A stretch of DNA of 64,000 nt, taken from NCBI GenBank assembly GCA_001657315.1, contig LYSV01000024.1, positions 1-64,000 on the forward strand, read 5' to 3'. This stretch comes from Flammeovirgaceae bacterium BBD 1991-12 (GTDB taxonomy: Bacteria; Bacteroidota; Bacteroidia; Cytophagales; Cyclobacteriaceae). Within the stretch, counting starts at the first letter, position 1. Each line of letters starts with the position of its first letter. A model generated the notes under the pieces. That model ran no database searches, was not told the origin of the DNA, and saw only the letters and a list, made by a program, of their open reading frames with translations. Of this stretch, positions 1 through 64,000 are shown piece after piece. The translations under genes and the position numbers were made by a program.

Positions 1-12
1 TCTAAGTCCAGT

Positions 13-158
13 TTTCTTTTTCTTTTGCTTGCCCAAAAGAAAAAGAAACAAAAAGAAAAAGGCACCACGAACAAAGGCCATTTTCCCCGCTAAACGCACT
101 TCCCAGCCCCCATAGGCCGCTTACCCATGGGGCCTCAAATGGCCCACACTGTTCGTGG
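13..158. repeat. Structured AT-rich and nested inverted-repeat element
   Basis: Two structured parts lie side by side. Positions 13-27 and 34-48 form a perfect 15-bp inverted repeat (TTTCTTTTTCTTTTG) around a 6-nt loop. Downstream there are three nested perfect inverted repeats: CCACGAAC 65-72 with GTTCGTGG 151-158, GGCCATTT 76-83 with AAATGGCC 137-144, and CCCCAT 108-113 with ATGGGG 127-132. Together they could fold as one long hairpin. The purine-rich run between the parts resembles a dispersed intergenic repeat that I associate with Bacteroidota genomes, but copy number cannot be checked here. It could be a REP-like element, a small RNA or a terminator region downstream of gcvP. No gene is convincing in 1-360. 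Confidence 0.55.
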
Positions 159-360
159 ACGTCCCCCCTCCACCCGTCAACAGAATTTTCAAGGATAGCC
201 TGGGTTAAACGAGCGTTTATTCTGCTCGGCCAGTAATCGATGATGCCATTTCAGCTCTGAAAAACACGTGAATTTCTCCAACAGGCGTTTTCGGCAACAT
301 CCTCTCCGGTTAGTGGTTGCAACAAGGTAAAAACCTGATTGGTTCTGTGCAGTATTCCTG

Positions 361-3261
361 CTAAACCTCCATTATCTCTTCCTCCCCCTGATATTCCTCT
401 ACAGGAAGGCAGCTACACACCAGATTCCGGTCGCCATAGGCATTATCTACCCTGCCTACTGCCGGCCAGAACTTGTTCTCACGAACAAAAGATAGTGGAA
501 AAGCGGCCTTTTCACGGCTGTAGGGCTTGTCCCACTCCGTACCTGTGACCAGGGCTACGGTATGAGGAGCATTTTTGAGTACATTGGTCTCCTTATCTGC
601 CACATTGTCCTCGATCTCGCGGATCTCCTTTCGGATACTGATCATGGCCTCGCAAAACCGGTCCAACTCATCCAGCGTTTCACTTTCCGTAGGTTCGATC
701 ATCATGGTACCAGCCACAGGAAATGATACCGTGGGAGCATGGAAACCATAATCCATAAGTCTTTTAGCGATATCCTCCACTTCCACATCTGCTTTTTTGA
801 ACTCCCGGCAGTCAATGATCATCTCATGCGCTGCACGGCCTCCTGCACCTGTGTACAGCACAGGATAGTGGCCGTCAAGCCTTTCCTTGATATAGTTTGC
901 ATTCAGTATGGCGATCTCCGTAGCTTTCCTAAGGCCATTTTTGCCCATCATGGCAATATAGGCATAGGAAATGGTCAAAATACTTGCACTTCCGAACGGA
1001 GCCGCCGATATGGAAGTAATGGCCTGATCTCCTCCGGTTTTCATGAGAGGATTCCCAGGCAGGAATGGAGCCAGTTGGGGAGCCACACCGATAGGCCCCA
1101 TACCAGGTCCCCCGCCTCCGTGCGGGATACAGAAGGTCTTGTGCAGGTTTAGATGACACACATCAGCGCCAATATTGGCAGGACTGGTAAGGCCTACCTG
1201 TGCGTTCATATTCGCTCCATCCATGTATACCTGGCCACCGTTTTTGTGGATGATATCACATATCTCTACAATGCTTTCTTCGAAAACGCCGTGTGTTGAC
1301 GGATAGGTCACCATCAATGCTGCAAGGTTTTCACCGTTGGCTTCTGCTTTGGCCCTCAGATCCTCCAGGTCAATATTCCCGTGGTCGTCACACTTTACAA
1401 TAACCACTTTCATACCTGCCATGACGGCACTGGCCGGATTGGTACCGTGTGCAGATGAAGGTATGAGCGTGATATTACGGTGATGATCACCCCGGCTTTC
1501 GTGCCAGGCGCGTATGACCATCAGACCGGAGTACTCTCCCTGTGCTCCACTATTCGGCTGAAGAGATACTGCAGCAAATCCGGTGATCTCGCACAGCCAT
1601 TTCTCCAGATCGGCAAACAGCTCCATATATCCCGCAGCCTGGTCCTGTGGAGCAAAAGGGTGGATATTCCCGAATTCCGGCCATGTAACCGGTATCATTT
1701 CCGTAGTGGCGTTCAGTTTCATGGTGCAGGATCCCAGGGATATCATACTGTGCACCAGTGAAAGGTCTTTATTCTCTAGCCTCTTTATATAACGCAGCAT
1801 TTCATGCTCTGACCGGTAGCTGCTGAATACAGGGTGGGTCAGGTACCCCGACTGCCGGATGAGTGAAGCGGGCCAGTCCAACTGAAGACCGGAAGCTTCC
1901 TTTGACACATCAAACACGTTTTGCGAGTTGGTGGCAGTGGCCAGTACCTTCACTATCTCTACGATGTCTTCCTGTGTAGTGGTTTCATCGATCGATATGC
2001 CAATGGTCTGATGGTCAAAGTACCGGAAATTCATTTCATGGTTTTCTGCCTCTTTTCTTACTAAAGCACTGTCAGGCACCTCAAACCTGAGGGTATCAAA
2101 GTAATGTGCATTGAGCTGCTTCAGGCCCAGCGAATTCAGACCTTTATCCAGCAACCGCGCAAGACCATGGATACGGGTAGCGATGTTTTTCAGCCCTTTC
2201 GGCCCATGATATACGGCGTACATCCCTGCCATTACAGCCAGCAGCACTTGTGCGGTGCAAATATTGCTGGTAGCCTTTTCCCTTCGTATATGCTGCTCAC
2301 GGGTCTGCAGCGCCATCCGGTACCCGTTGTTGCCCTGGGCATCTACAGAAGCTCCTATGATCCTTCCCGGAACCTGCCTTTTGAAATCTTCCTTTGTAGC
2401 AAAGAAGGCGGCATGAGGGCCTCCATATCCCATGGGTACTCCAAAACGCTGACTGGAACCTACCACTACATCGGCCCCCATCTCTCCCGGTGACTTGAGC
2501 AGAAGCAGGCTCATCAGGTCTGTAGCTATTGCTACAAGTATGTTGTGTTCTTTAGCAGAAGCTATAAGATCGGAATAGTCCCTGATCTCACCGTGATCAT
2601 TCGGATACTGTAATAAAATCCCATATAGTTCAGGGTCTGTAAGGTCCAGCTTGTCAGAGTCGCCAACCACCAGGTCAATTCCCAATGGCTTTGATCTGGT
2701 AAGCAGTACATCAAGAGTCTGCGGGAAGGTGTTTTTGTCCACAAAAAATTTGTGCGCCTTCCTTTTGTCACCTTTTCTTACCCCTGAAAGCATTGTCATG
2801 GCCTCTGCGGCGGCCGTAGCCTCATCCAGAAGAGATGCATTGGCTATTTCCATACCTGTAAGATCGATGATCATGGTCTGGAAATTGATGAGTGCCTCCA
2901 GCCTGCCCTGGGCTATTTCAGCCTGATATGGTGTGTAGGCGGTATACCAGCCTGGGTTCTCCAGTATATTTCGTAAAATAACAGGAGGAACAATGGTATT
3001 ATAGTAGCCCGTACCGATGTAGGACCTAAAAACCCTGTTCTTTTCCGCCAGCTTTTTGAAATCATTTATGAACTCAAATTCACTTTTTGCCAAGGGCAGG
3101 TCAGGCTCTTTTTTGAGCCGGATAGACTGAGGGATCGTCTGATCAATAAGATCGTCTATTGACGCTGCCTTTACTACTTTTAACATTTCCTCAATCTGCC
3201 GGTCATCAGGCCCGTTATGCCTTGAATCGAACCTCTCTGCGTTGTTAATTTCTAACTTCAT
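361..3261 (-). CDS. gcvP: Glycine dehydrogenase (decarboxylating), P protein
   Basis: This is the PLP-dependent P protein of the glycine cleavage system. It decarboxylates glycine and passes the aminomethyl group to the lipoyl arm of the H protein. At 966 residues it is the full-length single-chain form, with both homologous halves of the family. The PLP lysine is Lys708 in the motif [16 protein letters not shown], and the N-terminal signature begins with RHNGP near residue 15. A perfect -7 promoter match lies 57 nt upstream of the ATG. The gcvT and gcvH genes are not in the window. LipA, encoded nearby at 5084-5968, makes the lipoyl cofactor this system needs. Start and family are secure. 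Confidence 0.97.
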
Positions 3262-3317
3262 TCTGACTTCCTGCTAATGATATTAAGTGAACAAAATCCG
3301 GTCTTGTAAAAGATGCA

Positions 3318-3346
3318 CAAATGTAGCATTATTTGCCGTAAAAAAC
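3318..3346 (-). promoter_or_regulatory. Candidate gcvP promoter
   Basis: Read on the minus strand, TACATTTG (3325 to 3318) matches the Bacteroidota -7 consensus TAnnTTTG exactly. A TTTT at 3346-3343 sits 17 nt upstream and could be a weak -33 element. The predicted leader before the gcvP ATG at 3261 is about 50 nt. Confidence 0.4.
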
Positions 3347-3449
3347 GTTTGCGGCTGTAATTAAAGTGCTGAATCAGAGGGTTCAGAAGTGGCCCCCAAC
3401 CGCTCATAACAAATTGACTTTTTTAAGCGGATTTGGAGGTTGGATTGAA

Positions 3450-3457
3450 TAGTTTTG
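3450..3457 (+). promoter_or_regulatory. Candidate -7 element for the M28 peptidase gene
   Basis: TAGTTTTG matches TAnnTTTG exactly, 24 nt before the ATG at 3482. No well-spaced TTTG -33 element is seen; the nearest (3432-3435) is only 14 nt upstream. Confidence 0.35.
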
Positions 3458-3481
3458 GCAAATTAACCATAAACCACTGTA

Positions 3482-4999
3482 ATGAAGAAACTAGTTGTTT
3501 TAACGGTAATATGTCAATGGTCTCTGATAGGATTTTCTCAATCGGAGGAAGACGCTATGAAGTATGCAGAGACCATTACCAGAGACGATCTGTATGACAA
3601 GATCTCCATACTTGCTTCAGATGCTCTGGAAGGCAGGGAAACGGGAGAAAGGGGGCAAAAAATGGCTGCAGCCTTTATCAGTGATCATTTCCGGCGCCAG
3701 GGACTGGAGCCACCTGTAAAAAACGGAGCCACCTACAGTTATTATCAGCCGGTACCTTTATACTCGGCAGTTCCCGGTGAGATTTATCTTACCGTGGGAG
3801 ATGAACGTTTTGAGAACTTCGACAAAGTAGCCTATTACGGCACCTTTAATACGAAAGGCAAGCAGGAAATAGAGGCTGTATTTGTGGGCAAAGGTAGCGA
3901 GGATGAGCTTAGTAAGGTAAATGTTGAGAACAAAGCAGCTATCATTATGGTAGATAATCCGAGGGGGTGGAGGGCTCCGCATCAACTTGCAAAGGAGAAT
4001 GGAGCGCTGTTATCACTGATCATTACCCATGGTACCGATGATGAGTTTGCAGGATACAGTCAGATGCTCAAAGGCTATCTGTCAGGGGGAAGGCTGTCTC
4101 TGGAAAAACCTGAAAACAAGAATGCAGACAGAGGGCTGTTTATGATCTCTCCTTCAGTAGCGGCCCGGATTGTAAACAGTAAAGTGGAAGATTTAAAAAA
4201 GGCTGTGGAGAATGGCAATCCCAAAAAGATAAAAAAGGGCAAATTCACCTATAATCTGGAGCAAAAGCGGATCGATGTCAGCAGTGAGAACGTGCTGGGC
4301 TATCTTGAGGGATCAGACCTGAAGGATGAGCTGATCGTACTTACTGCTCATTATGATCATATTGGCCGTGATGGCGATAAGATCAACAACGGGGCAGATG
4401 ACGACGCTTCCGGCACTTCAGCTATCATGGAGATTGCTGAAGCATTTGTAAAAGCAAAACAGGATGGCAAAGGACCAAGAAGAAGCATACTGTTCATGGC
4501 GGTAACGGGTGAAGAAAAGGGCCTGTTGGGATCGGCGCATTATACTTCAAACCCTGTTTTTCCCCTGGAGAATACCGTGGTGAATCTGAATATCGATATG
4601 ATCGGCCGTATAGATGCACAGCACAAGGATAATCAGAACTACGTCTATCTGGTAGGATCCGACAGGCTGTCCAGCGAGCTACATGAGATCAGTGAGAAAG
4701 TAAATGCTACCTATACAAAATTTGAGCTGGATTATACCTATAATGATGAGGACCATCCGGACAGGATCTACTACCGTTCCGATCACTGGAATTTTGCCAA
4801 AAACAATATTCCTATCATTTTCTACTTCAATGGTGTGCATGATGATTACCATCAGCCAACGGATACCATCGACAAAATAGAATTTGACCTGCTGACCAGG
4901 AGGTCCAAACTGGTATACTACACTGCGTGGGTACTGGCCAACAGAAATGACCGGCTCGTGGTAGACAAACTACAGGATCAGAATATCGGGAATAACTGA
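3482..4999 (+). CDS. Secreted M28 family zinc peptidase
   Basis: The product is a 505-residue M28 (aminopeptidase Y/S-like) metallopeptidase with an N-terminal signal peptide (cut near residue 19, after GFS). It is probably periplasmic or exported and removes N-terminal amino acids from peptides. A PA-like insert seems to occupy roughly residues 120-230. The co-catalytic zinc site is complete: His290 and Asp292 (HYDH), Asp306 (GADDDASG), Glu344/Glu345 (TGEEKG), Asp372 (NIDMIG) and His457 (YHQPTD). It is a single gene, divergent from gcvP and convergent with lipA, from which it is separated by a strong inverted repeat. The exact substrate is unknown. Confidence 0.9.
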   Translation: MKKLVVLTVICQWSLIGFSQSEEDAMKYAETITRDDLYDKISILASDALEGRETGERGQKMAAAFISDHFRRQGLEPPVKNGATYSYYQPVPLYSAVPGEIYLTVGDERFENFDKVAYYGTFNTKGKQEIEAVFVGKGSEDELSKVNVENKAAIIMVDNPRGWRAPHQLAKENGALLSLIITHGTDDEFAGYSQMLKGYLSGGRLSLEKPENKNADRGLFMISPSVAARIVNSKVEDLKKAVENGNPKKIKKGKFTYNLEQKRIDVSSENVLGYLEGSDLKDELIVLTAHYDHIGRDGDKINNGADDDASGTSAIMEIAEAFVKAKQDGKGPRRSILFMAVTGEEKGLLGSAHYTSNPVFPLENTVVNLNIDMIGRIDAQHKDNQNYVYLVGSDRLSSELHEISEKVNATYTKFELDYTYNDEDHPDRIYYRSDHWNFAKNNIPIIFYFNGVHDDYHQPTDTIDKIEFDLLTRRSKLVYYTAWVLANRNDRLVVDKLQDQNIGNN

Positions 5000-5012
5000 T
5001 GGATTCAGTTCT

Positions 5013-5064
5013 ATGTTCAAGGTTCAAAGTTGAACGTTCATTTCCAACTTTGAACCTTGAACAT
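5013..5064. terminator. Perfect 20-bp inverted repeat, likely bidirectional terminator
   Basis: Positions 5013-5032 and 5045-5064 are exact reverse complements (20 bp) around a 12-nt loop. The element lies in the 84-nt gap between two convergent genes, the expected place for a shared terminator. The arms are made of tandem TTCAAGG/TTCAAAG words that recur just after it (ACATTCAACCTTGAAC), so it may be a member of a dispersed intergenic repeat family. Confidence 0.7.
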
Positions 5065-5083
5065 TCAACCTTGAACTTTTAAA

Positions 5084-5968
5084 TTAAATCGGTACATTAA
5101 CGTGCCTTTCGGCGTGATACGAGCTGCGTACAAGAGGACCTGACTCCACATATTTCAGACCCCTCCTCAATCCTTCTTCCCGGTATTCGTCAAACTGGTC
5201 CGGGTGGATGAATTCTGCAACTTCCAGATGCATTTTGGTAGGCTGAAGGTACTGACCCAGTGTAAGGATATCCAGACCATGCCCGACGAGGTCATCCATG
5301 GCTTTATGTACCTCATCACGGGTTTCGCCTACGCCAAGCATAATGCCTGACTTGGTCCTTTTACCGGCCTCTTTGGTAAGTTTGATCTGCTCGAGGCTCC
5401 GAACATACTTTGCCTGAGGTCTTACCCTGCGGTACAGGCGCTCAACAGTCTCCATGTTATGGGAAACCACTTCCTGTCCGCCATCTATCATTCGGTACAA
5501 GGCATCCCAGTTGGCTTTCACGTCGGGGATCAATGTTTCAATGGTAGTTTCAGGGGAAAGCTCTTTGGTCTTTACTATGGTCTGATACCATATCTCAGCA
5601 CCTCTGTCCTTGAGTTCGTCCCTGTTCACTGAAGTGATTACAGCGTGCTTTACTCCCATCAGTTTGATGGCTTCCGCTACCCGCTGTGGCTCCTCTTCAT
5701 CATACTCCGGCGGGCGGCCTGTGGCTACTGCACAGAAGGTACAGCTACGTGTACATACATTACCCAATATCATAAAGGTAGCCGTGCCGGCTCCCCAGCA
5801 TTCACCCATGTTCGGGCAGTTACCGCTTTCGCAAATAGTATGTAATTTATGTTCGTCAACCAGACGTCTTACTTTGGCATATTCTTTCCCTACGGGAAGC
5901 TTTACCCTGAGCCAGTCCGGTTTACGTTTTTTCTTTTCTTGTTCTGTGACTACAGGTAATTCTATCAT
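5084..5968 (-). CDS. lipA: Lipoyl synthase
   Basis: This radical-SAM enzyme inserts two sulfur atoms into octanoyl groups on lipoyl domains, which activates the H protein and the 2-oxoacid dehydrogenase complexes. Both iron-sulfur cluster sites are visible. The auxiliary cluster cysteines are Cys46, Cys51 and Cys57 ([12 protein letters not shown]). The radical-SAM cysteines are Cys72, Cys76 and Cys79 (CTRSCTFC). The conserved C-terminal RSSYHA motif lies near residue 281. The length of 294 residues is normal. A perfect -7 promoter element (TAGTTTTG on the minus strand, 5990-5997) is 22 nt upstream. It fits functionally with gcvP and the E1 enzyme encoded nearby. Confidence 0.97.
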
Positions 5969-5989
5969 CCCTAATTGTTTTTATAATAA

Positions 5990-5997
5990 CAAAACTA
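5990..5997 (-). promoter_or_regulatory. Candidate lipA -7 element
   Basis: On the minus strand the sequence reads TAGTTTTG, an exact TAnnTTTG match, 22 nt upstream of the lipA ATG. No clear -33 TTTG was found. Confidence 0.35.
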
Positions 5998-6032
5998 GGA
6001 ATTTATAGTTTCTGAAGTGCCAGAGGTAAGAC

Positions 6033-6761
6033 TTATCTTCTGGAGCCGTAGAAAAGTGTGATGAAAGCGGTTGGGAACACAGCTTTGTTATCGGCGGCGG
6101 ACAGGAGCTCGATCTCCTGAGTGTAGGCATCAAGCAGAAACCCTGCCTCAAACCCGGTGACATTGTTTTTTGAAGTGCCCAGCTCAAAGCTCAGCGAGGT
6201 TTTAATGTTCCCGCCTATTCTGATCTTTGATTCAGTGATGCCTTGCAACACATAGCCTGATCCCAGTATCTGGTCAATGGAATGTACGTTGGGATCATAG
6301 GGTACCCGGGAACTGCTTAGTGTACCGGGGTCCGAGTTGATCTCTACATAATAAGGCGCCAGTAATCCAAGGGAAGGACCGGCAGCTGCATTGAGCTTTA
6401 TCTCAACACCCTGATGAGGTGCTTTTCTGAACAGTATCATCTCCCTTCCATATTGAAATCGCAGTGCATAAAGATAGTTCACCTTGCCCAGAATAAAGGA
6501 ATTCGTGGCGTTGTTCCTTCTTAGCTGAAACTCCTGCGGATGCTTGACGTTCATCACTTCAAGACCGTAACTTTGATAAAGCCCTTCATTGATTCGCTGT
6601 GATTTCCGGAAGACAAACCCACCGATAAGACCACCCGAAGTATTTTTGTTTATTCCCCAGATAAACTCCGACTGATAATCGTCAAGATCCCGGTTTTGAG
6701 CCGTCAGCATCAGAGGTAAGAACAAAAAGGAAAAAGAAACAATAAGCGCCCTCAACATCAC
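6033..6761 (-). CDS. Uncharacterised exported protein, possible outer-membrane barrel
   Basis: The 242-residue product starts with a clear signal peptide ending near residue 21 (LTAQ). The mature part alternates polar and hydrophobic residues with many Gly, Tyr and Phe (for example SYGLEVMNVKHP and YLYALRFQYGREM), typical of a small beta-barrel or porin-like protein of Bacteroidota. It ends in FITLFYGSRR rather than a terminal aromatic residue. No named family is recognised. A good promoter (TTTG, 20-nt spacer, TAAATTTA) lies just upstream. It is a single gene between lipA and ytxJ and shares no obvious function with either. Confidence 0.7.
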   Translation of the reverse strand: MMLRALIVSFSFLFLPLMLTAQNRDLDDYQSEFIWGINKNTSGGLIGGFVFRKSQRINEGLYQSYGLEVMNVKHPQEFQLRRNNATNSFILGKVNYLYALRFQYGREMILFRKAPHQGVEIKLNAAAGPSLGLLAPYYVEINSDPGTLSSSRVPYDPNVHSIDQILGSGYVLQGITESKIRIGGNIKTSLSFELGTSKNNVTGFEAGFLLDAYTQEIELLSAADNKAVFPTAFITLFYGSRR

Positions 6762-6782
6762 TTCCAGAGTTATAGAGAATGA

Positions 6783-6814
6783 TAAATTTAATAATTTAAC
6801 TTCTCTAACGCAAA
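6783..6814 (-). promoter_or_regulatory. Promoter of the 6033-6761 gene
   Basis: On the minus strand, TTTG (6814-6811), a 20-nt spacer and TAAATTTA (6790-6783, one mismatch to TAnnTTTG) form a well-spaced Bacteroidota-type promoter, about 21 nt upstream of the ATG. The 281-nt gap 6762-7042 otherwise shows no gene. Confidence 0.5.
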
Positions 6815-7042
6815 GCGGGGCAAGATAGTTTATTCAATTTTTCAGCGAAAAAAAGGTATGTCAGGAATAATCTCAGAATTTACCTGCTGCTTTTTCTTAG
6901 TTCTGTTCTATGCCTTACATCATTTTTACCGTTCATTAAACGGATATTCTGAAACAGGAAAAAGAGATCCCTGATGGGAATGAGTGGTTTTTAATTATGG
7001 CAAATGTCTTGTTGAAGACGAACCACCTGTTATGATTTGGCT

Positions 7043-7384
7043 CTAACTTTTTACCAGGGCCTTGAGATCATCGTAGTTGATACCCATGTGTGAGTTATCA
7101 TAGATCGGCTTGCCGTTTTTAATGACGATTACCTGCGGTGACTGATGAGGGATGCTGAACTCCTCTTCTATCCTGTTTGAAATATCACGATAACGTATGA
7201 GATCCAGGTAGTATGGTTTTATACCCATCGTTTCTTCCTGCTTCCAGGACCTTTCCAGGCGATTGATGACCATACTGCTGATCGCGCAGCGTATGCTGTG
7301 TTTGAAGATCAGGACCGGATGCTCCTCCGATTCCTTTTTAATATGATCCAGTTCTTTAATATCTTCCAGGTATATCCAGTTCAT
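7043..7384 (-). CDS. ytxJ: Bacillithiol system redox-active protein YtxJ
   Basis: This is a 113-residue single-domain thioredoxin-fold protein of the YtxJ family. The family is proposed to act as a monothiol bacilliredoxin, removing bacillithiol from mixed disulfides in the cytoplasm. The diagnostic motif FKHSIRCAISSM carries the single active-site Cys33 (family form FKHSTRCSISS), and cis-Pro-like SPQVIVIKNGK follows near residue 104. The gene begins 3 nt after the stop of the basic repeat protein gene, so the two are probably co-transcribed. This implies that the organism uses bacillithiol. The family assignment is strong; the partner proteins are unknown. Confidence 0.9.
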   Translation of the reverse strand: MNWIYLEDIKELDHIKKESEEHPVLIFKHSIRCAISSMVINRLERSWKQEETMGIKPYYLDLIRYRDISNRIEEEFSIPHQSPQVIVIKNGKPIYDNSHMGINYDDLKALVKS

Positions 7385-7387
7385 GTC

Positions 7388-9793
7388 TTAATCGTACCAA
7401 AGTCCCTGTTCTCTTTTGTCAAACCTCGGTCTGCGCACCTTTTCCTTCAGGTGTTGAGGTTGGCCTTCATTTTTTCTAAACAATTTTGCCCACAAAAGTC
7501 TCAAATTGAACATCCCTTTTCTAAATTCATTTGAATCATTTTTTCCGCTGGCATATTTAAAGCTGGGATGCCGGTCCTTGATAAACTTTTTCGACATTTT
7601 GACATTGCCCTGATAATTGCTGGCACGTATTGACGCCCGTGATGGACCGGTGCCTTTCAGTGATCCGTCGGCTGCATTGGGTTTTTTGGAATACCTCCAT
7701 GTGCGCTTTAGGTTCCCGTGATAGTTGCGTATTCTCAAATAGCTACGGCCGGGGGCGCGGGCTTTCAGTGCCTCATCTGCTGTGGATCTGTTTTTGACAT
7801 ACCTGAACCCTCTTTTTTGAAAACCCTGAAAATTTGCGCTGAGTCTTTCATTTTTGGCTGGTTCCTTTACTTTCAGTGCTTCATCTGCTGAGTTGGGATT
7901 CTTGTGGTAATTTGCAGATAGCCTGGTTTTTCCGGTATAATTCGAAGCCCTTTTGCTTTCTGAAGAGGGCCCTTTCTGTTTTCTTTTTGTCCGCCCTTTC
8001 CATAGGGCAATATCAAAGTCCTGGAATCCAAGGTTGTCCCTTGTGATAGGCTGACCTTTGTTATTCCAGTTATCCCTGCTCACACTACCCCCACCCTTAA
8101 AAACCTTTGATGCTTTAATATTACCCTGGAACCGTGCTACATTGTTATCCTGCCGGGTGAACCCCTTTCCCTGAATGGGCTTGCCACGGTTGTTCCAGTT
8201 GTTTCTATTGACTGTACCCCCGCTTTTGGCTGGTTTGCGTCCCTTTACATTGCCCTGGAAGCGGGCTATACTGTTGTCCTGTCGCGTTGTACCCTTCCCC
8301 TGTACGGGTTTACCGCGGTTGTTCCAGTTCTTTCTGCTCACGCTGCCCCCGCCTTTCGCAAGGCGGCGCCCTTTCACGTTACCCTGGAACCGTGCTACGC
8401 TGTTATCCTGCCTTGTTACACCCTTACCCTGTATAGGTTTGCCACGGTTATTCCATTTGTCTCTGCTTACACTACCACCCCCCTTAAATACCTTACCTCC
8501 TTTTACATTACCCTGGAACCGCGCTACCCGGCTGTCCTGGCCAGTTATGCCACGTCCCTGTATGGGCTTGCCGGAGTTATTCCATCTCTTGCCACTGATG
8601 CTGCCTCCTCCCTTGAAAGGCTTCCTGCTTTTTACATTACCCTGGAAGCTTATGGCCCTGCGGGTGCCTGCCCCTGGAGGTTTCCTTGCACCAGGAGCTC
8701 TTCCAGCCCGCTCCTGTCGCCGGCCGGCAGACTTATAGCCTCCTCCTTTCAGCTTGCCCCTAAAAGCCCTGTCACCCTTTCGTTTCCCTTTTGGATAGGC
8801 CTGGAACCGTGGGCTGGTAAAATCCGGCCTTTCAGATGTACGTTTTCTAAGTTTGTGACCGGAGATATCATTCTTCCATGCTCTTTCCCGCGCACGTGTT
8901 GCCGTTCTGAAGCCTCCCAAAGCCCTGCCGGAATATGCCTTATCGCCCCGGGCACCTTTCCGGCTGAAACGTATCGGCCGCTGGGTCTGGATCACGGGCC
9001 TTTCCACGGTTCTCTTGGTCCTGAAAGGTTTTCCTGTGATATCACCTTTATGTGCCCTCTCCCAGGGGGTCTGCCTTCTAAAAGCAGAATACGGGCTTTT
9101 TCCTTTTCTGATACGCGCCGTTCCGGAGACAGATCGTGGTACGATCCTCCGCCTTTTTACAGGCCGTTCCGGATCGCGTGTAATAGAACGCCTGGAACCG
9201 AAAACCTGTCCGTACCGGGCCTTGCCGGTGAACGTGGTACGACGCGACCGGGTGGATATGGCCCTGCCTGCGGCATTGCCCCGCCAGGCCCGTTCACCAC
9301 GTCTTGAGGCCGACCGCGGTGAGGCTGCTATTCCGCCGGCGCGTTCCCTGTTCCTTCGGGAAAACCTTGGGGCGACTGACCGGGCTCTGAATCTTGAACC
9401 CTCACTACGACTTGGTTTTCGGGTGTAGGATTGCGCTTCTGCCCTTCCGGCCGTGGACCTTCTCGGTGACGTTTTTGTGATCACCTTTCTTCCGGTAATA
9501 TCTCCTCTGTGCGCTTTTTCTCCTTGTCTGGACCGGGTTTTGAAGCGGGCCTCACGTAGCTTACGATTGTTGGACCTGCCTTTATCACCACGTCGTTTCA
9601 GCCTTCGGTTGGACTTGTTCTTCTTTTCGTTGGTCTTTTCAAAGAGTGATTTCCTTTTTTTCTGCTGCTGTTGCTCCTGTGCCTGCAGGGTAGGGACAGA
9701 GATCTGGCTTAGTAAAAAAAGCAAGAGCATAGCGCAAACTGCTTTTAAACAGGCTTTTGGTAATTTTCTTCTTATGGAAAAAGGGCTGGCCAA
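7388..9793 (-). CDS. Secreted, highly basic protein with three kinds of internal repeat
   Basis: I do not recognise this 801-residue protein. A signal peptide (residues 1-39, hydrophobic core AMLLLFLLSQ, cut after LQA) is followed by a Lys/Arg-rich stretch. Residues 90-351 carry six loose copies of a motif like GDRAFRGxLxG. Residues 381-595 are five 43-residue tandem repeats of the type FQGNVKG, then GGGSVS, WNN and GKPIQGKG. Residues 625-765 hold three or four longer repeats containing ADEALK and KNPN-type words. It is overwhelmingly basic, low in acidic residues, and likely disordered or polyanion-binding (surface polysaccharide or DNA). It is followed after 3 nt by ytxJ. The proline-rich frame opposite it is a shadow. 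Confidence 0.75.
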   Translation of the reverse strand: MASPFSIRRKLPKACLKAVCAMLLLFLLSQISVPTLQAQEQQQQKKRKSLFEKTNEKKNKSNRRLKRRGDKGRSNNRKLREARFKTRSRQGEKAHRGDITGRKVITKTSPRRSTAGRAEAQSYTRKPSRSEGSRFRARSVAPRFSRRNRERAGGIAASPRSASRRGERAWRGNAAGRAISTRSRRTTFTGKARYGQVFGSRRSITRDPERPVKRRRIVPRSVSGTARIRKGKSPYSAFRRQTPWERAHKGDITGKPFRTKRTVERPVIQTQRPIRFSRKGARGDKAYSGRALGGFRTATRARERAWKNDISGHKLRKRTSERPDFTSPRFQAYPKGKRKGDRAFRGKLKGGGYKSAGRRQERAGRAPGARKPPGAGTRRAISFQGNVKSRKPFKGGGSISGKRWNNSGKPIQGRGITGQDSRVARFQGNVKGGKVFKGGGSVSRDKWNNRGKPIQGKGVTRQDNSVARFQGNVKGRRLAKGGGSVSRKNWNNRGKPVQGKGTTRQDNSIARFQGNVKGRKPAKSGGTVNRNNWNNRGKPIQGKGFTRQDNNVARFQGNIKASKVFKGGGSVSRDNWNNKGQPITRDNLGFQDFDIALWKGRTKRKQKGPSSESKRASNYTGKTRLSANYHKNPNSADEALKVKEPAKNERLSANFQGFQKRGFRYVKNRSTADEALKARAPGRSYLRIRNYHGNLKRTWRYSKKPNAADGSLKGTGPSRASIRASNYQGNVKMSKKFIKDRHPSFKYASGKNDSNEFRKGMFNLRLLWAKLFRKNEGQPQHLKEKVRRPRFDKREQGLWYD
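8009..8653 (-). repeat. Five 129-nt in-frame tandem repeats
   Basis: These repeats encode the five 43-residue units of the basic protein. The nucleotide copies have diverged while keeping the reading frame and the motifs FQGNVKG, WNN and GKPIQGKG. That pattern points to selection on the protein rather than a recent DNA expansion. Confidence 0.75.
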
Positions 9794-9851
9794 ATCAAAA
9801 ATTCAGATTAAAAAATGACAGTGCATGGACCATAAAAACGTAGCAATTTAA

Positions 9852-11834
9852 TTAAAATTCCATCAAATGTTGAATTTTTTCCTTTAACCTTCCTGCAGGC
9901 AAAAAGTTTTGTTCCAGATCCGGAGAGAAAGGAACAGGAGTATCCAGGCTTCCTTCCCTTAGCACAGGAGCATCCAGATATTCAAAACAGTGCTCGGCAA
10001 TCCAGGCGCTTATTTCGCCGCCAATGCCACCGGTCAGACAATCCTCATGGAGTACAAGTACGCGACTGGTTTTCCTTACAGTCTCCATGACAGCTTCCTT
10101 ATCCCACGGCAGAAGGGTCCTTAGGTCAAGTATATCGGCTGATAGATCATGTTGGTTCACTGTTTCTCTTGCCCAGTGAACGCCCATGCCATAGGTTATT
10201 ATGGAGAGGTCGGTGCCTTCCTGTACCAGCCGCGCCTTTCCCACGGGGAGGGTATAGTAGTCTTCCGGGATGTCTTCTGTAAGTGACCGGTATAGCGCCT
10301 TGTGCTCGAAATATAGATAAGGATTTGGGTCCTCGACAGCTGCGCACAACAAACCCTTGGCATCATAAGGGTTGGAAGGGTATACTATTTTTAATCCCGG
10401 GGTATGAAAAAACCATGCTTCATTGGACTGGCTGTGAAACGGGCCCGCAGCCACACCTGCTCCGGTTGGCATCCTAACCACCACATCGGCATTTTGCCCC
10501 CATCGGTAGTGACTTTTGGCCAGGTTATTAACGATCTGGTTAAAACCACAGGTAACAAAGTCGGCAAACTGCATTTCCACCATGGTCTTTTTCTTTTTAA
10601 CGGACATGCCCAGGCCTATACCTATAATGGCTGACTCACAAAGTGGTGTATTTCTTATTCTGTCTCTGCCGAATTTCTCCATAAAACCTTCTGTAACCTT
10701 GAAAACACCTCCATAGTCAGCCACATCCTGCCCCATAACTACAAGTTCAGGGTATTGTTCCAGACTTTGCTTCAAGCCATCCGATATGGCGTCCACAAAT
10801 CGCCTTGGCGATGTACCTGATCCTTTGGCATCTTTCAGTTTTTGTTCAAAAGGAAAATAAGTATCCGCCAGCTCATGGTTTGTTGAAGGATTGGGCATGG
10901 CTTCTGAAAATGCCATTTCCAGGCCTTGTTCAATCTGCTTTTGTATCCTGTCACGACTCCTTTTTATGGTGGCTTTGGTAAGCACCTTCTCCTTTAGCAG
11001 AAAGGCCTCATAGTTTTCCAGAGGATCCCGTTCTGCCCAGTGTTCCATGAGCTCTTTGGGAACGTATTTTGTGCCACTGGCCTCTTCATGCCCTCTCATT
11101 CTGAAGGTGAGCGCTTCCACCAGAAAAGGTCTGGGGTTCTTGCGTATATCCTGTGCCGATCTCTTTATGGTATCATATACCTCCAGCACGTTGTTACCAT
11201 CTACGATCACCCCATCAATTCCGTATCCGGGGCATTTGTCTACAAAGTTTCTAAAGCGGAACTGTTCATTACTGGGAGTAGACAGGCCATAACCGTTGTT
11301 TTCCACAACAAATATGACCGGCAGATCCCATACCGCGGCTACGTTAAGGGCCTCATGAAAGTCGCCTTCACTGGCTCCTCCGTCTCCTGTAAAGACCAGT
11401 GTTACCTTTTTTTCCTTTGCCAGCCTGCTGGCCAGGGCTATACCATCAGCCACGCCTAATTGTGGCCCCAGGTGGGAGATCATACCTACAATATGGTGTT
11501 CATTTGTGCCGAAATGGAATGAACGGTCACGGCCTTTTGTAAACCCACTGAGTTTGCCCTGAAACTGGGCGAACAGTCGGTGGTAGGGCACATTTCGTGA
11601 GGTGAATACGCCCAGGTTGCGATGCATGGGAAGTATGTATTCGTCCTCCTGCATGGCCAGTGTGCAGCCAATACTTATGGCTTCCTGCCCGATCCCTGAA
11701 AACCATTTGCTGATCCTGCCCTGACGCAGAAGGATCAGCATTTTTTCTTCAATCATCCTGGGCTCCAGAAGGGCTTCGTAGAGATCCTTGAGCACCTTGT
11801 TGGAATACTTCTTCCGGTCGAACTGCATAGACAA
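9852..11834 (-). CDS. 2-oxoacid dehydrogenase E1 component, fused alpha and beta subunits
   Basis: This thiamine-diphosphate enzyme decarboxylates a 2-oxoacid (pyruvate or branched-chain 2-oxoacids) and acetylates the lipoyl arm of E2. Residues 1-320 are the alpha part, with the ThDP/Mg motif GDGG (150-153) closing at ENNGYG (about 178-183). Residues from about 340 to the end are the beta part (RRFVDAISDGL, then GQDVADYGGVFKVTEGF), and the C-terminal transketolase domain holds VLVLHEDCLTGG. The fused form of 660 residues is common in Bacteroidota and is often annotated as branched-chain 2-oxoacid dehydrogenase E1. E2 and E3 are not in the window. Substrate choice is uncertain. An excellent promoter overlaps the upstream gap. 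Confidence 0.92.
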   Translation of the reverse strand: MSMQFDRKKYSNKVLKDLYEALLEPRMIEEKMLILLRQGRISKWFSGIGQEAISIGCTLAMQEDEYILPMHRNLGVFTSRNVPYHRLFAQFQGKLSGFTKGRDRSFHFGTNEHHIVGMISHLGPQLGVADGIALASRLAKEKKVTLVFTGDGGASEGDFHEALNVAAVWDLPVIFVVENNGYGLSTPSNEQFRFRNFVDKCPGYGIDGVIVDGNNVLEVYDTIKRSAQDIRKNPRPFLVEALTFRMRGHEEASGTKYVPKELMEHWAERDPLENYEAFLLKEKVLTKATIKRSRDRIQKQIEQGLEMAFSEAMPNPSTNHELADTYFPFEQKLKDAKGSGTSPRRFVDAISDGLKQSLEQYPELVVMGQDVADYGGVFKVTEGFMEKFGRDRIRNTPLCESAIIGIGLGMSVKKKKTMVEMQFADFVTCGFNQIVNNLAKSHYRWGQNADVVVRMPTGAGVAAGPFHSQSNEAWFFHTPGLKIVYPSNPYDAKGLLCAAVEDPNPYLYFEHKALYRSLTEDIPEDYYTLPVGKARLVQEGTDLSIITYGMGVHWARETVNQHDLSADILDLRTLLPWDKEAVMETVRKTSRVLVLHEDCLTGGIGGEISAWIAEHCFEYLDAPVLREGSLDTPVPFSPDLEQNFLPAGRLKEKIQHLMEF

Positions 11835-11845
11835 AAATTTGCAAA

Positions 11846-11875
11846 CAAAATTAAAGTATTGACGCTACCCGCAAA
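11846..11875 (-). promoter_or_regulatory. Promoter of the E1 gene
   Basis: On the minus strand, TTTG (11875-11872), an 18-nt spacer and TAATTTTG (11853-11846, exact TAnnTTTG) form the best promoter in the window. The start site would fall only a few bases before the E1 ATG at 11834 (or the second ATG at 11828), so the transcript may have almost no leader. Confidence 0.6.
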
Positions 11876-11890
11876 GTGTAGTGATCTTTT

Positions 11891-11898
11891 TATTTTTG
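11891..11898 (+). promoter_or_regulatory. Candidate -7 element for the M16 peptidase operon
   Basis: TATTTTTG matches TAnnTTTG exactly, 9 nt before the ATG at 11908. It lies inside the longer reading frame that opens with GTG at 11881, which argues for the ATG start. No -33 element is evident, and the predicted leader is very short. Confidence 0.35.
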
Positions 11899-11907
11899 CC
11901 GGCATTT

Positions 11908-13149
11908 ATGATCAATTTTGAGACTTTTACCCTGGACAATGGCCTGCGTGTGATCGTACATGAAGATCCTAATGTGCAGATTGCGGTGTTGAACGTTTTG
12001 TATGATGTAGGATCAAAAGATGAGGATCCGGAACTTACCGGTTTTGCTCATCTCTTCGAGCACCTCATGTTTGGCGGATCGAAGAATATTTCCAGCTATG
12101 ATGAGGCGTTGCAAAGGGCGGGTGGGGAAAACAATGCCTTCACCAGTCCTGACATCACAAACTACTATATGACGCTGCCATCGCAGAATATTGAAACGGG
12201 TTTCTGGCTCGAATCAGACCGGATGCTGGGTCTGTCTTTCGATCCGAAGGTACTCGAGGTGCAACGGAGTGTTGTGATCGAAGAGTTCAAGCAGCGTTAC
12301 CTCAATCAGCCCTATGGTGATGTATGGCTGAAGCTCAGACCACTGGCATATCAGTCTCACCCTTACCGCTGGCCTACAATAGGCAAGGAGATAAGCCATA
12401 TTGAGAATGTGACCATGGAAGACGTAAAGTCTTTTTTTTACCAGCACTATCTGCCAAACAATGCAACTCTGGTGGTAGCTGGTAATGTGAAAACTGAGGA
12501 GATCCGAAAGTGTAGTGAAAAATGGTTTGGCCCTGTACCCGCCGGTAACAGAAAGGAAAGGGATCTCCCTGTGGAACCCAGGCAAAAACAGAGGCGGGAG
12601 GTCGAGACTTCCGCTGACGTACCGTTGGACTCTCTTTTCATGACCTACCACATGTCGGGTAAATTTGATGACAACTACTATTCGGCTGATCTGCTTGGCG
12701 ATATTCTGGGCAGAGATAAATCTTCACGGCTGTACAGCAGGCTGGTGCGTGAAAAAAAACTATTCCACAGTATCAATGCTCACATTACCGGCTCTATTGA
12801 TCCCGGGCTGTTGGTGATCAATGGCAGGGTAAATTCCGGAACGGATCCCATTGCTGCGGAAAATGCCATACAGGAAGTGATCGACGAGGTAATGGATGGT
12901 GGAGTTACGGAAAGGGAGCTTGAAAAGGTAAAAAACCAGGCAGAGTCCTCCGTTGTGTTCAGTGAAATGGAAATACTCAACAGAGCCATGAGCCTTGCTG
13001 TGGCTTCTCTCTCCGGAGACGTCAGTATTGTGAATCAGGAGGTGGAAAAGATAAGAAGTACTTCACTGGACGATATAGCTGCTGCCACCAGGGAGATCCT
13101 GAGACCGGATAATGCGTCGGTGATGTATTACAGATCAAAAAACCCTTAA
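11908..13149 (+). CDS. M16 family zinc peptidase (insulinase/pitrilysin-like)
   Basis: The product is a 413-residue member of the single-half M16B type, like processing-peptidase beta subunits. The inverted zinc motif HLFEH lies at residues 48-52, with the third ligand Glu near residue 126 in VVIEEFKQRY. There is no signal peptide once the ATG at 11908 is used; the longer GTG start at 11881 would run through a promoter-like sequence. It heads an operon with ispF (4 nt downstream) and an MnmD-like methyltransferase. The catalytic set is complete, so it should be an active peptidase. The natural substrate is unknown. Confidence 0.9.
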   Translation: MINFETFTLDNGLRVIVHEDPNVQIAVLNVLYDVGSKDEDPELTGFAHLFEHLMFGGSKNISSYDEALQRAGGENNAFTSPDITNYYMTLPSQNIETGFWLESDRMLGLSFDPKVLEVQRSVVIEEFKQRYLNQPYGDVWLKLRPLAYQSHPYRWPTIGKEISHIENVTMEDVKSFFYQHYLPNNATLVVAGNVKTEEIRKCSEKWFGPVPAGNRKERDLPVEPRQKQRREVETSADVPLDSLFMTYHMSGKFDDNYYSADLLGDILGRDKSSRLYSRLVREKKLFHSINAHITGSIDPGLLVINGRVNSGTDPIAAENAIQEVIDEVMDGGVTERELEKVKNQAESSVVFSEMEILNRAMSLAVASLSGDVSIVNQEVEKIRSTSLDDIAAATREILRPDNASVMYYRSKNP

Positions 13150-13153
13150 ATCT

Positions 13154-13633
13154 ATGAAGATCAGGACCGGCTTTGGTTATGATGTACATCAGTTGGCCCC
13201 GGATGCGGACTTTTGGCTGGGGGGCATAAAAATAGAACACACCAAAGGGGCTGTGGGCCATTCTGATGCTGACGTTTTGATCCATGTTATTTGTGACGCG
13301 CTTCTGGGTGCCGCCAATATGAGAGATATTGGGTATCATTTTTCGGACAAGGATCCGCAGTATAAGGGAATAGATAGTAAGATACTACTAAGAGATGTCA
13401 TGACCCTCCTGCGCAAAAAGGGATGGGAGATTGGTAATATTGATTCTACCATTTGCCTTCAACAACCCAGGATCAATCCGCATATTCCGGCTATGAAAAA
13501 ATGCCTGGCCGAAGTTATGGCCGTTGGAGAGGAAGATATTTCCATAAAAGCCACCACCACAGAAAAGCTCGGGTTTGTAGGAAAAGAAGAAGGGGTGGCC
13601 GCTTTTGCTTCTGTGCTTATCACCAGGTCATGA
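13154..13633 (+). CDS. ispF: 2-C-methyl-D-erythritol 2,4-cyclodiphosphate synthase
   Basis: IspF converts CDP-methylerythritol 2-phosphate to the cyclic diphosphate in the MEP route to isoprenoids. The trimeric enzyme's zinc ligands are visible as Asp10, His12 (GYDVHQL) and His44 (GHSDADVLIH). The ATTTEKLG/GFVGKEEGVA region near the C-terminus is also typical. At 159 residues the length is normal. It is the middle gene of a three-gene operon: 4 nt after the M16 peptidase gene, and its TGA overlaps the ATG of the next gene (ATGA), which suggests translational coupling. Confidence 0.97.
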   Translation: MKIRTGFGYDVHQLAPDADFWLGGIKIEHTKGAVGHSDADVLIHVICDALLGAANMRDIGYHFSDKDPQYKGIDSKILLRDVMTLLRKKGWEIGNIDSTICLQQPRINPHIPAMKKCLAEVMAVGEEDISIKATTTEKLGFVGKEEGVAAFASVLITRS

Positions 13634-14331
13634 CTTCTGATGAGCAGAGGCTACGGTTGATCACTACTGAAGATGGGTCACACTCACTTTATGTTCCGGA
13701 TCTGAACGAAACCTATCACTCCTTTCATGGAGCACTACAGGAGTCCGATCATGTATTTATAAAAACGGGTCTGGATCATTTTGCCCGGAATCATCCGCAA
13801 GATATGATCAATGTGCTGGAGATAGGTTTGGGCACAGGTCTTAATGCGTTACTCACGGCGTATTGGTCTCATGAACGGAAACGGCCGGTCCGGATGACAT
13901 CGGTTGAGGCTTTTCCGGTTTCATGGCAACTGGCCAGTCAGTTGAACTATCCGGAAAAGATACCTTCGCCTGATGCTGCTGAGTGGTTCGGGGAGATCCA
14001 TAACAGCCCATGGGAGAAAGATAACAGCATTCATAAGCTGTTTTCCCTGAAAAAGGTGAGGGCCAGACTTCAGGATCATAAACTACCGGCCAACGAATAC
14101 AATGTAGTCTTCTTTGATGCTTTTGCCCCCAGCAAGCAATCGGAGCTTTGGGAACCAGAGATCCTGCGAAAAGTATTTGTAAGTCTGATGACCCATTCGG
14201 TTTTCGTGACGTATTGCGCTAAAGGTCAGTTGAAAAGAGACCTGAAGGCAATAGGCTACGATATAGAAACATTGCCCGGCCCCCCGGGAAAGAAGGAAAT
14301 GGTAAGAGGTACGAAGCCCGATGATAATTAG
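13630..14331 (+). CDS. mnmD: MnmD-like tRNA methyltransferase (MnmC methyltransferase domain)
   Basis: This 233-residue protein resembles the methyltransferase half of MnmC (DUF752), which finishes mnm5(s2)U at the tRNA wobble position by adding a methyl group from SAM. The SAM site is VLEIGLGTGLNALL near residues 57-70, and the catalytic-side motif is FFDAFAPSKQSELW near residue 160. The oxidoreductase half of MnmC is absent, so this is the stand-alone form. The start at 13630 overlaps the ispF stop as ATGA; a longer frame opens inside ispF but is unlikely to be used. The gene symbol follows the stand-alone family name. Confidence 0.85.
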   Translation: MTSDEQRLRLITTEDGSHSLYVPDLNETYHSFHGALQESDHVFIKTGLDHFARNHPQDMINVLEIGLGTGLNALLTAYWSHERKRPVRMTSVEAFPVSWQLASQLNYPEKIPSPDAAEWFGEIHNSPWEKDNSIHKLFSLKKVRARLQDHKLPANEYNVVFFDAFAPSKQSELWEPEILRKVFVSLMTHSVFVTYCAKGQLKRDLKAIGYDIETLPGPPGKKEMVRGTKPDDN

Positions 14332-14691
14332 CAGTGTCTTAGTGCTGTGAAGACGCAGACTACAGATACAGGAGGTGTAGGTATCCCATCCCTCTGTAGG
14401 ACAGGGCAAAACAAGCTATTAGGTATCCAAACAAGACCCGGAAGGCAGGATTATCTGCGAAATCCTTCACTGAGTTTTCCTGCAATCGTTTGTTTGATAC
14501 GAAATTTTTAAAATCTGGCCTCCTTTTTGAAAATTATGCAAAAATTTAGCCCTAACGATTGTTAGTTTCATGTTATCATGCGTGATTTTTAGAAAAATTT
14601 TAATTATCTTTAAGGTTCCTTTAAGCGTAAAATGCACCTCTCTCCGGGTGCTTTTGTTGTCTTTTTAAGTACGCCAATGAAAAAGAGTGAT
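14332..14691 (+). promoter_or_regulatory. gltB upstream region with a leader hairpin
   Basis: No gene is seen between the methyltransferase stop and gltB. A near-consensus -7 element TATCTTTA lies at 14605-14612. Just downstream a hairpin can form between GCACC 14634-14638 and GGTGC 14647-14651, extended by AAAA 14629-14632 pairing with TTTT 14652-14655. It is followed by a T-rich run (GTTGTCTTTTT). The most upstream ATG (14632) is inside this stem, so the structure could be an attenuator and that ATG is an unlikely start. Confidence 0.4.
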
Positions 14692-17600
14692 ATGAAGGGA
14701 CTTTATACACCCCAATTGGAGCATGATTCATGCGGAATAGGCTGTATTGCCAACATAGATGGAGCCAAGACCAATCAGATTGTGCAGGATGCCATCGATA
14801 TGCTTGAGAACATGGAGCACCGCGGTGGAACGGGCAGCGATCCCGAAACTGGTGACGGCGCCGGTATAATGATCCAGAATCCTCATGAATTCCTGGCTGT
14901 GAAATGCAGGGAGCTGGGGTTTGAGCTGCCTGAATTTGGTCATTACGGAGCAGGCATGCTGTTCTTTCCTACTATAAAATCCGTAAGGGAGGAATGTCGA
15001 GCTACATTGGAAAAACACGCTGCTGAAATGGGTTTTGAGGTCCTCGGTTATAGACCTGTGCCGGTGGATCATACCGTTCCCGGTTCGGAGGCAAGGAAAG
15101 TAGAGCCTGTCATTGAGCAGGTATTTATAAAACACAAACAGGCAAAATTTAATGATCTGGAACGCAAGCTGTTTGTCCTGCGGAACTGGACCACCCACTA
15201 TATTGGACATCAGGTAAAAGGCAACAATGGGGAATTTTATGTACCCAGCCTGTCCTGCAAAGTGATGATCTACAAAGGGCAGTTGCGTACGAATCAGCTC
15301 AGGCCTTATTACTATGACCTCCAGGATGAGGCATTGACCAGCGCACTTGCCATAGTGCATTCCCGGTTTTCCACCAATACCTTCCCTAACTGGAAGCTGG
15401 CGCAGCCCTTTCGCTATATAGCCCACAACGGTGAGATCAACACCATCCGGGGTAACGTGACCAAGATGAAATCCAAGGAGGCCATCATGACATCACCACT
15501 ATTTACGGACAAGGAGCTGAAGGATCTGCTACCGGTGACTGATCCGGCACATTCTGATTCAGCAAATCTGGATGCGCTGGTGGAAATGCTGACGATCAGC
15601 GGTCGTTCATTACCTCATGTAATGATGATGCTGGTACCGGAAGCGTGGGAGGACAATGAGCTGATGGAGCCGCAGCGTAAGGCATTTTACAAATATCACG
15701 CTTCTCTCATGGAGCCGTGGGACGGACCGGCTGCATTGGTTTTCAGCGATGGCCGGATCATTGGCGCTACCCTGGACAGAAATGGTTTAAGGCCTTCCCG
15801 CTACTGCATAACAAAAGACGGCCGTCTGATCATCGCCTCAGAGGCCGGGGCGCTGCCCGTAAAGCCTGACAATGTAGTGAGCAAGGGCAGAATGCAACCC
15901 GGCAAAATGTTGATTGCTGATCTGGATAAGGGAAAAGTGATCTATGATGAGGAGGTTAAGGCAGAGATCAGTTCGCGTAAACCCTACAGTGAATGGATCG
16001 ACGGGCACCGGATGAAGCTAAGGCTACTTTCCACACCGGCAAAAACGGAACGGACCTATCAGCCCAGAACGCTCGTACAAAGGCAAAAAGCCTATGGATA
16101 TACTTCTGAAGACCTTAAAGTGATCCTGGGGCCTATGACGGTCAGCGGCATAGAGCCGGTAGGTTCCATGGGTGCGGATACACCACTTGCCATTCTTTCA
16201 GACCAGAGCCAGCATATTTCCAACTACTTTAAACAGCTTTTCGCTCAGGTAAGCAATCCTCCGATCGATCCAATAAGGGAGCGCATGGTGATGTCGCTGT
16301 TTACAAGGGTAGGAGAAAGCCTGAACATACTGGACGAAACTCCTGAACACACAAGACAGGTACATATATCGCAGCCGGTACTACTGGATACTGACCTTCA
16401 GAAATTCAAAAATCTGCATCACATCGGGTTTGATCATGTGGTGATCGAGGCATTGTTTGTGGCAGATGGTGCCCCGGGTCGTCTGGAAGAGGGACTGGAC
16501 AGGATCTGTGAACAGGCCGAACAGGCGGTGCAGGAGGGTAAAAAGGTACTGATCATCTCCGACCGCAGTATCGATGAAAAATATGCACCAATTCCTTCCA
16601 TGCTTTCCACCGGAGCTATTCATCAACACCTCGTAAGAAGAAACATACGTACCAAAGCGGGGATCATAGTAGAGGCCGGGGATGTGAGGGAGACCCATCA
16701 TTTTGCCACGGTGATCGGCTACGGGGCCAGCGCTATTAATCCCTACATGGCGCTGGAGAGTATCCACGACATGAACCGAAGGGGCATGCTCGATAAAAAG
16801 ATGAGTGATGAGGAGGCGTTTGCGTTTTACAAAAAAGCCATTGGTTATGGATTGCTGAAGATACTGTCAAAAATGGGTATCAGCACATTGCAGTCTTACC
16901 AGTCGGCGCAAATATTCGAAGCGCTGGGCATCAGCAAGCGGGTCATTGACAGATGTTTTACCGGTACCATTTCCCGAATAGAAGGACTGGATTTTGACGG
17001 GCTGGCCAAAGAAGTGCTCGTGAGACACAAGGCCGCCTTTGCTCCGGATACTACTACGCCGGAAACGTTGGAGGTTGGTGGTGTTTATCAGTGGAGACAC
17101 CGCGGGGAAAAACACTTGTTCAATCCGGAAACCATCCATCTGTTACAGCATTCCACCCGTACCGATAACTACGAACTTTATAAGGAGTATGCTGAAAAGA
17201 TCAATGACCAGACACGCTATGCACTTACACTGAGAGGTCTGCTGCAGTTCAGGAGCAGGGCGCCTATCCCGATCGAAGAGGTAGAGCCCAAAGAAGAGAT
17301 TTTCAAACGATTTGCCACAGGCGCCATGTCCTTTGGCTCCATTTCACATGAAGCTCATTCTACACTGGCCATAGCCATGAACCGTATAGGAGCGAAAAGC
17401 AACAGCGGTGAAGGCGGTGAAGATGAGATCCGTTTTGAACGTAAGACCAATGGTGATTGGGAGCGCTCGGCTATTAAGCAGGTAGCATCGGGCAGGTTTG
17501 GCGTAACGAGTTATTACCTGACCAACGCTGATGAGTTACAAATAAAGATGGCTCAGGGAGCCAAGCCGGGTGAGGGAGGTCAGTTGCCTGGTCACAAGGT

Positions 17601-19203
17601 GGATGAGTGGATCGGCAGAGTACGTCATTCAACACCCGGTGTAGGTCTGATATCACCTCCGCCGCATCACGACATTTATTCTATTGAGGACCTTGCGCAG
17701 CTGATCTACGATCTTAAAAATGCCAACCGTGATGCCCGTATCAATGTAAAGCTGGTCTCGGAAGCCGGAGTAGGAACTGTAGCCGCCGGGGTCTCCAAGG
17801 CCAATGCCGATGTAGTATTGATATCAGGCGCGGACGGTGGCACCGGAGCCTCGCCCATCAGCTCTATCCGTCATGCCGGATTGCCGTGGGAGCTGGGGCT
17901 GGCAGAAGCACATCAGACGCTGGTGAAGAATAATCTGAGAAGCAGGATCACTGTTCAGACCGACGGACAGGTGCGTACAGGAAGGGACCTTGCTATTGCT
18001 ACTCTTTTGGGCGCTGAAGAATGGGGAGTTTCCACTGCGGCGCTGGTGGTGGAAGGTTGTATTATGATGCGAAAGTGTCACCTGAATACCTGCCCGGTAG
18101 GTATTGCCACACAAAACCCTGAGCTGAGAAAGCTGTTTACGGGTGATCCGGATCATGTTGTGAACTTCTTCACCTTCCTTGCCGAAGACCTGCGGGAGAT
18201 CATGGCGTCCCTTGGTTTCCGTACGGTGAACGAAATGGTAGGTCATACCGAGGTGTTGAAGTTGAGGAATGACCTCAGACATTGGAAATTCAGGGACCTC
18301 GACCTGACCCCGATATTATACAAGGAGTCCATGCCGGGCAATGTGGGTACCTATAAGCAGATAGAGCAGGACCATGAGATAGACGAAGTACTGGACTGGG
18401 CCCTGATAGAAATGGCCAAAGCGGCATTCGAAAAGCAAAAGCCTATTAAAAAGGCATTCCCTATAAAGAACACCAATCGTTCGGTTGGAGCTATTCTGTC
18501 CAACGAGATCAGTAAACAATTCAAGGGACAGGGACTGCCTGAGGATACCATCCATTATCTTTTCGAGGGATCGGCAGGGCAGAGCTTTGGAGCTTTCCTG
18601 GCACCTGGCGTATTTTTCGAGCTGGAAGGAGAGGCCAACGACTACTTTGGCAAGGGCCTTTCCGGGGGTAAGCTGGTGGTTTATCCTCATCATAAGTCGG
18701 ACTTTGTGACCCGTGAAAATATCATCATCGGTAATGTTGCCTTTTACGGTGCTACCAGCGGCAAGGCTTTTATCAATGGCATGGCCGGCGAGCGCTTTGC
18801 CGTGAGGAATTCGGGTGTGGAAGCTGTAGTAGAGGGAGTGGGCGACCATGCCTGTGAATACATGACAGGCGGTCATGTGGTAGTTCTCGGACCTACCGGA
18901 AAGAACTTCGCAGCGGGCATGAGTGGCGGTATTGCTTATGTCTATGATGTGATGGGCGATTTTGAAAGTCTGCATAACCCGGGAATGGTATCGCTCGATC
19001 CGTTGGAGGAGGAGGATAAGATCCGGTTGAAGTCACTGATCAGCGAGCATGTGGCTTGTACCAAAAGTAGTCTGGGCGAAGAGCTGCTCAACGACTGGCC
19101 TGGAACCCTTGAGAAATTCATAAAGGTGATGCCAAATGACTACAAGGCGGTTTTACTGCAACGAAAAAAGGAAGAACAGGAATCAATTAAAGTGGCTGTA
19201 TAA
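14692..19203 (+). CDS. gltB: Glutamate synthase (NADPH) large subunit
   Basis: The GltB protein uses glutamine to aminate 2-oxoglutarate and, with GltD, makes two glutamates. From the chosen ATG it has 1503 residues, close to family length. The class II amidotransferase domain follows the nucleophile Cys14 in HDSCGIGC; the short leader is normally removed to free this Cys. A central domain, an FMN-binding TIM barrel ([28 protein letters not shown]) and the 3Fe-4S cysteines in [12 protein letters not shown] follow, then the C-terminal beta-helix. ATGs at 14632 and 14677 are also in frame; 14677 is a reasonable alternative, while 14632 lies in a hairpin. The gltD gene follows 2 nt after the stop. 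Confidence 0.96.
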
Positions 19204-19205
19204 CT

Positions 19206-20675
19206 ATGGGAAAGGTAGACGGATTTTTAGCATACAACAGGGAGCTACCCCAGTCCCGGAACCCTAAGGAAAGGATCGGGGATTTCAAGGAGATCTATGA
19301 AGAATTCCCTGAAAAGAAAACAAAAGAACAGGCGGCGCGATGTATGGATTGCGGTATCCCGTTCTGTCATAACGGGTGCCCTTTAGGCAATATCATCCCC
19401 GAATTTAATGATGCGGTTTATCGTGAAAAATGGGATGAGGCGATACAAATATTGCTTTCGACCAACAATTTTCCCGAATTCACCGGCCGTATCTGCCCTG
19501 CCCCCTGTGAAGCCAGCTGTGTACTGGGGATCAACAAGCCTCCTGTAGCCATAGAGCACATAGAAAAAACGATTGCCGAAAAGGCTTTTGAACTGGGGTA
19601 CATCAAGCCCAATACACCGAAACACCGTACGGAGAAGAAAGTGGCCATCATAGGGTCCGGTCCCGCCGGGCTGGCCTGTGCTGAGCAGTTGAACAAGGCG
19701 GGTCACTGGGTAACAATATTTGAACGGGATGATCGCATTGGCGGTCTGCTGCGCTATGGCATCCCGGATTTCAAGCTGGAAAAATGGGTGGTAGAACGCC
19801 GGGTAGAGGTAATGAAACAGGAAGGTATCCGCTTCAAGGTAAATGCCAATGTGGGGGTGAACGTAAATCCCAAGGAACTGATGGAAGACTTTGATGCCAT
19901 AGTGATATGCTCGGGCGCTACGCAGGCACGTGACCTTCCCATACCGGGTAGAGATCTGGGTGGTATCCGTTTTGCCATGGACTTCCTCATACAGCAAAAC
20001 AGGATCGTGTCGGGTGATACATTGGAGCCTGACCAGATCATATCGGCCAAAGATAAGCATGTGGTGGTGATCGGCGGTGGTGATACCGGCTCAGACTGTA
20101 TCGGCACTTCCCACCGGCAGGGGGCAAAGTCAGTGACGCAACTTGAGCTGCTACCCAGGCCGCTCAATCAACGCACCCACCTGGACCCATGGCCACTATG
20201 GCCCATGATCCTTCGTACTTCAAGCTCACATGAGGAAGGCGGGGAGCGTGAATGGTCTATTCTGACCAAAGAATTTATCTCCAATGCAAAGGGGGAGGTG
20301 AAGAAGCTGAAGCTGGTACATATTGAATGGCATACCGAAGATGATGGCAGGCGTGTTTTCAGGGAAGTTCCCGGCTCGGAGCATACCATCAAATGTGATC
20401 TCGCGCTACTGGCTATAGGTTTTCAATCTCCTGAAAAGGGCCTGCTGGATCAATTTGGTCTGTCTCCCGATGGCCGTGGTAATGTTTATACGAATAACTA
20501 TCAAACCAACATTGAAAAGATATTTGCAGCGGGTGATGCCCGCAGGGGACAATCACTGGTGGTGTGGGCCATTGCGGAAGGGCGTGAAGCTGCCGTGGCT
20601 GTAGACAGATTCCTGACAGGAGATAGTCAACTGGAATCGAAAACGGAGAGTTTTGTGGCGCTGAACGCGCGATAG
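19206..20675 (+). CDS. gltD: Glutamate synthase small subunit
   Basis: GltD passes electrons from NAD(P)H through FAD and two 4Fe-4S clusters to GltB. The N-terminal cluster cysteines are in CMDCGIPFCHNGCPLGN (about residues 47-63) and CPAPCEASC (about 97-105). The FAD site is GSGPAGLACAEQL (about 150-162), the NAD(P) site GGGDTGSDC (about 293-301), and the C-terminal FAD motif is FAAGDARRGQSLVVWAI. The 489-residue length is standard. It is 2 nt downstream of gltB, which makes one operon. Confidence 0.97.
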   Translation: MGKVDGFLAYNRELPQSRNPKERIGDFKEIYEEFPEKKTKEQAARCMDCGIPFCHNGCPLGNIIPEFNDAVYREKWDEAIQILLSTNNFPEFTGRICPAPCEASCVLGINKPPVAIEHIEKTIAEKAFELGYIKPNTPKHRTEKKVAIIGSGPAGLACAEQLNKAGHWVTIFERDDRIGGLLRYGIPDFKLEKWVVERRVEVMKQEGIRFKVNANVGVNVNPKELMEDFDAIVICSGATQARDLPIPGRDLGGIRFAMDFLIQQNRIVSGDTLEPDQIISAKDKHVVVIGGGDTGSDCIGTSHRQGAKSVTQLELLPRPLNQRTHLDPWPLWPMILRTSSSHEEGGEREWSILTKEFISNAKGEVKKLKLVHIEWHTEDDGRRVFREVPGSEHTIKCDLALLAIGFQSPEKGLLDQFGLSPDGRGNVYTNNYQTNIEKIFAAGDARRGQSLVVWAIAEGREAAVAVDRFLTGDSQLESKTESFVALNAR

Positions 20676-20680
20676 TGATG

Positions 20681-20813
20681 AGTATTGAGTCCTTAGTCTT
20701 AAGTATTGAGTTGGGCTCTGCTCTCTTTTCATTTGTTGGGTATTGTTCAGAGGTGTTGTAGTAGGCATTGAAGTGCTGTAGAAATAATCCCCTGGCCGCC
20801 AGAGCAGCCGGGG
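20681..20813. repeat. Short direct repeat and weak terminator-like hairpin
   Basis: AGTATTGAGT occurs twice with a 21-nt period (20681-20690, 20702-20711), separated by CCTTAGTCTTA, like a dispersed intergenic repeat. Further on, CCCC-T-GGC (20789-20796) can pair with GCC-GGGG (20807-20813) with one bulge. The element lies between convergent genes and may help end transcription from either side. Confidence 0.3.
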
Positions 20814-20822
20814 TAAAGTGTG

Positions 20823-22382
20823 CTAGAATGTCCGTCCCCTTGTGAAACTTCTCCGGCCGTTCATGCTTTGTTTGGAACCATTGATGATGTCCAGGGCAAC
20901 ACCTTCCGTATCCCACCGCATGAAGAACATCAGGTATTCAGTATTATCATCACCAAAGTCAAGGAACATCATGGTATCCGCAAGGTCCCAGTCTTTGGCT
21001 TCGCATAAACCTGAAGACCTTTCGTTTTTAATCAGTAATTGATTGAAGGATCTCATTTGCTCTATTGGGTCGCAATTATCACACTCCATGAAAGCGATAG
21101 GTTTGGCCCCGGTTTCATCGAAGACGAAGTAATCGATGTAAATATGCTCCGGTTGCCTGTCCAGATACTCAGGAATGAATCGGATATCGAATTGACATGG
21201 CTGTCCGGGAACACTCCATACGAGGTCTCTTGAGTTAATTTTTGGATCACTTAGAACATAAAAGTACCGTTCCGACCATAGCGGTTCTATATCGACCGGC
21301 CCACCTGAGCCGTCAGGCCCATTGATCAATAACGGGGACTGGTTTTGAGACACCGTTAAGCGATCTATTGTCTCTGTTCCACGGAAAAAGGAACCCCGTG
21401 CTGCAGGGTCGCTATCTTCGAAAAACCGCTCCTCAAAAATACTCAGGGTGACTTCGTACTCACCCATTGGAACCCCTTTAAAATTGGCCAGCATTCTTTG
21501 GTTGTCGGGGTCACCTTCAAAACTGGCTTTGAAAATCCCGGATTGATTTTCCAGGGTGGCCACGGCTTTTTCAAATGTTCTTGTAACACCGGCTACTTCC
21601 ACTACAAAGTCTTGCAGATCATTATTGTCCAATGCAATGATCACTACAGGATCTGCCTTTAGGCCCTCAAGCGAATATCTCACTTCTGCATTTTCAGGTG
21701 AGATCACAGAAAAAACAATGGAATCTACATTATCATATAGTTTTAATGAACGGGCTCTTGCCTGCAGATCAATATCCATATCCCATCTGATAAAGCCATC
21801 AACCCTTCCCTGAACCTCAAGTGATGCACCAACAGGGGCATTATTTTGCAGGACTGATACCTCTACTTCAATTTGTTCTGTGAAGTTGATAGGGAACTCA
21901 ATAAGCCCAAAGTCACCGGGTTGGCTACCTTCATTTACCTCCAAAACCTCTATCGGCATCGAAACCACACCATCCGGTACTACTATAATTTCGTGTGGCA
22001 ATGGAGAATGGACAAATTTGGCTTTCTCCGAACCTTCCATAGGTGTAATGTATATAGCTTCGTCCTCCTCATTCACCACCATGAATTTTTTGATGTAGTA
22101 ATTTCCGGCGGGCATCTGGACTTTGCGTGTGACATAGGTGTCTCCTACCGTGATCAATTCAAGACGTTCCAGATCGAAAAATGGGTTGCCGGATGCATCT
22201 TCAATAGAAATAAGTACAGCACTGGCTTCTGATCTGTCCCCTGATGTTCTTCCTGACAGATCTTCGGAAACGGTAAGGATACCGAAGGAAACTTCCCCAT
22301 TTGCCATTATGGCCGGTTCCTGATCTTTTGAACAAGCCACGATCAATAAGGCCAGTAAGAGTAATAATTTTGAATTTTTCAT
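20823..22382 (-). CDS. Uncharacterised surface or periplasmic lipoprotein
   Basis: The 519-residue product begins with a lipoprotein signal (LLLALLIVAC, Cys17 followed by SKDQE). The mature region is rich in beta-type strands. An N-terminal domain has the pattern GEVSFGILTV, ISIEDASGNP and MPAGNYYIKKFMVV, which recalls DUF4493-like or other Ig-like lipoprotein domains of Bacteroidota. Later parts carry repeated beta-sandwich-like segments and a cysteine pair in MECDNCDP. No enzymatic motif is seen. It stands alone, convergent with gltD. The role is unknown; adhesion, cell-surface binding or a scaffold are all possible. Confidence 0.7.
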   Translation of the reverse strand: MKNSKLLLLLALLIVACSKDQEPAIMANGEVSFGILTVSEDLSGRTSGDRSEASAVLISIEDASGNPFFDLERLELITVGDTYVTRKVQMPAGNYYIKKFMVVNEEDEAIYITPMEGSEKAKFVHSPLPHEIIVVPDGVVSMPIEVLEVNEGSQPGDFGLIEFPINFTEQIEVEVSVLQNNAPVGASLEVQGRVDGFIRWDMDIDLQARARSLKLYDNVDSIVFSVISPENAEVRYSLEGLKADPVVIIALDNNDLQDFVVEVAGVTRTFEKAVATLENQSGIFKASFEGDPDNQRMLANFKGVPMGEYEVTLSIFEERFFEDSDPAARGSFFRGTETIDRLTVSQNQSPLLINGPDGSGGPVDIEPLWSERYFYVLSDPKINSRDLVWSVPGQPCQFDIRFIPEYLDRQPEHIYIDYFVFDETGAKPIAFMECDNCDPIEQMRSFNQLLIKNERSSGLCEAKDWDLADTMMFLDFGDDNTEYLMFFMRWDTEGVALDIINGSKQSMNGRRSFTRGRTF

Positions 22383-22875
22383 TTTAAATACAGTTTGAGT
22401 TTTTGTTGTTGGTTAATTGACCCCGGAAATTCTGTTTCGGTTGTGTTCGGGTTTGTTGGTTCTTTAATTCGGTATCAGCGTCTTTTGGTTCTGCCGAAAT
22501 ACCACTCACTAAGGCAGAGTTCGTGATCCTTGACACAATACGCTGAAAAAATCCATATAGTAGTTTCTCTAAGCAGCAAGACGTCAATTTTTATAAGTTT
22601 ATTGATGTACATGCAATTGAACGAAATACAGAATTCACCAGATGACCTTTAAAACGGACAACAGGTATACAACGCTGAATTTAAGAGGTATACATAAGGT
22701 ATACATTATTTAGTCTGAAGTCGTAAATCATTGGTATTGAGTAGGTTATATGATCAATGCAGAACCATATGATGAGTTGATCAGCCTGTTGAACATGAGG
22801 GGTAGGGAGAAATTGTGTGGAGCCGTTGGCTGGTAAGAGCCAAAATCTATAACTTATGGTTTCATCCCTTTTGCC
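22383..22875. other. 493-nt gap with three phased GGTATAC sites
   Basis: No gene is convincing here. The word GGTATACA occurs at 22664-22671, 22687-22694 and 22698-22705, that is with steps of 23 and 11 nt, close to two turns and one turn of the helix. Each contains the palindrome GTATAC. The block lies about 170 nt upstream of the permease gene at 22876 and about 280 nt upstream of the divergent lipoprotein gene. It could be a regulator-binding array. Confidence 0.35.
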
Positions 22876-23598
22876 ATGAACAATTCGGTACAAACCATAC
22901 CTCTGATCAACCTGGCTCTGGCTTTTCTTCCCGTCATAGTGGTGCTCATTATTGTCTGGAAGTGGAAGTTGGGTTACACCACGTCGCTTTTCGCCGTTTT
23001 CAGAATGCTTGTTCAGTTGCTATTGATCGGGTATTTTCTGGCCTATATCTTTGAGACAGACCATGCATGGGTGGTTGTACTGGTGCTGGCGATGATGCTA
23101 TTCTTTTCCAGTTGGATCGCTTTGCGTACCATCAGCATTCCTCGCAAGGTGTTGTACCTGAAATCTTTTGGGTCAATAGCATTGAGTGGAGGGCTTATAC
23201 TGATCCTTATTACCCAGGGAGTGCTCCGTTTACAGCCGTGGTATTTGCCCAGTTATATGATCCCTCTGGCGGGTATGATCTTTGCCAATGCCATGAACAG
23301 TGTGAGTCTGGCAGGAGAAAGACTGGAGGCTGAAATAAAACGGAATGTTCCCTATGAAAAGGCCCGGGTCACTGCTTTGCAAGCCTCTTTGATTCCTATC
23401 ACCAATTCTCTGTTCGCTGTGGGTCTGGTCTCTCTCCCCGGTATGATGACAGGGCAGATCGTGTCCGGCGTTTCACCCCTGATCGCTGCGAGGTATCAGA
23501 TCATGGTAATGTGTATGATCTTCGCTTCGGCGGGCATTGCACCTGCCTTGTTTTTGGTAATGGTCCGGTCTCATTTTGAGGATAACAGAAATGCGTGA
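22876..23598 (+). CDS. FetB/UPF0014 family ABC transporter permease
   Basis: The 240-residue protein has about seven hydrophobic segments and the conserved features of the FetB (YbbM) family, such as GYTTSLFAVFRMLVQLLL near the N-terminus, GMIFANAMNSVSLAGERL near residue 140 and LPGMMTGQIVSGVSP near residue 190. In E. coli, FetAB is linked to iron homeostasis, with FetA as the ATPase. No ATPase gene is adjacent on either side here, so the partner must be encoded elsewhere. The substrate is not shown by sequence. Confidence 0.85.
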   Translation: MNNSVQTIPLINLALAFLPVIVVLIIVWKWKLGYTTSLFAVFRMLVQLLLIGYFLAYIFETDHAWVVVLVLAMMLFFSSWIALRTISIPRKVLYLKSFGSIALSGGLILILITQGVLRLQPWYLPSYMIPLAGMIFANAMNSVSLAGERLEAEIKRNVPYEKARVTALQASLIPITNSLFAVGLVSLPGMMTGQIVSGVSPLIAARYQIMVMCMIFASAGIAPALFLVMVRSHFEDNRNA

Positions 23599-23951
23599 GG
23601 CATCATAGACGATTGGAATACCACCATTGAGGTTGATCCCTTGATTGATGGAATTTCCGTAAAACCCGGGTATTCACCAGGACAGAGTTATGCCAGAGCT
23701 GCTTTTGAATGCTTGGGTAAAAGAGTTGAAAGAGGCCCTTGAGGATGCTTCCATTACATTGGTCAGGAGAGACACTTGGTGTCTCTCTTATGTTTTTTCG
23801 AGTAGACCTGTGTCGAATCATACCAACAGGAATAAGGTCTTGATTTCTACAGATAAGTGAGAAGGCAATGCTCCAATACAAAATCTAAACATTTGTTATC
23901 GTTCGGTGCCTTCACTTCGCTCCATATTTGCTATGTATAAAACTTAAGATC
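23599..23951. other. 353-nt gap holding a strong terminator
   Basis: Apart from the hairpin at 23767-23798 nothing definite is seen. The stretch 23600-23745 stays open on the plus strand in the frame following the permease stop, but the peptide resembles no family I know and could equally be chance. Confidence 0.3.
23767..23798 (+). terminator. Intrinsic terminator
   Basis: GAGAGACAC (23767-23775) pairs perfectly with GTGTCTCTC (23779-23787) around a 3-nt loop, and TTATGTTTTTT follows. This is a good plus-strand terminator, about 170 nt after the permease stop and before the next gene. Confidence 0.7.
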
Positions 23952-24515
23952 ATGATAAAGCTGACATTTCCGGCACTAACTTTCATTTTTCTTACTTCAT
24001 GCTATTCTCTGACAAGATCCGTGGAGGCCGGTAAGCCCTACTGTGACAAGATCCGATGGCCGGAAGAATATAAACTGTCGGAGGCTGATTTTTATATTCA
24101 TAACAGAATCGATATCAAAGCTTCACCCGAAACTGTCTGGAATATCCTGATCAAGGCGGAGACCTGGCCGGACTGGTACGAAGGCATGAGCAATGTAAAA
24201 GTGCAGGGATCATCGGAAGGGACTTTAGAAGACCAATCGTATTTTACTTTTCGTACCATGGGCAGAGATTTTGACGGAACTATCAGAGAGTTTGAACCCT
24301 TCGAGCGCCTGGCATGGGAGACCACGAATGACAAGCTCAATGCCTACCATGCATGGCTTATTGTACCTACTGAAGAGGGCTGTCGTGTCATCACGGATGA
24401 ATCCCAGCATGGAAAGCTTGCCAGGCTACAGAAAACCTTTCTTCCCCGTAAGCTTCAAAACCTTCATGACCTTTGGCTGGTGGAATTAAAGAGAAAGGCA
24501 GAAGGTGCTGAGTAA
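23952..24515 (+). CDS. SRPBCC-domain lipoprotein
   Basis: The 187-residue product has a lipoprotein signal ending at LTSC. After it comes a START/SRPBCC (polyketide cyclase-like) fold with the usual opening HNRIDIKASPETVWNIL and WPDWYEGM near residues 65-70. These folds bind hydrophobic ligands in a deep cavity; the ligand is unknown. A membrane-anchored SRPBCC protein is less common than a cytosolic one. The ATG at 23952 was chosen because it puts the signal peptide first; an ATG eight codons upstream is in frame but adds charged residues. It is the first of four SRPBCC genes in 3 kb. Confidence 0.75.
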   Translation: MIKLTFPALTFIFLTSCYSLTRSVEAGKPYCDKIRWPEEYKLSEADFYIHNRIDIKASPETVWNILIKAETWPDWYEGMSNVKVQGSSEGTLEDQSYFTFRTMGRDFDGTIREFEPFERLAWETTNDKLNAYHAWLIVPTEEGCRVITDESQHGKLARLQKTFLPRKLQNLHDLWLVELKRKAEGAE

Positions 24516-24582
24516 TGGCATCTGGTCTCTTAGGAGGTAAAGAATATATTCAAAGAGCGGGGATTTTCGTATATTAGTCCAG

Positions 24583-24786
24583 ATGCAAGTTGAACGGATC
24601 AATAACGAGATCATCATTCGGATTTCCTCCGACTTAGACACAGCCAAACTACAAAAGGTATTGGATCTGATCCGCTATGGGGAATTAACCTCCAGAAGTA
24701 CGGCAACTCAGGAACAGGTGAATCAGCTTGCTGCAAAAATCAATAAAAATTGGTGGGCAAAGAATAAGAGTCGATTCATTAAGTGA
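24583..24786 (+). CDS. Putative antitoxin of a PIN-toxin pair
   Basis: This 67-residue protein lies directly upstream of a PIN-domain gene and overlaps it by 4 nt (GTGA). It starts VERINNEIIIRISSDLDTAKLQ and ends in a WWAKNKSRF-like tail, which matches small partner proteins found before PIN_3-type toxins in Bacteroidota. No DNA-binding motif is obvious, though the N-terminal beta-alpha pattern could dimerise. It is probably the antitoxin that blocks the nuclease and represses the pair. A -7-like TATATTAG at 24570-24577 lies just before the ATG. Confidence 0.65.
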   Translation: MQVERINNEIIIRISSDLDTAKLQKVLDLIRYGELTSRSTATQEQVNQLAAKINKNWWAKNKSRFIK

Positions 24787-25226
24787 AAGTTATTGTTGAT
24801 ACCAACATAATTTTCAGTGCAATGCTAAATGTTAACGGTGCTTTAGCCGATCTGCTACTTTCGGAAAACCTTTTTGACTTCTATTCTCCTTCCTTTCTAT
24901 TGGAAGAATTGTCAGAGTACAAAGATAAACTTATGAAAATCCTTAAGTCAGGATCAACCGATGAACTATCCGAGTTGCAGTTTATGATAACCAAAAACAT
25001 CCGGTTTATTTCTGAGTTCCAGATTGACAAAAATATCTGGAAAGAAGCTCAAAGACTTACAACAGGCATTGATTTTGATGACATAGCTTTTGTTGCTCTC
25101 ACACTTCACCTAAATGGAATCCTCTGGACTGGGGATAAAAGATTAAAAACCGGCCTGGAGAAAAAGAGCTTTGATGCTGTAGTTGATACTCAGACATTGG
25201 TAGCAATAAGCCGCGAGAAAAAGTAA
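24783..25226 (+). CDS. PIN-domain ribonuclease toxin
   Basis: The 147-residue PIN protein starts with the hallmark KVIVDTNIIFSAML, whose Asp6 is the first acidic metal ligand. FLLEELSEYKDKL carries the next acidic positions near residue 42. TGIDFDDIAFVALTL (about 93-107) and WTGDKRL (about 115-121) carry the later aspartates. All acidic residues expected for Mg-dependent RNA cleavage are present, so it is probably an active VapC-like (PIN_3) toxin. Translation starts at GTG 24783, overlapping the antitoxin stop, which couples the two. Confidence 0.8.
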   Translation: MKVIVDTNIIFSAMLNVNGALADLLLSENLFDFYSPSFLLEELSEYKDKLMKILKSGSTDELSELQFMITKNIRFISEFQIDKNIWKEAQRLTTGIDFDDIAFVALTLHLNGILWTGDKRLKTGLEKKSFDAVVDTQTLVAISREKK

Positions 25227-25321
25227 CACCCCTTAATATGGTTGACTTGTTGTGTGACAAAGTATTTATCCATTTTAGAAGTTCAAAGGTTTGGTTGATG
25301 GATAATTGGAATTCTTGAAGT

Positions 25322-25828
25322 ATGACGGAAAATCCACATATACAGCAATCCATCGAATCCACCATCCTGATCAATAGCTGCGTCGCATCCGTATGGGAAA
25401 ATGTGGTGAATGTAAAGCTGGAGCAATTTGCTGATCCATTTTGGTTTCGGCTGCTGAACATTCCCAAACCACTCAGGGCCAATCTTATCTCCACGGGAGA
25501 AGGGGACGAACGGATCGCGTATTTCAGAACCGGTAAAAGATTTATGCAAAGTATCATCACCTGGGAACCTTTTCAGGAATACAGCTTCTCCTTCAATCCG
25601 GAAAAGGGATTCAGGGTAGGCTATTTTTTTGATCTGCACAACGGGATCTTCAGGATCTCCCATGGCTCGTATTATCTGAACCCTATGGACAATTGGACCT
25701 CTTTAACGCTAAAAACCGTATACTCCATCGACAAGAGGTTTTTCAGGATGCTGCATCCCCTAATAAGGGGTGTGTTGGACCTGTTCCAAAGCTATTTGTT
25801 GCGATCCATCAAAAAGAATTCCGAATAA
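25322..25828 (+). CDS. SRPBCC-like protein (168 aa)
   Basis: This cytosolic-type protein opens IQQSIESTILINSCVASVWENV, the first strand and helix of an SRPBCC fold. It later shows WEPFQEYSFSF and LTLKTVYSIDKRFFRMLHPLIRG, the typical final strand and long C-terminal helix. No catalytic residues are evident. It abuts the next SRPBCC gene without spacing (TAA then GTG), so they are an operon and their products may work together. The specific role is unknown. Confidence 0.65.
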   Translation: MTENPHIQQSIESTILINSCVASVWENVVNVKLEQFADPFWFRLLNIPKPLRANLISTGEGDERIAYFRTGKRFMQSIITWEPFQEYSFSFNPEKGFRVGYFFDLHNGIFRISHGSYYLNPMDNWTSLTLKTVYSIDKRFFRMLHPLIRGVLDLFQSYLLRSIKKNSE

Positions 25829-26275
25829 GTGAATGCCACAAAGTTTAGCGAGAAGATCATCATTAACCGGCCGCAGCAAGAGGTGTTTGATTACACTCAG
25901 GACTATGACCAGAGGCTGAGCTGGGACACCTTTCTGAAAAGCGCCGAGCTGATTAATGGGGCGGAAAGTGCCGCTCTCGGAGTAAAAGCGTGGTGTGTGG
26001 CCTATAACGGCCTGGGCATGGAAACGGAATATGTTTCCTTCAGAAGACCGTCCGTAACAGCGGTTAAAATGACCCAGGGTCCTTTCATGTTTTCGTCATT
26101 TCTCGGTTCTTGGAATTTCAAATCCCTGGAGGATAGACAGACGGAGGTTACATTTTTGTATTCTTATCAACTGAGGTTTCCGGTGAACCTTTTTTCTTTC
26201 CTGGTCAGGCCCGTACTGATCAGAAATGTGAAACAAAGGCTCGTGGACCTGAAGAAAAAAATGGAGAATGGATAG
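25829..26275 (+). CDS. SRPBCC family protein (148 aa)
   Basis: The start is GTG, immediately after the previous stop codon. The protein has the usual SRPBCC layout: FSEKIIINRPQQEVFDYTQDY at the N-terminus, WDTFLKSAEL, a strand-rich middle, and a final helix RPVLIRNVKQRLVDLKKKM that lines the ligand cavity. The family includes polyketide cyclases, lipid-transfer and stress proteins; this member cannot be assigned further. It is the second gene of the small SRPBCC operon. Confidence 0.7.
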   Translation: MNATKFSEKIIINRPQQEVFDYTQDYDQRLSWDTFLKSAELINGAESAALGVKAWCVAYNGLGMETEYVSFRRPSVTAVKMTQGPFMFSSFLGSWNFKSLEDRQTEVTFLYSYQLRFPVNLFSFLVRPVLIRNVKQRLVDLKKKMENG

Positions 26276-26321
26276 CGTTTTTACTGTACAGCTTTTTAGG
26301 TTCTGAGATCTCTTTCCCACG

Positions 26322-26798
26322 ATGCCCGTAATTGAACTGACTGAGGTAATTCGTGCACCTGTAGAGATCTGTTTTGATCTATCACGGAGCATTGATCTGC
26401 ATCTCATATCGACCGAACATACAAATGAAAAAGCGATAGCGGGAGTTACCTCCGGCCTGATCGGTCTAGATGAATCGGTTACCTGGCAAGCAAGGCACTT
26501 TGGAATTACGCAAAGACTTACCACCAGGATCACAGCATTTGAACCTCCTCACTTCTTTGCTGATGAGATGCAGCGAGGGATTTTCAAACGATTCAGGCAT
26601 GAACATTTTTTTGAGGAGTTCAATATTGGAACAAGAATGAGAGACGTTTTTGATTATGATTCCCCTTTCGGTCCTTTAGGGAAACTTGTGGACTTCATCA
26701 TATTGAAAAAATATATGACGAGGCTCCTGGTCCTGAGGAATGAGGTGATCAGAAATTTTGCTGAAAGTGACAAGTGGAAAGACCTTTTGAATGGATGA
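26322..26798 (+). CDS. SRPBCC protein, COG4276-like
   Basis: The 158-residue protein resembles the COG4276 ligand-binding group often labelled as cell-division-inhibitor-like. It opens IELTEVIRAPVEICFDLSRSIDLH, then has TWQARHFGITQRLTTRITAFEPP and FKRFRHEHFFEEF, which are typical of that group. The label does not establish a role in division. It follows the other SRPBCC genes after 46 nt, with a likely internal start at ATG 26322. Confidence 0.75.
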   Translation: MPVIELTEVIRAPVEICFDLSRSIDLHLISTEHTNEKAIAGVTSGLIGLDESVTWQARHFGITQRLTTRITAFEPPHFFADEMQRGIFKRFRHEHFFEEFNIGTRMRDVFDYDSPFGPLGKLVDFIILKKYMTRLLVLRNEVIRNFAESDKWKDLLNG

Positions 26799-26934
26799 TC
26801 ACACTCCTGTGGGTAACTTTATTGACAGAAAAGGCGGCTTGTACAAGGCCAGAACCATCCAAAAGGTGTAACGGCTTGCTTCCAGCGATCAGAGATATTC
26901 TGAATCATCGATCATTTGAACCGTCCGCAATGCC

Positions 26935-27714
26935 ATGAGAATTGATATTATTCGACCCGGGAACTTTCTAAAGGACTATGTCAAATGCTTCTGGACACTC
27001 AGCCATAACGGAAAGCCCCATACCGAAAGATTGTTTCCCGTAGGAGAACCTCAAATGATCTTTCACAGTGGAGAGCCTTTTGTTGAAAGCCACACTCCGG
27101 GCCAATCAACAAGGCAACCGGAAGCGCTGGTTTGCGGACAACTGACTACCTTCACAAGTGTCACCACGGTCAATAAAAGCGAGCTTTTCGGAATATCCCT
27201 TCAGCCTCATGCACTTCACACGATCCTTAAAGCGTCTGCCTCTCAATTCACGGATCGATCCACAGACCTGACCCTCATTGATAAGAGATACAATGAGCTT
27301 CATGAGAGGATCGTAGAAGCTCCGGATACTACTGAAAAAGTGATCGTTGCAGAGCGGTATCTCAGGGAAAAGATCGTCAATATCAAAGCCCGCAACGTTC
27401 GGTTGATCGGAGAGTGCCTGCACAGGATCAGCCAAAGCCCATTATACACTCTCTCAGACATGGCTGCCCGGTTTGAGATCAGCCACCGGCAGATGGAGCG
27501 TATATTCCTTGATCACGTAGGGGTATCGGCTAGGGTATTTCAGAAGATCTCCAGATTTAACACCGCGTTACGACTTATTCCAGCCTCAGCCTCTCTCACC
27601 ACCATCGGCTATGAAAGTGGCTACTTCGATCAGGCACATTTTAGCCGGTCATTCAAGGAACACACCGGCTATTCGCCAGGGACCTATCGGCAGATGCTCC
27701 GGGACCGGGGGTGA
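26935..27714 (+). CDS. AraC family transcriptional regulator
   Basis: The 259-residue protein has an N-terminal sensing domain of the DUF6597 type (YVKCFWTLSH, LFPVGEPQMIFH, FGISLQPHAL) and a C-terminal double helix-turn-helix. The first helix-turn-helix includes TLSDMAARFEISHRQMERIF (about residues 180-199). The second includes TTIGYESGYFDQAHFSRSFK followed by TGYSPGTYR. It probably controls neighbouring genes, perhaps the SRPBCC set or the M28 peptidase gene 71 nt downstream. The inducer is unknown. Confidence 0.9.
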   Translation: MRIDIIRPGNFLKDYVKCFWTLSHNGKPHTERLFPVGEPQMIFHSGEPFVESHTPGQSTRQPEALVCGQLTTFTSVTTVNKSELFGISLQPHALHTILKASASQFTDRSTDLTLIDKRYNELHERIVEAPDTTEKVIVAERYLREKIVNIKARNVRLIGECLHRISQSPLYTLSDMAARFEISHRQMERIFLDHVGVSARVFQKISRFNTALRLIPASASLTTIGYESGYFDQAHFSRSFKEHTGYSPGTYRQMLRDRG

Positions 27715-27785
27715 ATGTCGTTTCGGTACAATTATTTCAAAAATTTTGATGGTTCATTTGGGTGGAATTTGTAAAGGATGATACC

Positions 27786-28988
27786 ATGAAAAAAGATGAA
27801 AATCAGCTACTGATCAGATCCTGTTTGACTGAATTATGTACTGCTATTGGAGCGCGGCCTACCGGTTCCGGGGAAAATCGACTGGCACAGCAATACATTG
27901 ACCGTCAGTTCAGGCAAATGGGTCTACAGGTCGAAAATCAGCCGTTTACCTGTATCCACTGGATGGCAGGAAGTGCTGCGTTAAATGTGGACAATGAAAA
28001 GATACCGGCCAAAGCCTCACCATACTCCCTGCCCGTCCACTTTTCAGGGAGGTTTGAAAGGGCTGAAACCATTAGCGAGTTGCAGGGCCGTGACCTGACG
28101 GATAAAATGCTGGTTTTGGCCGGAGCGCTGGCCAGGGAACCCGTTATGCCTAAAAACTTCAGATTCTGGAACCCTGAGCATCATCAGCAGATTATTCGTA
28201 CACTTGAGAGCCTGTCGCCGAAAGCCATCATCACGTTTACCGATGAAGTGGCTACACCCGTATTTGAGGATGGAGACTTTGATATACCTTCTGTAGTGGT
28301 ACCCGTAAACTACCAGAGCCGTTTTCATCAAAATTCCAACCATACGATCGAGCTCTCTTTTGAAGCACGGCGAATACCTTCCACAGGCGCCAATGTGATT
28401 GCGCGACTAAATCCTACGGCAAAAAAGAAGGTGATTGTCTGTGCTCATTTTGATACAAAACCCGGGACGCCCGGTGCCCTCGACAATGCATCAGGGATCA
28501 CTACCCTTCTGCTTACCGCACGGCTGTTGTCCGAAGCAGACCTGAACGTATGCGCAGAGTTCGTAGCTTTCAATGGAGAAGATTATTTTTCTACTCCCGG
28601 ACAGGTCGCTTACCTTGAGAAATATACGGACACTTTTGGTCGTGTTATGTTGGCGATCAACTGTGACGGTGTGGGCTATAAACATGGAAAAACAGGCATA
28701 TCACCTATGTCATGTAGCAGAGAAATTGAGATCCTGGTAGAGAAACATATAAAAAACTACCGTTCACTCACTCTGGCAGACCCCTGGTATCAGGGTGATC
28801 ACATGCTATTTACCGGGGCAGGAATACCCACTTTGGCTATTACCTCGCAGAAGATATTTGACCTGTTGGATACGGTCATACACTCTGAAAAGGACACCAT
28901 TGATCTGATAGATCATTCCAGAATTGCAGAAACCGCGTTATTCATAAACAGCATGATCAGGCAGATCGAAAAGGTACTAAAACGCTAA
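27786..28988 (+). CDS. M28 family zinc peptidase without signal peptide
   Basis: From the ATG at 27786 (preceded by AAAGGATG, a fair ribosome site) the protein has 400 residues. A GTG eight codons earlier is also in frame. The zinc site is present: CAHFDTKPGTPGALDNASG gives the first His and Asp ligands, FNGEDYF the glutamates, NCDGVGY the next Asp, and HSEKDTIDLID the final His. A probable PA-like insert lies between about residues 90 and 200. Unlike the M28 enzyme at 3482-4999 it lacks a signal peptide and so is probably cytosolic. The substrate is unknown. Confidence 0.85.
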   Translation: MKKDENQLLIRSCLTELCTAIGARPTGSGENRLAQQYIDRQFRQMGLQVENQPFTCIHWMAGSAALNVDNEKIPAKASPYSLPVHFSGRFERAETISELQGRDLTDKMLVLAGALAREPVMPKNFRFWNPEHHQQIIRTLESLSPKAIITFTDEVATPVFEDGDFDIPSVVVPVNYQSRFHQNSNHTIELSFEARRIPSTGANVIARLNPTAKKKVIVCAHFDTKPGTPGALDNASGITTLLLTARLLSEADLNVCAEFVAFNGEDYFSTPGQVAYLEKYTDTFGRVMLAINCDGVGYKHGKTGISPMSCSREIEILVEKHIKNYRSLTLADPWYQGDHMLFTGAGIPTLAITSQKIFDLLDTVIHSEKDTIDLIDHSRIAETALFINSMIRQIEKVLKR

Positions 28989-29052
28989 CACAGGGCTCAG
29001 AGGCATAAAGGAAAGGTGGAGAAGGTAAAGAAAGATCAGATTTCCTAAAATC

Positions 29053-29090
29053 AGAGAGGTTGTTTTTCATGGTTCTCATGGAACCTTTCT
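29053..29090 (+). terminator. Weak terminator-like hairpin
   Basis: GGTTC (29071-29075) pairs with GAACC (29081-29085), and a longer alternative pairs AGAGAGGTT with AACCTTTCT (8 of 9). A T-rich tail follows. It lies after the M28 gene and before the sigma factor gene. Confidence 0.3.
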
Positions 29091-29132
29091 TATGATTTGT
29101 CCCTCATGTTTCTTAAACTGTAGTCGACATTC

Positions 29133-29140
29133 TATTTTTA
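29133..29140 (+). promoter_or_regulatory. Candidate promoter of the sigma factor gene
   Basis: TATTTTTA matches TAnnTTTG at 7 of 8 positions, 13 nt before the ATG at 29154. TTTC at 29109-29112 is 20 nt upstream as a weak -33 element. Confidence 0.3.
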
Positions 29141-29153
29141 TCACTTCCTTTCC

Positions 29154-29744
29154 ATGGACAGAAAAATAGTTTTACTCTACAGTGATGAAGAAATAGAAGA
29201 GGGCCTGAAAGGCAGCAACGAGGAAATTTTTGAATACCTGTTCAAAACACTTTTTCCTCCGCTGGTGAATTACGCCCTTTGTTTTCTTAGTGAAAGAGAA
29301 CTGGCGAAAGAAGTTGTACAGGAATGTTTCATCGCCATTTGGAACCGGCGTAACTCCCTGAAGATCACTACATCCATAACCTCATATTTGTACACCGCCA
29401 TCCGTAACAGATGTATCAATCATTTAAAAAGTAAATACCATCAGCACAGGGAAGCGACAGAACATGAGGAGGATAAGATGATCTCAGATGCCAGGACAGA
29501 TGATATACTGCATGAAAGTGACCTCTCTACGATTCTGCAACAATCCATTGCTGGTTTGAGTGAAAAGACACGTATATTCTTCAACCTTAGTCGCGAAAAT
29601 GAGTTGAGCTACAGGGAAATCAGTGAAAAGATGTCTGTTTCAGTCAAAACAGTGGAATTCCATATCTCTTCTGCCTTAAAACAGATCAGGGAAGACCTGC
29701 AAAGGTATTGGCATCTGCCTGTTATTGTAATTGTTTTTCTGTAA
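29154..29744 (+). CDS. ECF RNA polymerase sigma factor, FecI-like
   Basis: The 196-residue protein has region 2 (VNYALCFLSERELAKEVVQECFIAIWNRR, about residues 35-65) and region 4 with a helix-turn-helix (LSYREISEKMSVSVKTVEFHI, about 155-175). This is the RNA polymerase sigma-70, Bacteroides-expansion type. Such factors switch on adjacent TonB-receptor genes when the anti-sigma factor is relieved. The FecR-like gene follows after 131 nt. The neighbourhood makes the receptor at 30939-33539 the probable target. Confidence 0.92.
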   Translation: MDRKIVLLYSDEEIEEGLKGSNEEIFEYLFKTLFPPLVNYALCFLSERELAKEVVQECFIAIWNRRNSLKITTSITSYLYTAIRNRCINHLKSKYHQHREATEHEEDKMISDARTDDILHESDLSTILQQSIAGLSEKTRIFFNLSRENELSYREISEKMSVSVKTVEFHISSALKQIREDLQRYWHLPVIVIVFL

Positions 29745-29875
29745 ATCCTTTTTTAAATCCCTGACTATCAAACCCTTTTGATTTTTTTGAAAAAAATTCA
29801 GCTTATTTTTTAGGGTAGCGTACCTTCTTCTTGTCATGATGAGTAAAGGCCGGTATTGACAATAAAGCCATACTT

Positions 29876-30889
29876 ATGAATGACAAGATAACCATCGATA
29901 TATTACTGAAATATCTATCCGGAAGACTGGATGTCCATGAAGCTGAAAAAGTATCCCGATGGATTGATGCATCAGACGAAAATCAGGCCCGTTTCAGAGA
30001 GCTGAAACAGGCCTGGGAGCAGCAAGACCTTTCAGGGCAGGGGTTTTCTTCGGATGAAATTGAAAGGTCATGGCAAAAGGTACGCAGCGAGACTGTGGCC
30101 AAAACCCAGGATCCGTCCGGAGATGTTTCTCCAGGAGGACGTATTATAATGTTTTCACTTTTGCAAAAGGTAGCCGCAGTGCTACTGGTAGGTTTAGTCA
30201 TAGGATATGCGGTTAACACTTATTTCAACTCACTGGAAAAGCCCGCACATCTTGTTCAGACCACCGAGACCGGAAAACGAGAAGTGCTGTTGGCCGATGG
30301 TACAAAAGTCTGGCTAAACAAATCAAGTTCTCTGGACTATGATGATGATTTCAATACGGTCGAACGCGTGGTTCACCTTCAGGGTGAAGCGTATTTCGAA
30401 GTAGCAAAGGACCCTTCCAGGCCATTTGTCATTCATTCCGGAGATATGGCAGTACAGGTGCTGGGTACTTCATTCAACGTTGATAATCGTACCAATGGTG
30501 ATAAGCATCTGGTTACAGTAACTTCCGGTAAGGTAGCTGTGTATGATCAGAACGATTCTCTGAATCGGGTTGACCTGGTCAGGGGTGAGGTAGCCGAATT
30601 CGGAAGAACTACCAGAAAGATCATCAAAACCGAAAACCGTAACCTGAATTTCCTGGCATGGAAAACGGGTAAGTTGGTCTTTGAAAACAGCTCTCTGCAA
30701 TCCACACTTGTTACTTTGGAAGATCACTTCAATACCCGTTTTGTGATCCCTGAGGATATTATGGATGACTATCGGTTCAACGCAAGTTTTGACAATCAGC
30801 CTCTTGAAGAGATATTAATGGTGATGGAGGTTTCACTGGGCCTCGAGTTTGAATCCGGGGAAGGTCATGTTTCCGTCAAAATCCGATAA
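29876..30889 (+). CDS. FecR-like anti-sigma factor
   Basis: This 337-residue inner-membrane protein has a short cytoplasmic part that would hold the sigma factor, and a single membrane helix at about residues 92-112 (MFSLLQKVAAVLLVGLVIGY). A periplasmic FecR domain runs from about 120 to 230 (EVLLADGTKVWLNKSSSLDY, LQGEAYFEVAKDPSRPFVI). The C-terminal DUF4974/STN-like domain starts near residue 265. It would sense the ligand-loaded TonB receptor through the receptor's N-terminal signalling domain. It lies between the sigma and receptor genes, the standard order. Confidence 0.93.
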   Translation: MNDKITIDILLKYLSGRLDVHEAEKVSRWIDASDENQARFRELKQAWEQQDLSGQGFSSDEIERSWQKVRSETVAKTQDPSGDVSPGGRIIMFSLLQKVAAVLLVGLVIGYAVNTYFNSLEKPAHLVQTTETGKREVLLADGTKVWLNKSSSLDYDDDFNTVERVVHLQGEAYFEVAKDPSRPFVIHSGDMAVQVLGTSFNVDNRTNGDKHLVTVTSGKVAVYDQNDSLNRVDLVRGEVAEFGRTTRKIIKTENRNLNFLAWKTGKLVFENSSLQSTLVTLEDHFNTRFVIPEDIMDDYRFNASFDNQPLEEILMVMEVSLGLEFESGEGHVSVKIR

Positions 30890-30938
30890 ACCAACCTCTT
30901 ATCAACTTTAATCATAACTGGAACAAAATTACATTAAC

Positions 30939-33539
30939 ATGAGGAGAGTATGTATCTACAGTATTCTGTTGATCCTGATGCTGTCAGGCAGGATAAATGC
31001 CCAGCAAAATAAAGATATGCTGGACCAGAAGGTCCGGATTGAAAGAACTGAGGGCACTATCCTCGAATTTCTCCGTGACCTGGAGAAACTGGAAAACCTC
31101 AGCTTTTCATACGACGAACGGAATATCCCAACCAAAACCGTCCGGGTGAAGCCTGGAAAGATGTCTGTGAAAACCTTGCTGGAGCTCCTTTTCGAGGGGA
31201 CCGGGATACGGTTCAGGTCGCTCGGTAAGCAAATCGTCATTTACCCGGGTGAGTCACGTAAAAAAACTACGCTCAATGGGAAGATCAGGAGTGCGGCAGA
31301 CGGTGAATATCTGCCCGGCGCCACTGTTTATATAAGGGAGCTGCAGGCAGGTGTTGCGGCCAATGCCTATGGCTTTTATTCCATTACCGTTCCGCCGGGA
31401 GAGTATACATTCGTGTATTCCTTCATAGGTTACCAGACTCATGAGCAGACGGTAAATATGGTTACCAACCTGTCTATGGATATCGAGCTTTCAGAAAGCA
31501 TTGAGCGCCTGGATGAGATCGTGGTTTTGGCGGAAAAAGCCAATGAAAACATTGTTAATACACAGGTGAGCAGGCATAGCATAGAGATGCAACAGATCAG
31601 GTCTATGCCAGCGCTGGGAGGTGAGGTGGATGTCCTGAAAGGCATTCAGTTTCTGCCGGGTATCCAATCCGCCAATGAAGGGACCACAGGATTTTCAGTG
31701 CGTGGTGGAAGCTATGATCAGAACCTGATCCTGCTGGATGAAGCGCTGGTCTACAACCCGTCACATGCTGTGGGAATTTTTTCTGTATTCAACCCTGATG
31801 TGATCAAAGATGTGCAGGTCTATAAGGGCGGTATCCCGGCGCGTTACGGGGGGCGGCTATCATCCGTAATAGACATTAAGATGAAAGAAGGGAATGACAA
31901 GGCGTTAGCCATTACAGGGTCTGTAGGCGTGGTGGGCAGTCGCTTGACAGTGGAAAGTCCCATTGGTAAGAACGTCTCCGTACTACTGTCGGGCAGGTAT
32001 GGCTATGTAGGGCAGACCGCCAAAAAGTTCGCAGACTGGGCGAATGTAGAGAGTTATGATCAAAATGCGGAGGTCGATTTTTATGATCTTAACGCCAAGG
32101 TAAATATCAAATTAAGTGATAAGGACCACCTTTATTTCTCTACCTACACGGGTGACGATCATTTTAAGAATGACGTGGTGTTTGCAGATAATACACTGGA
32201 CTGGGGAAATCAAACAGCCACAGTGCGCTGGAACCGTTCGTTTGGCCCGAAGTTGTTCGGAAATCTCACTTTTGTTTACAGTGATTTTGATTACGCCTAC
32301 ATTGAGAACAATGACATCCGTAATTACAGGTGGACGGCAAATTTCCAGCAAAGAGGAGCCAAGCTGGATTTTGATTACTTTGTTTCCCCAAAACATGAAC
32401 TGAACTTCGGATTCGCTGTAACGGATCACGATTTTGCCCCGGGTAGCATCAGACCCAACAACGAAAATTCGATCATCGATCCCTTTGATCTGGATGCGAA
32501 ACAGGCTGTTGAAAGCGCACTCTATGTAAGTCATGAGCACAGGATAAGCCCACGGTTTTTGGCAAGGTATGGCCTACGGTTTTCCGGCTTTCATAACATC
32601 GGGGCCGGCACAAAATATTATTTTAACGATGACGGGGAAAACCTGTTGAGGACGGAGGAATTTGGCGAAGGAGAAGTGATGAATGAATATTTTCGCCAGG
32701 CTCCCAGGGCGAGCCTGACCTATATCATTGATGACAAAAACTCTGTTAAGGCCTCATATAACCGGACATATCAATACCTGCACCTGGTCACCAATTCATC
32801 AGTAGGTTTGCCTACAGATGTGTGGCTGCCTGTAGATAACAACATCAAGCCAAGGGAGGCGGACCAGGTCGCTCTGGGATATTTCAGGAATTTGAAGGAA
32901 AATACACTCAGATTCTCTGCCGAAACTTACTATAAACGTTTTAATAATGTCATAGACTACAAGGATAATGCTGACCTGTTCCTGAACAATAACGTAGAAA
33001 CCCAGATACGAACGGGTACAGGAGAAGCTTATGGTATTGAATTTCTTCTGGAAAAAAGAAAAGGCCGCTGGAATGGATGGACCAGCTATACCCTTTCCCG
33101 GGTAACACAGCAAATTGAAGGGGTAAATCAGGGTAAAGAATATGCCCCCAGGTATGATAAAAGACATAACCTGTCAGTTGTGGTCAGCTATGACCTGAAT
33201 AAGAAATGGCAACTGGCGGCAAACTATGCCTATATCTCGGGGGGTGGAATTACTGTGCCCCTTGGATTTTACAATTCAGCGGGTCGTCCGTACAATTACT
33301 ATTCTGAACGTAATGCCTACCGACTTCCGGCCTACCACCAGTTAAATATTTCGGGGACTTATAAGCTCCGGCCAAAAGGCAGGTGGAAAAGTGAACTGGT
33401 ACTGGGCATTACGAATGTTTATGATCGCAGAAACTATTTCTCCTTTTATGTGAACCATCAGGAAAACGCCAGAACACGCGTTTTTAAATCATACCTGTTT
33501 GGTCTGATGCCTTCTGTTAACTACAATTTTAAACTTTAG
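30939..33539 (+). CDS. TonB-dependent receptor with STN signalling domain
   Basis: The 866-residue outer-membrane receptor has a signal peptide (cut after INAQ). An STN domain spans about residues 25-110 (EGTILEFLRDLEKL), and a carboxypeptidase-regulatory-like domain about 112-200 (LPGATVYIRELQAG, GFYSITVPPGEYTF). The plug (SVRGGSYDQNLILLDEALVYN) and a 22-strand type barrel follow, ending in PSVNYNFKL with a hydrophobic last residue. The STN domain fits regulation by the upstream FecI/FecR pair. No SusD-like gene follows; a DUF4249 lipoprotein does instead. The ligand is unknown. Confidence 0.93.
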   Translation: MRRVCIYSILLILMLSGRINAQQNKDMLDQKVRIERTEGTILEFLRDLEKLENLSFSYDERNIPTKTVRVKPGKMSVKTLLELLFEGTGIRFRSLGKQIVIYPGESRKKTTLNGKIRSAADGEYLPGATVYIRELQAGVAANAYGFYSITVPPGEYTFVYSFIGYQTHEQTVNMVTNLSMDIELSESIERLDEIVVLAEKANENIVNTQVSRHSIEMQQIRSMPALGGEVDVLKGIQFLPGIQSANEGTTGFSVRGGSYDQNLILLDEALVYNPSHAVGIFSVFNPDVIKDVQVYKGGIPARYGGRLSSVIDIKMKEGNDKALAITGSVGVVGSRLTVESPIGKNVSVLLSGRYGYVGQTAKKFADWANVESYDQNAEVDFYDLNAKVNIKLSDKDHLYFSTYTGDDHFKNDVVFADNTLDWGNQTATVRWNRSFGPKLFGNLTFVYSDFDYAYIENNDIRNYRWTANFQQRGAKLDFDYFVSPKHELNFGFAVTDHDFAPGSIRPNNENSIIDPFDLDAKQAVESALYVSHEHRISPRFLARYGLRFSGFHNIGAGTKYYFNDDGENLLRTEEFGEGEVMNEYFRQAPRASLTYIIDDKNSVKASYNRTYQYLHLVTNSSVGLPTDVWLPVDNNIKPREADQVALGYFRNLKENTLRFSAETYYKRFNNVIDYKDNADLFLNNNVETQIRTGTGEAYGIEFLLEKRKGRWNGWTSYTLSRVTQQIEGVNQGKEYAPRYDKRHNLSVVVSYDLNKKWQLAANYAYISGGGITVPLGFYNSAGRPYNYYSERNAYRLPAYHQLNISGTYKLRPKGRWKSELVLGITNVYDRRNYFSFYVNHQENARTRVFKSYLFGLMPSVNYNFKL

Positions 33540-33543
33540 AAAA

Positions 33544-34518
33544 ATGAAAAAGCTAAAAACAGACAGTGTATTTACATCACTTCTGGCTTTATTATCCATA
33601 ATGTTTTCCGGGTGCCTTGAAGAGGTATCAGATGATATATTCGCCGGTGAACAGGTACTCGTCATCAACGGCATTATTACCAATGAAACAGGACCCTATT
33701 ACGTTCGTGTTACCAAAAGTAACAGTACCTTGACAGATTTTAACCAATTCGATACCAATGGAAGCAGCACACTGACCACCAGAGAAGACAGGATAGTACA
33801 CGAACCGGTTACCGATGCCCTGGTCATCATTGCAGATAATGAAGGGTACTCCGATACATTAACCCTCAGTTCACTTCCGTATGAAAATATAGCCCAGGCC
33901 GAGACATGGGGAGAATTTGGATTTTATGAAACCACAACCAGTATAATTGGAAGGCCGGGGAATAGCTATACCCTGACAGTGTTGTATAAAGGAGAGGAAT
34001 ACACAGCTGTTGCAACAATGCCCGCTGCACCTCCTCCTATCGATGAGGTTGATTTCGAAGCAAAAATACTCACCAGCGGCCAGCCAGAACCTTATCAGAT
34101 CCCCGTTATTTCTTTTGATGAACCACAGGATGAAGTGAACTTTTATCGATTTGCCTATTGGGGGTTTACCAGTGGTTTTCTTCAGGAAGGAAGCTATAAT
34201 CTTCGCACATTACTTTATGATGACGTCATCATACTGGACGACGAATTTCTGGGCCCCCGGGTGGAAAATCTGAGTTTGGACGCTGCACTGGTAGAAGGGC
34301 AGGGCCTGGATCCCTTTTTAGGGGATTCTACAGCTGTCTATAGCTATTCGCTGGAAAAAGGTGTTTTTAATTACTATGAGGATCTTCAACATCAGCTCAG
34401 AAGCGACGGCGGTGCATTCAGCCCGGCTCCGGCATCTCCCCGAAACAATCTCAGCAATGGTGCACTGGGCCTTTGGCAGGCTTCAGCAGTTTCCCGGAGA
34501 ATAGTGCTGTCTCCCTGA
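33544..34518 (+). CDS. DUF4249 family lipoprotein
   Basis: The 324-residue product has a lipoprotein signal ending in MFSGC, followed by the DUF4249 pattern: VLVINGIITNETGPYYVRVTKS at the start, VTDALVIIADNEG, GNSYTLTVLYKGEEY, and a C-terminal PASPRNNLSNGALGLWQASAV. The gene starts 4 nt after the TonB receptor stop, so the two are one unit. DUF4249 proteins repeatedly sit beside receptors lacking SusD and are presumed to be surface partners, but no function has been shown. The next 144 nt up to 34662 have no recognised gene. Confidence 0.85.
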   Translation: MKKLKTDSVFTSLLALLSIMFSGCLEEVSDDIFAGEQVLVINGIITNETGPYYVRVTKSNSTLTDFNQFDTNGSSTLTTREDRIVHEPVTDALVIIADNEGYSDTLTLSSLPYENIAQAETWGEFGFYETTTSIIGRPGNSYTLTVLYKGEEYTAVATMPAAPPPIDEVDFEAKILTSGQPEPYQIPVISFDEPQDEVNFYRFAYWGFTSGFLQEGSYNLRTLLYDDVIILDDEFLGPRVENLSLDAALVEGQGLDPFLGDSTAVYSYSLEKGVFNYYEDLQHQLRSDGGAFSPAPASPRNNLSNGALGLWQASAVSRRIVLSP

Positions 34519-34662
34519 TTTTTCAGAGATGTCTGCAAATGCTGATCTCATACCGCCTCCGTCTGCTTCATGTAGTTTGGTGAACCTGAACCCTTACAGT
34601 ACGGCCGTTAATGATACACTGCCTGGCGTGATTTTTGTCTTTTACTAAATAAAACCAATGTC

Positions 34663-35313
34663 ATGGAAAAATTCTGTTTTTTTCTCATATCTGTTTCTAT
34701 GGTTTGTAGTGCAAAAGCACAATCAATCATAGTACGTCCGGATGGAACACACTCGATCGGGATCAATCATGGAACTACCACAACGGTCATTAATCCGGAC
34801 GGGACGCACTCGATTGGTATCAACCATGGAAATACAACGACTGTAGTCAACCCGGACGGAACCCATTCTGTCGGAGTCAGGCACGGAAGCACTAAAACAG
34901 TGATCAACCCGGATGGGATGCACTCAATTGGTATCGACCATGGAACTACCACAACAGTTGTCAGCCCATACTGGCCACGCCGGACTGGAATTCATCATGG
35001 TAGAGCCACTGGTATTGAATTGTTTTCCAGAAAGGATGATCTGGTTTCACATGCGAGACTGGATTCTTTATTTTCGATAAATTCAACGGGATACAGAGAA
35101 GAACGACTTAAGCTTAAGGTGCTGGGACGGCTGAAAATCATAAACAGGGAAGAATACCGAACATTGAAAGCTCAAAACCTGAATGATCCGTTGGAAACAA
35201 ACACAAATAAGGCAAACCGGATTTTTGATTTACATCAACAATGGAAATCAAAACAATTGACCGATGCTGAATTTTTCCTGAAGAGGCAGGAGATAATCAA
35301 TGACAACCTTTGA
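34663..35313 (+). CDS. Secreted protein with 19-residue tandem repeats and a SHOCT-like tail
   Basis: The 216-residue protein begins with a signal peptide (cut after AKAQ). Residues 23-98 hold four 19-residue repeats of the form NPDGTHSIGINHGTTTTVV with only a few substitutions, plus a degenerate fifth copy to about residue 117. The C-terminal part (about 125-216) is helical and ends with a SHOCT-like segment (LHQQWKSKQLTDAEFFLKRQ). The repeat resembles short beta-strand hairpins with His, Asp and Thr at fixed positions, which could bind metal or form a beta-roll. I do not recognise the family and cannot assign a role. Confidence 0.75.
   Translation: MEKFCFFLISVSMVCSAKAQSIIVRPDGTHSIGINHGTTTTVINPDGTHSIGINHGNTTTVVNPDGTHSVGVRHGSTKTVINPDGMHSIGIDHGTTTTVVSPYWPRRTGIHHGRATGIELFSRKDDLVSHARLDSLFSINSTGYREERLKLKVLGRLKIINREEYRTLKAQNLNDPLETNTNKANRIFDLHQQWKSKQLTDAEFFLKRQEIINDNL
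34729..35013 (+). repeat. Four to five 57-nt in-frame tandem repeats
   Basis: The repeats encode the 19-residue units of the secreted protein. Asp codons occur exactly 57 nt apart (residues 27, 46, 65, 84). The copies are close at both DNA and protein level, so copy number could change by slippage or recombination. Confidence 0.8.
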
Positions 35314-35458
35314 TGGTGATGGTTCCTGCGCTTAGTAAAACCATAATATTTACATTAATAATTAGTATGCCCTGAATACTTTGATGCTATAGGCGGATCT
35401 CTCCGAATATTAAATGCCTATGCAGGTGCTGTAGCTTTGCTAGCTTAGGTTTCTGTGA

Positions 35459-35722
35459 TTGAATCGATGGCGGGAAGAGCATATCACAGCCGGCAACGCC
35501 ATTACGTATGGCGATCTGGTGATGCAGTACATCAAACTGAATGAATCCAACAAACCGTTTGAGAAAATACCGCATGGGCGCTACATCAACTTTCTTTCTG
35601 ACTATCTGGCTGGTGAGAAGGGAGCTACCAAAGAAGAGGCGATCGGGGCCTGGGAGCAACTAAAAGAACTGGACATCCCTAAGGACTACGATAGGTGGGT
35701 AAAGCATACTACGAGTTACTAA
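35459..35722 (+). pseudogene. 5'-truncated remnant of a Bacteroidota SAP-like family gene
   Basis: The 87-codon frame reads WREEHITAGNAITYGDLVMQ, HGRYINFLSDYLAGEKGAT and EEAIGAWEQLKELDIPKDY. I associate this pattern with the C-terminal half of longer Bacteroidota proteins that start with a SAP-type DNA-binding motif. Only the C-terminal part is present. A stop codon lies directly upstream of the weak TTG start, and the 145 nt before it show no matching N-terminus in any frame. It is more likely a decayed remnant than a working gene. The family link is from memory and needs checking. Confidence 0.4.
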
Positions 35723-35732
35723 AACTTGACCA

Positions 35733-35978
35733 ATGTCCACGTCTTTTTGCGAGCCTCATTACAGTGCTGACTACGATCAACAAAGCACTGACAGATGTCA
35801 ATACTGTTTTACAGGTGCCAATAAAGGACTAACAGGCATCCCCGTCACTTTGCAGTGGTCATTACGCCTCTTACAGACACCAATACAGTTTTACAGATCA
35901 CCACACACTACTGACAGGCGTCAATATCATTTTTCAGACGTCAATACGCCGCTGACAGATGTCAATATCGTTTTGCAG
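35733..35978. repeat. 41-nt non-coding tandem array of alternating 21- and 20-nt half-units
   Basis: Five exact-period 41-nt units lie at 35774-35814, 35815-35855, 35856-35896, 35897-35937 and 35938-35978. Each splits into a 21-nt and a 20-nt half that both end in CAG and share TCAATA near the start. Two further half-units precede them at 35733-35773. The last unit carries ACGTCAATACGCCGCTGACAG, written here as its 21-nt half minus nothing but read as ACGTCAATACG plus CCGCTGACAG. TGACAGATGTCA, a palindrome with 2-nt centre, spans the junction in two units. A 41-nt period cannot keep a reading frame, so the array is not coding. It ends 81 nt before the gene at 36060. Confidence 0.85.
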
Positions 35979-36059
35979 AACCTTAAAATAGAAGAGGGAA
36001 AAGTTCACCTTTTGCGGAAAATTAATTTTCTTAGTTGATTAACCAAATTAATATATCCG

Positions 36060-36707
36060 ATGAATAACCGACAGGAAATGTATGTAAACATGTTCAGGGA
36101 CACTGCCAGCTTTGGCGACTCCCATGCAAACACTCTCAACCCGTACCCCTTTTTCGAGGAGCATCTCAACGAGCTCACGACCAACATCACACAGATCGAA
36201 AAGCTGGACCAGGAATCATCCATAGATATCACCGGTATAGCAGCCGACAAGGAGCGGCTGGAGGACGAGCTGGCTGCCGCTGCGGTAGGAGCCATCAGCA
36301 GGTTGAAGATGCTGTACAAAAAGGAGCAGAACCAGCAGAAGTTCAACGAGATTGACTTCACCCGCTCGCAGATAGAGCATGTACCGGACAATACGCTGAT
36401 GACCCGTGCGGCCATAGTCAGCGACCACTTGGAGGCCAGCAACGGGGCCGACCCCATGTACGGCATTACTGAAGAACGTGCCGCTACGCTGAAAACCCTG
36501 ACCGGGCAGTACCGCACAGTATTGCGCTCTCCGCAGGAGGCCATTAAGGCCCGCAAGTATACCAATGAAGATCTGCAGGGGCTCATCGACCTCACGCTGA
36601 AAGAAACTTTGAAAGAAGGCCTCGATCTGGTGATGGAGATAGCCGCAGAGGACCACCCCGACCTTTACCGGCAGTATACAGATGCCCGTAAGCTGAGTAA
36701 GGTGTAG
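36060..36707 (+). CDS. Uncharacterised helical protein (215 aa)
   Basis: This is an all-alpha, charged, cytosolic-looking protein with no signal peptide. Visible segments include RQEMYVNMFRDTASFGDSHA, ITGIAADKERLEDELAAAAVGAI (about 58-80) and TLKETLKEGLDLVMEIAAED near the C-terminus, ending in YTDARKLSKV. I believe it belongs to a Bacteroidota-specific family of about 210-residue hypothetical proteins seen in several species, but I know no domain name. The tandem array 35733-35978 lies just upstream and a strong hairpin just downstream, so the gene and array may be one unit. No function is proposed. Confidence 0.7.
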   Translation: MNNRQEMYVNMFRDTASFGDSHANTLNPYPFFEEHLNELTTNITQIEKLDQESSIDITGIAADKERLEDELAAAAVGAISRLKMLYKKEQNQQKFNEIDFTRSQIEHVPDNTLMTRAAIVSDHLEASNGADPMYGITEERAATLKTLTGQYRTVLRSPQEAIKARKYTNEDLQGLIDLTLKETLKEGLDLVMEIAAEDHPDLYRQYTDARKLSKV

Positions 36708-36719
36708 GAAAGAAGTGTT

Positions 36720-36747
36720 ACAGCCTGCCTTTTTTTTGGCAGGCTGT
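36720..36747 (+). terminator. Perfect 10-bp hairpin with T8 loop
   Basis: ACAGCCTGCC (36720-36729) pairs fully with GGCAGGCTGT (36738-36747) around a loop of eight T. It starts 13 nt after the stop of the 215-residue protein gene. The T-run is in the loop rather than after the stem, so it is an unusual terminator or an RNA-stabilising element. Confidence 0.6.
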
Positions 36748-36837
36748 CATGATTCCAAAAGTTTGGGCTTGACAAAAAGACATAATCTGAACAAAGGTTC
36801 ACTCAGGTTGGGGACTGAATTACATTCCTGTTAGGAC

Positions 36838-37038
36838 TCAGGATTTTGGCCTTCTCTCGACATTATATCTGACTTGTTTGTCTTTGAACTCTGAGATCTC
36901 ATCACTCAACTTTTTATTGGCGTTTTCCAACAACTCATTTTGAACTTTCATAATTCTCAGCAGGTCGTGAATAGCATCTAAATTCTGTAGTTGCGTATAA
37001 ACAATTTGTTCAAGGTCGGCTTTTGTATATCTTCTCAT
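36838..37038 (-). CDS. Small coiled-coil protein (66 aa)
   Basis: The product is almost entirely helical and amphipathic (RYTKADLEQIVYTQLQNL, then MKVQNELLENANKKLSDEI), with a basic tail. It may form a coiled-coil dimer. It is transcribed away from the XRE regulator gene, and a palindromic TTTAG/CTAAA operator lies 11 nt upstream of its ATG, so it probably belongs to the same regulated module. No family is recognised. Given its size, it could also be non-functional, but the AT-rich composition and the operator fit the island. Confidence 0.45.
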   Translation of the reverse strand: MRRYTKADLEQIVYTQLQNLDAIHDLLRIMKVQNELLENANKKLSDEISEFKDKQVRYNVERRPKS

Positions 37039-37048
37039 TTACTTTTTA

Positions 37049-37179
37049 TTTAGAGTATCTAAATCATAGTTTCCAGTATTGAGACCAAAGTAACTACTTT
37101 TGGGAAAAGATCAAAATTTTAGTCCAGAAATTCTAAACTATAGGTTCACTTAGTTAGATTTAGGTAACGAGAGTCTAAA
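37049..37179. promoter_or_regulatory. Three TTTAG...CTAAA operator-like inverted repeats
   Basis: Between the divergent small gene and the XRE gene there are three pairs of the same inverted motif. TTTAGAGTATCTAAA (37049-37063) is a perfect 15-nt palindrome with 3-nt centre. TTTAG 37118-37122 pairs with CTAAA 37133-37137, and TTTAG 37159-37163 with CTAAA 37175-37179. Such repeated inverted sites in a regulatory gap next to a small XRE protein gene look like an autoregulatory operator, as in controller (C) proteins of restriction-modification systems. Confidence 0.5.
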
Positions 37180-37185
37180 ATATAA

Positions 37186-37404
37186 ATGACCAAATTAGGA
37201 CTGTATCTATCAAAAAAATCAGCCAGCAAGGCCGAAATAGCCAAGAAAACGGGAATCAGTAAATCCCGGATCAGTGAACTCACCCTGAATCCATCAACTC
37301 AGTTAAGAGCATGGGAATTATATCTTATTGCTCTGGCCATTGATGTAGATCCAGGCGAAATGTTTAAGGATATATTTAGTGAGTTGAAATTAGAAAGCCA
37401 TTAA
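37186..37404 (+). CDS. XRE-family regulator, possible restriction-modification controller
   Basis: The 72-residue protein is one helix-turn-helix domain: LYLSKKSASKAEIAKKTGIS followed by KSRISELTLNPSTQLRAWEL, then LIALAIDVDPGEMFKDIF. Size and fold match C proteins that delay nuclease expression in type II restriction-modification systems, and DNA-methyltransferase and nuclease genes follow in the same direction. TTTAG/CTAAA repeats immediately upstream are its probable binding sites. The ATG start is 6 nt after the last CTAAA. Assignment as a controller is inference from context. Confidence 0.75.
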   Translation: MTKLGLYLSKKSASKAEIAKKTGISKSRISELTLNPSTQLRAWELYLIALAIDVDPGEMFKDIFSELKLESH

Positions 37405-37419
37405 AAAATTACTTTTCAA

Positions 37420-38058
37420 ATGAAATCTATCTTAGCTATTCACAAATTTGGACATTTATATAATACAGAGACTCAAAAACGTATCTTGCTGGAAGATGAT
37501 GCAAACATTTGTATTACTGTACAGAGGGAACATATATTGGAAAAAGATCCAAGTATAGCTCAAAAAAACGAACCAGTCGACTCTAAAACAAAATCCATCG
37601 AGTTACACACCAAATATGGTTACATAACTCCATATTGGTTAATCAAAAAAGCAGGAGAATCGTTATTCTTTAAGATTTCAGGGTTTGTGCCAAAAAGAAA
37701 TGGAGATGAGGCATTTTTACTGGAATTTCGATTGGAGTTGTTAGAAGATCTTTATATCTATAATAAGAAAGACCGCCCGGAAATGGCTCAACTTTTCCCA
37801 TGCAAATGTGCTATTCTTGAATGCCTAACGGACAATTTCGAATTTTTTGAGCCAGTACATGGTGATTCACTTAACAAAGCCAGAACAAAATTACACGAAT
37901 TGTACTTCAGCCGTGTAGTAAATCCGGCATCCAATGCATTTCTGCAGTTCTTCATCGATCGTGAATATGAGAATAGAAATAACAATCTAGCAGCTTTGAG
38001 ACTTGATATACAAAAGCTAAAACCAAAAAACAGGAAGGACAAACCAAGCAGTGCATAA
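37420..38058 (+). CDS. Unknown protein of the restriction-modification island (212 aa)
   Basis: I do not recognise this protein. It is AT-rich in coding, cytosolic, mixed alpha and beta, and opens KSILAIHKFGHLYNTETQKRI, with ISGFVPKRNGDEAFLLEFRL in the middle. LFPCKCAILECLTDNFEFF contains two nearby cysteines in a CxC arrangement, and the C-terminus is basic and helical. It starts 16 nt after the XRE gene and is followed by the methyltransferase gene after 84 nt, so it is probably co-expressed. It may be an accessory specificity or regulatory component of the island, but nothing in the sequence proves that. Confidence 0.6.
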   Translation: MKSILAIHKFGHLYNTETQKRILLEDDANICITVQREHILEKDPSIAQKNEPVDSKTKSIELHTKYGYITPYWLIKKAGESLFFKISGFVPKRNGDEAFLLEFRLELLEDLYIYNKKDRPEMAQLFPCKCAILECLTDNFEFFEPVHGDSLNKARTKLHELYFSRVVNPASNAFLQFFIDREYENRNNNLAALRLDIQKLKPKNRKDKPSSA

Positions 38059-38142
38059 GGAGAACATTTTATCGTTTAAGCAATGGCCTGTTTATGCGCA
38101 GCAACCAATTATGATGAATAAGAATTTACAATTTTTGTATGC

Positions 38143-39453
38143 ATGAACTTATTTAATGAAATAGCGGCCGAATACCGATCAAATAAGGTTAGAAAAGAAG
38201 ATAATGCCTTTCACTGTTGGTATAGGTTTGTGCTGTCTTATCCTCCACATCTTGTCAAACATTACCTGGAAAAGTTTAATATTGATCAGGACTCAATAGT
38301 GCTTGACCCGTTTAGTGGTACCGGCACAACACTAGTTGAGTCAAAGCTTAATAAGTTCAATTCTATTGGAATAGAAGCCAATCCAATAGCTCGATTTGCA
38401 ACAAAGACTAAACTTGATTGGGACATTAACACAAATGAATTGATAGACACCGCTTTGGACATTGCCAACAGACTGGATAAAAAGCTTGAACAGATCGGGA
38501 TAGACGATAAGTCACCAAATGATGACAATTCCAATATCATAGGATTGAGAACCCTGCCGGAAGCCAGTCAAAAGATTTTACTTAAGAACTCGATCAGTCC
38601 GGTCACACTACATAAGTCAATTCTACTGATTGAAGAAATAAAAAAGCTTAAGAATGAGAGGGTTAGGGATCATCTGCTTTTGGCTGGCCTGAAGACAATA
38701 ATCAGTGATGTCAGTAACCTTAGGTTCGGCCCGGAAGTTGGATTAGGGAGAATCAAATTAGATGCATCCATTATTGATCCATGGATAGCTAATGTCCATT
38801 TAACTTATAAAGACATTTCATCTCTTCCAATTCCGTTAAATGACATCGAATCTGAAGTTTTTCTTGGGGATGCAAGAGTTGCCAATCAATACTTGACTCC
38901 AAATTCTATTGCTGCGGTTATAACTTCGCCTCCCTATCCAAACGAAAAGGACTATTCAAGAACTACCCGATTGGAAAATGTGCTCGTTGGACTGGTCACT
39001 AATATGCAGGAATTGCGCGGGGTTAAAAAGACTTTTGTCCGCTCCAATACAAGAAGCGTTTACAAGGAAGATTCTGATCATCTTTATGTAAAAGATTTCA
39101 ATTCAATTCAATCTATTGCGAGGGAAATAGAAAAGAGAAGAATTGAGCAGAACAAGACTTCCGGATTTGAAAAAATGTATTCAAAGGTTACACTTCAGTA
39201 TTTTGGAGGAATGGCAAGGCATTTAAGTAATCTACGCAATAGCCTGGTCCCCGGGGCTAAACTTGCTTATGTGGTTGGTGACCAGGCATCTTATCTGAGA
39301 GTTATGATTAGAACGGGTCAACTCCTGGCCGAAATAGCAGAGTCACTCGGATATAGAGTCGTAGATTTAGAATTATTCAGGACTCGTTTTGCGACACGAT
39401 CAAAAGAGGAACTCAGGGAAGAAGTTTTATTACTTGAATACATGGGGGAATAA
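38143..39453 (+). CDS. DNA methyltransferase (N4-cytosine or N6-adenine)
   Basis: The 436-residue enzyme carries the SAM motif DPFSGTGTT at residues 55-63 and the catalytic motif TSPPYP at 261-266, as in site-specific amino-methyltransferases. Motif I comes before motif IV with about 200 residues between, an order in which the target-recognition part could sit in the middle. The TSPPY form favours N4-cytosine methylation but does not exclude N6-adenine. The nuclease gene follows 2 nt after the stop, which strongly suggests a type II restriction-modification pair. The recognition sequence cannot be read from the protein. Confidence 0.88.
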   Translation: MNLFNEIAAEYRSNKVRKEDNAFHCWYRFVLSYPPHLVKHYLEKFNIDQDSIVLDPFSGTGTTLVESKLNKFNSIGIEANPIARFATKTKLDWDINTNELIDTALDIANRLDKKLEQIGIDDKSPNDDNSNIIGLRTLPEASQKILLKNSISPVTLHKSILLIEEIKKLKNERVRDHLLLAGLKTIISDVSNLRFGPEVGLGRIKLDASIIDPWIANVHLTYKDISSLPIPLNDIESEVFLGDARVANQYLTPNSIAAVITSPPYPNEKDYSRTTRLENVLVGLVTNMQELRGVKKTFVRSNTRSVYKEDSDHLYVKDFNSIQSIAREIEKRRIEQNKTSGFEKMYSKVTLQYFGGMARHLSNLRNSLVPGAKLAYVVGDQASYLRVMIRTGQLLAEIAESLGYRVVDLELFRTRFATRSKEELREEVLLLEYMGE

Positions 39454-39455
39454 AG

Positions 39456-40244
39456 ATGTCCGGGAATAGATACAGCCAACTCATTGAAAAGATCTTTTTT
39501 GACAATTATAAGAAAGGAGATAAACAAGTTGAATTTCTTCGAACAGATATTGAGAAAGCTGCCAAAGCACTCAAAATTAGTCTCCCGAAAAATTTAGGTG
39601 ACGTCATTTACTCCTTTCGATTCAGAACAGAACTTCCTGATCGAATTCTAAAGTTGACACACGAAGATGAGGAATGGCTAATCAAATTGGCAGGAAGAAG
39701 CACTTATTGTTTCAGTCTGGAGCCCAAACTTGAAATAATTCCGAATAAGCATTTAACGCATTCAAAAATCCTGGATTCAACACCGGGGGTGATCAATAAA
39801 TATTCCCTGAGTGATGAGCAAGCTCTACTGGCGATACTCCGATACAACAGATTAGTTGATGTGTTTCTTGGAATAACATGTTATTCTCTCCAAAATCATC
39901 TTCGAACAACAGTGCCGGGACTTGGTCAGGTCGAAACCGATGAAGTCTATATAGGAGTTGATAAACGAGGTGCTCATTTTGTCATCCCCATCCAGGCTAA
40001 GGGTGGTACGGACAAACAAGGCAAGGTACAGATCGAACAGGATATTGAACTTAGCAAAAATAAGTTTCCTGGTCTTGTTTGCATCCCTGTTGCTGCTCAG
40101 TTTATGCAAGATGGTAAGATTGCATTATTTTCCTTCGAGCAGGATAAAACTTCAATCAGGATTACCTCAGAGAGACATTATGAACTTGTTAATTCTAATG
40201 ATCTAACCAATGAAGAACTCGAAAAATATCAAAAAAGAAAATAA
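39456..40244 (+). CDS. Putative restriction endonuclease, PD-(D/E)XK-like
   Basis: The 262-residue protein has no strong general match that I can name, but residues 160-182 read ETDEVYIGVDKRGAHFV then IPIQAK. That gives an acidic cluster (Glu160, Asp162, Glu163) about 17 residues before Gln180-Ala-Lys182, the spacing of PD-(D/E)XK nucleases with a QxK variant. It is translated 2 nt after the methyltransferase, so it is almost certainly the partner nuclease. The chain ends in a Lys-rich tail (EELEKYQKRK). Cleavage specificity is unknown. Confidence 0.75.
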   Translation: MSGNRYSQLIEKIFFDNYKKGDKQVEFLRTDIEKAAKALKISLPKNLGDVIYSFRFRTELPDRILKLTHEDEEWLIKLAGRSTYCFSLEPKLEIIPNKHLTHSKILDSTPGVINKYSLSDEQALLAILRYNRLVDVFLGITCYSLQNHLRTTVPGLGQVETDEVYIGVDKRGAHFVIPIQAKGGTDKQGKVQIEQDIELSKNKFPGLVCIPVAAQFMQDGKIALFSFEQDKTSIRITSERHYELVNSNDLTNEELEKYQKRK

Positions 40245-40298
40245 ATTGTAATAATGCAAGCCAACCATCGGTATGAGAAAATAGATACCTGCGTAAAA

Positions 40299-40490
40299 TC
40301 ACTGGCGCCCTACGGGAACGATTAACTCACAGCCCTCAACATCCAACTCAATCGCCATTTTCCTAAGAAACTCTAAATGAGGTTGCTGGACGTTGTTGCA
40401 AATACGGGTGATCCAATAAGAGAAAAACAAGTTAACCATCACGCTGGATGATGGAAGGCTCAATGAATAATACACTGCTGACATTCGCAA
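40299..40490 (-). pseudogene. Decayed XRE-type regulator
   Basis: On the minus strand the C-terminal 40 residues (ITRICNNVQQPHLEFLRKMA, then IELDVEGCELIVP) match the second half of small Bacteroidota helix-turn-helix regulators. The N-terminal helices are not recognisable, and the residues just before (SLSLPSSSVMVNLFFSYW) do not look like a DNA-binding start. It is probably a damaged copy left at the right edge of the restriction island. The rest of the gap 40245-40617 holds only a promoter for the next gene. Confidence 0.45.
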
Positions 40491-40553
40491 AAAACAAATA
40501 TGTTAACGAGGCATCCTGTCAGGTTTTATACTATATTCAAAAAGTTAATGTTT

Positions 40554-40582
40554 TTTGGTTTAGGAAGCACTCTTTATTTTAG
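40554..40582 (+). promoter_or_regulatory. Candidate promoter of the SH3-like protein gene
   Basis: TTTG (40554-40557), a 17-nt spacer and TATTTTAG (40575-40582, 7 of 8 to TAnnTTTG) lie 35 nt upstream of the ATG at 40618. Confidence 0.45.
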
Positions 40583-40617
40583 CCATTATGATGTAAAGAA
40601 AGTTGTGCCGGCACAGT

Positions 40618-41502
40618 ATGAAAAACTTTTTCATCTTATCCTTGCTGTTTAGCGTCAGTTCTTTGATGGGCCAGAAAACAGGCATAATCAATGACCCTGA
40701 CGGTTATACAAATATCAGAAGGGGACAAGGGGTGGACCATGAGGTAGTTGGAAGAATCGAAGAAGCTGACCAATTCAAATACTATCCTAACAAGCGATCC
40801 GATTGGTGGAAAATAGAGACCATGCCTTACTTCGGTGAACCGGTAATTGGATTTGTACACAAGTCCAGAATACAGCCTTACTATTTGGAACTCTCAAACA
40901 ACTGCAAATGTCCAACTCGATATGGTCAGGGAGGGGCAATTCCTGTTTTAAAAGCAGAAATTGGAAACACAACGGTAACAATATGTGGATATCTAAAGCA
41001 GCGTCATTCAGAACATTCAATTAAGATTTCGGAATTCACTATATCTGATTGTCAGACAAACAAAGTCATTCGATTTTATGGAGCTGTGACAACATGTGAA
41101 GTAATTTATACAGGTGAAGCACTTGAAATAGTTGAACTGGATCAGCTTCCTGTTGGTAAAAACTTTCAATGGGTTGAAACCCCTTGTAAAAAGGTTAAGA
41201 TTACAAATGATTCTGGAGATCTGAAATTCACAAATGAGCAACTAGCGATCAACTTGTCGAGGATCACAGAAAAGGACATCAACTCATTTGTGCATAAACT
41301 TCCGGCTTACAAAGACAAAGGGTATTTTGAAGGAGTAGAAGATTTTATCGGAAAGCTGCTCGTATGCGCACTTGCAGGGAGTGAACAATGCCAAAAGGTG
41401 TTCTACGATATAGAAAGCCATTTGAACTTTGCTTTTGACGGGGCGTTCAAGAAGTTTTATGATGATTGCAAACTTATTATGGAAGAAGATAGAAGTCCTT
41501 GA
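40618..41502 (+). CDS. Secreted protein with SH3-like domain
   Basis: From the ATG at 40618 the product has 294 residues: signal peptide (ILSLLFSVSSLMGQ), then a bacterial SH3-like domain (IINDPDGYTNIRRGQGVDHE, DWWKIETMPYFGEPVIGFVH, about residues 20-80). A longer uncharacterised part with several cysteines (NNCKCPTR, TISDCQTNK) and a helical C-terminus follow. SH3-like domains in such proteins often bind cell-wall peptides. An ATG 15 nt earlier is in frame but puts charged residues before the signal. It stands alone beside the restriction island, with fairly AT-rich coding. Confidence 0.7.
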   Translation: MKNFFILSLLFSVSSLMGQKTGIINDPDGYTNIRRGQGVDHEVVGRIEEADQFKYYPNKRSDWWKIETMPYFGEPVIGFVHKSRIQPYYLELSNNCKCPTRYGQGGAIPVLKAEIGNTTVTICGYLKQRHSEHSIKISEFTISDCQTNKVIRFYGAVTTCEVIYTGEALEIVELDQLPVGKNFQWVETPCKKVKITNDSGDLKFTNEQLAINLSRITEKDINSFVHKLPAYKDKGYFEGVEDFIGKLLVCALAGSEQCQKVFYDIESHLNFAFDGAFKKFYDDCKLIMEEDRSP

Positions 41503-41830
41503 TTCTAAGACATGGGGAATTTTTGCACTACCAAACCCTTCTATCTTCGGAGCATTTTATACAATCTTAAAATCAGCCACCGATCGATATAGTATATTAC
41601 CACATTTACCAGTTAAATAAACCGCAGAGACGCCGGAGACACAGAGTAAATGTGAATCCTTGATGAAGAATATTGAATAATCAATACCTTAGCGTCATTG
41701 CGTCTCCGAGGTTTAAAATTTGGAAACGTTTGCTCAACAAGTGTTTATTTGCCGGTAAGGGAACATATTATTTTTTCGTACCTTACTTCGAGATGATATT
41801 ACTGATCTAACTCACTAAAAACCTAAAACC
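41503..41830. repeat. 328-nt gap with an imperfect inverted-repeat element
   Basis: AAACCGCAGAGACGC (41619-41633) is an imperfect reverse complement (13 of 15) of GCGTCTCCGAGGTTT (41700-41714). This type of sequence, AACCGCAGAGACGC followed by GAGACACAGAG, resembles a dispersed intergenic repeat seen in many bacteria. A promoter for the next gene follows at 41748-41776: TTTG, 17-nt spacer, TATTTTTT. Confidence 0.5.
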
Positions 41831-42271
41831 ATGACAACCGTAAACGTTTACCTCACATTCAATGGTAACTGTGAAGAGGCCTTCAATTTCTACAGGTCCG
41901 TATTCGGAGGGGAATTTCCCTATGTAGGCAGGTTCAAAGAGATGCCTCCCACGGAAGGCGGACCATCCTTTTCGCCAGAGGAGGGAGAAAGGATCATGCA
42001 CATGTCTCTGCCCATTAGCAAGGAGACCGTCATTATGGGTAGCGACACAGCAGGTGAATGGGCTGCCGGCTACCAGCAGGGCAACAACTTCTCGATTTCC
42101 ATCAACACGGATTCAAAGGAGGAGGCCGACCGGATCTTTGGCCAGCTCTCCGCTGGCGGGCAGGTGACCATGCCTATGGACAAAACCTTCTGGGGGGATT
42201 ATTTTGGGATGTTAACCGATAAGTTTGGGATCAACTGGATGATGAGTTTCAATGAAAATCAGCAAAGCTAG
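41831..42271 (+). CDS. VOC superfamily protein, PhnB-like
   Basis: The 146-residue protein has the vicinal-oxygen-chelate fold in PhnB-like form: VYLTFNGNCEEAFNFYRSVF at the N-terminus, then MHMSLPISKETVIMGSD and NNFSISINTDSKEEADRIF. FWGDYFGMLTDKFGINWM closes the chain. Members are usually metal-binding, glyoxalase-like proteins of unknown substrate. The usual metal positions look partly present, but activity cannot be judged. It is a single gene with its own promoter, convergent with the gene at 42529-43443. Confidence 0.88.
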   Translation: MTTVNVYLTFNGNCEEAFNFYRSVFGGEFPYVGRFKEMPPTEGGPSFSPEEGERIMHMSLPISKETVIMGSDTAGEWAAGYQQGNNFSISINTDSKEEADRIFGQLSAGGQVTMPMDKTFWGDYFGMLTDKFGINWMMSFNENQQS

Positions 42272-42528
42272 TCACAAATGATTGACCTTATCGGGCAGGA
42301 ACAGGAGGGTTGACTATGACCATTGCCCTTTAAAAAAAGGGGATCAAAATTCGGGTGTTTGAACAAACCCAATATACCAACTTTGTTTTGGAAGAGCGTG
42401 GCCTGGGGAATCCAAAGGGCAACATCGGGTAGATTTCTCCTGCAACACCGGGAAGGTAAATCAGTCGATGGCTATGAGCAGCGAAACTTTGATAAACCTA
42501 CCCCGACAATCCAAAAACCAACGTTGTG

Positions 42529-43443
42529 TTACTCCAACGGCAGATTGTAAACCAGCTGGCCACGGACAAAAGGTCCGCCATTAAAGCTAATATTCTTCTG
42601 CACACGCTCATCTCCGAAATTAACCAGTGGCAGGGCAAAATCCACCTTGTCATTTTCATCATACTGCTGGTAATCCCTGCCCAGGGCAAAACCCATGCGT
42701 ATCTCGAAATGAATGTTGCCGGCCAGACGACGGCGTGCAAAAAGGCTGAGATCAATGCTACGTCTTTCCATATAGTCGTTCGCGTAACTTTCATGACCAA
42801 GCCGGTAGGTGGTCACCAGGCCAAAATAATGAAGTCCTACCGTCAGATCGTTGTTCACTGACCGGTTTAATTTACCATATACGGGCAGCAGACCCACTAT
42901 CTGCCATTTATCAGACAGCTGCCAGTTCAAATAGACCAGTGGTACTACAAAAGGACCGAACAATTCCTGGTTAAACGATGCGCCGAAGCGCATGGTCAGC
43001 GACTTATGATAACGTTTTTCATAGAGAGCTATCCCGCCAAACTGAAAGCTTTCGCTATCGATACGATCAAAATCACCCATAAGCCGTGGAACAAACAGCA
43101 GGATCAGGGCGTGGTCTTCGTTCATGCGATGGACAAGGCCGGTTTGCATGATAATGCTATGCAGATCAACCGGATGAGCTACGTTTGGTGGTGACTCAAG
43201 GTCACCGTTTACCCTGAAATTGTAGTAGCTGATCTCATTGTACCACGTATTCACTTCGGACAGGACTACTGGTGCTTTTAAATTTACCTGCCAGATATGC
43301 TCTTTGCCTTTCTCCGGAGGGTCACCTTCATAATCCCGGGGAAAGCTGTAATGTCCGGCGACGGTAAAAAGGTCGATGCTGTTCTGAGCTAAAGTGTGTG
43401 CGTACGGTAGGAATGTGATCAATAAAAAGCCTATTCTTTTCAT
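42529..43443 (-). CDS. DUF6268 outer-membrane beta-barrel protein
   Basis: The 304-residue product has a signal peptide (cut after TLAQ) and the DUF6268 pattern: IDLFTVAGHYSFPRDYEG at the start, repeated amphipathic strands (KYHKSLTMRFGASFNQEL-like region, LSDKWQIVGLLPVYGKLN) and a C-terminal GPFVRGQLVYNLPLE. It is a predicted barrel in the outer membrane; its transport role is unknown. The 257-nt gap to the left (42272-42528) shows no gene or clear terminator. Confidence 0.8.
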   Translation of the reverse strand: MKRIGFLLITFLPYAHTLAQNSIDLFTVAGHYSFPRDYEGDPPEKGKEHIWQVNLKAPVVLSEVNTWYNEISYYNFRVNGDLESPPNVAHPVDLHSIIMQTGLVHRMNEDHALILLFVPRLMGDFDRIDSESFQFGGIALYEKRYHKSLTMRFGASFNQELFGPFVVPLVYLNWQLSDKWQIVGLLPVYGKLNRSVNNDLTVGLHYFGLVTTYRLGHESYANDYMERRSIDLSLFARRRLAGNIHFEIRMGFALGRDYQQYDENDKVDFALPLVNFGDERVQKNISFNGGPFVRGQLVYNLPLE

Positions 43444-43821
43444 GGGTTTTCATAGGGAAATGAAGATGAAAATAGGAATAGATCGGTACTTATCATTTTA
43501 ATTTTCACTTTTATTTCCATGCCTGGTAATCCTGTAACATGTCCGGTTGCCAGAGACACTTGAAACCAATACTTTTAATGCAGCCCAAAAACAACGGACG
43601 CATTGTTGGATGTTTCAATCTGTGCCTCACTATTCGGATTGAAAAAGCAGCCAATCGTATCAAGCCTGAGGCATAGATAAAACTTTCAGTAAAGTCTGCT
43701 GCCGAACAGTCGCAGAGGGCGAGTCAGGATACAACCGGTCAAACCAGAAGGACAGCTCAGACTGTAAGGGTGCAGGATAGCCGCAGTCGTCATTTCATTT
43801 AAACATCACTCCGCTGCTGCC
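43444..43821. other. 378-nt gap with nothing recognised
   Basis: The gap separates the divergent outer-membrane protein and sulfatase genes and must hold both promoters. I see no full TAnnTTTG element, no hairpin of note and no coding frame that resembles a protein. Confidence 0.3.
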
Positions 43822-45339
43822 ATGAAAAAGATCCCTTTCCGGTTTCCCGTGTTTCTGTGGTTTTGTGTCCTTTTCCTGGGCTATCAGCACTGCCGGAGCC
43901 CGGAAGTAGCCCTGCCCCCACCCAACATTCTCTGGATCGTGAGTGAAGACAACAGCCCCTGGCTGGGTTGTTATGGTGATAGCCTGGCGGCAACACCACA
44001 CCTTGATGCTTTGGCCAGCGAGGGGATACTGTTCACCAATGCCTACAGCAGCGCTCCTGTATGTGCGCCTTCACGATTTACCATCATTACAGGCACTTAT
44101 CCCATTGCCTACGGCACAGAACATATGCGCTCCACCTACAAAATCCCCGACAGCATAAGATTTTACCCGCATTACCTGAAAGACGCCGGGTACTATACCA
44201 CCAACAATGAAAAGAAAGACTACAACACCGCGGACCAGCCGGAGGCTTGGGATGAAAGCAGTGGTGCAGCACACTACGGCAGCCGTAAAGCAGGCCAGCC
44301 CTTCTTTCATGTCATTAACCTTAAGACCACCCATGAAAGTCGTCTACACCGTGATAGTGTGGCTGCAAATGATCCAGAGCTCGTGACCCTGCCGCCGTAT
44401 CATCCGGACCTGCCTGAACTGCGCAATGATTATGGAGTGTATTATGACCGGATCGCTGAAATGGACGCTCAGGTAGGTGAAATACTGGAGCAACTGGAAG
44501 CTGAAAGCGTGGCGGAAAATACCATCGTTTTTTACTACAGCGATCACGGAGGCGCGGTGGCCGGTACTAAACGTTATGCGACCCATGACGGTCTGCATAT
44601 CCCCATGATCGTCCGTGTGCCGGAAAAATACCAGGAACTTACCACATACCGCCCGGGAAGCAGGGTGGAGCACCCGGTGAGCTTTACAGATCTGGCCCCC
44701 ACCCTGTTGCATATCGCCGGAGTGGAAAAACCGGAGGCCATGGTAGGGCAGTCCGTTCTGAAGTCGGATCGAAAGGAAAACCTTGCCTATAGCTTTGCCG
44801 GCCGTATGGATGAGCGTATCAATTTTGTTCGTTCTGTCACTGATGGCAAATACCGATTTACACTGAACTACATGCCACATCGCCCCTACGGACAACACCT
44901 GGAAACCCTCTGGAAGGCCCGCGGCATGCAGTCATGGGCCGCTGCGTACAGAAAAGGAACCCTTGACAAAGCCGAGGCAGTCTTTTTTGAACCCCGCACT
45001 CCGCAGGAATTGTACGACCTGGAAGCCGACCCGTACAGTGTGAACAATCTGGCAGACCACCCTGATTTTCAGGCTGTACGTGACCGATTGTCCAGGGCCC
45101 TGATGGATTGGCAGGTACGGCATTATGATGCCGGGTTTATTCCGGAGGCTATGCTTAAGGAACTGGACAGCAAGGGTCTGATCTGCAACTATACGCACTC
45201 TGACAACTATCCTGTGAAAGACATTGTTTCCCTGGCACAAAAGGCGGGTGAGGGTAGTGAGGTCAATCTGCAACTGTTCATAGACGAGCTGAATTCTGCT
45301 CATCCGGTATTGCAGTCTGGGCTGCTATGGGACTGTTAA
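43822..45339 (+). CDS. Sulfatase, frameshifted near its C-terminus
   Basis: The protein hydrolyses sulfate esters, probably of sulfated polysaccharide, after export. The signature Cys81-Ala-Pro-Ser-Arg85 (CAPSR) is the site converted to formylglycine, so a maturase is needed. Metal residues appear in NILWIVSEDNSPWLGCYGD at the start and in VFYYSDHGG near residue 235. Codons to 45339 give 505 residues and end abnormally (HPVLQSGLLWDC). The next frame continues a HEAT-like C-terminus from about 45306. A single missing base near 45300-45309 would explain this. The catalytic domain is complete. Confidence 0.9.
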   Translation: MKKIPFRFPVFLWFCVLFLGYQHCRSPEVALPPPNILWIVSEDNSPWLGCYGDSLAATPHLDALASEGILFTNAYSSAPVCAPSRFTIITGTYPIAYGTEHMRSTYKIPDSIRFYPHYLKDAGYYTTNNEKKDYNTADQPEAWDESSGAAHYGSRKAGQPFFHVINLKTTHESRLHRDSVAANDPELVTLPPYHPDLPELRNDYGVYYDRIAEMDAQVGEILEQLEAESVAENTIVFYYSDHGGAVAGTKRYATHDGLHIPMIVRVPEKYQELTTYRPGSRVEHPVSFTDLAPTLLHIAGVEKPEAMVGQSVLKSDRKENLAYSFAGRMDERINFVRSVTDGKYRFTLNYMPHRPYGQHLETLWKARGMQSWAAAYRKGTLDKAEAVFFEPRTPQELYDLEADPYSVNNLADHPDFQAVRDRLSRALMDWQVRHYDAGFIPEAMLKELDSKGLICNYTHSDNYPVKDIVSLAQKAGEGSEVNLQLFIDELNSAHPVLQSGLLWDC

Positions 45340-45653
45340 TCCTCCGGGAAAAGGTAGCATCGACCAGGAGTAACCTACAGGATGCACTTGACAGAGTAGA
45401 AAGACCAGCAGGCATTGTTACCGCTGAGGCGCTTTATCTTCTGGGCGATCAGGCCAGGGCGGTCAGCTACCTTAGAGAACGACTGGGTGATAAGGAATTG
45501 ATGATACGGCTTCATGCACTGAATACCCTTGATCACATGGGGGATGCCGCCCGGATGTTGCTACCTGAGATGCGAGAGCTAATCCCGGAAGATCCGAAAC
45601 AGCGCCCTTACGATGCGCGTATGGCCCGTTACTTCGTGGCGAAGTTTGAGTAA
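45306..45653 (+). pseudogene. Out-of-frame HEAT-like C-terminus of the sulfatase
   Basis: Read from 45306 the frame gives GIAVWAAMGLLILREKVAST, then AEALYLLGDQARAV and IRLHALNTLDHMGDAA, the HEAT-repeat tail that commonly closes this class of sulfatase. It is offset by one base from the main frame, which matches loss of one nucleotide. An ATG at 45327 could start it alone, but a separate gene is unlikely. The restored protein would be about 610 residues. A sequencing error, a real mutation or programmed frameshifting are all possible. Confidence 0.75.
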
Positions 45654-45829
45654 CCGGTTTTTTAAAGTTATCTTTCCATATGTGACTCCTGTGGTTACTT
45701 GTCTGCTCTGGGGCGTATTATTGGATAATAAAGAGCTAATCCACTAATTTACAGGCCTTTACAAATACATTGAAAACCAGCTATATCACCTTGTACAGTT
45801 TTATTTAGGTTGGACGTAAATTTTCGTGG

Positions 45830-47953
45830 ATGTCAGGACCGTACTTTGTATTATTTCTCTTGTTGTTGATCAAAGGTGTCGCTGCCTACGGTCAGGACCG
45901 GACCCAGACACCATACTATCTGGTAGACAGTCTTGATCTCGAGGCTCTCTCAGAAAACGATCGCTCACTGATCGACTCTGCGATGGCTGTTTACCATAAA
46001 TGTAGTACCGACACCTGCCGGGTCAATGCAATAAGCATGATCGTTGAAGAGAGCTGGGATGAGAACGTATGGCCGAAATATAATCGCTGGGTCCATGACT
46101 TTGTCCTCGAAAAGCTCACACAGAGTAGTGACAGCGCTGTCCTGTATCATCTCAAAAAATCGTATGCCGGAGCGCTGAACAATATAGGCTACCTGCATAA
46201 CAGCAAAGGGCAAATTGATGAGGCCCTCGAGTATTATGACAAGACCCTGAGCATACAGAACGAGATAGATGATAAGACCGGGATGGCGGGTACCCTGATC
46301 AACACTGGTTATATTTTCCTCCATCAGGGGCTGATCGAAAAAGCGCTGGAGTACTACTACAACAGCCTGAAAATAGAAGAAGAACTGAAAAACCAACGGG
46401 GCATAGCGACGGCTCTGAATGGCATAGGGTACATCCACTACAAGCAGGGAGATGCAAAAAAAGCCTTTGAAAGCTACAGCAGGAGTCTGGAGATCAGAGA
46501 GGAATTAAATGACAAATATGGTATAGCTACCTGTCTGAACAATATCGGGCTGATCTTCAGGGACAGTGGCCGGTGGGAGACTGCCCTTGACTATTATCAA
46601 AAATGCATCCGTATTGAAGAGGAACTGGCAGACAGGAATGGTATGGCCATTTCAAAAGGTAACATAGGGTTCGTTTACCGTAGTCTCGGCCGGTGGGATG
46701 AGGCGTTAACTCAATACTCCGAAGGTCTCAGGATCATGGAGGAGCTGGATGATAAAGTGGGGATCTCACATGCATTGAATAACATAGCCGGTATCATGCT
46801 GGTGCAGAGTGATCTCAAAAATGCCCGGACCTATGCCCGGCGAAGCCTGGAACTGGCCGAAGAGCTGAATTATCCCCGGTATATCCGTGATGCAGCTGAG
46901 ACCCTGGCAGGGATAGCCAAAAAGGAAAATAACTGGAAGGAATCCCTCAGGTACTTTGAGCTGTACATACGGATGCGTGACAGCGTGTTCAACAAGGAAA
47001 CCCTTACAGCTACCATACATCAGCAATACAAATACCAGTATGAAAAAAGGACCCTGACGGACAGTATCAGAAATGTGGAGCAGCAGAAAATGAAAGATGC
47101 TCAACTGGCTGCCAGTGAGGCCGAAAGCGGGCGGCTCAGAATATTGGCTGCCAAGCGCCGGCAGCAGTCGTGGTTCCTGATCCTGAGCCTCTTGATGGTC
47201 TTATTGTTTGCAGGCCTCATTTTCAACAGGCTGAAAGTGATCAAACGGCAAAAAGTACTGATCGGTAGGCAGAAAGAAGAACTCGAAGATGTGAACCGGG
47301 AACTGAAACAGTTTGCCAGCGTCACCTCCCATGATCTGAAAACTCCACTGCGCGGAATTTCCAATCTGGTTACGATGCTGGAAAAAGACTATCCTGATAT
47401 GGACGGAGAGCTCAGAGAGTATTTCGGCCTTATAAAGGCGAGGTCAGTTAAAATGCATGGATTGATCAACGGAATACTTGCCTACTCCAAAACAGGAAGG
47501 CAGGGAATGACCCGGGAAAAGGTGAATATAAATGCATTGCTTGAGTCCGTTATTGATCAGGTAAGTAACGATAAGGGAGTTGAAATAAAGGCGCTGGATG
47601 ATTTTCCGGAACTTGTCTGCAACAAAACCCAGATGGAACAGATCTTTTCCAATCTTATCGACAACGCCGTGAAATACAATCACCACGAGAGAAATGAGGG
47701 AATAGTGACCATAGGTTATGCCTCTCCTCCGGGATTTCACGAGTTTATCATCTCGGATAATGGTCCTGGAATTCGCAAAAACATGCACGCTACCATTTTT
47801 GAGCTCTTCAAAAAATCCCATGACCATGGTCCTGACAGTACCGGGATTGGGCTTTCCATAGTGAAAAAGCTGGTAACACAGAATGGCGGCGCTATAGCGC
47901 TGGAATCCGATGTTGGAAAAGGGGCCGTATTTCGATTCACGTGGCCCATGTAA
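45830..47953 (+). CDS. TPR-containing sensor histidine kinase
   Basis: The 707-residue protein has a signal peptide (cut near residue 23), then about seven TPR units (roughly residues 100-390; for example ALNNIGYLHNSKGQIDEALE). A coiled coil is followed by one membrane helix (QQSWFLILSLLMVLLFAGLIF region, about 445-467), a second coil, and the kinase core. The phosphoacceptor is His501 in VTSHDLKTPLRG, the N box is NLIDNAVKYN, and the G boxes are DNGPGI and GIGLSIVKKL. It lacks an attached response regulator. The periplasmic TPRs probably sense a protein or peptide. The partner regulator is not adjacent. Confidence 0.92.
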   Translation: MSGPYFVLFLLLLIKGVAAYGQDRTQTPYYLVDSLDLEALSENDRSLIDSAMAVYHKCSTDTCRVNAISMIVEESWDENVWPKYNRWVHDFVLEKLTQSSDSAVLYHLKKSYAGALNNIGYLHNSKGQIDEALEYYDKTLSIQNEIDDKTGMAGTLINTGYIFLHQGLIEKALEYYYNSLKIEEELKNQRGIATALNGIGYIHYKQGDAKKAFESYSRSLEIREELNDKYGIATCLNNIGLIFRDSGRWETALDYYQKCIRIEEELADRNGMAISKGNIGFVYRSLGRWDEALTQYSEGLRIMEELDDKVGISHALNNIAGIMLVQSDLKNARTYARRSLELAEELNYPRYIRDAAETLAGIAKKENNWKESLRYFELYIRMRDSVFNKETLTATIHQQYKYQYEKRTLTDSIRNVEQQKMKDAQLAASEAESGRLRILAAKRRQQSWFLILSLLMVLLFAGLIFNRLKVIKRQKVLIGRQKEELEDVNRELKQFASVTSHDLKTPLRGISNLVTMLEKDYPDMDGELREYFGLIKARSVKMHGLINGILAYSKTGRQGMTREKVNINALLESVIDQVSNDKGVEIKALDDFPELVCNKTQMEQIFSNLIDNAVKYNHHERNEGIVTIGYASPPGFHEFIISDNGPGIRKNMHATIFELFKKSHDHGPDSTGIGLSIVKKLVTQNGGAIALESDVGKGAVFRFTWPM

Positions 47954-48001
47954 TTTCCGGCTGAGTTTACGCAGGAAGGTCATCACAATTCCCTTCAAAT
48001 T

Positions 48002-48034
48002 TATATATCGAAAATTATAGATATGTTATATTTG
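48002..48034 (+). promoter_or_regulatory. Promoter and possible operator of the ArsR-type gene
   Basis: TATATTTG (48027-48034) is an exact TAnnTTTG match ending 4 nt before the GTG start. The preceding sequence has an imperfect inverted repeat ATATC...GATAT separated by 10 nt (within 48005-48025), similar to AT-rich operators of ArsR-family repressors. Repressor binding there would cover the promoter. The transcript would be nearly leaderless. Confidence 0.45.
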
Positions 48035-48038
48035 TAGT

Positions 48039-48341
48039 GTGGATGTGTTAAAGATCAATAAGGCTTTGTCGAACCTGACCCGGCTCGATATTCTGAAGTG
48101 GCTTAAGGACCCTGACCAGCACTTTCCTCCGCACAGGGAGCTGGGGCATTTTGATTTTGGCGTCTGTGTGCTGTACATTCAGGAAAAGGCCGGACTGTCA
48201 CAGTCTACGGTTTCACACTATCTCACGCAGATGCAAAATGCCGGATTGGTCATTCCCACCCGGGTAGGGAAATGGACCTACTACAGACGGGATGAGGACA
48301 CCATCCATAGCTACTTACAAACACTCAACAAATCGCTGTAA
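48039..48341 (+). CDS. ArsR-type winged-helix regulator
   Basis: The 100-residue protein starts with GTG and has a winged helix: ALSNLTRLDILKWLKDPDQH at the N-terminus, then YIQEKAGLSQSTVSHYLTQM as recognition helix and GLVIPTRVGKWTYYRRDE as wing. Cys55 in FGVCVLYIQ lies close to where metal-sensing members hold cysteines, but no full metal motif is present. It is transcribed 11 nt upstream of the PLP decarboxylase gene and probably controls it. The effector is unknown. Confidence 0.85.
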   Translation: MDVLKINKALSNLTRLDILKWLKDPDQHFPPHRELGHFDFGVCVLYIQEKAGLSQSTVSHYLTQMQNAGLVIPTRVGKWTYYRRDEDTIHSYLQTLNKSL

Positions 48342-48352
48342 TTTCCAAAAGT

Positions 48353-49777
48353 ATGAAAAAGGCACCAGAACATATTCAGGACAAAATGTTTCGGGATATG
48401 CAGGAAGGCAACCTGTTTGAGACCACCCAGACCTATGCCCTGGACTACCTCAGACACGTATTTGATCGAAATGTTTTTCCTACTGCTGAGGCACTGGAAG
48501 GCTTAGCACAGTTTGAAGAGAGCCTTCCCGCTGAACCCACAGATGCCGGAGAAGTGGTGGATCTTTTGCATCAATACGGATCTCCTGCCACAGTGGCGCA
48601 AGTAGGTGGAAGATATTTCGGTTTTGTGAACGGCAGTGTGGTTCCAGCAAGCCTGGCGGCCAGGAATCTCTCTGCTTTCTGGGATCAGAATTCCGCCATG
48701 GAGATACTGTCACCTATATCTGCACGACTCGAAACCATAGTGGAGCGCTGGCTTCAGGAATTGTTCGGACTTCCTGACAAAACTGCTTCAGGCTTTGTAA
48801 GCGGTACATCTCTCGCTACCTTTTGTGGTCTTGCGGCTGCCCGTTATCGTCTGTTGAAAAAACAGGGCTGGGACATTAACGAGAAGGGCCTTTTTGAAGC
48901 CCCGGGGCTCCGAGTGGTCACCAGCCGTCAGGCGCATTCTACGGTGATAAAAGCTATCGGACTGTTGGGTTTTGGAAAGGCCAATGTGGAATGGGTGGAT
49001 GTGGACAAGCAGGGTAGAATAAGGCCGGAAGACATTCCTGCACTGGATGACCGGACCATCGTAATACTTCAGGCAGGGAATGTGAACAGCGGCTCATTTG
49101 ATGACTTTAACACTGTTTGTGAAAAGGCAAGGGCGGCAGGTGCATGGGTTCATATCGATGGTGCCTTTGGTCTGTGGGCCCGGGCTGTGGAAAGCCTGAA
49201 GCACCTGACCATGGGTATGGAAAAGGCCGATTCATGGTCTGTGGATGGCCATAAAACACTGAATACACCCTATGACAGTGGGATAGTGCTGTGTGCGGAC
49301 CGGGAGGCCCTGGTGGCCGCGCTTCATATGTCCGGTAGCTATATTGTATTGGGTGAGGAACGTGACGGTATGTTCTATACCCCTGAAATGTCCAGAAGAG
49401 CAAGGATAATTGAGCTGTGGGCCACCTTAAGATACCTTGGGAAAAAGGGAATAGATGAAATGGTCGGCCGGATGCACGAAAGAGCCGTGCAGTTTGCCGG
49501 TGAGCTAAGCCGGATCAATGGTTTTCAGGTGTTGAATGATGTGGTGTTCAATCAGGTGATGGTGCGATGCAAAACGGATGACCTAACTGAAAAAGTGATG
49601 AAAGGTATTCAGGAGATGAGAGTTTGCTGGGTAGGCGGATCAGTCTGGGAGGATAGAAAAGTGATCAGGATCAGTATATGTTCGTGGGCCACCACAGAAA
49701 AAGACGTGATAGCCTCAGTAAGATCCTTTGAAACGGCACTACAGTTAGCCCGAAACAAGATCCCCATCAACCCATAA
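48353..49777 (+). CDS. PLP-dependent group II decarboxylase-like enzyme
   Basis: The 474-residue protein belongs to the aromatic-amino-acid/glutamate decarboxylase fold. The PLP lysine is Lys301 in WSVDGHKTLNTPYD, and the PLP-phosphate and Asp contacts are in VHIDGAFGLWAR (about residues 268-279). SAVHQ-like contacts are replaced by RQAHSTVIKA near residue 199. It is unclear whether it decarboxylates or transaminates; many relatives are labelled aspartate aminotransferase family. It forms an operon with the ArsR-type regulator. Confidence 0.85.
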   Translation: MKKAPEHIQDKMFRDMQEGNLFETTQTYALDYLRHVFDRNVFPTAEALEGLAQFEESLPAEPTDAGEVVDLLHQYGSPATVAQVGGRYFGFVNGSVVPASLAARNLSAFWDQNSAMEILSPISARLETIVERWLQELFGLPDKTASGFVSGTSLATFCGLAAARYRLLKKQGWDINEKGLFEAPGLRVVTSRQAHSTVIKAIGLLGFGKANVEWVDVDKQGRIRPEDIPALDDRTIVILQAGNVNSGSFDDFNTVCEKARAAGAWVHIDGAFGLWARAVESLKHLTMGMEKADSWSVDGHKTLNTPYDSGIVLCADREALVAALHMSGSYIVLGEERDGMFYTPEMSRRARIIELWATLRYLGKKGIDEMVGRMHERAVQFAGELSRINGFQVLNDVVFNQVMVRCKTDDLTEKVMKGIQEMRVCWVGGSVWEDRKVIRISICSWATTEKDVIASVRSFETALQLARNKIPINP

Positions 49778-49835
49778 CCTCATATAAGAGGGAGGGACAA
49801 GGATATGTCGGTGGAGGAAGATATATGGTAAACAA

Positions 49836-50969
49836 TTATCTTATTGAAGCCTTCAGTTTCATGATCCTCGCATAAGACTGTGCGATCCTTTCTTCCGTGA
49901 TTTCCCCGGAACGTACCAGCTCTTTGATAATGCGATGCACGGCGTCCACCGTTCGTTCTTCGCTGGCGGGGATATTGTTGGAAAAGATCAGCACATCCAC
50001 TCCCGCCTGAATAGAAAGTTTAATGGCTTTTTCCAGCCCATAATATTTGGTGATGGCATGCATCTGCATATCGTCTGAAAATACCACACCGTCAAAGTTC
50101 AGCTCATTGCGCAGCAGCCCAGTAACGATGGGCCGGGATAGCGTGCCGGGCAGGCCCTCCGGGTCCAGACGCTTGTTCACGATATGGGCTGTCATCACAG
50201 CTCTTACCCTTCCATTGTCTATCAGATTTCTGTAAGGCTCAGTTTCTTTTTGTTGCCAGTAGTCTGTCACATCGGCAATACCCAGGTGTGTATCAGCATG
50301 GGAACTGCCATGGCCCGGAAAATGCTTGACTACAGAAATTACCCCGAACCGGTCGTGCGCTGCGATCATCTGTTCAGCAAACAGCGTTACACTGTCGGGA
50401 TCATCTGAGTAGGATCTTTCGATCTTATGGATCACAGGGTTGTTCTTATTGATGGACAGGTCTACCACCGGAGCAAAATTGATATTGAAGCCCAGTCCGG
50501 CCAGGGTAGAAGCATAGATCTCCCCGTAAAAACGAACAGAATCCAGGTTTCCTGTTTTTCCGAGGTACTGCGCTGAGACAGTTTTGGGAAAACCATATTT
50601 TTCCTTTAGCCGGTTGACCCTGCCGCCCTCGTGGTCAAGTGCTATGAAGAGAGGTTGTTCGGCTGCGGACTGTAAGGACCAGGTGAGTTGCTTGAGTCGG
50701 GTGTACGAGTTGGTATTTTCAATATTTTTTTCGAAAAGAACAACACCACCCACTTTACCGTCCCTGATCTCCTGCACGGTAGGATCGTCCGCAATGACTT
50801 TCTGGGAAGGAAAACCTACCATGATCATCTGCCCGATCATAATATCAAGACTATCCGGCTGCTGAGAGCATGAAGGTCCGGAGATAAGTGACAGGCACAA
50901 TACCAACATACTCGTAACAGACAGGGACCGGCATACCTTAGTCCTCTTCAAGAAGATATTTTCTACCAT
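49836..50969 (-). CDS. Glycoside hydrolase family 3, NagZ-like
   Basis: The 377-residue protein has a hydrophobic N-terminus (signal or lipoprotein type, Cys34 in SGPSCSQQ) and the GH3 core. KHFPGHGSSHADTH is the NagZ-type loop carrying the His acid/base. SDDMQMHAI carries the catalytic Asp nucleophile. It probably trims N-acetylglucosamine from peptidoglycan fragments in the periplasm. It is the downstream partner of a PBP4-like gene, 3 nt away, which also fits cell-wall turnover. Confidence 0.88.
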   Translation of the reverse strand: MVENIFLKRTKVCRSLSVTSMLVLCLSLISGPSCSQQPDSLDIMIGQMIMVGFPSQKVIADDPTVQEIRDGKVGGVVLFEKNIENTNSYTRLKQLTWSLQSAAEQPLFIALDHEGGRVNRLKEKYGFPKTVSAQYLGKTGNLDSVRFYGEIYASTLAGLGFNINFAPVVDLSINKNNPVIHKIERSYSDDPDSVTLFAEQMIAAHDRFGVISVVKHFPGHGSSHADTHLGIADVTDYWQQKETEPYRNLIDNGRVRAVMTAHIVNKRLDPEGLPGTLSRPIVTGLLRNELNFDGVVFSDDMQMHAITKYYGLEKAIKLSIQAGVDVLIFSNNIPASEERTVDAVHRIIKELVRSGEITEERIAQSYARIMKLKASIR

Positions 50970-50972
50970 ACG

Positions 50973-52265
50973 TCAATACTTTTCTCTTATCTCCCACAAA
51001 ATCTTCTCCATTCTTTTCTTAACCGGGTATGACTCCGTGGTATAGTTGTTATTCATAAAACTAAAGATGAGTGTCTTGCCACTTTTGGTGATGAGGTAGC
51101 CGCTCAATATGTGATTGTTGCTTAACGTGCCGGTCTTTCCATAGATGTAGGGAGGATCTGCCTTGTAGTAGTGCCGGATCGTACCGCTTTGTCCTCCTGC
51201 CGCCAGCAGCGGATACAAACGCTCTTTGCCGTATTTTTTCAGCAGCAGCTCCCATAGCCAGACAACAGCCCTCGGCGTGAAGAGATTATATCGCGACAGC
51301 CCCGAGCCATCCACCCAGACCGGCCGGTCAGGAATGCCGGTCATCATCTGCATTTGAACGTGATCAATGGCTTTATCGATGTTCAGGGTATCGGTCACCA
51401 CTCCCCCACACATTAACAGAAGCTGCTCAGCTATAAAGTTGTCACTTTCCTGCATCATTTCTTTCAGGGCACTGTCCGTGGGAATACTCATAACTGTGGA
51501 CCACTGCTCAGGTAGTGGCTGATGTATGACTTTGACAGGTTTTTTTATGGTATCAGACAGAAGTGATGCTACCACCTGATCATGGTACCGGAAGGGGATC
51601 TGATGTTCAAAATCTGACCCGTCCCTGGAGGGAGAGTATACCGTTTTATTGCTCCCAACTTCCCTTTCAATGACCGTTTCACCCGTTGTGGAGTCTCCCA
51701 GCCAGACATGGGACTTGAAATAGGGTTGATCAATTTTCAGATAGGGAGTGTTGTCTTCCTTTCTCAGCACAAACAAATTGCCATACATGGGCAGTGGTGT
51801 TCGTTCTACCGAATAGGTATAGTTGTAGTCATCCCAGGACCATCCAGGCCCAAAGGAAAGCTCGGCGAAATTGGAAGAAGAGTAAAACAATCGTTTTTCT
51901 GAATTCGTCAGAAAATCCAAAACATTGCCAGCGGGCAGATATTCATACAGCAGGCTGGGATCACCCGTGCCCCAGAATATAAGTGAATCCGCTCTTTCCT
52001 GATAGTACAGGCCGGGAAGTGAGTCCCCGAGGATGTTAAGCGTGGCGAAGAGCGTAAAGATTTTGGTGTTTGATGCCGGTGTGAAGTAGCGGTCACCGTT
52101 TTTGTCAATAAGCACTTTCCCACTCTCAGGATCATAAAGATAAAAGCCAGCATGGTGGTGGAAATCCTGCTCCAGTATATCAATTTCCCTGACGATCGCG
52201 CTTCTTTTAAGGGATGCACAACTACCCAGCAGGCCGAGGAAAATGAGAAGAACGGAGATCCTCAT
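50973..52265 (-). CDS. D-alanyl-D-alanine carboxypeptidase, PBP4/DacB-like (S13)
   Basis: The 430-residue protein has a lipoprotein signal (LGLLGSC, Cys16). The three penicillin-binding motifs are present: Ser65-Asn-Thr-Lys68 (SxxK), SDN in MMQESDNFIAEQLL, and KTG in YGKTGTLSNN. It should cut terminal D-alanine or cross-links of peptidoglycan at the periplasmic face. The gene is upstream of, and 3 nt from, the GH3 gene, so both are one unit. A perfect -7 element TAGTTTTG (52278-52285, minus strand) lies just before its ATG. Confidence 0.9.
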   Translation of the reverse strand: MRISVLLIFLGLLGSCASLKRSAIVREIDILEQDFHHHAGFYLYDPESGKVLIDKNGDRYFTPASNTKIFTLFATLNILGDSLPGLYYQERADSLIFWGTGDPSLLYEYLPAGNVLDFLTNSEKRLFYSSSNFAELSFGPGWSWDDYNYTYSVERTPLPMYGNLFVLRKEDNTPYLKIDQPYFKSHVWLGDSTTGETVIEREVGSNKTVYSPSRDGSDFEHQIPFRYHDQVVASLLSDTIKKPVKVIHQPLPEQWSTVMSIPTDSALKEMMQESDNFIAEQLLLMCGGVVTDTLNIDKAIDHVQMQMMTGIPDRPVWVDGSGLSRYNLFTPRAVVWLWELLLKKYGKERLYPLLAAGGQSGTIRHYYKADPPYIYGKTGTLSNNHILSGYLITKSGKTLIFSFMNNNYTTESYPVKKRMEKILWEIREKY

Positions 52266-52277
52266 TGCGGGAAATTA

Positions 52278-52285
52278 CAAAACTA
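52278..52285 (-). promoter_or_regulatory. Candidate -7 element for the PBP4-like/GH3 operon
   Basis: Minus-strand TAGTTTTG matches TAnnTTTG exactly, 12 nt before the ATG at 52265. A -33 TTTG was not found at the right spacing. Confidence 0.35.
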
Positions 52286-52362
52286 CTGGTATTTAGAAAA
52301 GAATATTTGCCTCACTGGCATTAAGGATACCGTATATATCGGCTCTTTGGCGGTGAAAGATC

Positions 52363-53175
52363 TTATGTTTGGGCCTGTTTGGAAGCGATACCCTTGAAAA
52401 AAGTATAACAGAAGGTACCACCGCCCTGCGCGGTCTTCAGTAGATCATCGATCCCCTTTTGCATTTCGTCATAGGTGATGAGCTGGTTCGAAACGGCGTC
52501 TTCTGCTATCCCTTCGATCATGGCGGTGAAGGTATTTTTCGTAAACCCCTCCACCAGTTCAGGAATAGAATCGTCCACGTAGATCTGTCGGGGTGATACT
52601 CTTATCTGATCAAATCCGGCGTCGTCCAGCAGAGGGTACAGCTTTCTTCCGATATTTGCATCACCTCCGCTATTTTTTTGCAGTAGGGTCTGACAGTTTA
52701 TGGCTTTTCGGGCGGCATCACTATCGGGGTGGAAATAGGTTGATCCATGGTCACCCTCAATAGCCATGATTGTTCCCTGTGGCTTCAGCACCCGTTTCAG
52801 CTCCTTCAGCGCCCTGACCGGATCATGTAGATGCTCCAGTACAAAACATACAAAAACATGGTCAAAACATTCGTTTTCAAAGGGCAGGTCAAATATATCT
52901 CCCTGCATGAAATTCACGTTGTCCACGTTGAGGGAACGCATGAGCTGTTCAGCCTTTGAAACAGATTCAGGGGAAATATCTACTGAAGTGAATGCGGACG
53001 TTGGGTTTTTGGGTGCAATAACCCTGGTTTGTGCTCCAACTCCGCAGCCTGCTTCCAGTATTCGGGAACCCTCCGGCCAGACCGAATCATGATGCAAAAA
53101 TTTTTCAACGGCATTAGCCTGGTCGTAAAGACGGCCTGCTTCCGTTTGTGAATATCCGTGAACGTACTTATGCAT
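52363..53175 (-). CDS. Class I SAM-dependent methyltransferase
   Basis: From the ATG at 53175 the protein has 270 residues and opens MHKYVHGYSQTEAGRLYDQA, a standard opening for this group. The SAM motif is ILEAGCGVGAQT, followed by FTSVDISPES, MQGDIFDLPF and FDHVFVCFVLEHL. The substrate is not evident; similar proteins act on small molecules or quinones. A longer start at 53253 is open but adds a residue stretch with no family match. It stands alone between the cell-wall genes and the serine hydrolase gene. Confidence 0.85.
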   Translation of the reverse strand: MHKYVHGYSQTEAGRLYDQANAVEKFLHHDSVWPEGSRILEAGCGVGAQTRVIAPKNPTSAFTSVDISPESVSKAEQLMRSLNVDNVNFMQGDIFDLPFENECFDHVFVCFVLEHLHDPVRALKELKRVLKPQGTIMAIEGDHGSTYFHPDSDAARKAINCQTLLQKNSGGDANIGRKLYPLLDDAGFDQIRVSPRQIYVDDSIPELVEGFTKNTFTAMIEGIAEDAVSNQLITYDEMQKGIDDLLKTAQGGGTFCYTFFKGIASKQAQT

Positions 53176-53348
53176 ACAGTTTTGTTTTATGAGCCCATGA
53201 CGCAGGCCTGTTCTCAAAAAAAGGTTGAAGTGCAGGGATTGATGATTCTTCAAAGAACTTAAACGGGGCCTCGCTCTTAAAGTTTGCCGTGTTTGAAGGG
53301 TTTGTAATTCAGATCGTATTTTACCTCTTAAACGGTGCCCATCTGCTG

Positions 53349-54521
53349 TTATTCCAGCAAGACATCATAGATCTCGTCAATGATATCCTCAAGGTCATCA
53401 AAGTTTGGGCTGTAAATGGAGGTTCCCATGTTAATTCCCAGAAAATAGTAGACTTCATTGTCAGGAAAATATCCAAGAAGGCAGCCGGAGCCAATGCCGC
53501 CTCCGCTATGTCCGTATTCCGGATGTCCATTATAGTAATCACGGTGAATACCCAATCCATGTTCATCCGGCTCATCTGGTTTCTTTCTTACGAATGTGAA
53601 CATCTCATCCATTGTGGAACTCCTCAGAATATCACCTTCCATCAGTGCCTGGAGAAATTTAACGTAATCAACAGGTGTTGCTATAATGCCATCATCGCCG
53701 ATCAGAGATCGTACATTGGTTTTTTGCATCTCGGAACAATTCTCAATTTCCCCGTTGCTATACCGGTCCCAGTAGGAATTGACCAGCTCAGGCCGTTCCA
53801 GAAACCCTTCTTCATGATAGTAGGTATTATGCAGTTCGTGAGCGGCCAGAATATTGTCATGGATATACTCAGCATGATCCCCTGTGATCTGGTCAGCGAT
53901 CAGAGCGAGGAGGATATAATTTGTATTTGTGTAACTGTATTTACTCCCCGGGGTGAATTTCAATGGATCTCCGTCGATAAAATCCAGATAGTCCATAGTT
54001 GAAAAGGTATGTAATGGATGCTGTAGAAGATAGGTTACATAATTGGGCTTATCGTTGTACTCTTCTATTCCCGATGTATGATTCAAGAGCATCTGTACGG
54101 TCACCTGATCTGCACCGTTGACCCTGCTTAGGACCGTTTCAGGAAGATAGGCAGTTATGTTTTGATCCAGGTCGATCCTCCCTTCTTCATGAAGCAGCAG
54201 GATGGCAACGGACATATAGGTTTTGGCTACGCTCTGGCCATATTGCAGGTGGCATGGTTGCATGGGTGTATTGGTTTCTATTTTTGCAAAGCCGGAGGTG
54301 CCCGTCCAGTACCCTTCGATATCATGAATGGCAATGACTGTGCCGGGCACACCTTCCGATACGATCCTGTCTATTTTTTCCTGTAGCTTTTCTGCCTTGC
54401 TGTGAGTAACATTGATGGCATCGGTTGGTGTGCATGGAGTTACCCTGGTTTCAAGGTTCATCCTGTTACAACCGCCGGATGCGCTCGTCAGTATCAGTAT
54501 CAGGTAAAGGGTCTTTTTCAT
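53349..54521 (-). CDS. Serine hydrolase of the class C beta-lactamase fold
   Basis: The 390-residue lipoprotein has a signal ending at SGGC (Cys18). The active-site motifs are Ser97-Val-Ala-Lys100 (GQSVAK), YTN in YSYTNTNY, and HSGGGIGSG near the C-terminus in place of KTG. It is a beta-lactamase/PBP-like esterase or peptidase; the family includes D-aminopeptidases and esterases, so the substrate is open. Its ATG overlaps the stop of the upstream gene (ATGA), so they are translated together. Confidence 0.87.
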   Translation of the reverse strand: MKKTLYLILILTSASGGCNRMNLETRVTPCTPTDAINVTHSKAEKLQEKIDRIVSEGVPGTVIAIHDIEGYWTGTSGFAKIETNTPMQPCHLQYGQSVAKTYMSVAILLLHEEGRIDLDQNITAYLPETVLSRVNGADQVTVQMLLNHTSGIEEYNDKPNYVTYLLQHPLHTFSTMDYLDFIDGDPLKFTPGSKYSYTNTNYILLALIADQITGDHAEYIHDNILAAHELHNTYYHEEGFLERPELVNSYWDRYSNGEIENCSEMQKTNVRSLIGDDGIIATPVDYVKFLQALMEGDILRSSTMDEMFTFVRKKPDEPDEHGLGIHRDYYNGHPEYGHSGGGIGSGCLLGYFPDNEVYYFLGINMGTSIYSPNFDDLEDIIDEIYDVLLE

Positions 54522-55135
54522 GATGGTCTTTTTACGAGGTGTGTTCTTATCCCCACCAGAAAATTGGTGTAAATGTTCAGCGGCAGCGTCTTGTTATAGA
54601 AAAGGGCCGGACTTACCTGCCAGGAGATGAAAGGTGAAAACAGACCAGCCGGCGACGTGAAGGTATATCCCACTGCTATTTCAACCGGTAATGTCAGTTG
54701 TGATTTCCCGCCGTTGACCTCTTTCCAGCGACCGTCCTCAAAACGGTACGCCTGTACGGGATGGAATACGTAGAGATACCCTACGCCTGCCTTCACCTCG
54801 CCAAATACTTTTTCCGACAGCCGCGGCCTGTAGGAAAACTGGCTATGGATGTACACTCCGTTCCCCATCTCTCTGTTACGATAGGCGCCAATGATCCCAT
54901 TCTGAAAAAGGGTTTTCTTTTTGTTCCACGGGATTTCCGATCCGGCAAAAAAACCAGGATGCCTGAAATTACTTCCCATATCTCTGAAAGGCATGGCAAA
55001 ATTCTGAAATTGGGCTCCTGTGATCAGAGGAAACTTCCTGTACTCACGGCTGCCATCCAATTGCTGTGCAGCAAGGCCGGACGTGATAAAAAGGATTAAC
55101 AGCAAAAAGAAGATCAATTTTGTTGGCGCCTTCAT
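54518..55135 (-). CDS. Uncharacterised exported beta-rich protein
   Basis: The 205-residue protein has a signal peptide (cut after GLAAQ) and beta-strand-rich segments (NGVYIHSQFSYRPRLSEKV, VFGEVKAGVGYLYVFHPV) like a small outer-membrane barrel. It is translationally coupled to the serine hydrolase gene through ATGA. The pair may act together at the outer membrane. No named family is recognised. Confidence 0.65.
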   Translation of the reverse strand: MKAPTKLIFFLLLILFITSGLAAQQLDGSREYRKFPLITGAQFQNFAMPFRDMGSNFRHPGFFAGSEIPWNKKKTLFQNGIIGAYRNREMGNGVYIHSQFSYRPRLSEKVFGEVKAGVGYLYVFHPVQAYRFEDGRWKEVNGGKSQLTLPVEIAVGYTFTSPAGLFSPFISWQVSPALFYNKTLPLNIYTNFLVGIRTHLVKRPS

Positions 55136-55330
55136 CGGTCATAAGATTGTTCTCTAAGGACATCTCATTTCCCTGAAGGTTTCCACGCAAGACAGATGAC
55201 ATGGACGGCCCCTCGTGAAATTATCCGTAAAGCCTTTACTTTCCCTTAACCCTTATCCTGCGCATTGAATACATGAAACATTTTTGCCATGGTCTTTGAG
55301 TCACGGTATCATGACAGTGTTGGCTATCTT

Positions 55331-56538
55331 TTAATCCCTGGTGTGTCTGGCGTTTTTCAGATACTCCTCAATTTTACTTAACTCTTGGGTTTGTGCGGGA
55401 GCATTATAATACTCCCAGAAATCAGGATTGTACGGGTTGGCCTGATCCTCTATACTGCGGTGCTCCTGAAGATTAGCGTTAAACGGATACTGATCAATGC
55501 TCTCCGTTATGATCCTGTTGATGAAAAGCTCCTTTTTGGGATATTTTGTAAACAACAGCTTTTCGGTCTCCAACCCCTCAAAGATCTTCCAGGTATCTTC
55601 TTCTTTCTGATATTTGAGATACATTTTTCCATTGTACTCCTGATATTCAAAAATGATATGATAGGCCACTTCCTGTTGGCCGTTGGTTAATCTTCGCTTG
55701 TAATTCCGACCCTTCAAAGCGGACCTGGACAGCTCAATCCTTACAAACGCAAAGCTATCCCGGTCAATAAAAAGTACGGCTTCCTGAAAGGGCTTGTTGA
55801 TCGCTTTTATTTTATAAACTGATCTGCTGCCGAACGGTAAAATGGCTTCCAGTTCATAGTTCCAGCCCTTGTTGACCTTAATGGGACCATAGTCAAACCG
55901 AATGAAGTCATCTTCCAACAGATCTACAATGGAGTTTTTCCTTTCCCAATCCTTATTCCATGGATGCATGGCAATGATGTAGCTTCTTCTTACCTCCTGT
56001 AACTCCACCGCCGGCCCAACCTTTGCATTGTATTTCTTATAACGCATTTTTGCAGTTCCACATACCTGCCGTCCTCATTCTGAAGGTCACGGATAAATCC
56101 TTCGAGGATGTACGGCTCCGAAGGATAATTCTTCTCCATGGATTTATAGGCTCTCTTAACGATTTGCCGGGCCGTCAGGGGTTTTTCTGAAGTTACCACC
56201 ACTTCAGCCAGCTCCATAATGTCTTCCTGCAAATAAATGATCCCATCTTTCATAAATTCAGCAGAAGGTTTCTCCACGGTGGTATATCCGATCATAGAGA
56301 TGACGATACTTGCATCCTTGAGATGACTGGGTATGTGAAATACAAATGACCCCTCTGCACTTGAAGTGGTTCCGATTGATGCTTCCCGGACATATATGGA
56401 AGCAAAAGGCAGCGGTTCCTTGCTTTTGCTGTCAAGCAGTGTGCCGGAAATGGTGATATGACCATTCTGTGCGTAGGAGTGGATCGCGGGAATCAGCAAA
56501 CAGACAGTGACCAGAATAAGTTTTGTTCTTTGTTTCAC
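55331..56538 (-). pseudogene. Carboxypeptidase-regulatory-like protein, frameshifted in an A5 run
   Basis: Two minus-strand segments together form one protein of about 402 residues. The first (56538-55990, GTG start) has a signal peptide (YAQ near residue 24), the regulatory-like domain (ISGTLLDSKSKEPLPFASIY, MIGYTT) and ends out of frame after RYVELQ. The second (from 56047 to 55331) continues RYKKYNAKVGPAVELQEV to the end. The join is a run of five A in coding sense (T5 at 56047-56051); one additional A restores the frame. It may be a real mutation, a slippage-prone tract or a sequencing error. Confidence 0.75.
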
Positions 56539-56728
56539 AGGGGTTTACTTTAATTTCAGACGTTATATAGTTTATCAAAAGCATTCAAATATGTATTTTA
56601 AGCACTATTCTTTCTGCTGCGATGGACATTGCGGTCCTGTTTTACGGATTGGACTTGACCTGTGATCAGCAGCGCAACATGTTTGATCAAAACCAATCTG
56701 ACCTGTCAATCTTTGGGTTTTCAAAAGT

Positions 56729-57247
56729 TTATGACCCTTCAAAATACCTCTCCACCAGCACCTTTCTATGGTGTGCCTCATGCCCTGCAATAAGGTAACC
56801 CAGGGTCACCACTTTCATGGAAACACCATTTGCTGCCCCTGACCTTTCCAGCATCTCCTGTGAAAAGCTGCTGAAAAGATCCACGGTGGAGGCTCTCAGA
56901 TTAGCATATTCTTCGATGAGCTTGTACAGCCGGCGGTTGGAGGCATTGGCCTCTACGGCCCAGCCGTTTTCATCAAAACCGGGAAGCTCCGTGGTATCAC
57001 CACGGGAAAAGGTGAGGGCTCTGTAACTGAATACCCGCTCAGCGTCCATCATGTGGTTGATCACTTCGCGGATGGACCATTTTCCTTCTGCATAGCGGTA
57101 GTCGGCAGAAGCTTCAGGAATGGACCTGAAAAGCTCAAGACTTTCATTACCGCTCTTGATCAATGCAGGGATCAGGTCGTCGTATTCAACGGCATCAACG
57201 TATCGTTTGTACAGCTCCGGCAGGCCTGTAGTTTCCGGCTTCTTCAT
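56729..57247 (-). CDS. DinB family protein
   Basis: The 172-residue protein has a four-helix DinB/YfiT-like fold. The metal-site histidines appear in IREVINHMMDAERVFSYR and in YLIAGHEAHHRKVLVERY. Members are metal-binding enzymes, often thiol-dependent (bacillithiol transferases in some Firmicutes and Bacteroidota), which fits the YtxJ gene at 7043. This link is inference. The gene is a single one, lying after a terminator for the upstream redox genes. Confidence 0.88.
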   Translation of the reverse strand: MKKPETTGLPELYKRYVDAVEYDDLIPALIKSGNESLELFRSIPEASADYRYAEGKWSIREVINHMMDAERVFSYRALTFSRGDTTELPGFDENGWAVEANASNRRLYKLIEEYANLRASTVDLFSSFSQEMLERSGAANGVSMKVVTLGYLIAGHEAHHRKVLVERYFEGS

Positions 57248-57273
57248 GCTATGGAATTTTTACTGAAACAAAA

Positions 57274-57305
57274 ACCCGCATGATCGGTATATTGATCGTG
57301 CGGGT
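57274..57305 (-). terminator. 12-bp intrinsic terminator after the redox operon
   Basis: ACCCGCATGATC (57274-57285) pairs along its length with GATCGTGCGGGT (57294-57305), with one U-G pair, around an 8-nt loop. On the minus strand TTTTGTTTC follows. It lies 50 nt past the stop of the redoxin gene at 57357 and just before the DinB gene. Confidence 0.75.
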
Positions 57306-57356
57306 AAATCTTAAAATTGACAAGCTGTTCGCAGAGGGAACAACTCAGTTACCCAA

Positions 57357-57971
57357 TCAGGTTGATTTCCACTTGATACTACACCCGATCGCCTTTGTTT
57401 TTGTCACCCCGGGCTTGCTGCCACTCAGCAGAGCATCTACCGCATCCTCTACATATTTTTTATCAGCGGCGTCAGCATCACGGCTGTTGTTGTCGATAGC
57501 TCCTATGTAGTTGACCATCAGTGCGCCGTCATCCTTTTTCAGCACGTAAACATGTGGAGTGTTGGTAGCGCCAAATCTTGCAGCTACCGATTGATCGGCG
57601 TCATACAAATAGGGGTGCTGGTAGTCATTTTTCTTTGCATACTTTACCATTTCATCATACGTGTCACCAGGGGATTTTTTGGGGTCATTTGAGTTAATGG
57701 CAATGACCGGATATCCTTTATCCTCATACTTCGCGTTCAGCGCTTTTATTCTTTTCAGATACGCCTTGGAGTACGGACATGTATTGCAGTCAAAAACAAC
57801 GATAAAACCTTTGGCATTTTTGTAATCAGACATGGATACCATTTTACCGTCTACAGATTTTAGTTTAAAATCCTTCACTTCATCGCCTACCTCGTAGCCA
57901 CTCCCGGCCGGGCGACCGGCAAAGAACACCAGCAGTCCCAGCACTGCTACCAAAATGTTGAGTTTTTTCAT
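57357..57971 (-). CDS. Exported redoxin/peroxiredoxin-like protein
   Basis: The 204-residue protein has a signal peptide and a thioredoxin-fold domain of the AhpC/TSA-redoxin type. The active site is FDCNTCPYSKAY (CxxC, Cys about 72 and 75). AINSNDPKKSPGD and TPHVYVLKKDDGALMVNYIG follow, the latter with the cis-Pro. It probably reduces or oxidises thiols in the periplasm. It is 13 nt downstream of the TlpA-like gene and has a terminator after it, so the two form an operon. Confidence 0.85.
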   Translation of the reverse strand: MKKLNILVAVLGLLVFFAGRPAGSGYEVGDEVKDFKLKSVDGKMVSMSDYKNAKGFIVVFDCNTCPYSKAYLKRIKALNAKYEDKGYPVIAINSNDPKKSPGDTYDEMVKYAKKNDYQHPYLYDADQSVAARFGATNTPHVYVLKKDDGALMVNYIGAIDNNSRDADAADKKYVEDAVDALLSGSKPGVTKTKAIGCSIKWKST

Positions 57972-57984
57972 AACAGAAATGATT

Positions 57985-58470
57985 TTATGATTTGGTTAAA
58001 AATTCTTTGATCAGATTGTTAAGTTCCTCCTCCTCCAGCTCACTTTCAACAAATTTTCTTTCACCGGTCTTTTCGTTAATGATCAATGTGGCCGGTATAG
58101 CCCCTGACCATTGTGTATCCACCTTGTCTATCCAGGAGTTGTAGTCGATGTCGTCCAGCAGGTAAACATCTGATTTCAGTCCCTTTTTTTCGATGAAACG
58201 ATTGACTTTATCAATTTTGTCTGCAAAGTCCAGGCTGATAAGGTTAACGCTGATCTTACCGGCGTACCGCTCACGGGCCTCCTCAAAGTAAGGTAACTCC
58301 TTAATACATGGAGCGCACCAGGTAGCCCAGAAATTAACCACCTTTATTTTACCCTCTTTTTGATGGATCAGTTCATCCAGTTTTTCAAACTTAATGATCT
58401 CAGCTTTTTGCTGACCTGCGGCATGGAATACTGACGAGATCAGGAGCATAATAAGTAGATAACTTTTCAT
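57985..58470 (-). CDS. TlpA-like thiol-disulfide oxidoreductase
   Basis: The 161-residue protein has a signal peptide (cut after AAGQ) and the thioredoxin active site NFWATWCAPCIKEL (CAPC). The GAIPATLIINEKTG segment carries the cis-Pro. It reduces periplasmic disulfides, perhaps in cytochrome maturation or supplying the redoxin next to it. First gene of a two-gene operon. Confidence 0.9.
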   Translation of the reverse strand: MKSYLLIMLLISSVFHAAGQQKAEIIKFEKLDELIHQKEGKIKVVNFWATWCAPCIKELPYFEEARERYAGKISVNLISLDFADKIDKVNRFIEKKGLKSDVYLLDDIDYNSWIDKVDTQWSGAIPATLIINEKTGERKFVESELEEEELNNLIKEFLTKS

Positions 58471-59116
58471 AGTAATTTCATTACGGAATAAATTGTGGTT
58501 TGGTTTGCTGATAAAAGGGCAATATACTCAGTTGTAACACACTTCGTAACATAAAGTTTGAGATAGAGTTTGATTCTTTTCAGATGTGGGCAGAAGGCAG
58601 TAGAAGGGATTTTTAAAATTGTATTATTCCAATACGATGAAATTCACCGGAGTATCGTCAGAAGTGCCAAACCTGTAGCTACTTAACATTAACTTTAAAT
58701 TGAGATAATAATTGATTAAACAAAGATAAGGGCTAATAGCTCTGAATTTTGATTGACCTGAGTTAAGTTTTCAGGGCCAAAAGAACTATAGAAATTGAAT
58801 TTTAGCCATGTAAGATTTGGGATTTTTTATAACCCAACTCCATCTCAAAATGGTCGTGGATTAGACAAATCAAAGATTTTGAATTATCAATGAAAAGTTT
58901 TCCACAATTTGCAAAAGTTTTCCACACATGAATTCGATTATATCATAACTCATTGATAATCAGTTTTTTACATGTAAAAATTTGAATATCCACTTTGTGG
59001 ACAACTCTCAGAGGCCTCAGAATTTGTGTTGCAACAGGCATTTTAACGTATGCGGAATGGTGATGCAGCTGAACGGCATATTTGACAGGTAAGCGAAAAA
59101 AATGACGTAAGGAATT
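58471..59116. other. 646-nt AT-rich gap with DnaA-box-like repeats, possible replication origin
   Basis: The direct repeat AAAAGTTTTCCACA occurs at 58893-58906 and 58913-58926 (20-nt step). Each contains TTTTCCACA, one mismatch from the DnaA box TTATCCACA. TGTGGACAA (58996-59004, opposite strand) and ATATCCACT (58986-58994) are further near matches. ATTATCAATG 58883-58892 and CATTGATAAT 58951-58960 are a perfect inverted repeat around them. The region is AT-rich, gene-free and long. No dnaA gene is nearby, which is normal for many Bacteroidota. Confidence 0.4.
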
Positions 59117-60892
59117 CTACTCTTGTTGGTGGCGGATAAGTTTTTTTCTGTAGGTATTAAAAATGGTGGACTTGGAAAGGAACCCCTTGTATTTGCCTTC
59201 TTCGATGACAGGTAAATTCCACGCACCGCTTATTTCAAACTTGCTCATCACGGATTGCATATTTTCATGAGGCTGTACACTGGCAGGAGGGGCGCTCATC
59301 AGCGTTTTTACCTTTGTATTCTCCTGGGCTTCCCGATCGAACATGATCTTTCTGATGTCATCCAGTGTTACTACACCCATGAGTTCGTCCTGATCGTTCA
59401 CCACAGGAAATATGTTCCTTTTTGACACTTTCACCCGGTCCACGAGTTCACCTAATGTAGCCTCAGGATCTACTACCAGCAGGTCGGTTTCAATGATCTT
59501 TTTCAGGTCGATCTGGCTTAGCACCTGCCGGTCCCGGTCGTTTTGTATCAGGTCGCCTCGCTCGATGAGATGTTTGGTATAGAGTGAGTGCTTTTCAAAG
59601 AATGAGCTGGTACTGTATGAGATGGCGGACACCAGCATCAGTGGAACGAACAGCTCATATCCACTGGTGATCTCAGCGATCAGGAAAATGGCCGTAAGTG
59701 GAGCATAAAGTACACCACTCATCACACCACACATGCCTACGAGTGTAAAGTTGCTGGTACTCATATTGCCCCAGGTAAGCATATTCACCAGAGCAGCGAA
59801 CAGAAAACCGGTGATCCCTCCCAGGAACAGTGAAGGGGCAAAGATCCCTCCGCTGCCCCCGGAGCCGATCGTGAGCGCAGAAGCAACAGGCTTGACCAAA
59901 AGCACACCGAAGATAAAGGCGAGCAGCAGAAACACATTGTCAATCTCACTGAAAAAAAGTGTGGTATTGAAGATCTCCCCTTCCCGTCCTGCCAGTAGCA
60001 ACTTGATGGTGTTGTAGCCTTCACCATAAATGGGTGGGAATACAAAAATGATCACGCCCAGGAGTATACCGCCTGCCACTGCTCTTCCCAGGGCATTCTT
60101 TACTCTTTTGATGAGTGATTCCACTTTGTATGTCGTACGTGTAAAATACACGGAAACCAGACCGCACACAATACCCAGCAGTATATAGAAAGGGGTATCG
60201 GAGGCCTTAAAACTGTCCACAAGCTGAAAAGAAAACAGTACATCATCTCCCAGCAGGGTCAGGGAGATAAGCGCACCGGTAACGGACGCAATGAGTAGCG
60301 GAATGAACATAGCAATGGTAACATCTGCAAGAATAACCTCCATACTGAAGATAACCCCAGCTACCGGTGAGTTGAAGATGGCCGATATGGCACCAGCGGC
60401 GCCACATCCGATCAGCAGCGTACGTTTGTTGTGGGTAAGGTGCATCAGGCGGGCTATATTGGAACCAATGGCAGAACCGGTGACCACTATGGGAGCCTCC
60501 AGCCCAACGGATCCGCCAAAACCTACCGTGATCGCGCTGGTGAGCATTCTTGAATACATTCTGGAGCGCCTGATAATGCTCGATCTTTTGGATATGTCAT
60601 AAAGGATCTGTGTAATTCCGTGTCCCAGCTTTTCCTTCAGGAAATACTGCGTTATAAGTACAGTCAACAGGATACCTATCAGGGGAAAACCGATGTAAAA
60701 GTAATTTTCGTACTTTACATCAAAGCCGCTGGTCAGGGTTTGCTGTATGGTATGTACTACCTCCTTGAGTGTCACCGCAGCCAGCCCGGATATGTTCCCG
60801 ATAAGTCCCGCAAGGATGAGTACAAAGGTCTTGCTCCTGACATGCTTGATCCTCCAGATCAAAAACTTTACCAGTATGTTTTCCAGCTTCAC
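59117..60892 (-). CDS. ClC-type chloride channel or transporter with CBS pair
   Basis: The 591-residue membrane protein has the ClC fold: GFGGSVGLEAPIVVTGSAIG holds the external Glu and the ion-binding region, and GSGGSGGIFAPSLFLGG is the second pore motif. About ten or more membrane helices precede two CBS domains (about residues 450-590, ending VIEEGKYKGFLSKSTI). The external gating Glu is present (GLEAP), so it could be a H+/Cl- exchanger. The CBS pair probably binds adenine nucleotides. A perfect -7 element TAAATTTG lies at 60918-60925 on the minus strand. Confidence 0.93.
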   Translation of the reverse strand: MKLENILVKFLIWRIKHVRSKTFVLILAGLIGNISGLAAVTLKEVVHTIQQTLTSGFDVKYENYFYIGFPLIGILLTVLITQYFLKEKLGHGITQILYDISKRSSIIRRSRMYSRMLTSAITVGFGGSVGLEAPIVVTGSAIGSNIARLMHLTHNKRTLLIGCGAAGAISAIFNSPVAGVIFSMEVILADVTIAMFIPLLIASVTGALISLTLLGDDVLFSFQLVDSFKASDTPFYILLGIVCGLVSVYFTRTTYKVESLIKRVKNALGRAVAGGILLGVIIFVFPPIYGEGYNTIKLLLAGREGEIFNTTLFFSEIDNVFLLLAFIFGVLLVKPVASALTIGSGGSGGIFAPSLFLGGITGFLFAALVNMLTWGNMSTSNFTLVGMCGVMSGVLYAPLTAIFLIAEITSGYELFVPLMLVSAISYSTSSFFEKHSLYTKHLIERGDLIQNDRDRQVLSQIDLKKIIETDLLVVDPEATLGELVDRVKVSKRNIFPVVNDQDELMGVVTLDDIRKIMFDREAQENTKVKTLMSAPPASVQPHENMQSVMSKFEISGAWNLPVIEEGKYKGFLSKSTIFNTYRKKLIRHQQE

Positions 60893-60917
60893 TTTGTTGA
60901 GTTGCGGTAGAAATGTG

Positions 60918-60925
60918 CAAATTTA
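60918..60925 (-). promoter_or_regulatory. Candidate -7 element for the ClC gene
   Basis: Minus-strand TAAATTTG is an exact TAnnTTTG match, 25 nt upstream of the ATG at 60892. Confidence 0.4.
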
Positions 60926-61032
60926 GAACAATAGCGAATAAACCGCATGGATCATCGTTCAAACTTCAGCACAAATTGAAAAATACCAGTTATCTGCAGT
61001 ATCGATGATTCATAGATGAAAATAGGTTACCT

Positions 61033-61425
61033 ATGAAAGAGATCATCAAAATAAAGGAAACGTGTCTGTACATTCATGACCTCGCTGGCGCAAGGGATTT
61101 TTACCATGATCTGCTGGGGTTTGAAGTGATCAGCTATGTGCCTGAAAAACATATTTTTTTCAGGGTGGGCGGATCAGTGCTGCTGTGTTTTAACCCTGCA
61201 GACAGTAAAAAGAAGACATCGCCTCCACCACACTTTGCCGAAGGAAACCAACACTTTGCCTTTGAAGTAGAGCCTTCCTCTTACGAAAAGAGCAAAAAGC
61301 AGATAAGAGAGCTTGGCATTGCCATTACTGATACTGTTATATGGCAGTCCGGTCAGGAATCGTTCTACTTCAACGATCCGGAAGGTAATGTGCTGGAGAT
61401 TGTGCCTCTAGGTATCTGGGAGTAG
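61033..61425 (+). CDS. VOC superfamily (glyoxalase/bleomycin-resistance-like) protein
   Basis: The 130-residue protein has the two beta-alpha-beta-beta-beta modules: ETCLYIHDLAGARDFYHDLL at the N-terminus, HFAEGNQHFAFEVEPSSYEK in the middle and SFYFNDPEGNVLEIV near the end. The Glu in LEIV and His in QHFAFEV are the usual metal positions. The substrate is unknown. Its 3' end overlaps the convergent gene at 61408-61692 by 18 nt. Confidence 0.88.
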   Translation: MKEIIKIKETCLYIHDLAGARDFYHDLLGFEVISYVPEKHIFFRVGGSVLLCFNPADSKKKTSPPPHFAEGNQHFAFEVEPSSYEKSKKQIRELGIAITDTVIWQSGQESFYFNDPEGNVLEIVPLGIWE

Positions 61426-61692
61426 CCGGTGCTTGAGGCGTGTCAGAAGCTTTGCTCTTGCCGGTTTGGACTGAACAGGATCTTCCGCCGCAGGCGACAT
61501 CTTTGTATAGATGCTGCTGTACCATTTCACATAGTCATTGTAAACAATACAGTCTGACATTAACTCGGAATCTGTTTTGATTTTGATCACAAGGTCCGTT
61601 GAGACGATGTTCCTGATCTGCTCCTGCTGATCCTGGGGTAATTCGCTTATCCTGATAAACTCGATACCTTTATATGTTCGGGCTTGCTCCAC
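61408..61692 (-). CDS. Uncharacterised small protein (94 aa)
   Basis: The product opens RTYKGIEFIRISELPQDQQE and continues IVSTDLVIKIKTDSELMSDC, then DYVKWYSSIYTKM, with a basic tail. It has no signal peptide or known domain. The codon pattern and mixed alpha/beta character look like a genuine gene of the type often conserved among Cytophagales, but I cannot name it. It overlaps the end of the convergent VOC gene by 18 nt. Confidence 0.5.
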   Translation of the reverse strand: MEQARTYKGIEFIRISELPQDQQEQIRNIVSTDLVIKIKTDSELMSDCIVYNDYVKWYSSIYTKMSPAAEDPVQSKPARAKLLTRLKHRLLPDT

Positions 61693-61857
61693 TACTGGTG
61701 ATAGTTGTTTTGGGTAAAAAAAATGCCCTGTGCGTAATTAACTTTGACTTCTTTCAAATTGTTTAATGACGTTCACAGGTCTGGTGCTTAAACATACAAC
61801 ACATTAAAAAAAATAACATACAACCTGTCCATTAATTTGAACGCTATGCCCACTGAT

Positions 61858-62571
61858 CTAGAACAGGTTATAACGTAGGATGCAATATATGGCTCTGAAG
61901 CCATCTTTCCAATTAATTTTTTTCCCTTCTGCATAGGTGCGGCCATAGTAGGATATACCCACCTCATAAATTCTGACACCCGCAACCTTCGATAACCGCG
62001 CCGTTATCTCGGGCTCAAACCCAAAGCGCTTCTCTTTAAGGTCAAGCTTTTTGGCTATCGAAGTATCCATCAGCTTATAGCAGGTTTCCATATCGGTCAG
62101 GTTAAGATTGGTGAACATGTTGGACAAAAAGGTAAGAAACTTGTTGCCAATGGAATGCCAGAAAAACAAAATGCGGTGGGGATTGCCCCCGAGGAACCGA
62201 CTACCGAACACCACATCTGCCACACCATCCACTACAGGCTTCAGGAGCAGATTATATTCATCAGGGTCATACTCCAGGTCAGCATCCTGGATGATCAGGT
62301 ACTCACCGGAAGCTTCCCGGATACCCCGGTGCAAGGCAGCTCCCTTGCCCATATTCCGTGGCTGGTCAAAATAATGAATGACCAGCTCTGTATTTTCGAT
62401 CTTGTATTCTTCAATAATCTGCCTGGACTGATCAGTGGAAGCGTCATTGACGATCACCACCTCTTTGCCAATGCCGTGATCCAGCGTTACGTTTTTTATT
62501 TTATCCAGAATAACCCGAATGGTCCGCTCTTCATTGTAAACGGGTATAATAATAGACAACGTTCTGATCAT
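61858..62571 (-). CDS. Family 2 glycosyltransferase, dolichyl-phosphate-mannose-synthase-like
   Basis: The 237-residue enzyme has the GT-A fold: [18 protein letters not shown] at the start, the metal motif near [11 protein letters not shown] (about residues 97-107) and [10 protein letters not shown]. Such enzymes move a sugar from a nucleotide onto a lipid carrier at the cytoplasmic face. The gene starts 4 nt inside the end of the upstream membrane protein gene (ATGA), so the two are coupled and may pass a lipid-linked sugar to a membrane transferase. Confidence 0.92.
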
Positions 62572-64000
62572 CGCCTGAATTTCAATAGATAGGTGTCCGG
62601 GTTGCTGAGGTGATAAACCTGCTGAAACCGGTCCGGATACTGCCTTACTGCCGGAAGGAGATAGCGGAGTGTATTCCCATAGGCCTGATCGATCACTACA
62701 TAGTCCACCTTGCTTTTTTCAAGATTGGCGATCAGCTCTTCCGGAGGTAAAAACTTATAACGTGTGGTAAAGACGCCGGAATGCAGGTAAAACAGTGCCG
62801 GTTTACCGCAGCTCACCACCACGTCCTTTTGCTCGTTCTTCTTAAGCCATTCAGCAGCAGCGAAATAGTTTTGCCATGCCGGACTGTACGGCCGTTTTGC
62901 CTCAGTATGGATATCACTGACAGGGCTGAAGTGGAACAGTAGCAAAAGCACAGTCAGGGAATAAACGATAATTTTTTCATTGGCGGATTTCAGGAAAAGC
63001 CGCAGCACGCTGTACAGGCCGTTGAAAAAGATAAGTACGAAGAACGGTATGGCCGGCACAATGAACCTTACTCCAATCCATACATCAGGCCACAGCATTA
63101 AAATGGCAAGGGTACCCAGCAGATAACCGGTGATCAGCCATTTGTATTTTGACAAACGGATAATGCCGTATACCATCAGGCCCAGTATGATCAATCCGAT
63201 CAGCCATTGGCCTGAAGTGGCCGGCTGTCCGTAATTGGGCTCTACAACAGGGAATACAGCATCCGGAAGCTCCCTTGTGATGTAACGCTGAAAGTTGGTA
63301 AAAAAGCGATCCACAAAGTCTCCGAAATCCGCCTGACCCAGAGCAGGCTGGTAAGGGTTGATCATCTTCAACTGTTTAATGTAGGAGCTGCCTCCGGTTC
63401 GGCTTCCCCTGATGAACCACGGGATAACAGCAACGGCAAAACCAGCAATATACAGTGCTATTGCCTTCCAGCGTTTGTTGAACAGCAGCGCAAGAATAAA
63501 TCCACCCAATAATGCTACTCCCAGGGAGCGGATATAGTAGGCCGCTATAACGGCGAGCAGTGAGCCCCAGAAATATTTGTTTTTTAGCGGAAGGCTTTCA
63601 AAATCAGTTTTTGTAAAAAGATAGACGCCCAGCACACTGAAGAACATGAAGGGTATCTCCGACATAATAAGTGAAGAATACCAGAGCAAATGGCTGTTCA
63701 GTGCAGCCAGCAGTGTGACTCCCAGTGCAACGAGGTGATTCAATGTAACACGTTGTGTCACAAAATAGATCAGCAGCAGTCCTGCCAGACTGATAGCACC
63801 ATTGACCAGCTTAATAACAGTGATATTCTCCGTGAAGATCATCACCGTACTGATGATAACCGGATAACCCGGAGGATAATGGTTATGAGGGCTTTTACTT
63901 ACACTGGCCACATTAACATATCCTTCTCCTGTGGCCATGGCCTTGCCAAGTGCGAAATACGATGCATTGTCACCCAGCATGGCAAGTTTGGAATCAAAGG
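62568..64000 (-). CDS. Multi-pass membrane glycosyltransferase of the family 39 type, partial
   Basis: The coding frame continues beyond the right edge: codons before the ATG at 63980 read FDSKLAM and keep going. The visible 470 or more residues have about ten membrane helices and the motif [20 protein letters not shown] followed by HNYPPGYP near the N-terminus, typical of PMT/ArnT-like enzymes that use lipid-linked sugars. A large loop ([20 protein letters not shown]) follows toward the C-terminus. It is coupled to the GT2 gene. The upstream end and true start are outside the window. Confidence 0.88.

Follow-up and report, generated by a model that had tools for sequence, protein, structure and literature searches.

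In the window, which is the whole stretch of 64,000 nt analysed here, a tandem array of 41-nt units lies directly upstream of a gene for a 215-residue helical protein of an undescribed family (Table 1). The second copy of this gene and most of the examined homologues, many of them at 20–30% identity, also carry an upstream array. The result suggests an undescribed kind of gene that is paired with its own DNA docking array. In our interpretation, proteins bind at phased sites that are aligned along one face of the array DNA, and the most likely binder is the adjacent protein. This interpretation is judged to have an even chance of being correct, and binding has not been shown.

Table 1. Features of the array locus in the window
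Feature	Position	Strand	Basis
Two degenerate half-units before the regular array	35733..35773	+	By eye; the lax TRF row begins at about 35777
Five 41-nt units (ten half-units); proposed phased protein-binding sites (no binding data)	35774..35978	+	TRF, shuffles, second copy
Spacer between array and start codon; presumed promoter (none identified)	35979..36059	+	73% identical to second copy
Gene for a 215-aa protein; all-helical, undescribed family, pI 4.9	36060..36707	+	Library scans, profile, model
Perfect 10-bp hairpin with T8 loop; probably a terminator	36720..36747	+	Sequence

The array in the window and its second copy

The five units are exactly 41 nt each (35774–35814, 35815–35855, 35856–35896, 35897–35937, and 35938–35978). 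Their half-units alternate between 21 and 20 nt, and 15 of the 41 columns are invariant. The match fraction was 0.57 at lag 41, 0.67 at lag 82, and 0.61 at lag 123, against 0.24 and 0.21 at the off-period lags 40 and 42. The region 5' of the gene gave a z value of 13.9 against 40 dinucleotide shuffles. Tandem Repeats Finder (TRF) recovered the array at 35788–35979 with a period of 82 and a score of 188, and with laxer scores it gave a 41-nt row of 5.0 copies at 35777–35979. The exact 41-nt period over five units described in the initial annotation was confirmed. Its further details were only partly upheld. All of the ten half-units end in CAG as described, but the TCAATA said to be common to them is a consensus and not invariant. 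The two half-units placed ahead of the array are plausible by eye, yet they are degenerate. The sequence TGACAGATGTCA is not a strict palindrome as was supposed, because its arms TGACA and TGTCA are separated by the two nucleotides GA.

The gap between the array end and the ATG at 36060 is 81 nt, and the hairpin after the gene is perfect (arms 36720–36729 and 36738–36747, loop of eight T); both had been annotated correctly. The hairpin is probably an ordinary terminator. Across all loci, TANNTTT boxes were mildly enriched (40 of 116 against 25.8, s.d. 4.0, in base shuffles), and the fuller box TANNTTTG was found in 7 of 116 against 4.3 (s.d. 2.0).

The genome of the window (G000; 8.6 Mb in 282 contigs) belongs to the same order as Hymenobacter (Cytophagales, Bacteroidota by NCBI). 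The second copy (L010) is located on its contig C267. The protein is 79% identical, and the array is in the equivalent place and 79% identical to that of the window over 144 nt. Between the two loci, the identity is 0.66 in the array and 0.73 in the spacer, and 0.34–0.41 in the DNA further upstream. The dN and dS values between the two genes are 0.13 and 2.8 (saturated), respectively. The window gene therefore seems to be constrained by purifying selection. The genus contains a third relative (L015 of G012), which has a good array with a match fraction of 0.70 at lag 41, and the gene behind this array matches over its first 37 codons only. When the window unit was searched in its own genome, the second copy was the only other strong match, and the next one covered 23 nt with an E value of 0.007. 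The objection that the array might be a common dispersed repeat thus does not hold for the window unit, while it is partly valid for some relatives, which have orphan arrays.

Other features were observed in the window. Just upstream of the array, the gene at 34663–35313 contains a 57-nt repeat within its coding sequence, each copy encoding 19 residues. A 129/258-nt tandem repeat of about four copies with 70% matches is found at 8060–8647. At 37186–40244, there are in a row a Cro/C1-type HTH gene, a gene for 212 residues, an N6/N4-type DNA methylase gene, and a gene for 262 residues. This row looks like a restriction-modification locus with a controller, and the restriction role of the last gene is a guess.

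Occurrence of the array among homologues

A family profile built from seven sequences matched 36 of 390 genomes of the order, with 101 matches listed. The 75 strongest rows correspond to 74 loci, as two rows are one broken gene, and together with the G012 fragment they make up the order-level sample of 75 loci; the 26 weakest rows were left out of the array counts. With a wider profile, the family was detected in 18 of the 395 phylum genomes searched, and 14 of these 18 do not belong to the class of the window. The scan with the Hymenobacter orthologue alignment gave 23 named loci, among which L126 is 100% identical to the query from genus g34 of this order, and single-protein scans of genome contigs and viral contigs gave no match. 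Arrays were scored by the highest match fraction that a 120-nt stretch within 700 nt upstream reached at lags of 12–69, and the lags 20, 21, 41, 42, 61, 62, and 63 were counted as an array.

At the order level, 56 of the 75 loci had an array at a score of at least 0.55 and 61 at a score of at least 0.50. For the new loci at the phylum level, the numbers were 19 and 20 of 23. The raw counts there were 20 and 21 of 24 since row L213 repeats L068; L207 and L216 have too little upstream DNA, and matches without a locus were left out. The loci found with the PQLLE model (NF052641) likewise had 20–21-nt arrays upstream (16/21 and 19/21 at the two thresholds). The 22nd of these loci has too little upstream DNA, the misses are L238 and L240 (broken gene), and L235 coincides with L217 of the phylum set. 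The control consisted of 1120 overlapping 700-nt tiles from 400 kb, namely 20 stretches of four genomes, with lag 61 omitted. Seven tiles reached 0.55 and 18 reached 0.50. The seven tiles represent four places, of which three are apparently within coding repeats and one is an intergenic array without a family gene. The locus counts are not independent because many loci are close relatives; when the proteins were grouped by single linkage at 38% identity, at least one array was present in 16 of the 21 groups.

Homologues without any upstream array would have refuted the initial annotation. Such loci are a minority, 14 of the 75 order-level loci within 700 nt (L011, L017, L024, L025, L042, L043, L047, L048, L049, L053, L054, L061, L081, and L085). 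Among them, L011 and L017 have an array 1.1–1.3 kb upstream with other DNA intervening, L024 and L025 have it downstream, and in L049, L053, and L061 the best lag is 42 or 21 but weak (0.45–0.49). The arrays next to L081 and L085 were considered as displaced cognate arrays and rejected; they adjoin a gene that we take to be secDF-like and are orphans.

The position of the array is similar among the loci. For the order-level arrays, the median end position is –98 (quartiles –130.5 and –74.75) and the median length is 239 bp; the end is at –140 in the phylum set and at –123 in the PQLLE set, with a wider spread. In five of ten Hymenobacter pairs, the alignable block starts near the outer edge of the array (–315 to –341) and runs through the gene; three of these five pairs, formed by metallicola, nitidus, and sp. 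15J16, start at –323 to –327. Of the other pairs, three start at –406 to –489, one at –256 inside the array, and one at –86. Array, gene, and hairpin had been proposed to be one functional unit. The co-occurrence and the alignable blocks support this for the array and the gene, but not for the hairpin, which is only terminator-like.

Register and conservation of the units

The best lag was 21, 42, or 63 in 52 of the 56 order-level arrays. In 51 arrays, with the 41-nt group and L014 kept apart, the excess match was 0.326, 0.348, 0.315, and 0.294 at lags 21, 42, 63, and 84, respectively. No other lag from 3 to 89 gave an excess above 0.01, and nothing was seen at 10 or 11. Conservation within the unit was analysed in 43 arrays. 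The share of power at 10.5 bp was 0.254 against 0.101 in column permutations (z 11.4), and the 21-nt component of the information profile was 0.176. The largest component was 10.5 bp in 23 and 21 nt in 12 of the 43 arrays. The permutation null ignores the correlation between neighbours, which alone would favour the 21-nt component over 10.5 bp. Therefore, the ranking of 10.5 over 21 is stronger evidence than the null. The largest mean component at 10.5 bp indicates that the conserved positions of a unit tend to fall into two blocks separated by about one turn. Together with the two-turn register, these blocks support the proposal that selection acts on the DNA and that proteins could line up on one face. 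The blocks are a sign of constraint, without any indication of which protein binds. No general dyad symmetry was shown under stricter nulls: the reverse complement exceeded the complement-only score in 42 of 46 arrays and the reverse-only score in 16 of 46.

The unit sequences look unrelated between distant paralogues, even within one genome. The similarity of the units rises with the identity of the proteins (Spearman 0.39 over 990 pairs, which are not independent); where the proteins are less than 40% identical, it is close to background. Among close species, the three pairs of rigui, pini, and psychrotolerans are 0.93–0.96 identical unit by unit against 0.66–0.67 in a shifted register. Therefore, these units are older than the splits of those species. 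The values for metallicola and nitidus are 0.89 and 0.61. In other pairs, most of this unit-by-unit correspondence is lost (for example, 0.70 for aerophilus and ISL-91, and 0.70 against 0.65 shifted for rigui and perfusus), while the consensus persists. Because distant paralogues conserve only the two-turn spacing and not the sequence, the array could also be a structural DNA element (phased bending, strand opening, or a supercoil buffer) that is read by general nucleoid proteins and has no cognate protein. This explanation seems quite unlikely to us. Each locus holds its own consensus between related species, and neither this consensus nor the two blocks per unit would be needed for phased bending alone.

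RNA and coding potential of the arrays

In view of its location before the gene, the array could be transcribed and act as an RNA (guide, sponge, or leader), and such a role can be ruled out only by transcription data. The fold energy showed no average excess on either strand (mean z –0.3 over 32 folds). Four of the 32 folds, in three of 16 arrays, were below z –2, one of them at –5.9. The Rfam search of 35300–36800 gave no match above the gathering threshold; the only match was STAXI, far below its curated score (16.6 against 40.5 bits, E 0.69). A structured RNA was thus rejected as a candidate. As the conservation follows a 10.5-bp pattern, an RNA role of any kind is considered highly improbable.

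A hidden coding repeat was also examined, because units of 21 nt keep the frame and would give repeats of seven residues. The statement in the initial annotation that the period breaks any reading frame is correct for the 41-nt units, but the arrays of the relatives are mostly of 21 nt. At least one open frame on the gene strand was present in 42 of 55 arrays. However, open frames are nearly as common after column permutation (mean 1.27 against 1.11), unit conservation in the 43 arrays has no excess at 3 nt, and the arrays of L010 and L015 have no open frame of six and that of L009 has one. We consider the chance of a coding repeat to be close to negligible.

Arrays without a family gene

Some arrays are found apart from the gene. 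The unit of L011 has six relatives elsewhere in the window genome, some of which share flanks, and no family gene was present in the stretches fetched around them. The unit of one Hymenobacter orthologue group occurs away from the gene at a methylmalonyl-CoA mutase gene in six genomes, at parA in two, and at parB in one; these labels are our reading of the translations. A 28-base pattern of this unit was detected in 11 of 61 genomes of the genus. The mutase-locus arrays are gene-less 21-nt arrays in Hymenobacter-type genomes (L177, L179, L180, L182, L183, and L186). According to the reading of the open frames, three of the six are between convergent genes, so not all of the arrays are promoter elements. 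The similarity of the mutase-locus arrays to the gene-linked array of their own genome was 0.460, with a permutation mean of 0.457 and 239 of 720 permutations as good. This negative result argues against the simple picture of one protein keeping all arrays of a genome alike.

The orphan arrays bear on two other explanations. The first is that the array is a row of operators through which a transcription factor from another locus controls the gene. The promoter-like distance of the array would fit such a role, and the orphan arrays show that the unit can exist apart from the gene. On the other hand, the paralogues in one genome have unrelated units and each would need its own regulator, and the convergent genes around half of the mutase-locus arrays are not in favour of operators. 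This explanation is possible but unlikely. The second, a selfish or slowly mobile repeat that spreads with or without the gene and has no regulatory function, appears very unlikely. The length and position of the arrays are near-constant, the mutase-locus array has been kept in six genomes, and the proteins tried had no match in phage or plasmid collections. Its support comes from the relatives of the L011 array with common flanks and from genes adjoining the second copy L010, its relative L015, and L025, which are presumably REP-associated-transposase-like.

Several other arrangements were observed. In the window genome, two orphan 21-nt arrays (L147 and L148) are located 480 and 436 nt upstream of the copies of a duplicated gene, 89% identical in DNA over 777 nt, which we assume to be nucleotidyltransferase-like. 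At L011 (2270–3180), direct repeats about 330–350 nt apart, in three copies by eye, separate the family gene from its 21-nt array. At L017 (1–1494), another gene (445–1290), taken by us to be DNA-damage-inducible-like, lies between the 21-nt array (about 1–170) and the family gene, and the leader of this other gene recurs, as judged by eye, ahead of the family gene. At L206 (757–1197), there are 21 copies of a 21-nt unit with 98% match at lag 21. This row precedes a distant member with a fibronectin-III-like C-terminus and is probably a young array.

The protein family

The window protein was annotated as having no known domain, and the library scans agree (the lowest E values were 0.09 in Pfam and 0.038 in NCBIfam, and no PHROG matched at E ≤ 0.1). 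In the Pfam scan of 35 members, one real CarboxypepD_reg C-terminal domain was found, and the rest were single weak matches with a best E of 2e-4. No Rep-type match was obtained from Pfam for these 35 members or from NCBIfam for the window protein. The best E value in PHROGs for seven members was 0.005. A known anti-phage family was rejected, as PADLOC gave only weak one-member matches among 35 members (best E 6e-5). A phage or plasmid gene was likewise rejected: the window protein had no match in viral contigs, phages, or plasmids, and L030 had none in plasmids (72,556 plasmid records for both proteins). The NCBIfam matches of 11 members were all sub-threshold and to PQLLE. They came from five very distant ones of the ten members scanned besides the window protein, at no more than 36.4 bits with a cut-off of 80. 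A search with the PQLLE model itself matched 10 of 395 genomes, of which six were tallied above the cut-off, and five of its matches are in the window genome. PQLLE is a separate profile that does not match the window protein and gives no function.

The model of the window protein is all-helical with a mean pLDDT of 68.6 and a pTM of 0.49, and so is that of the H. psychrotolerans orthologue (L126) with 80.5 and 0.46. The latter, the only model searched, found no solved structure at E ≤ 0.001 (best E 0.86), and a known fold was thus not assigned. In the comparison of the sequence profile with the PDB, designed helical proteins ranked first (best E 0.0011). In hhalign, the first and second halves of the family profile could be aligned over their whole length with hardly any gaps, at a low probability of 10–55%. 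The Hymenobacter group mostly has a pI of about 9.

The Hymenobacter orthologues change fast (dN 0.09, dS 0.17 for rigui and pini). A neighbouring gene, which we assume to be mfd-like, is common to 12 of 22 Hymenobacter loci. Its protein identity is higher than that of the family gene (0.94 against 0.82), and its fourfold-site identity is lower (0.79 against 0.92). Transfer of the module between species had been considered from the high fourfold-site identity and was not accepted, as the neighbour gene shows that codon bias may explain part of it. When the neighbouring open frames of 122 loci were clustered (flanks of about 1.5–3 kb; neighbours not annotated singly), none was common to more than six loci. 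The one recurring in six loci was rejected as a partner because it reads as a common C-terminal secretion-type sorting domain.

Discussion

Phased repeats beside a gene are known from other systems. The iterons of plasmid replication origins such as R6K and RK2 are direct repeats of about 20–22 bp in helical phase, which adjoin the gene of their binding protein and take part in its autoregulation. The family arrays resemble them as helically phased direct repeats beside a gene, and their period of 20–21 nt is within the 17–22 bp expected for iterons. In contrast to iterons, there is no Rep domain, several copies with unrelated units exist in a genome, the two proteins tried have no plasmid match, and no binding data are available. 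The parC/ParR and tubC/TubR centromere iterons are phased repeats directly upstream of the gene that serve as operator and assembly site. The family has the same layout but no known DNA-binding domain and no neighbour family in more than six of 122 loci, and clustering of those neighbours within the flanks of about 1.5–3 kb revealed no motor gene (ParM, TubZ, or ParA) in an operon. As the defining proteins were not found, the family is not filed under either system. CRISPR arrays are also a repeat row beside a protein gene. The family arrays differ in having no invariant repeat with unique spacers, an exact 21-bp register, and a near-constant length; the 41-nt units are contiguous without spacers, and no Cas domain was found among the seven neighbouring window proteins scanned. 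A CRISPR-like array was therefore rejected. The initial annotation knew of no described system with such a layout. In the part of the literature accessible to our search, no description of these arrays or of the PQLLE family was found either.

Computation established the association of array and gene, the register, the two-block tendency, and the persistence of units in close orthologues, and it detected no general signal of RNA folding or coding. On this basis, we propose that array and gene would form one heritable module across Bacteroidota. The array would work as double-stranded DNA with about 10–12 binding sites, one per two helical turns, and each site would offer two recognition blocks about one turn apart. 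The bound proteins would then form a row on a single face of the helix, immediately before the gene. Since each paralogue has a unit sequence of its own, the most economical candidate for the occupant is the product of the neighbouring gene, acting in cis. The adjacent helical protein may thus assemble into a short nucleoprotein patch. This patch would regulate the gene itself and may have an anchoring or organising role for the DNA segment. Protein binding, the identity of the protein, self-regulation, and any structural role are inferences. Arguments against this reading are the absence of a recognised DNA-binding domain and of a matching solved structure for the one model searched, the acidic nature of the window protein (most members of the Hymenobacter group are basic), the 14 loci without a near array, the orphan arrays, and the negative trans-coevolution test. 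The missing evidence for a general dyad symmetry and the three of 16 arrays that fold better than shuffles on some strand also count against it.

A wider hypothesis can be put forward only tentatively, and we regard it as rather doubtful. The family may be phylum-wide, self-addressed DNA-coating proteins. The two weakly similar helical halves (hhalign at most 55%) would read the two blocks of the 21-bp unit, and about ten copies would assemble on a private array. The specificity of protein and array would change together in cis while the spacing remains fixed, which would give a large natural set of protein–array pairs. In this view, the orphan arrays dispersed on the chromosome would represent docking sites that are either older or additional.

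The finding links a protein family that is large and has no name to a precise DNA architecture, of which the spacing and not the sequence is conserved throughout Bacteroidota. Should the proteins prove to bind their arrays, this would be a new way to build nucleoprotein complexes on DNA. The loci would then also offer a natural collection of cognate pairs for deciphering a recognition code. Should the binder be a different factor, the arrays would still provide the first testable handle on genes for which no recorded function was found, including the PQLLE family.
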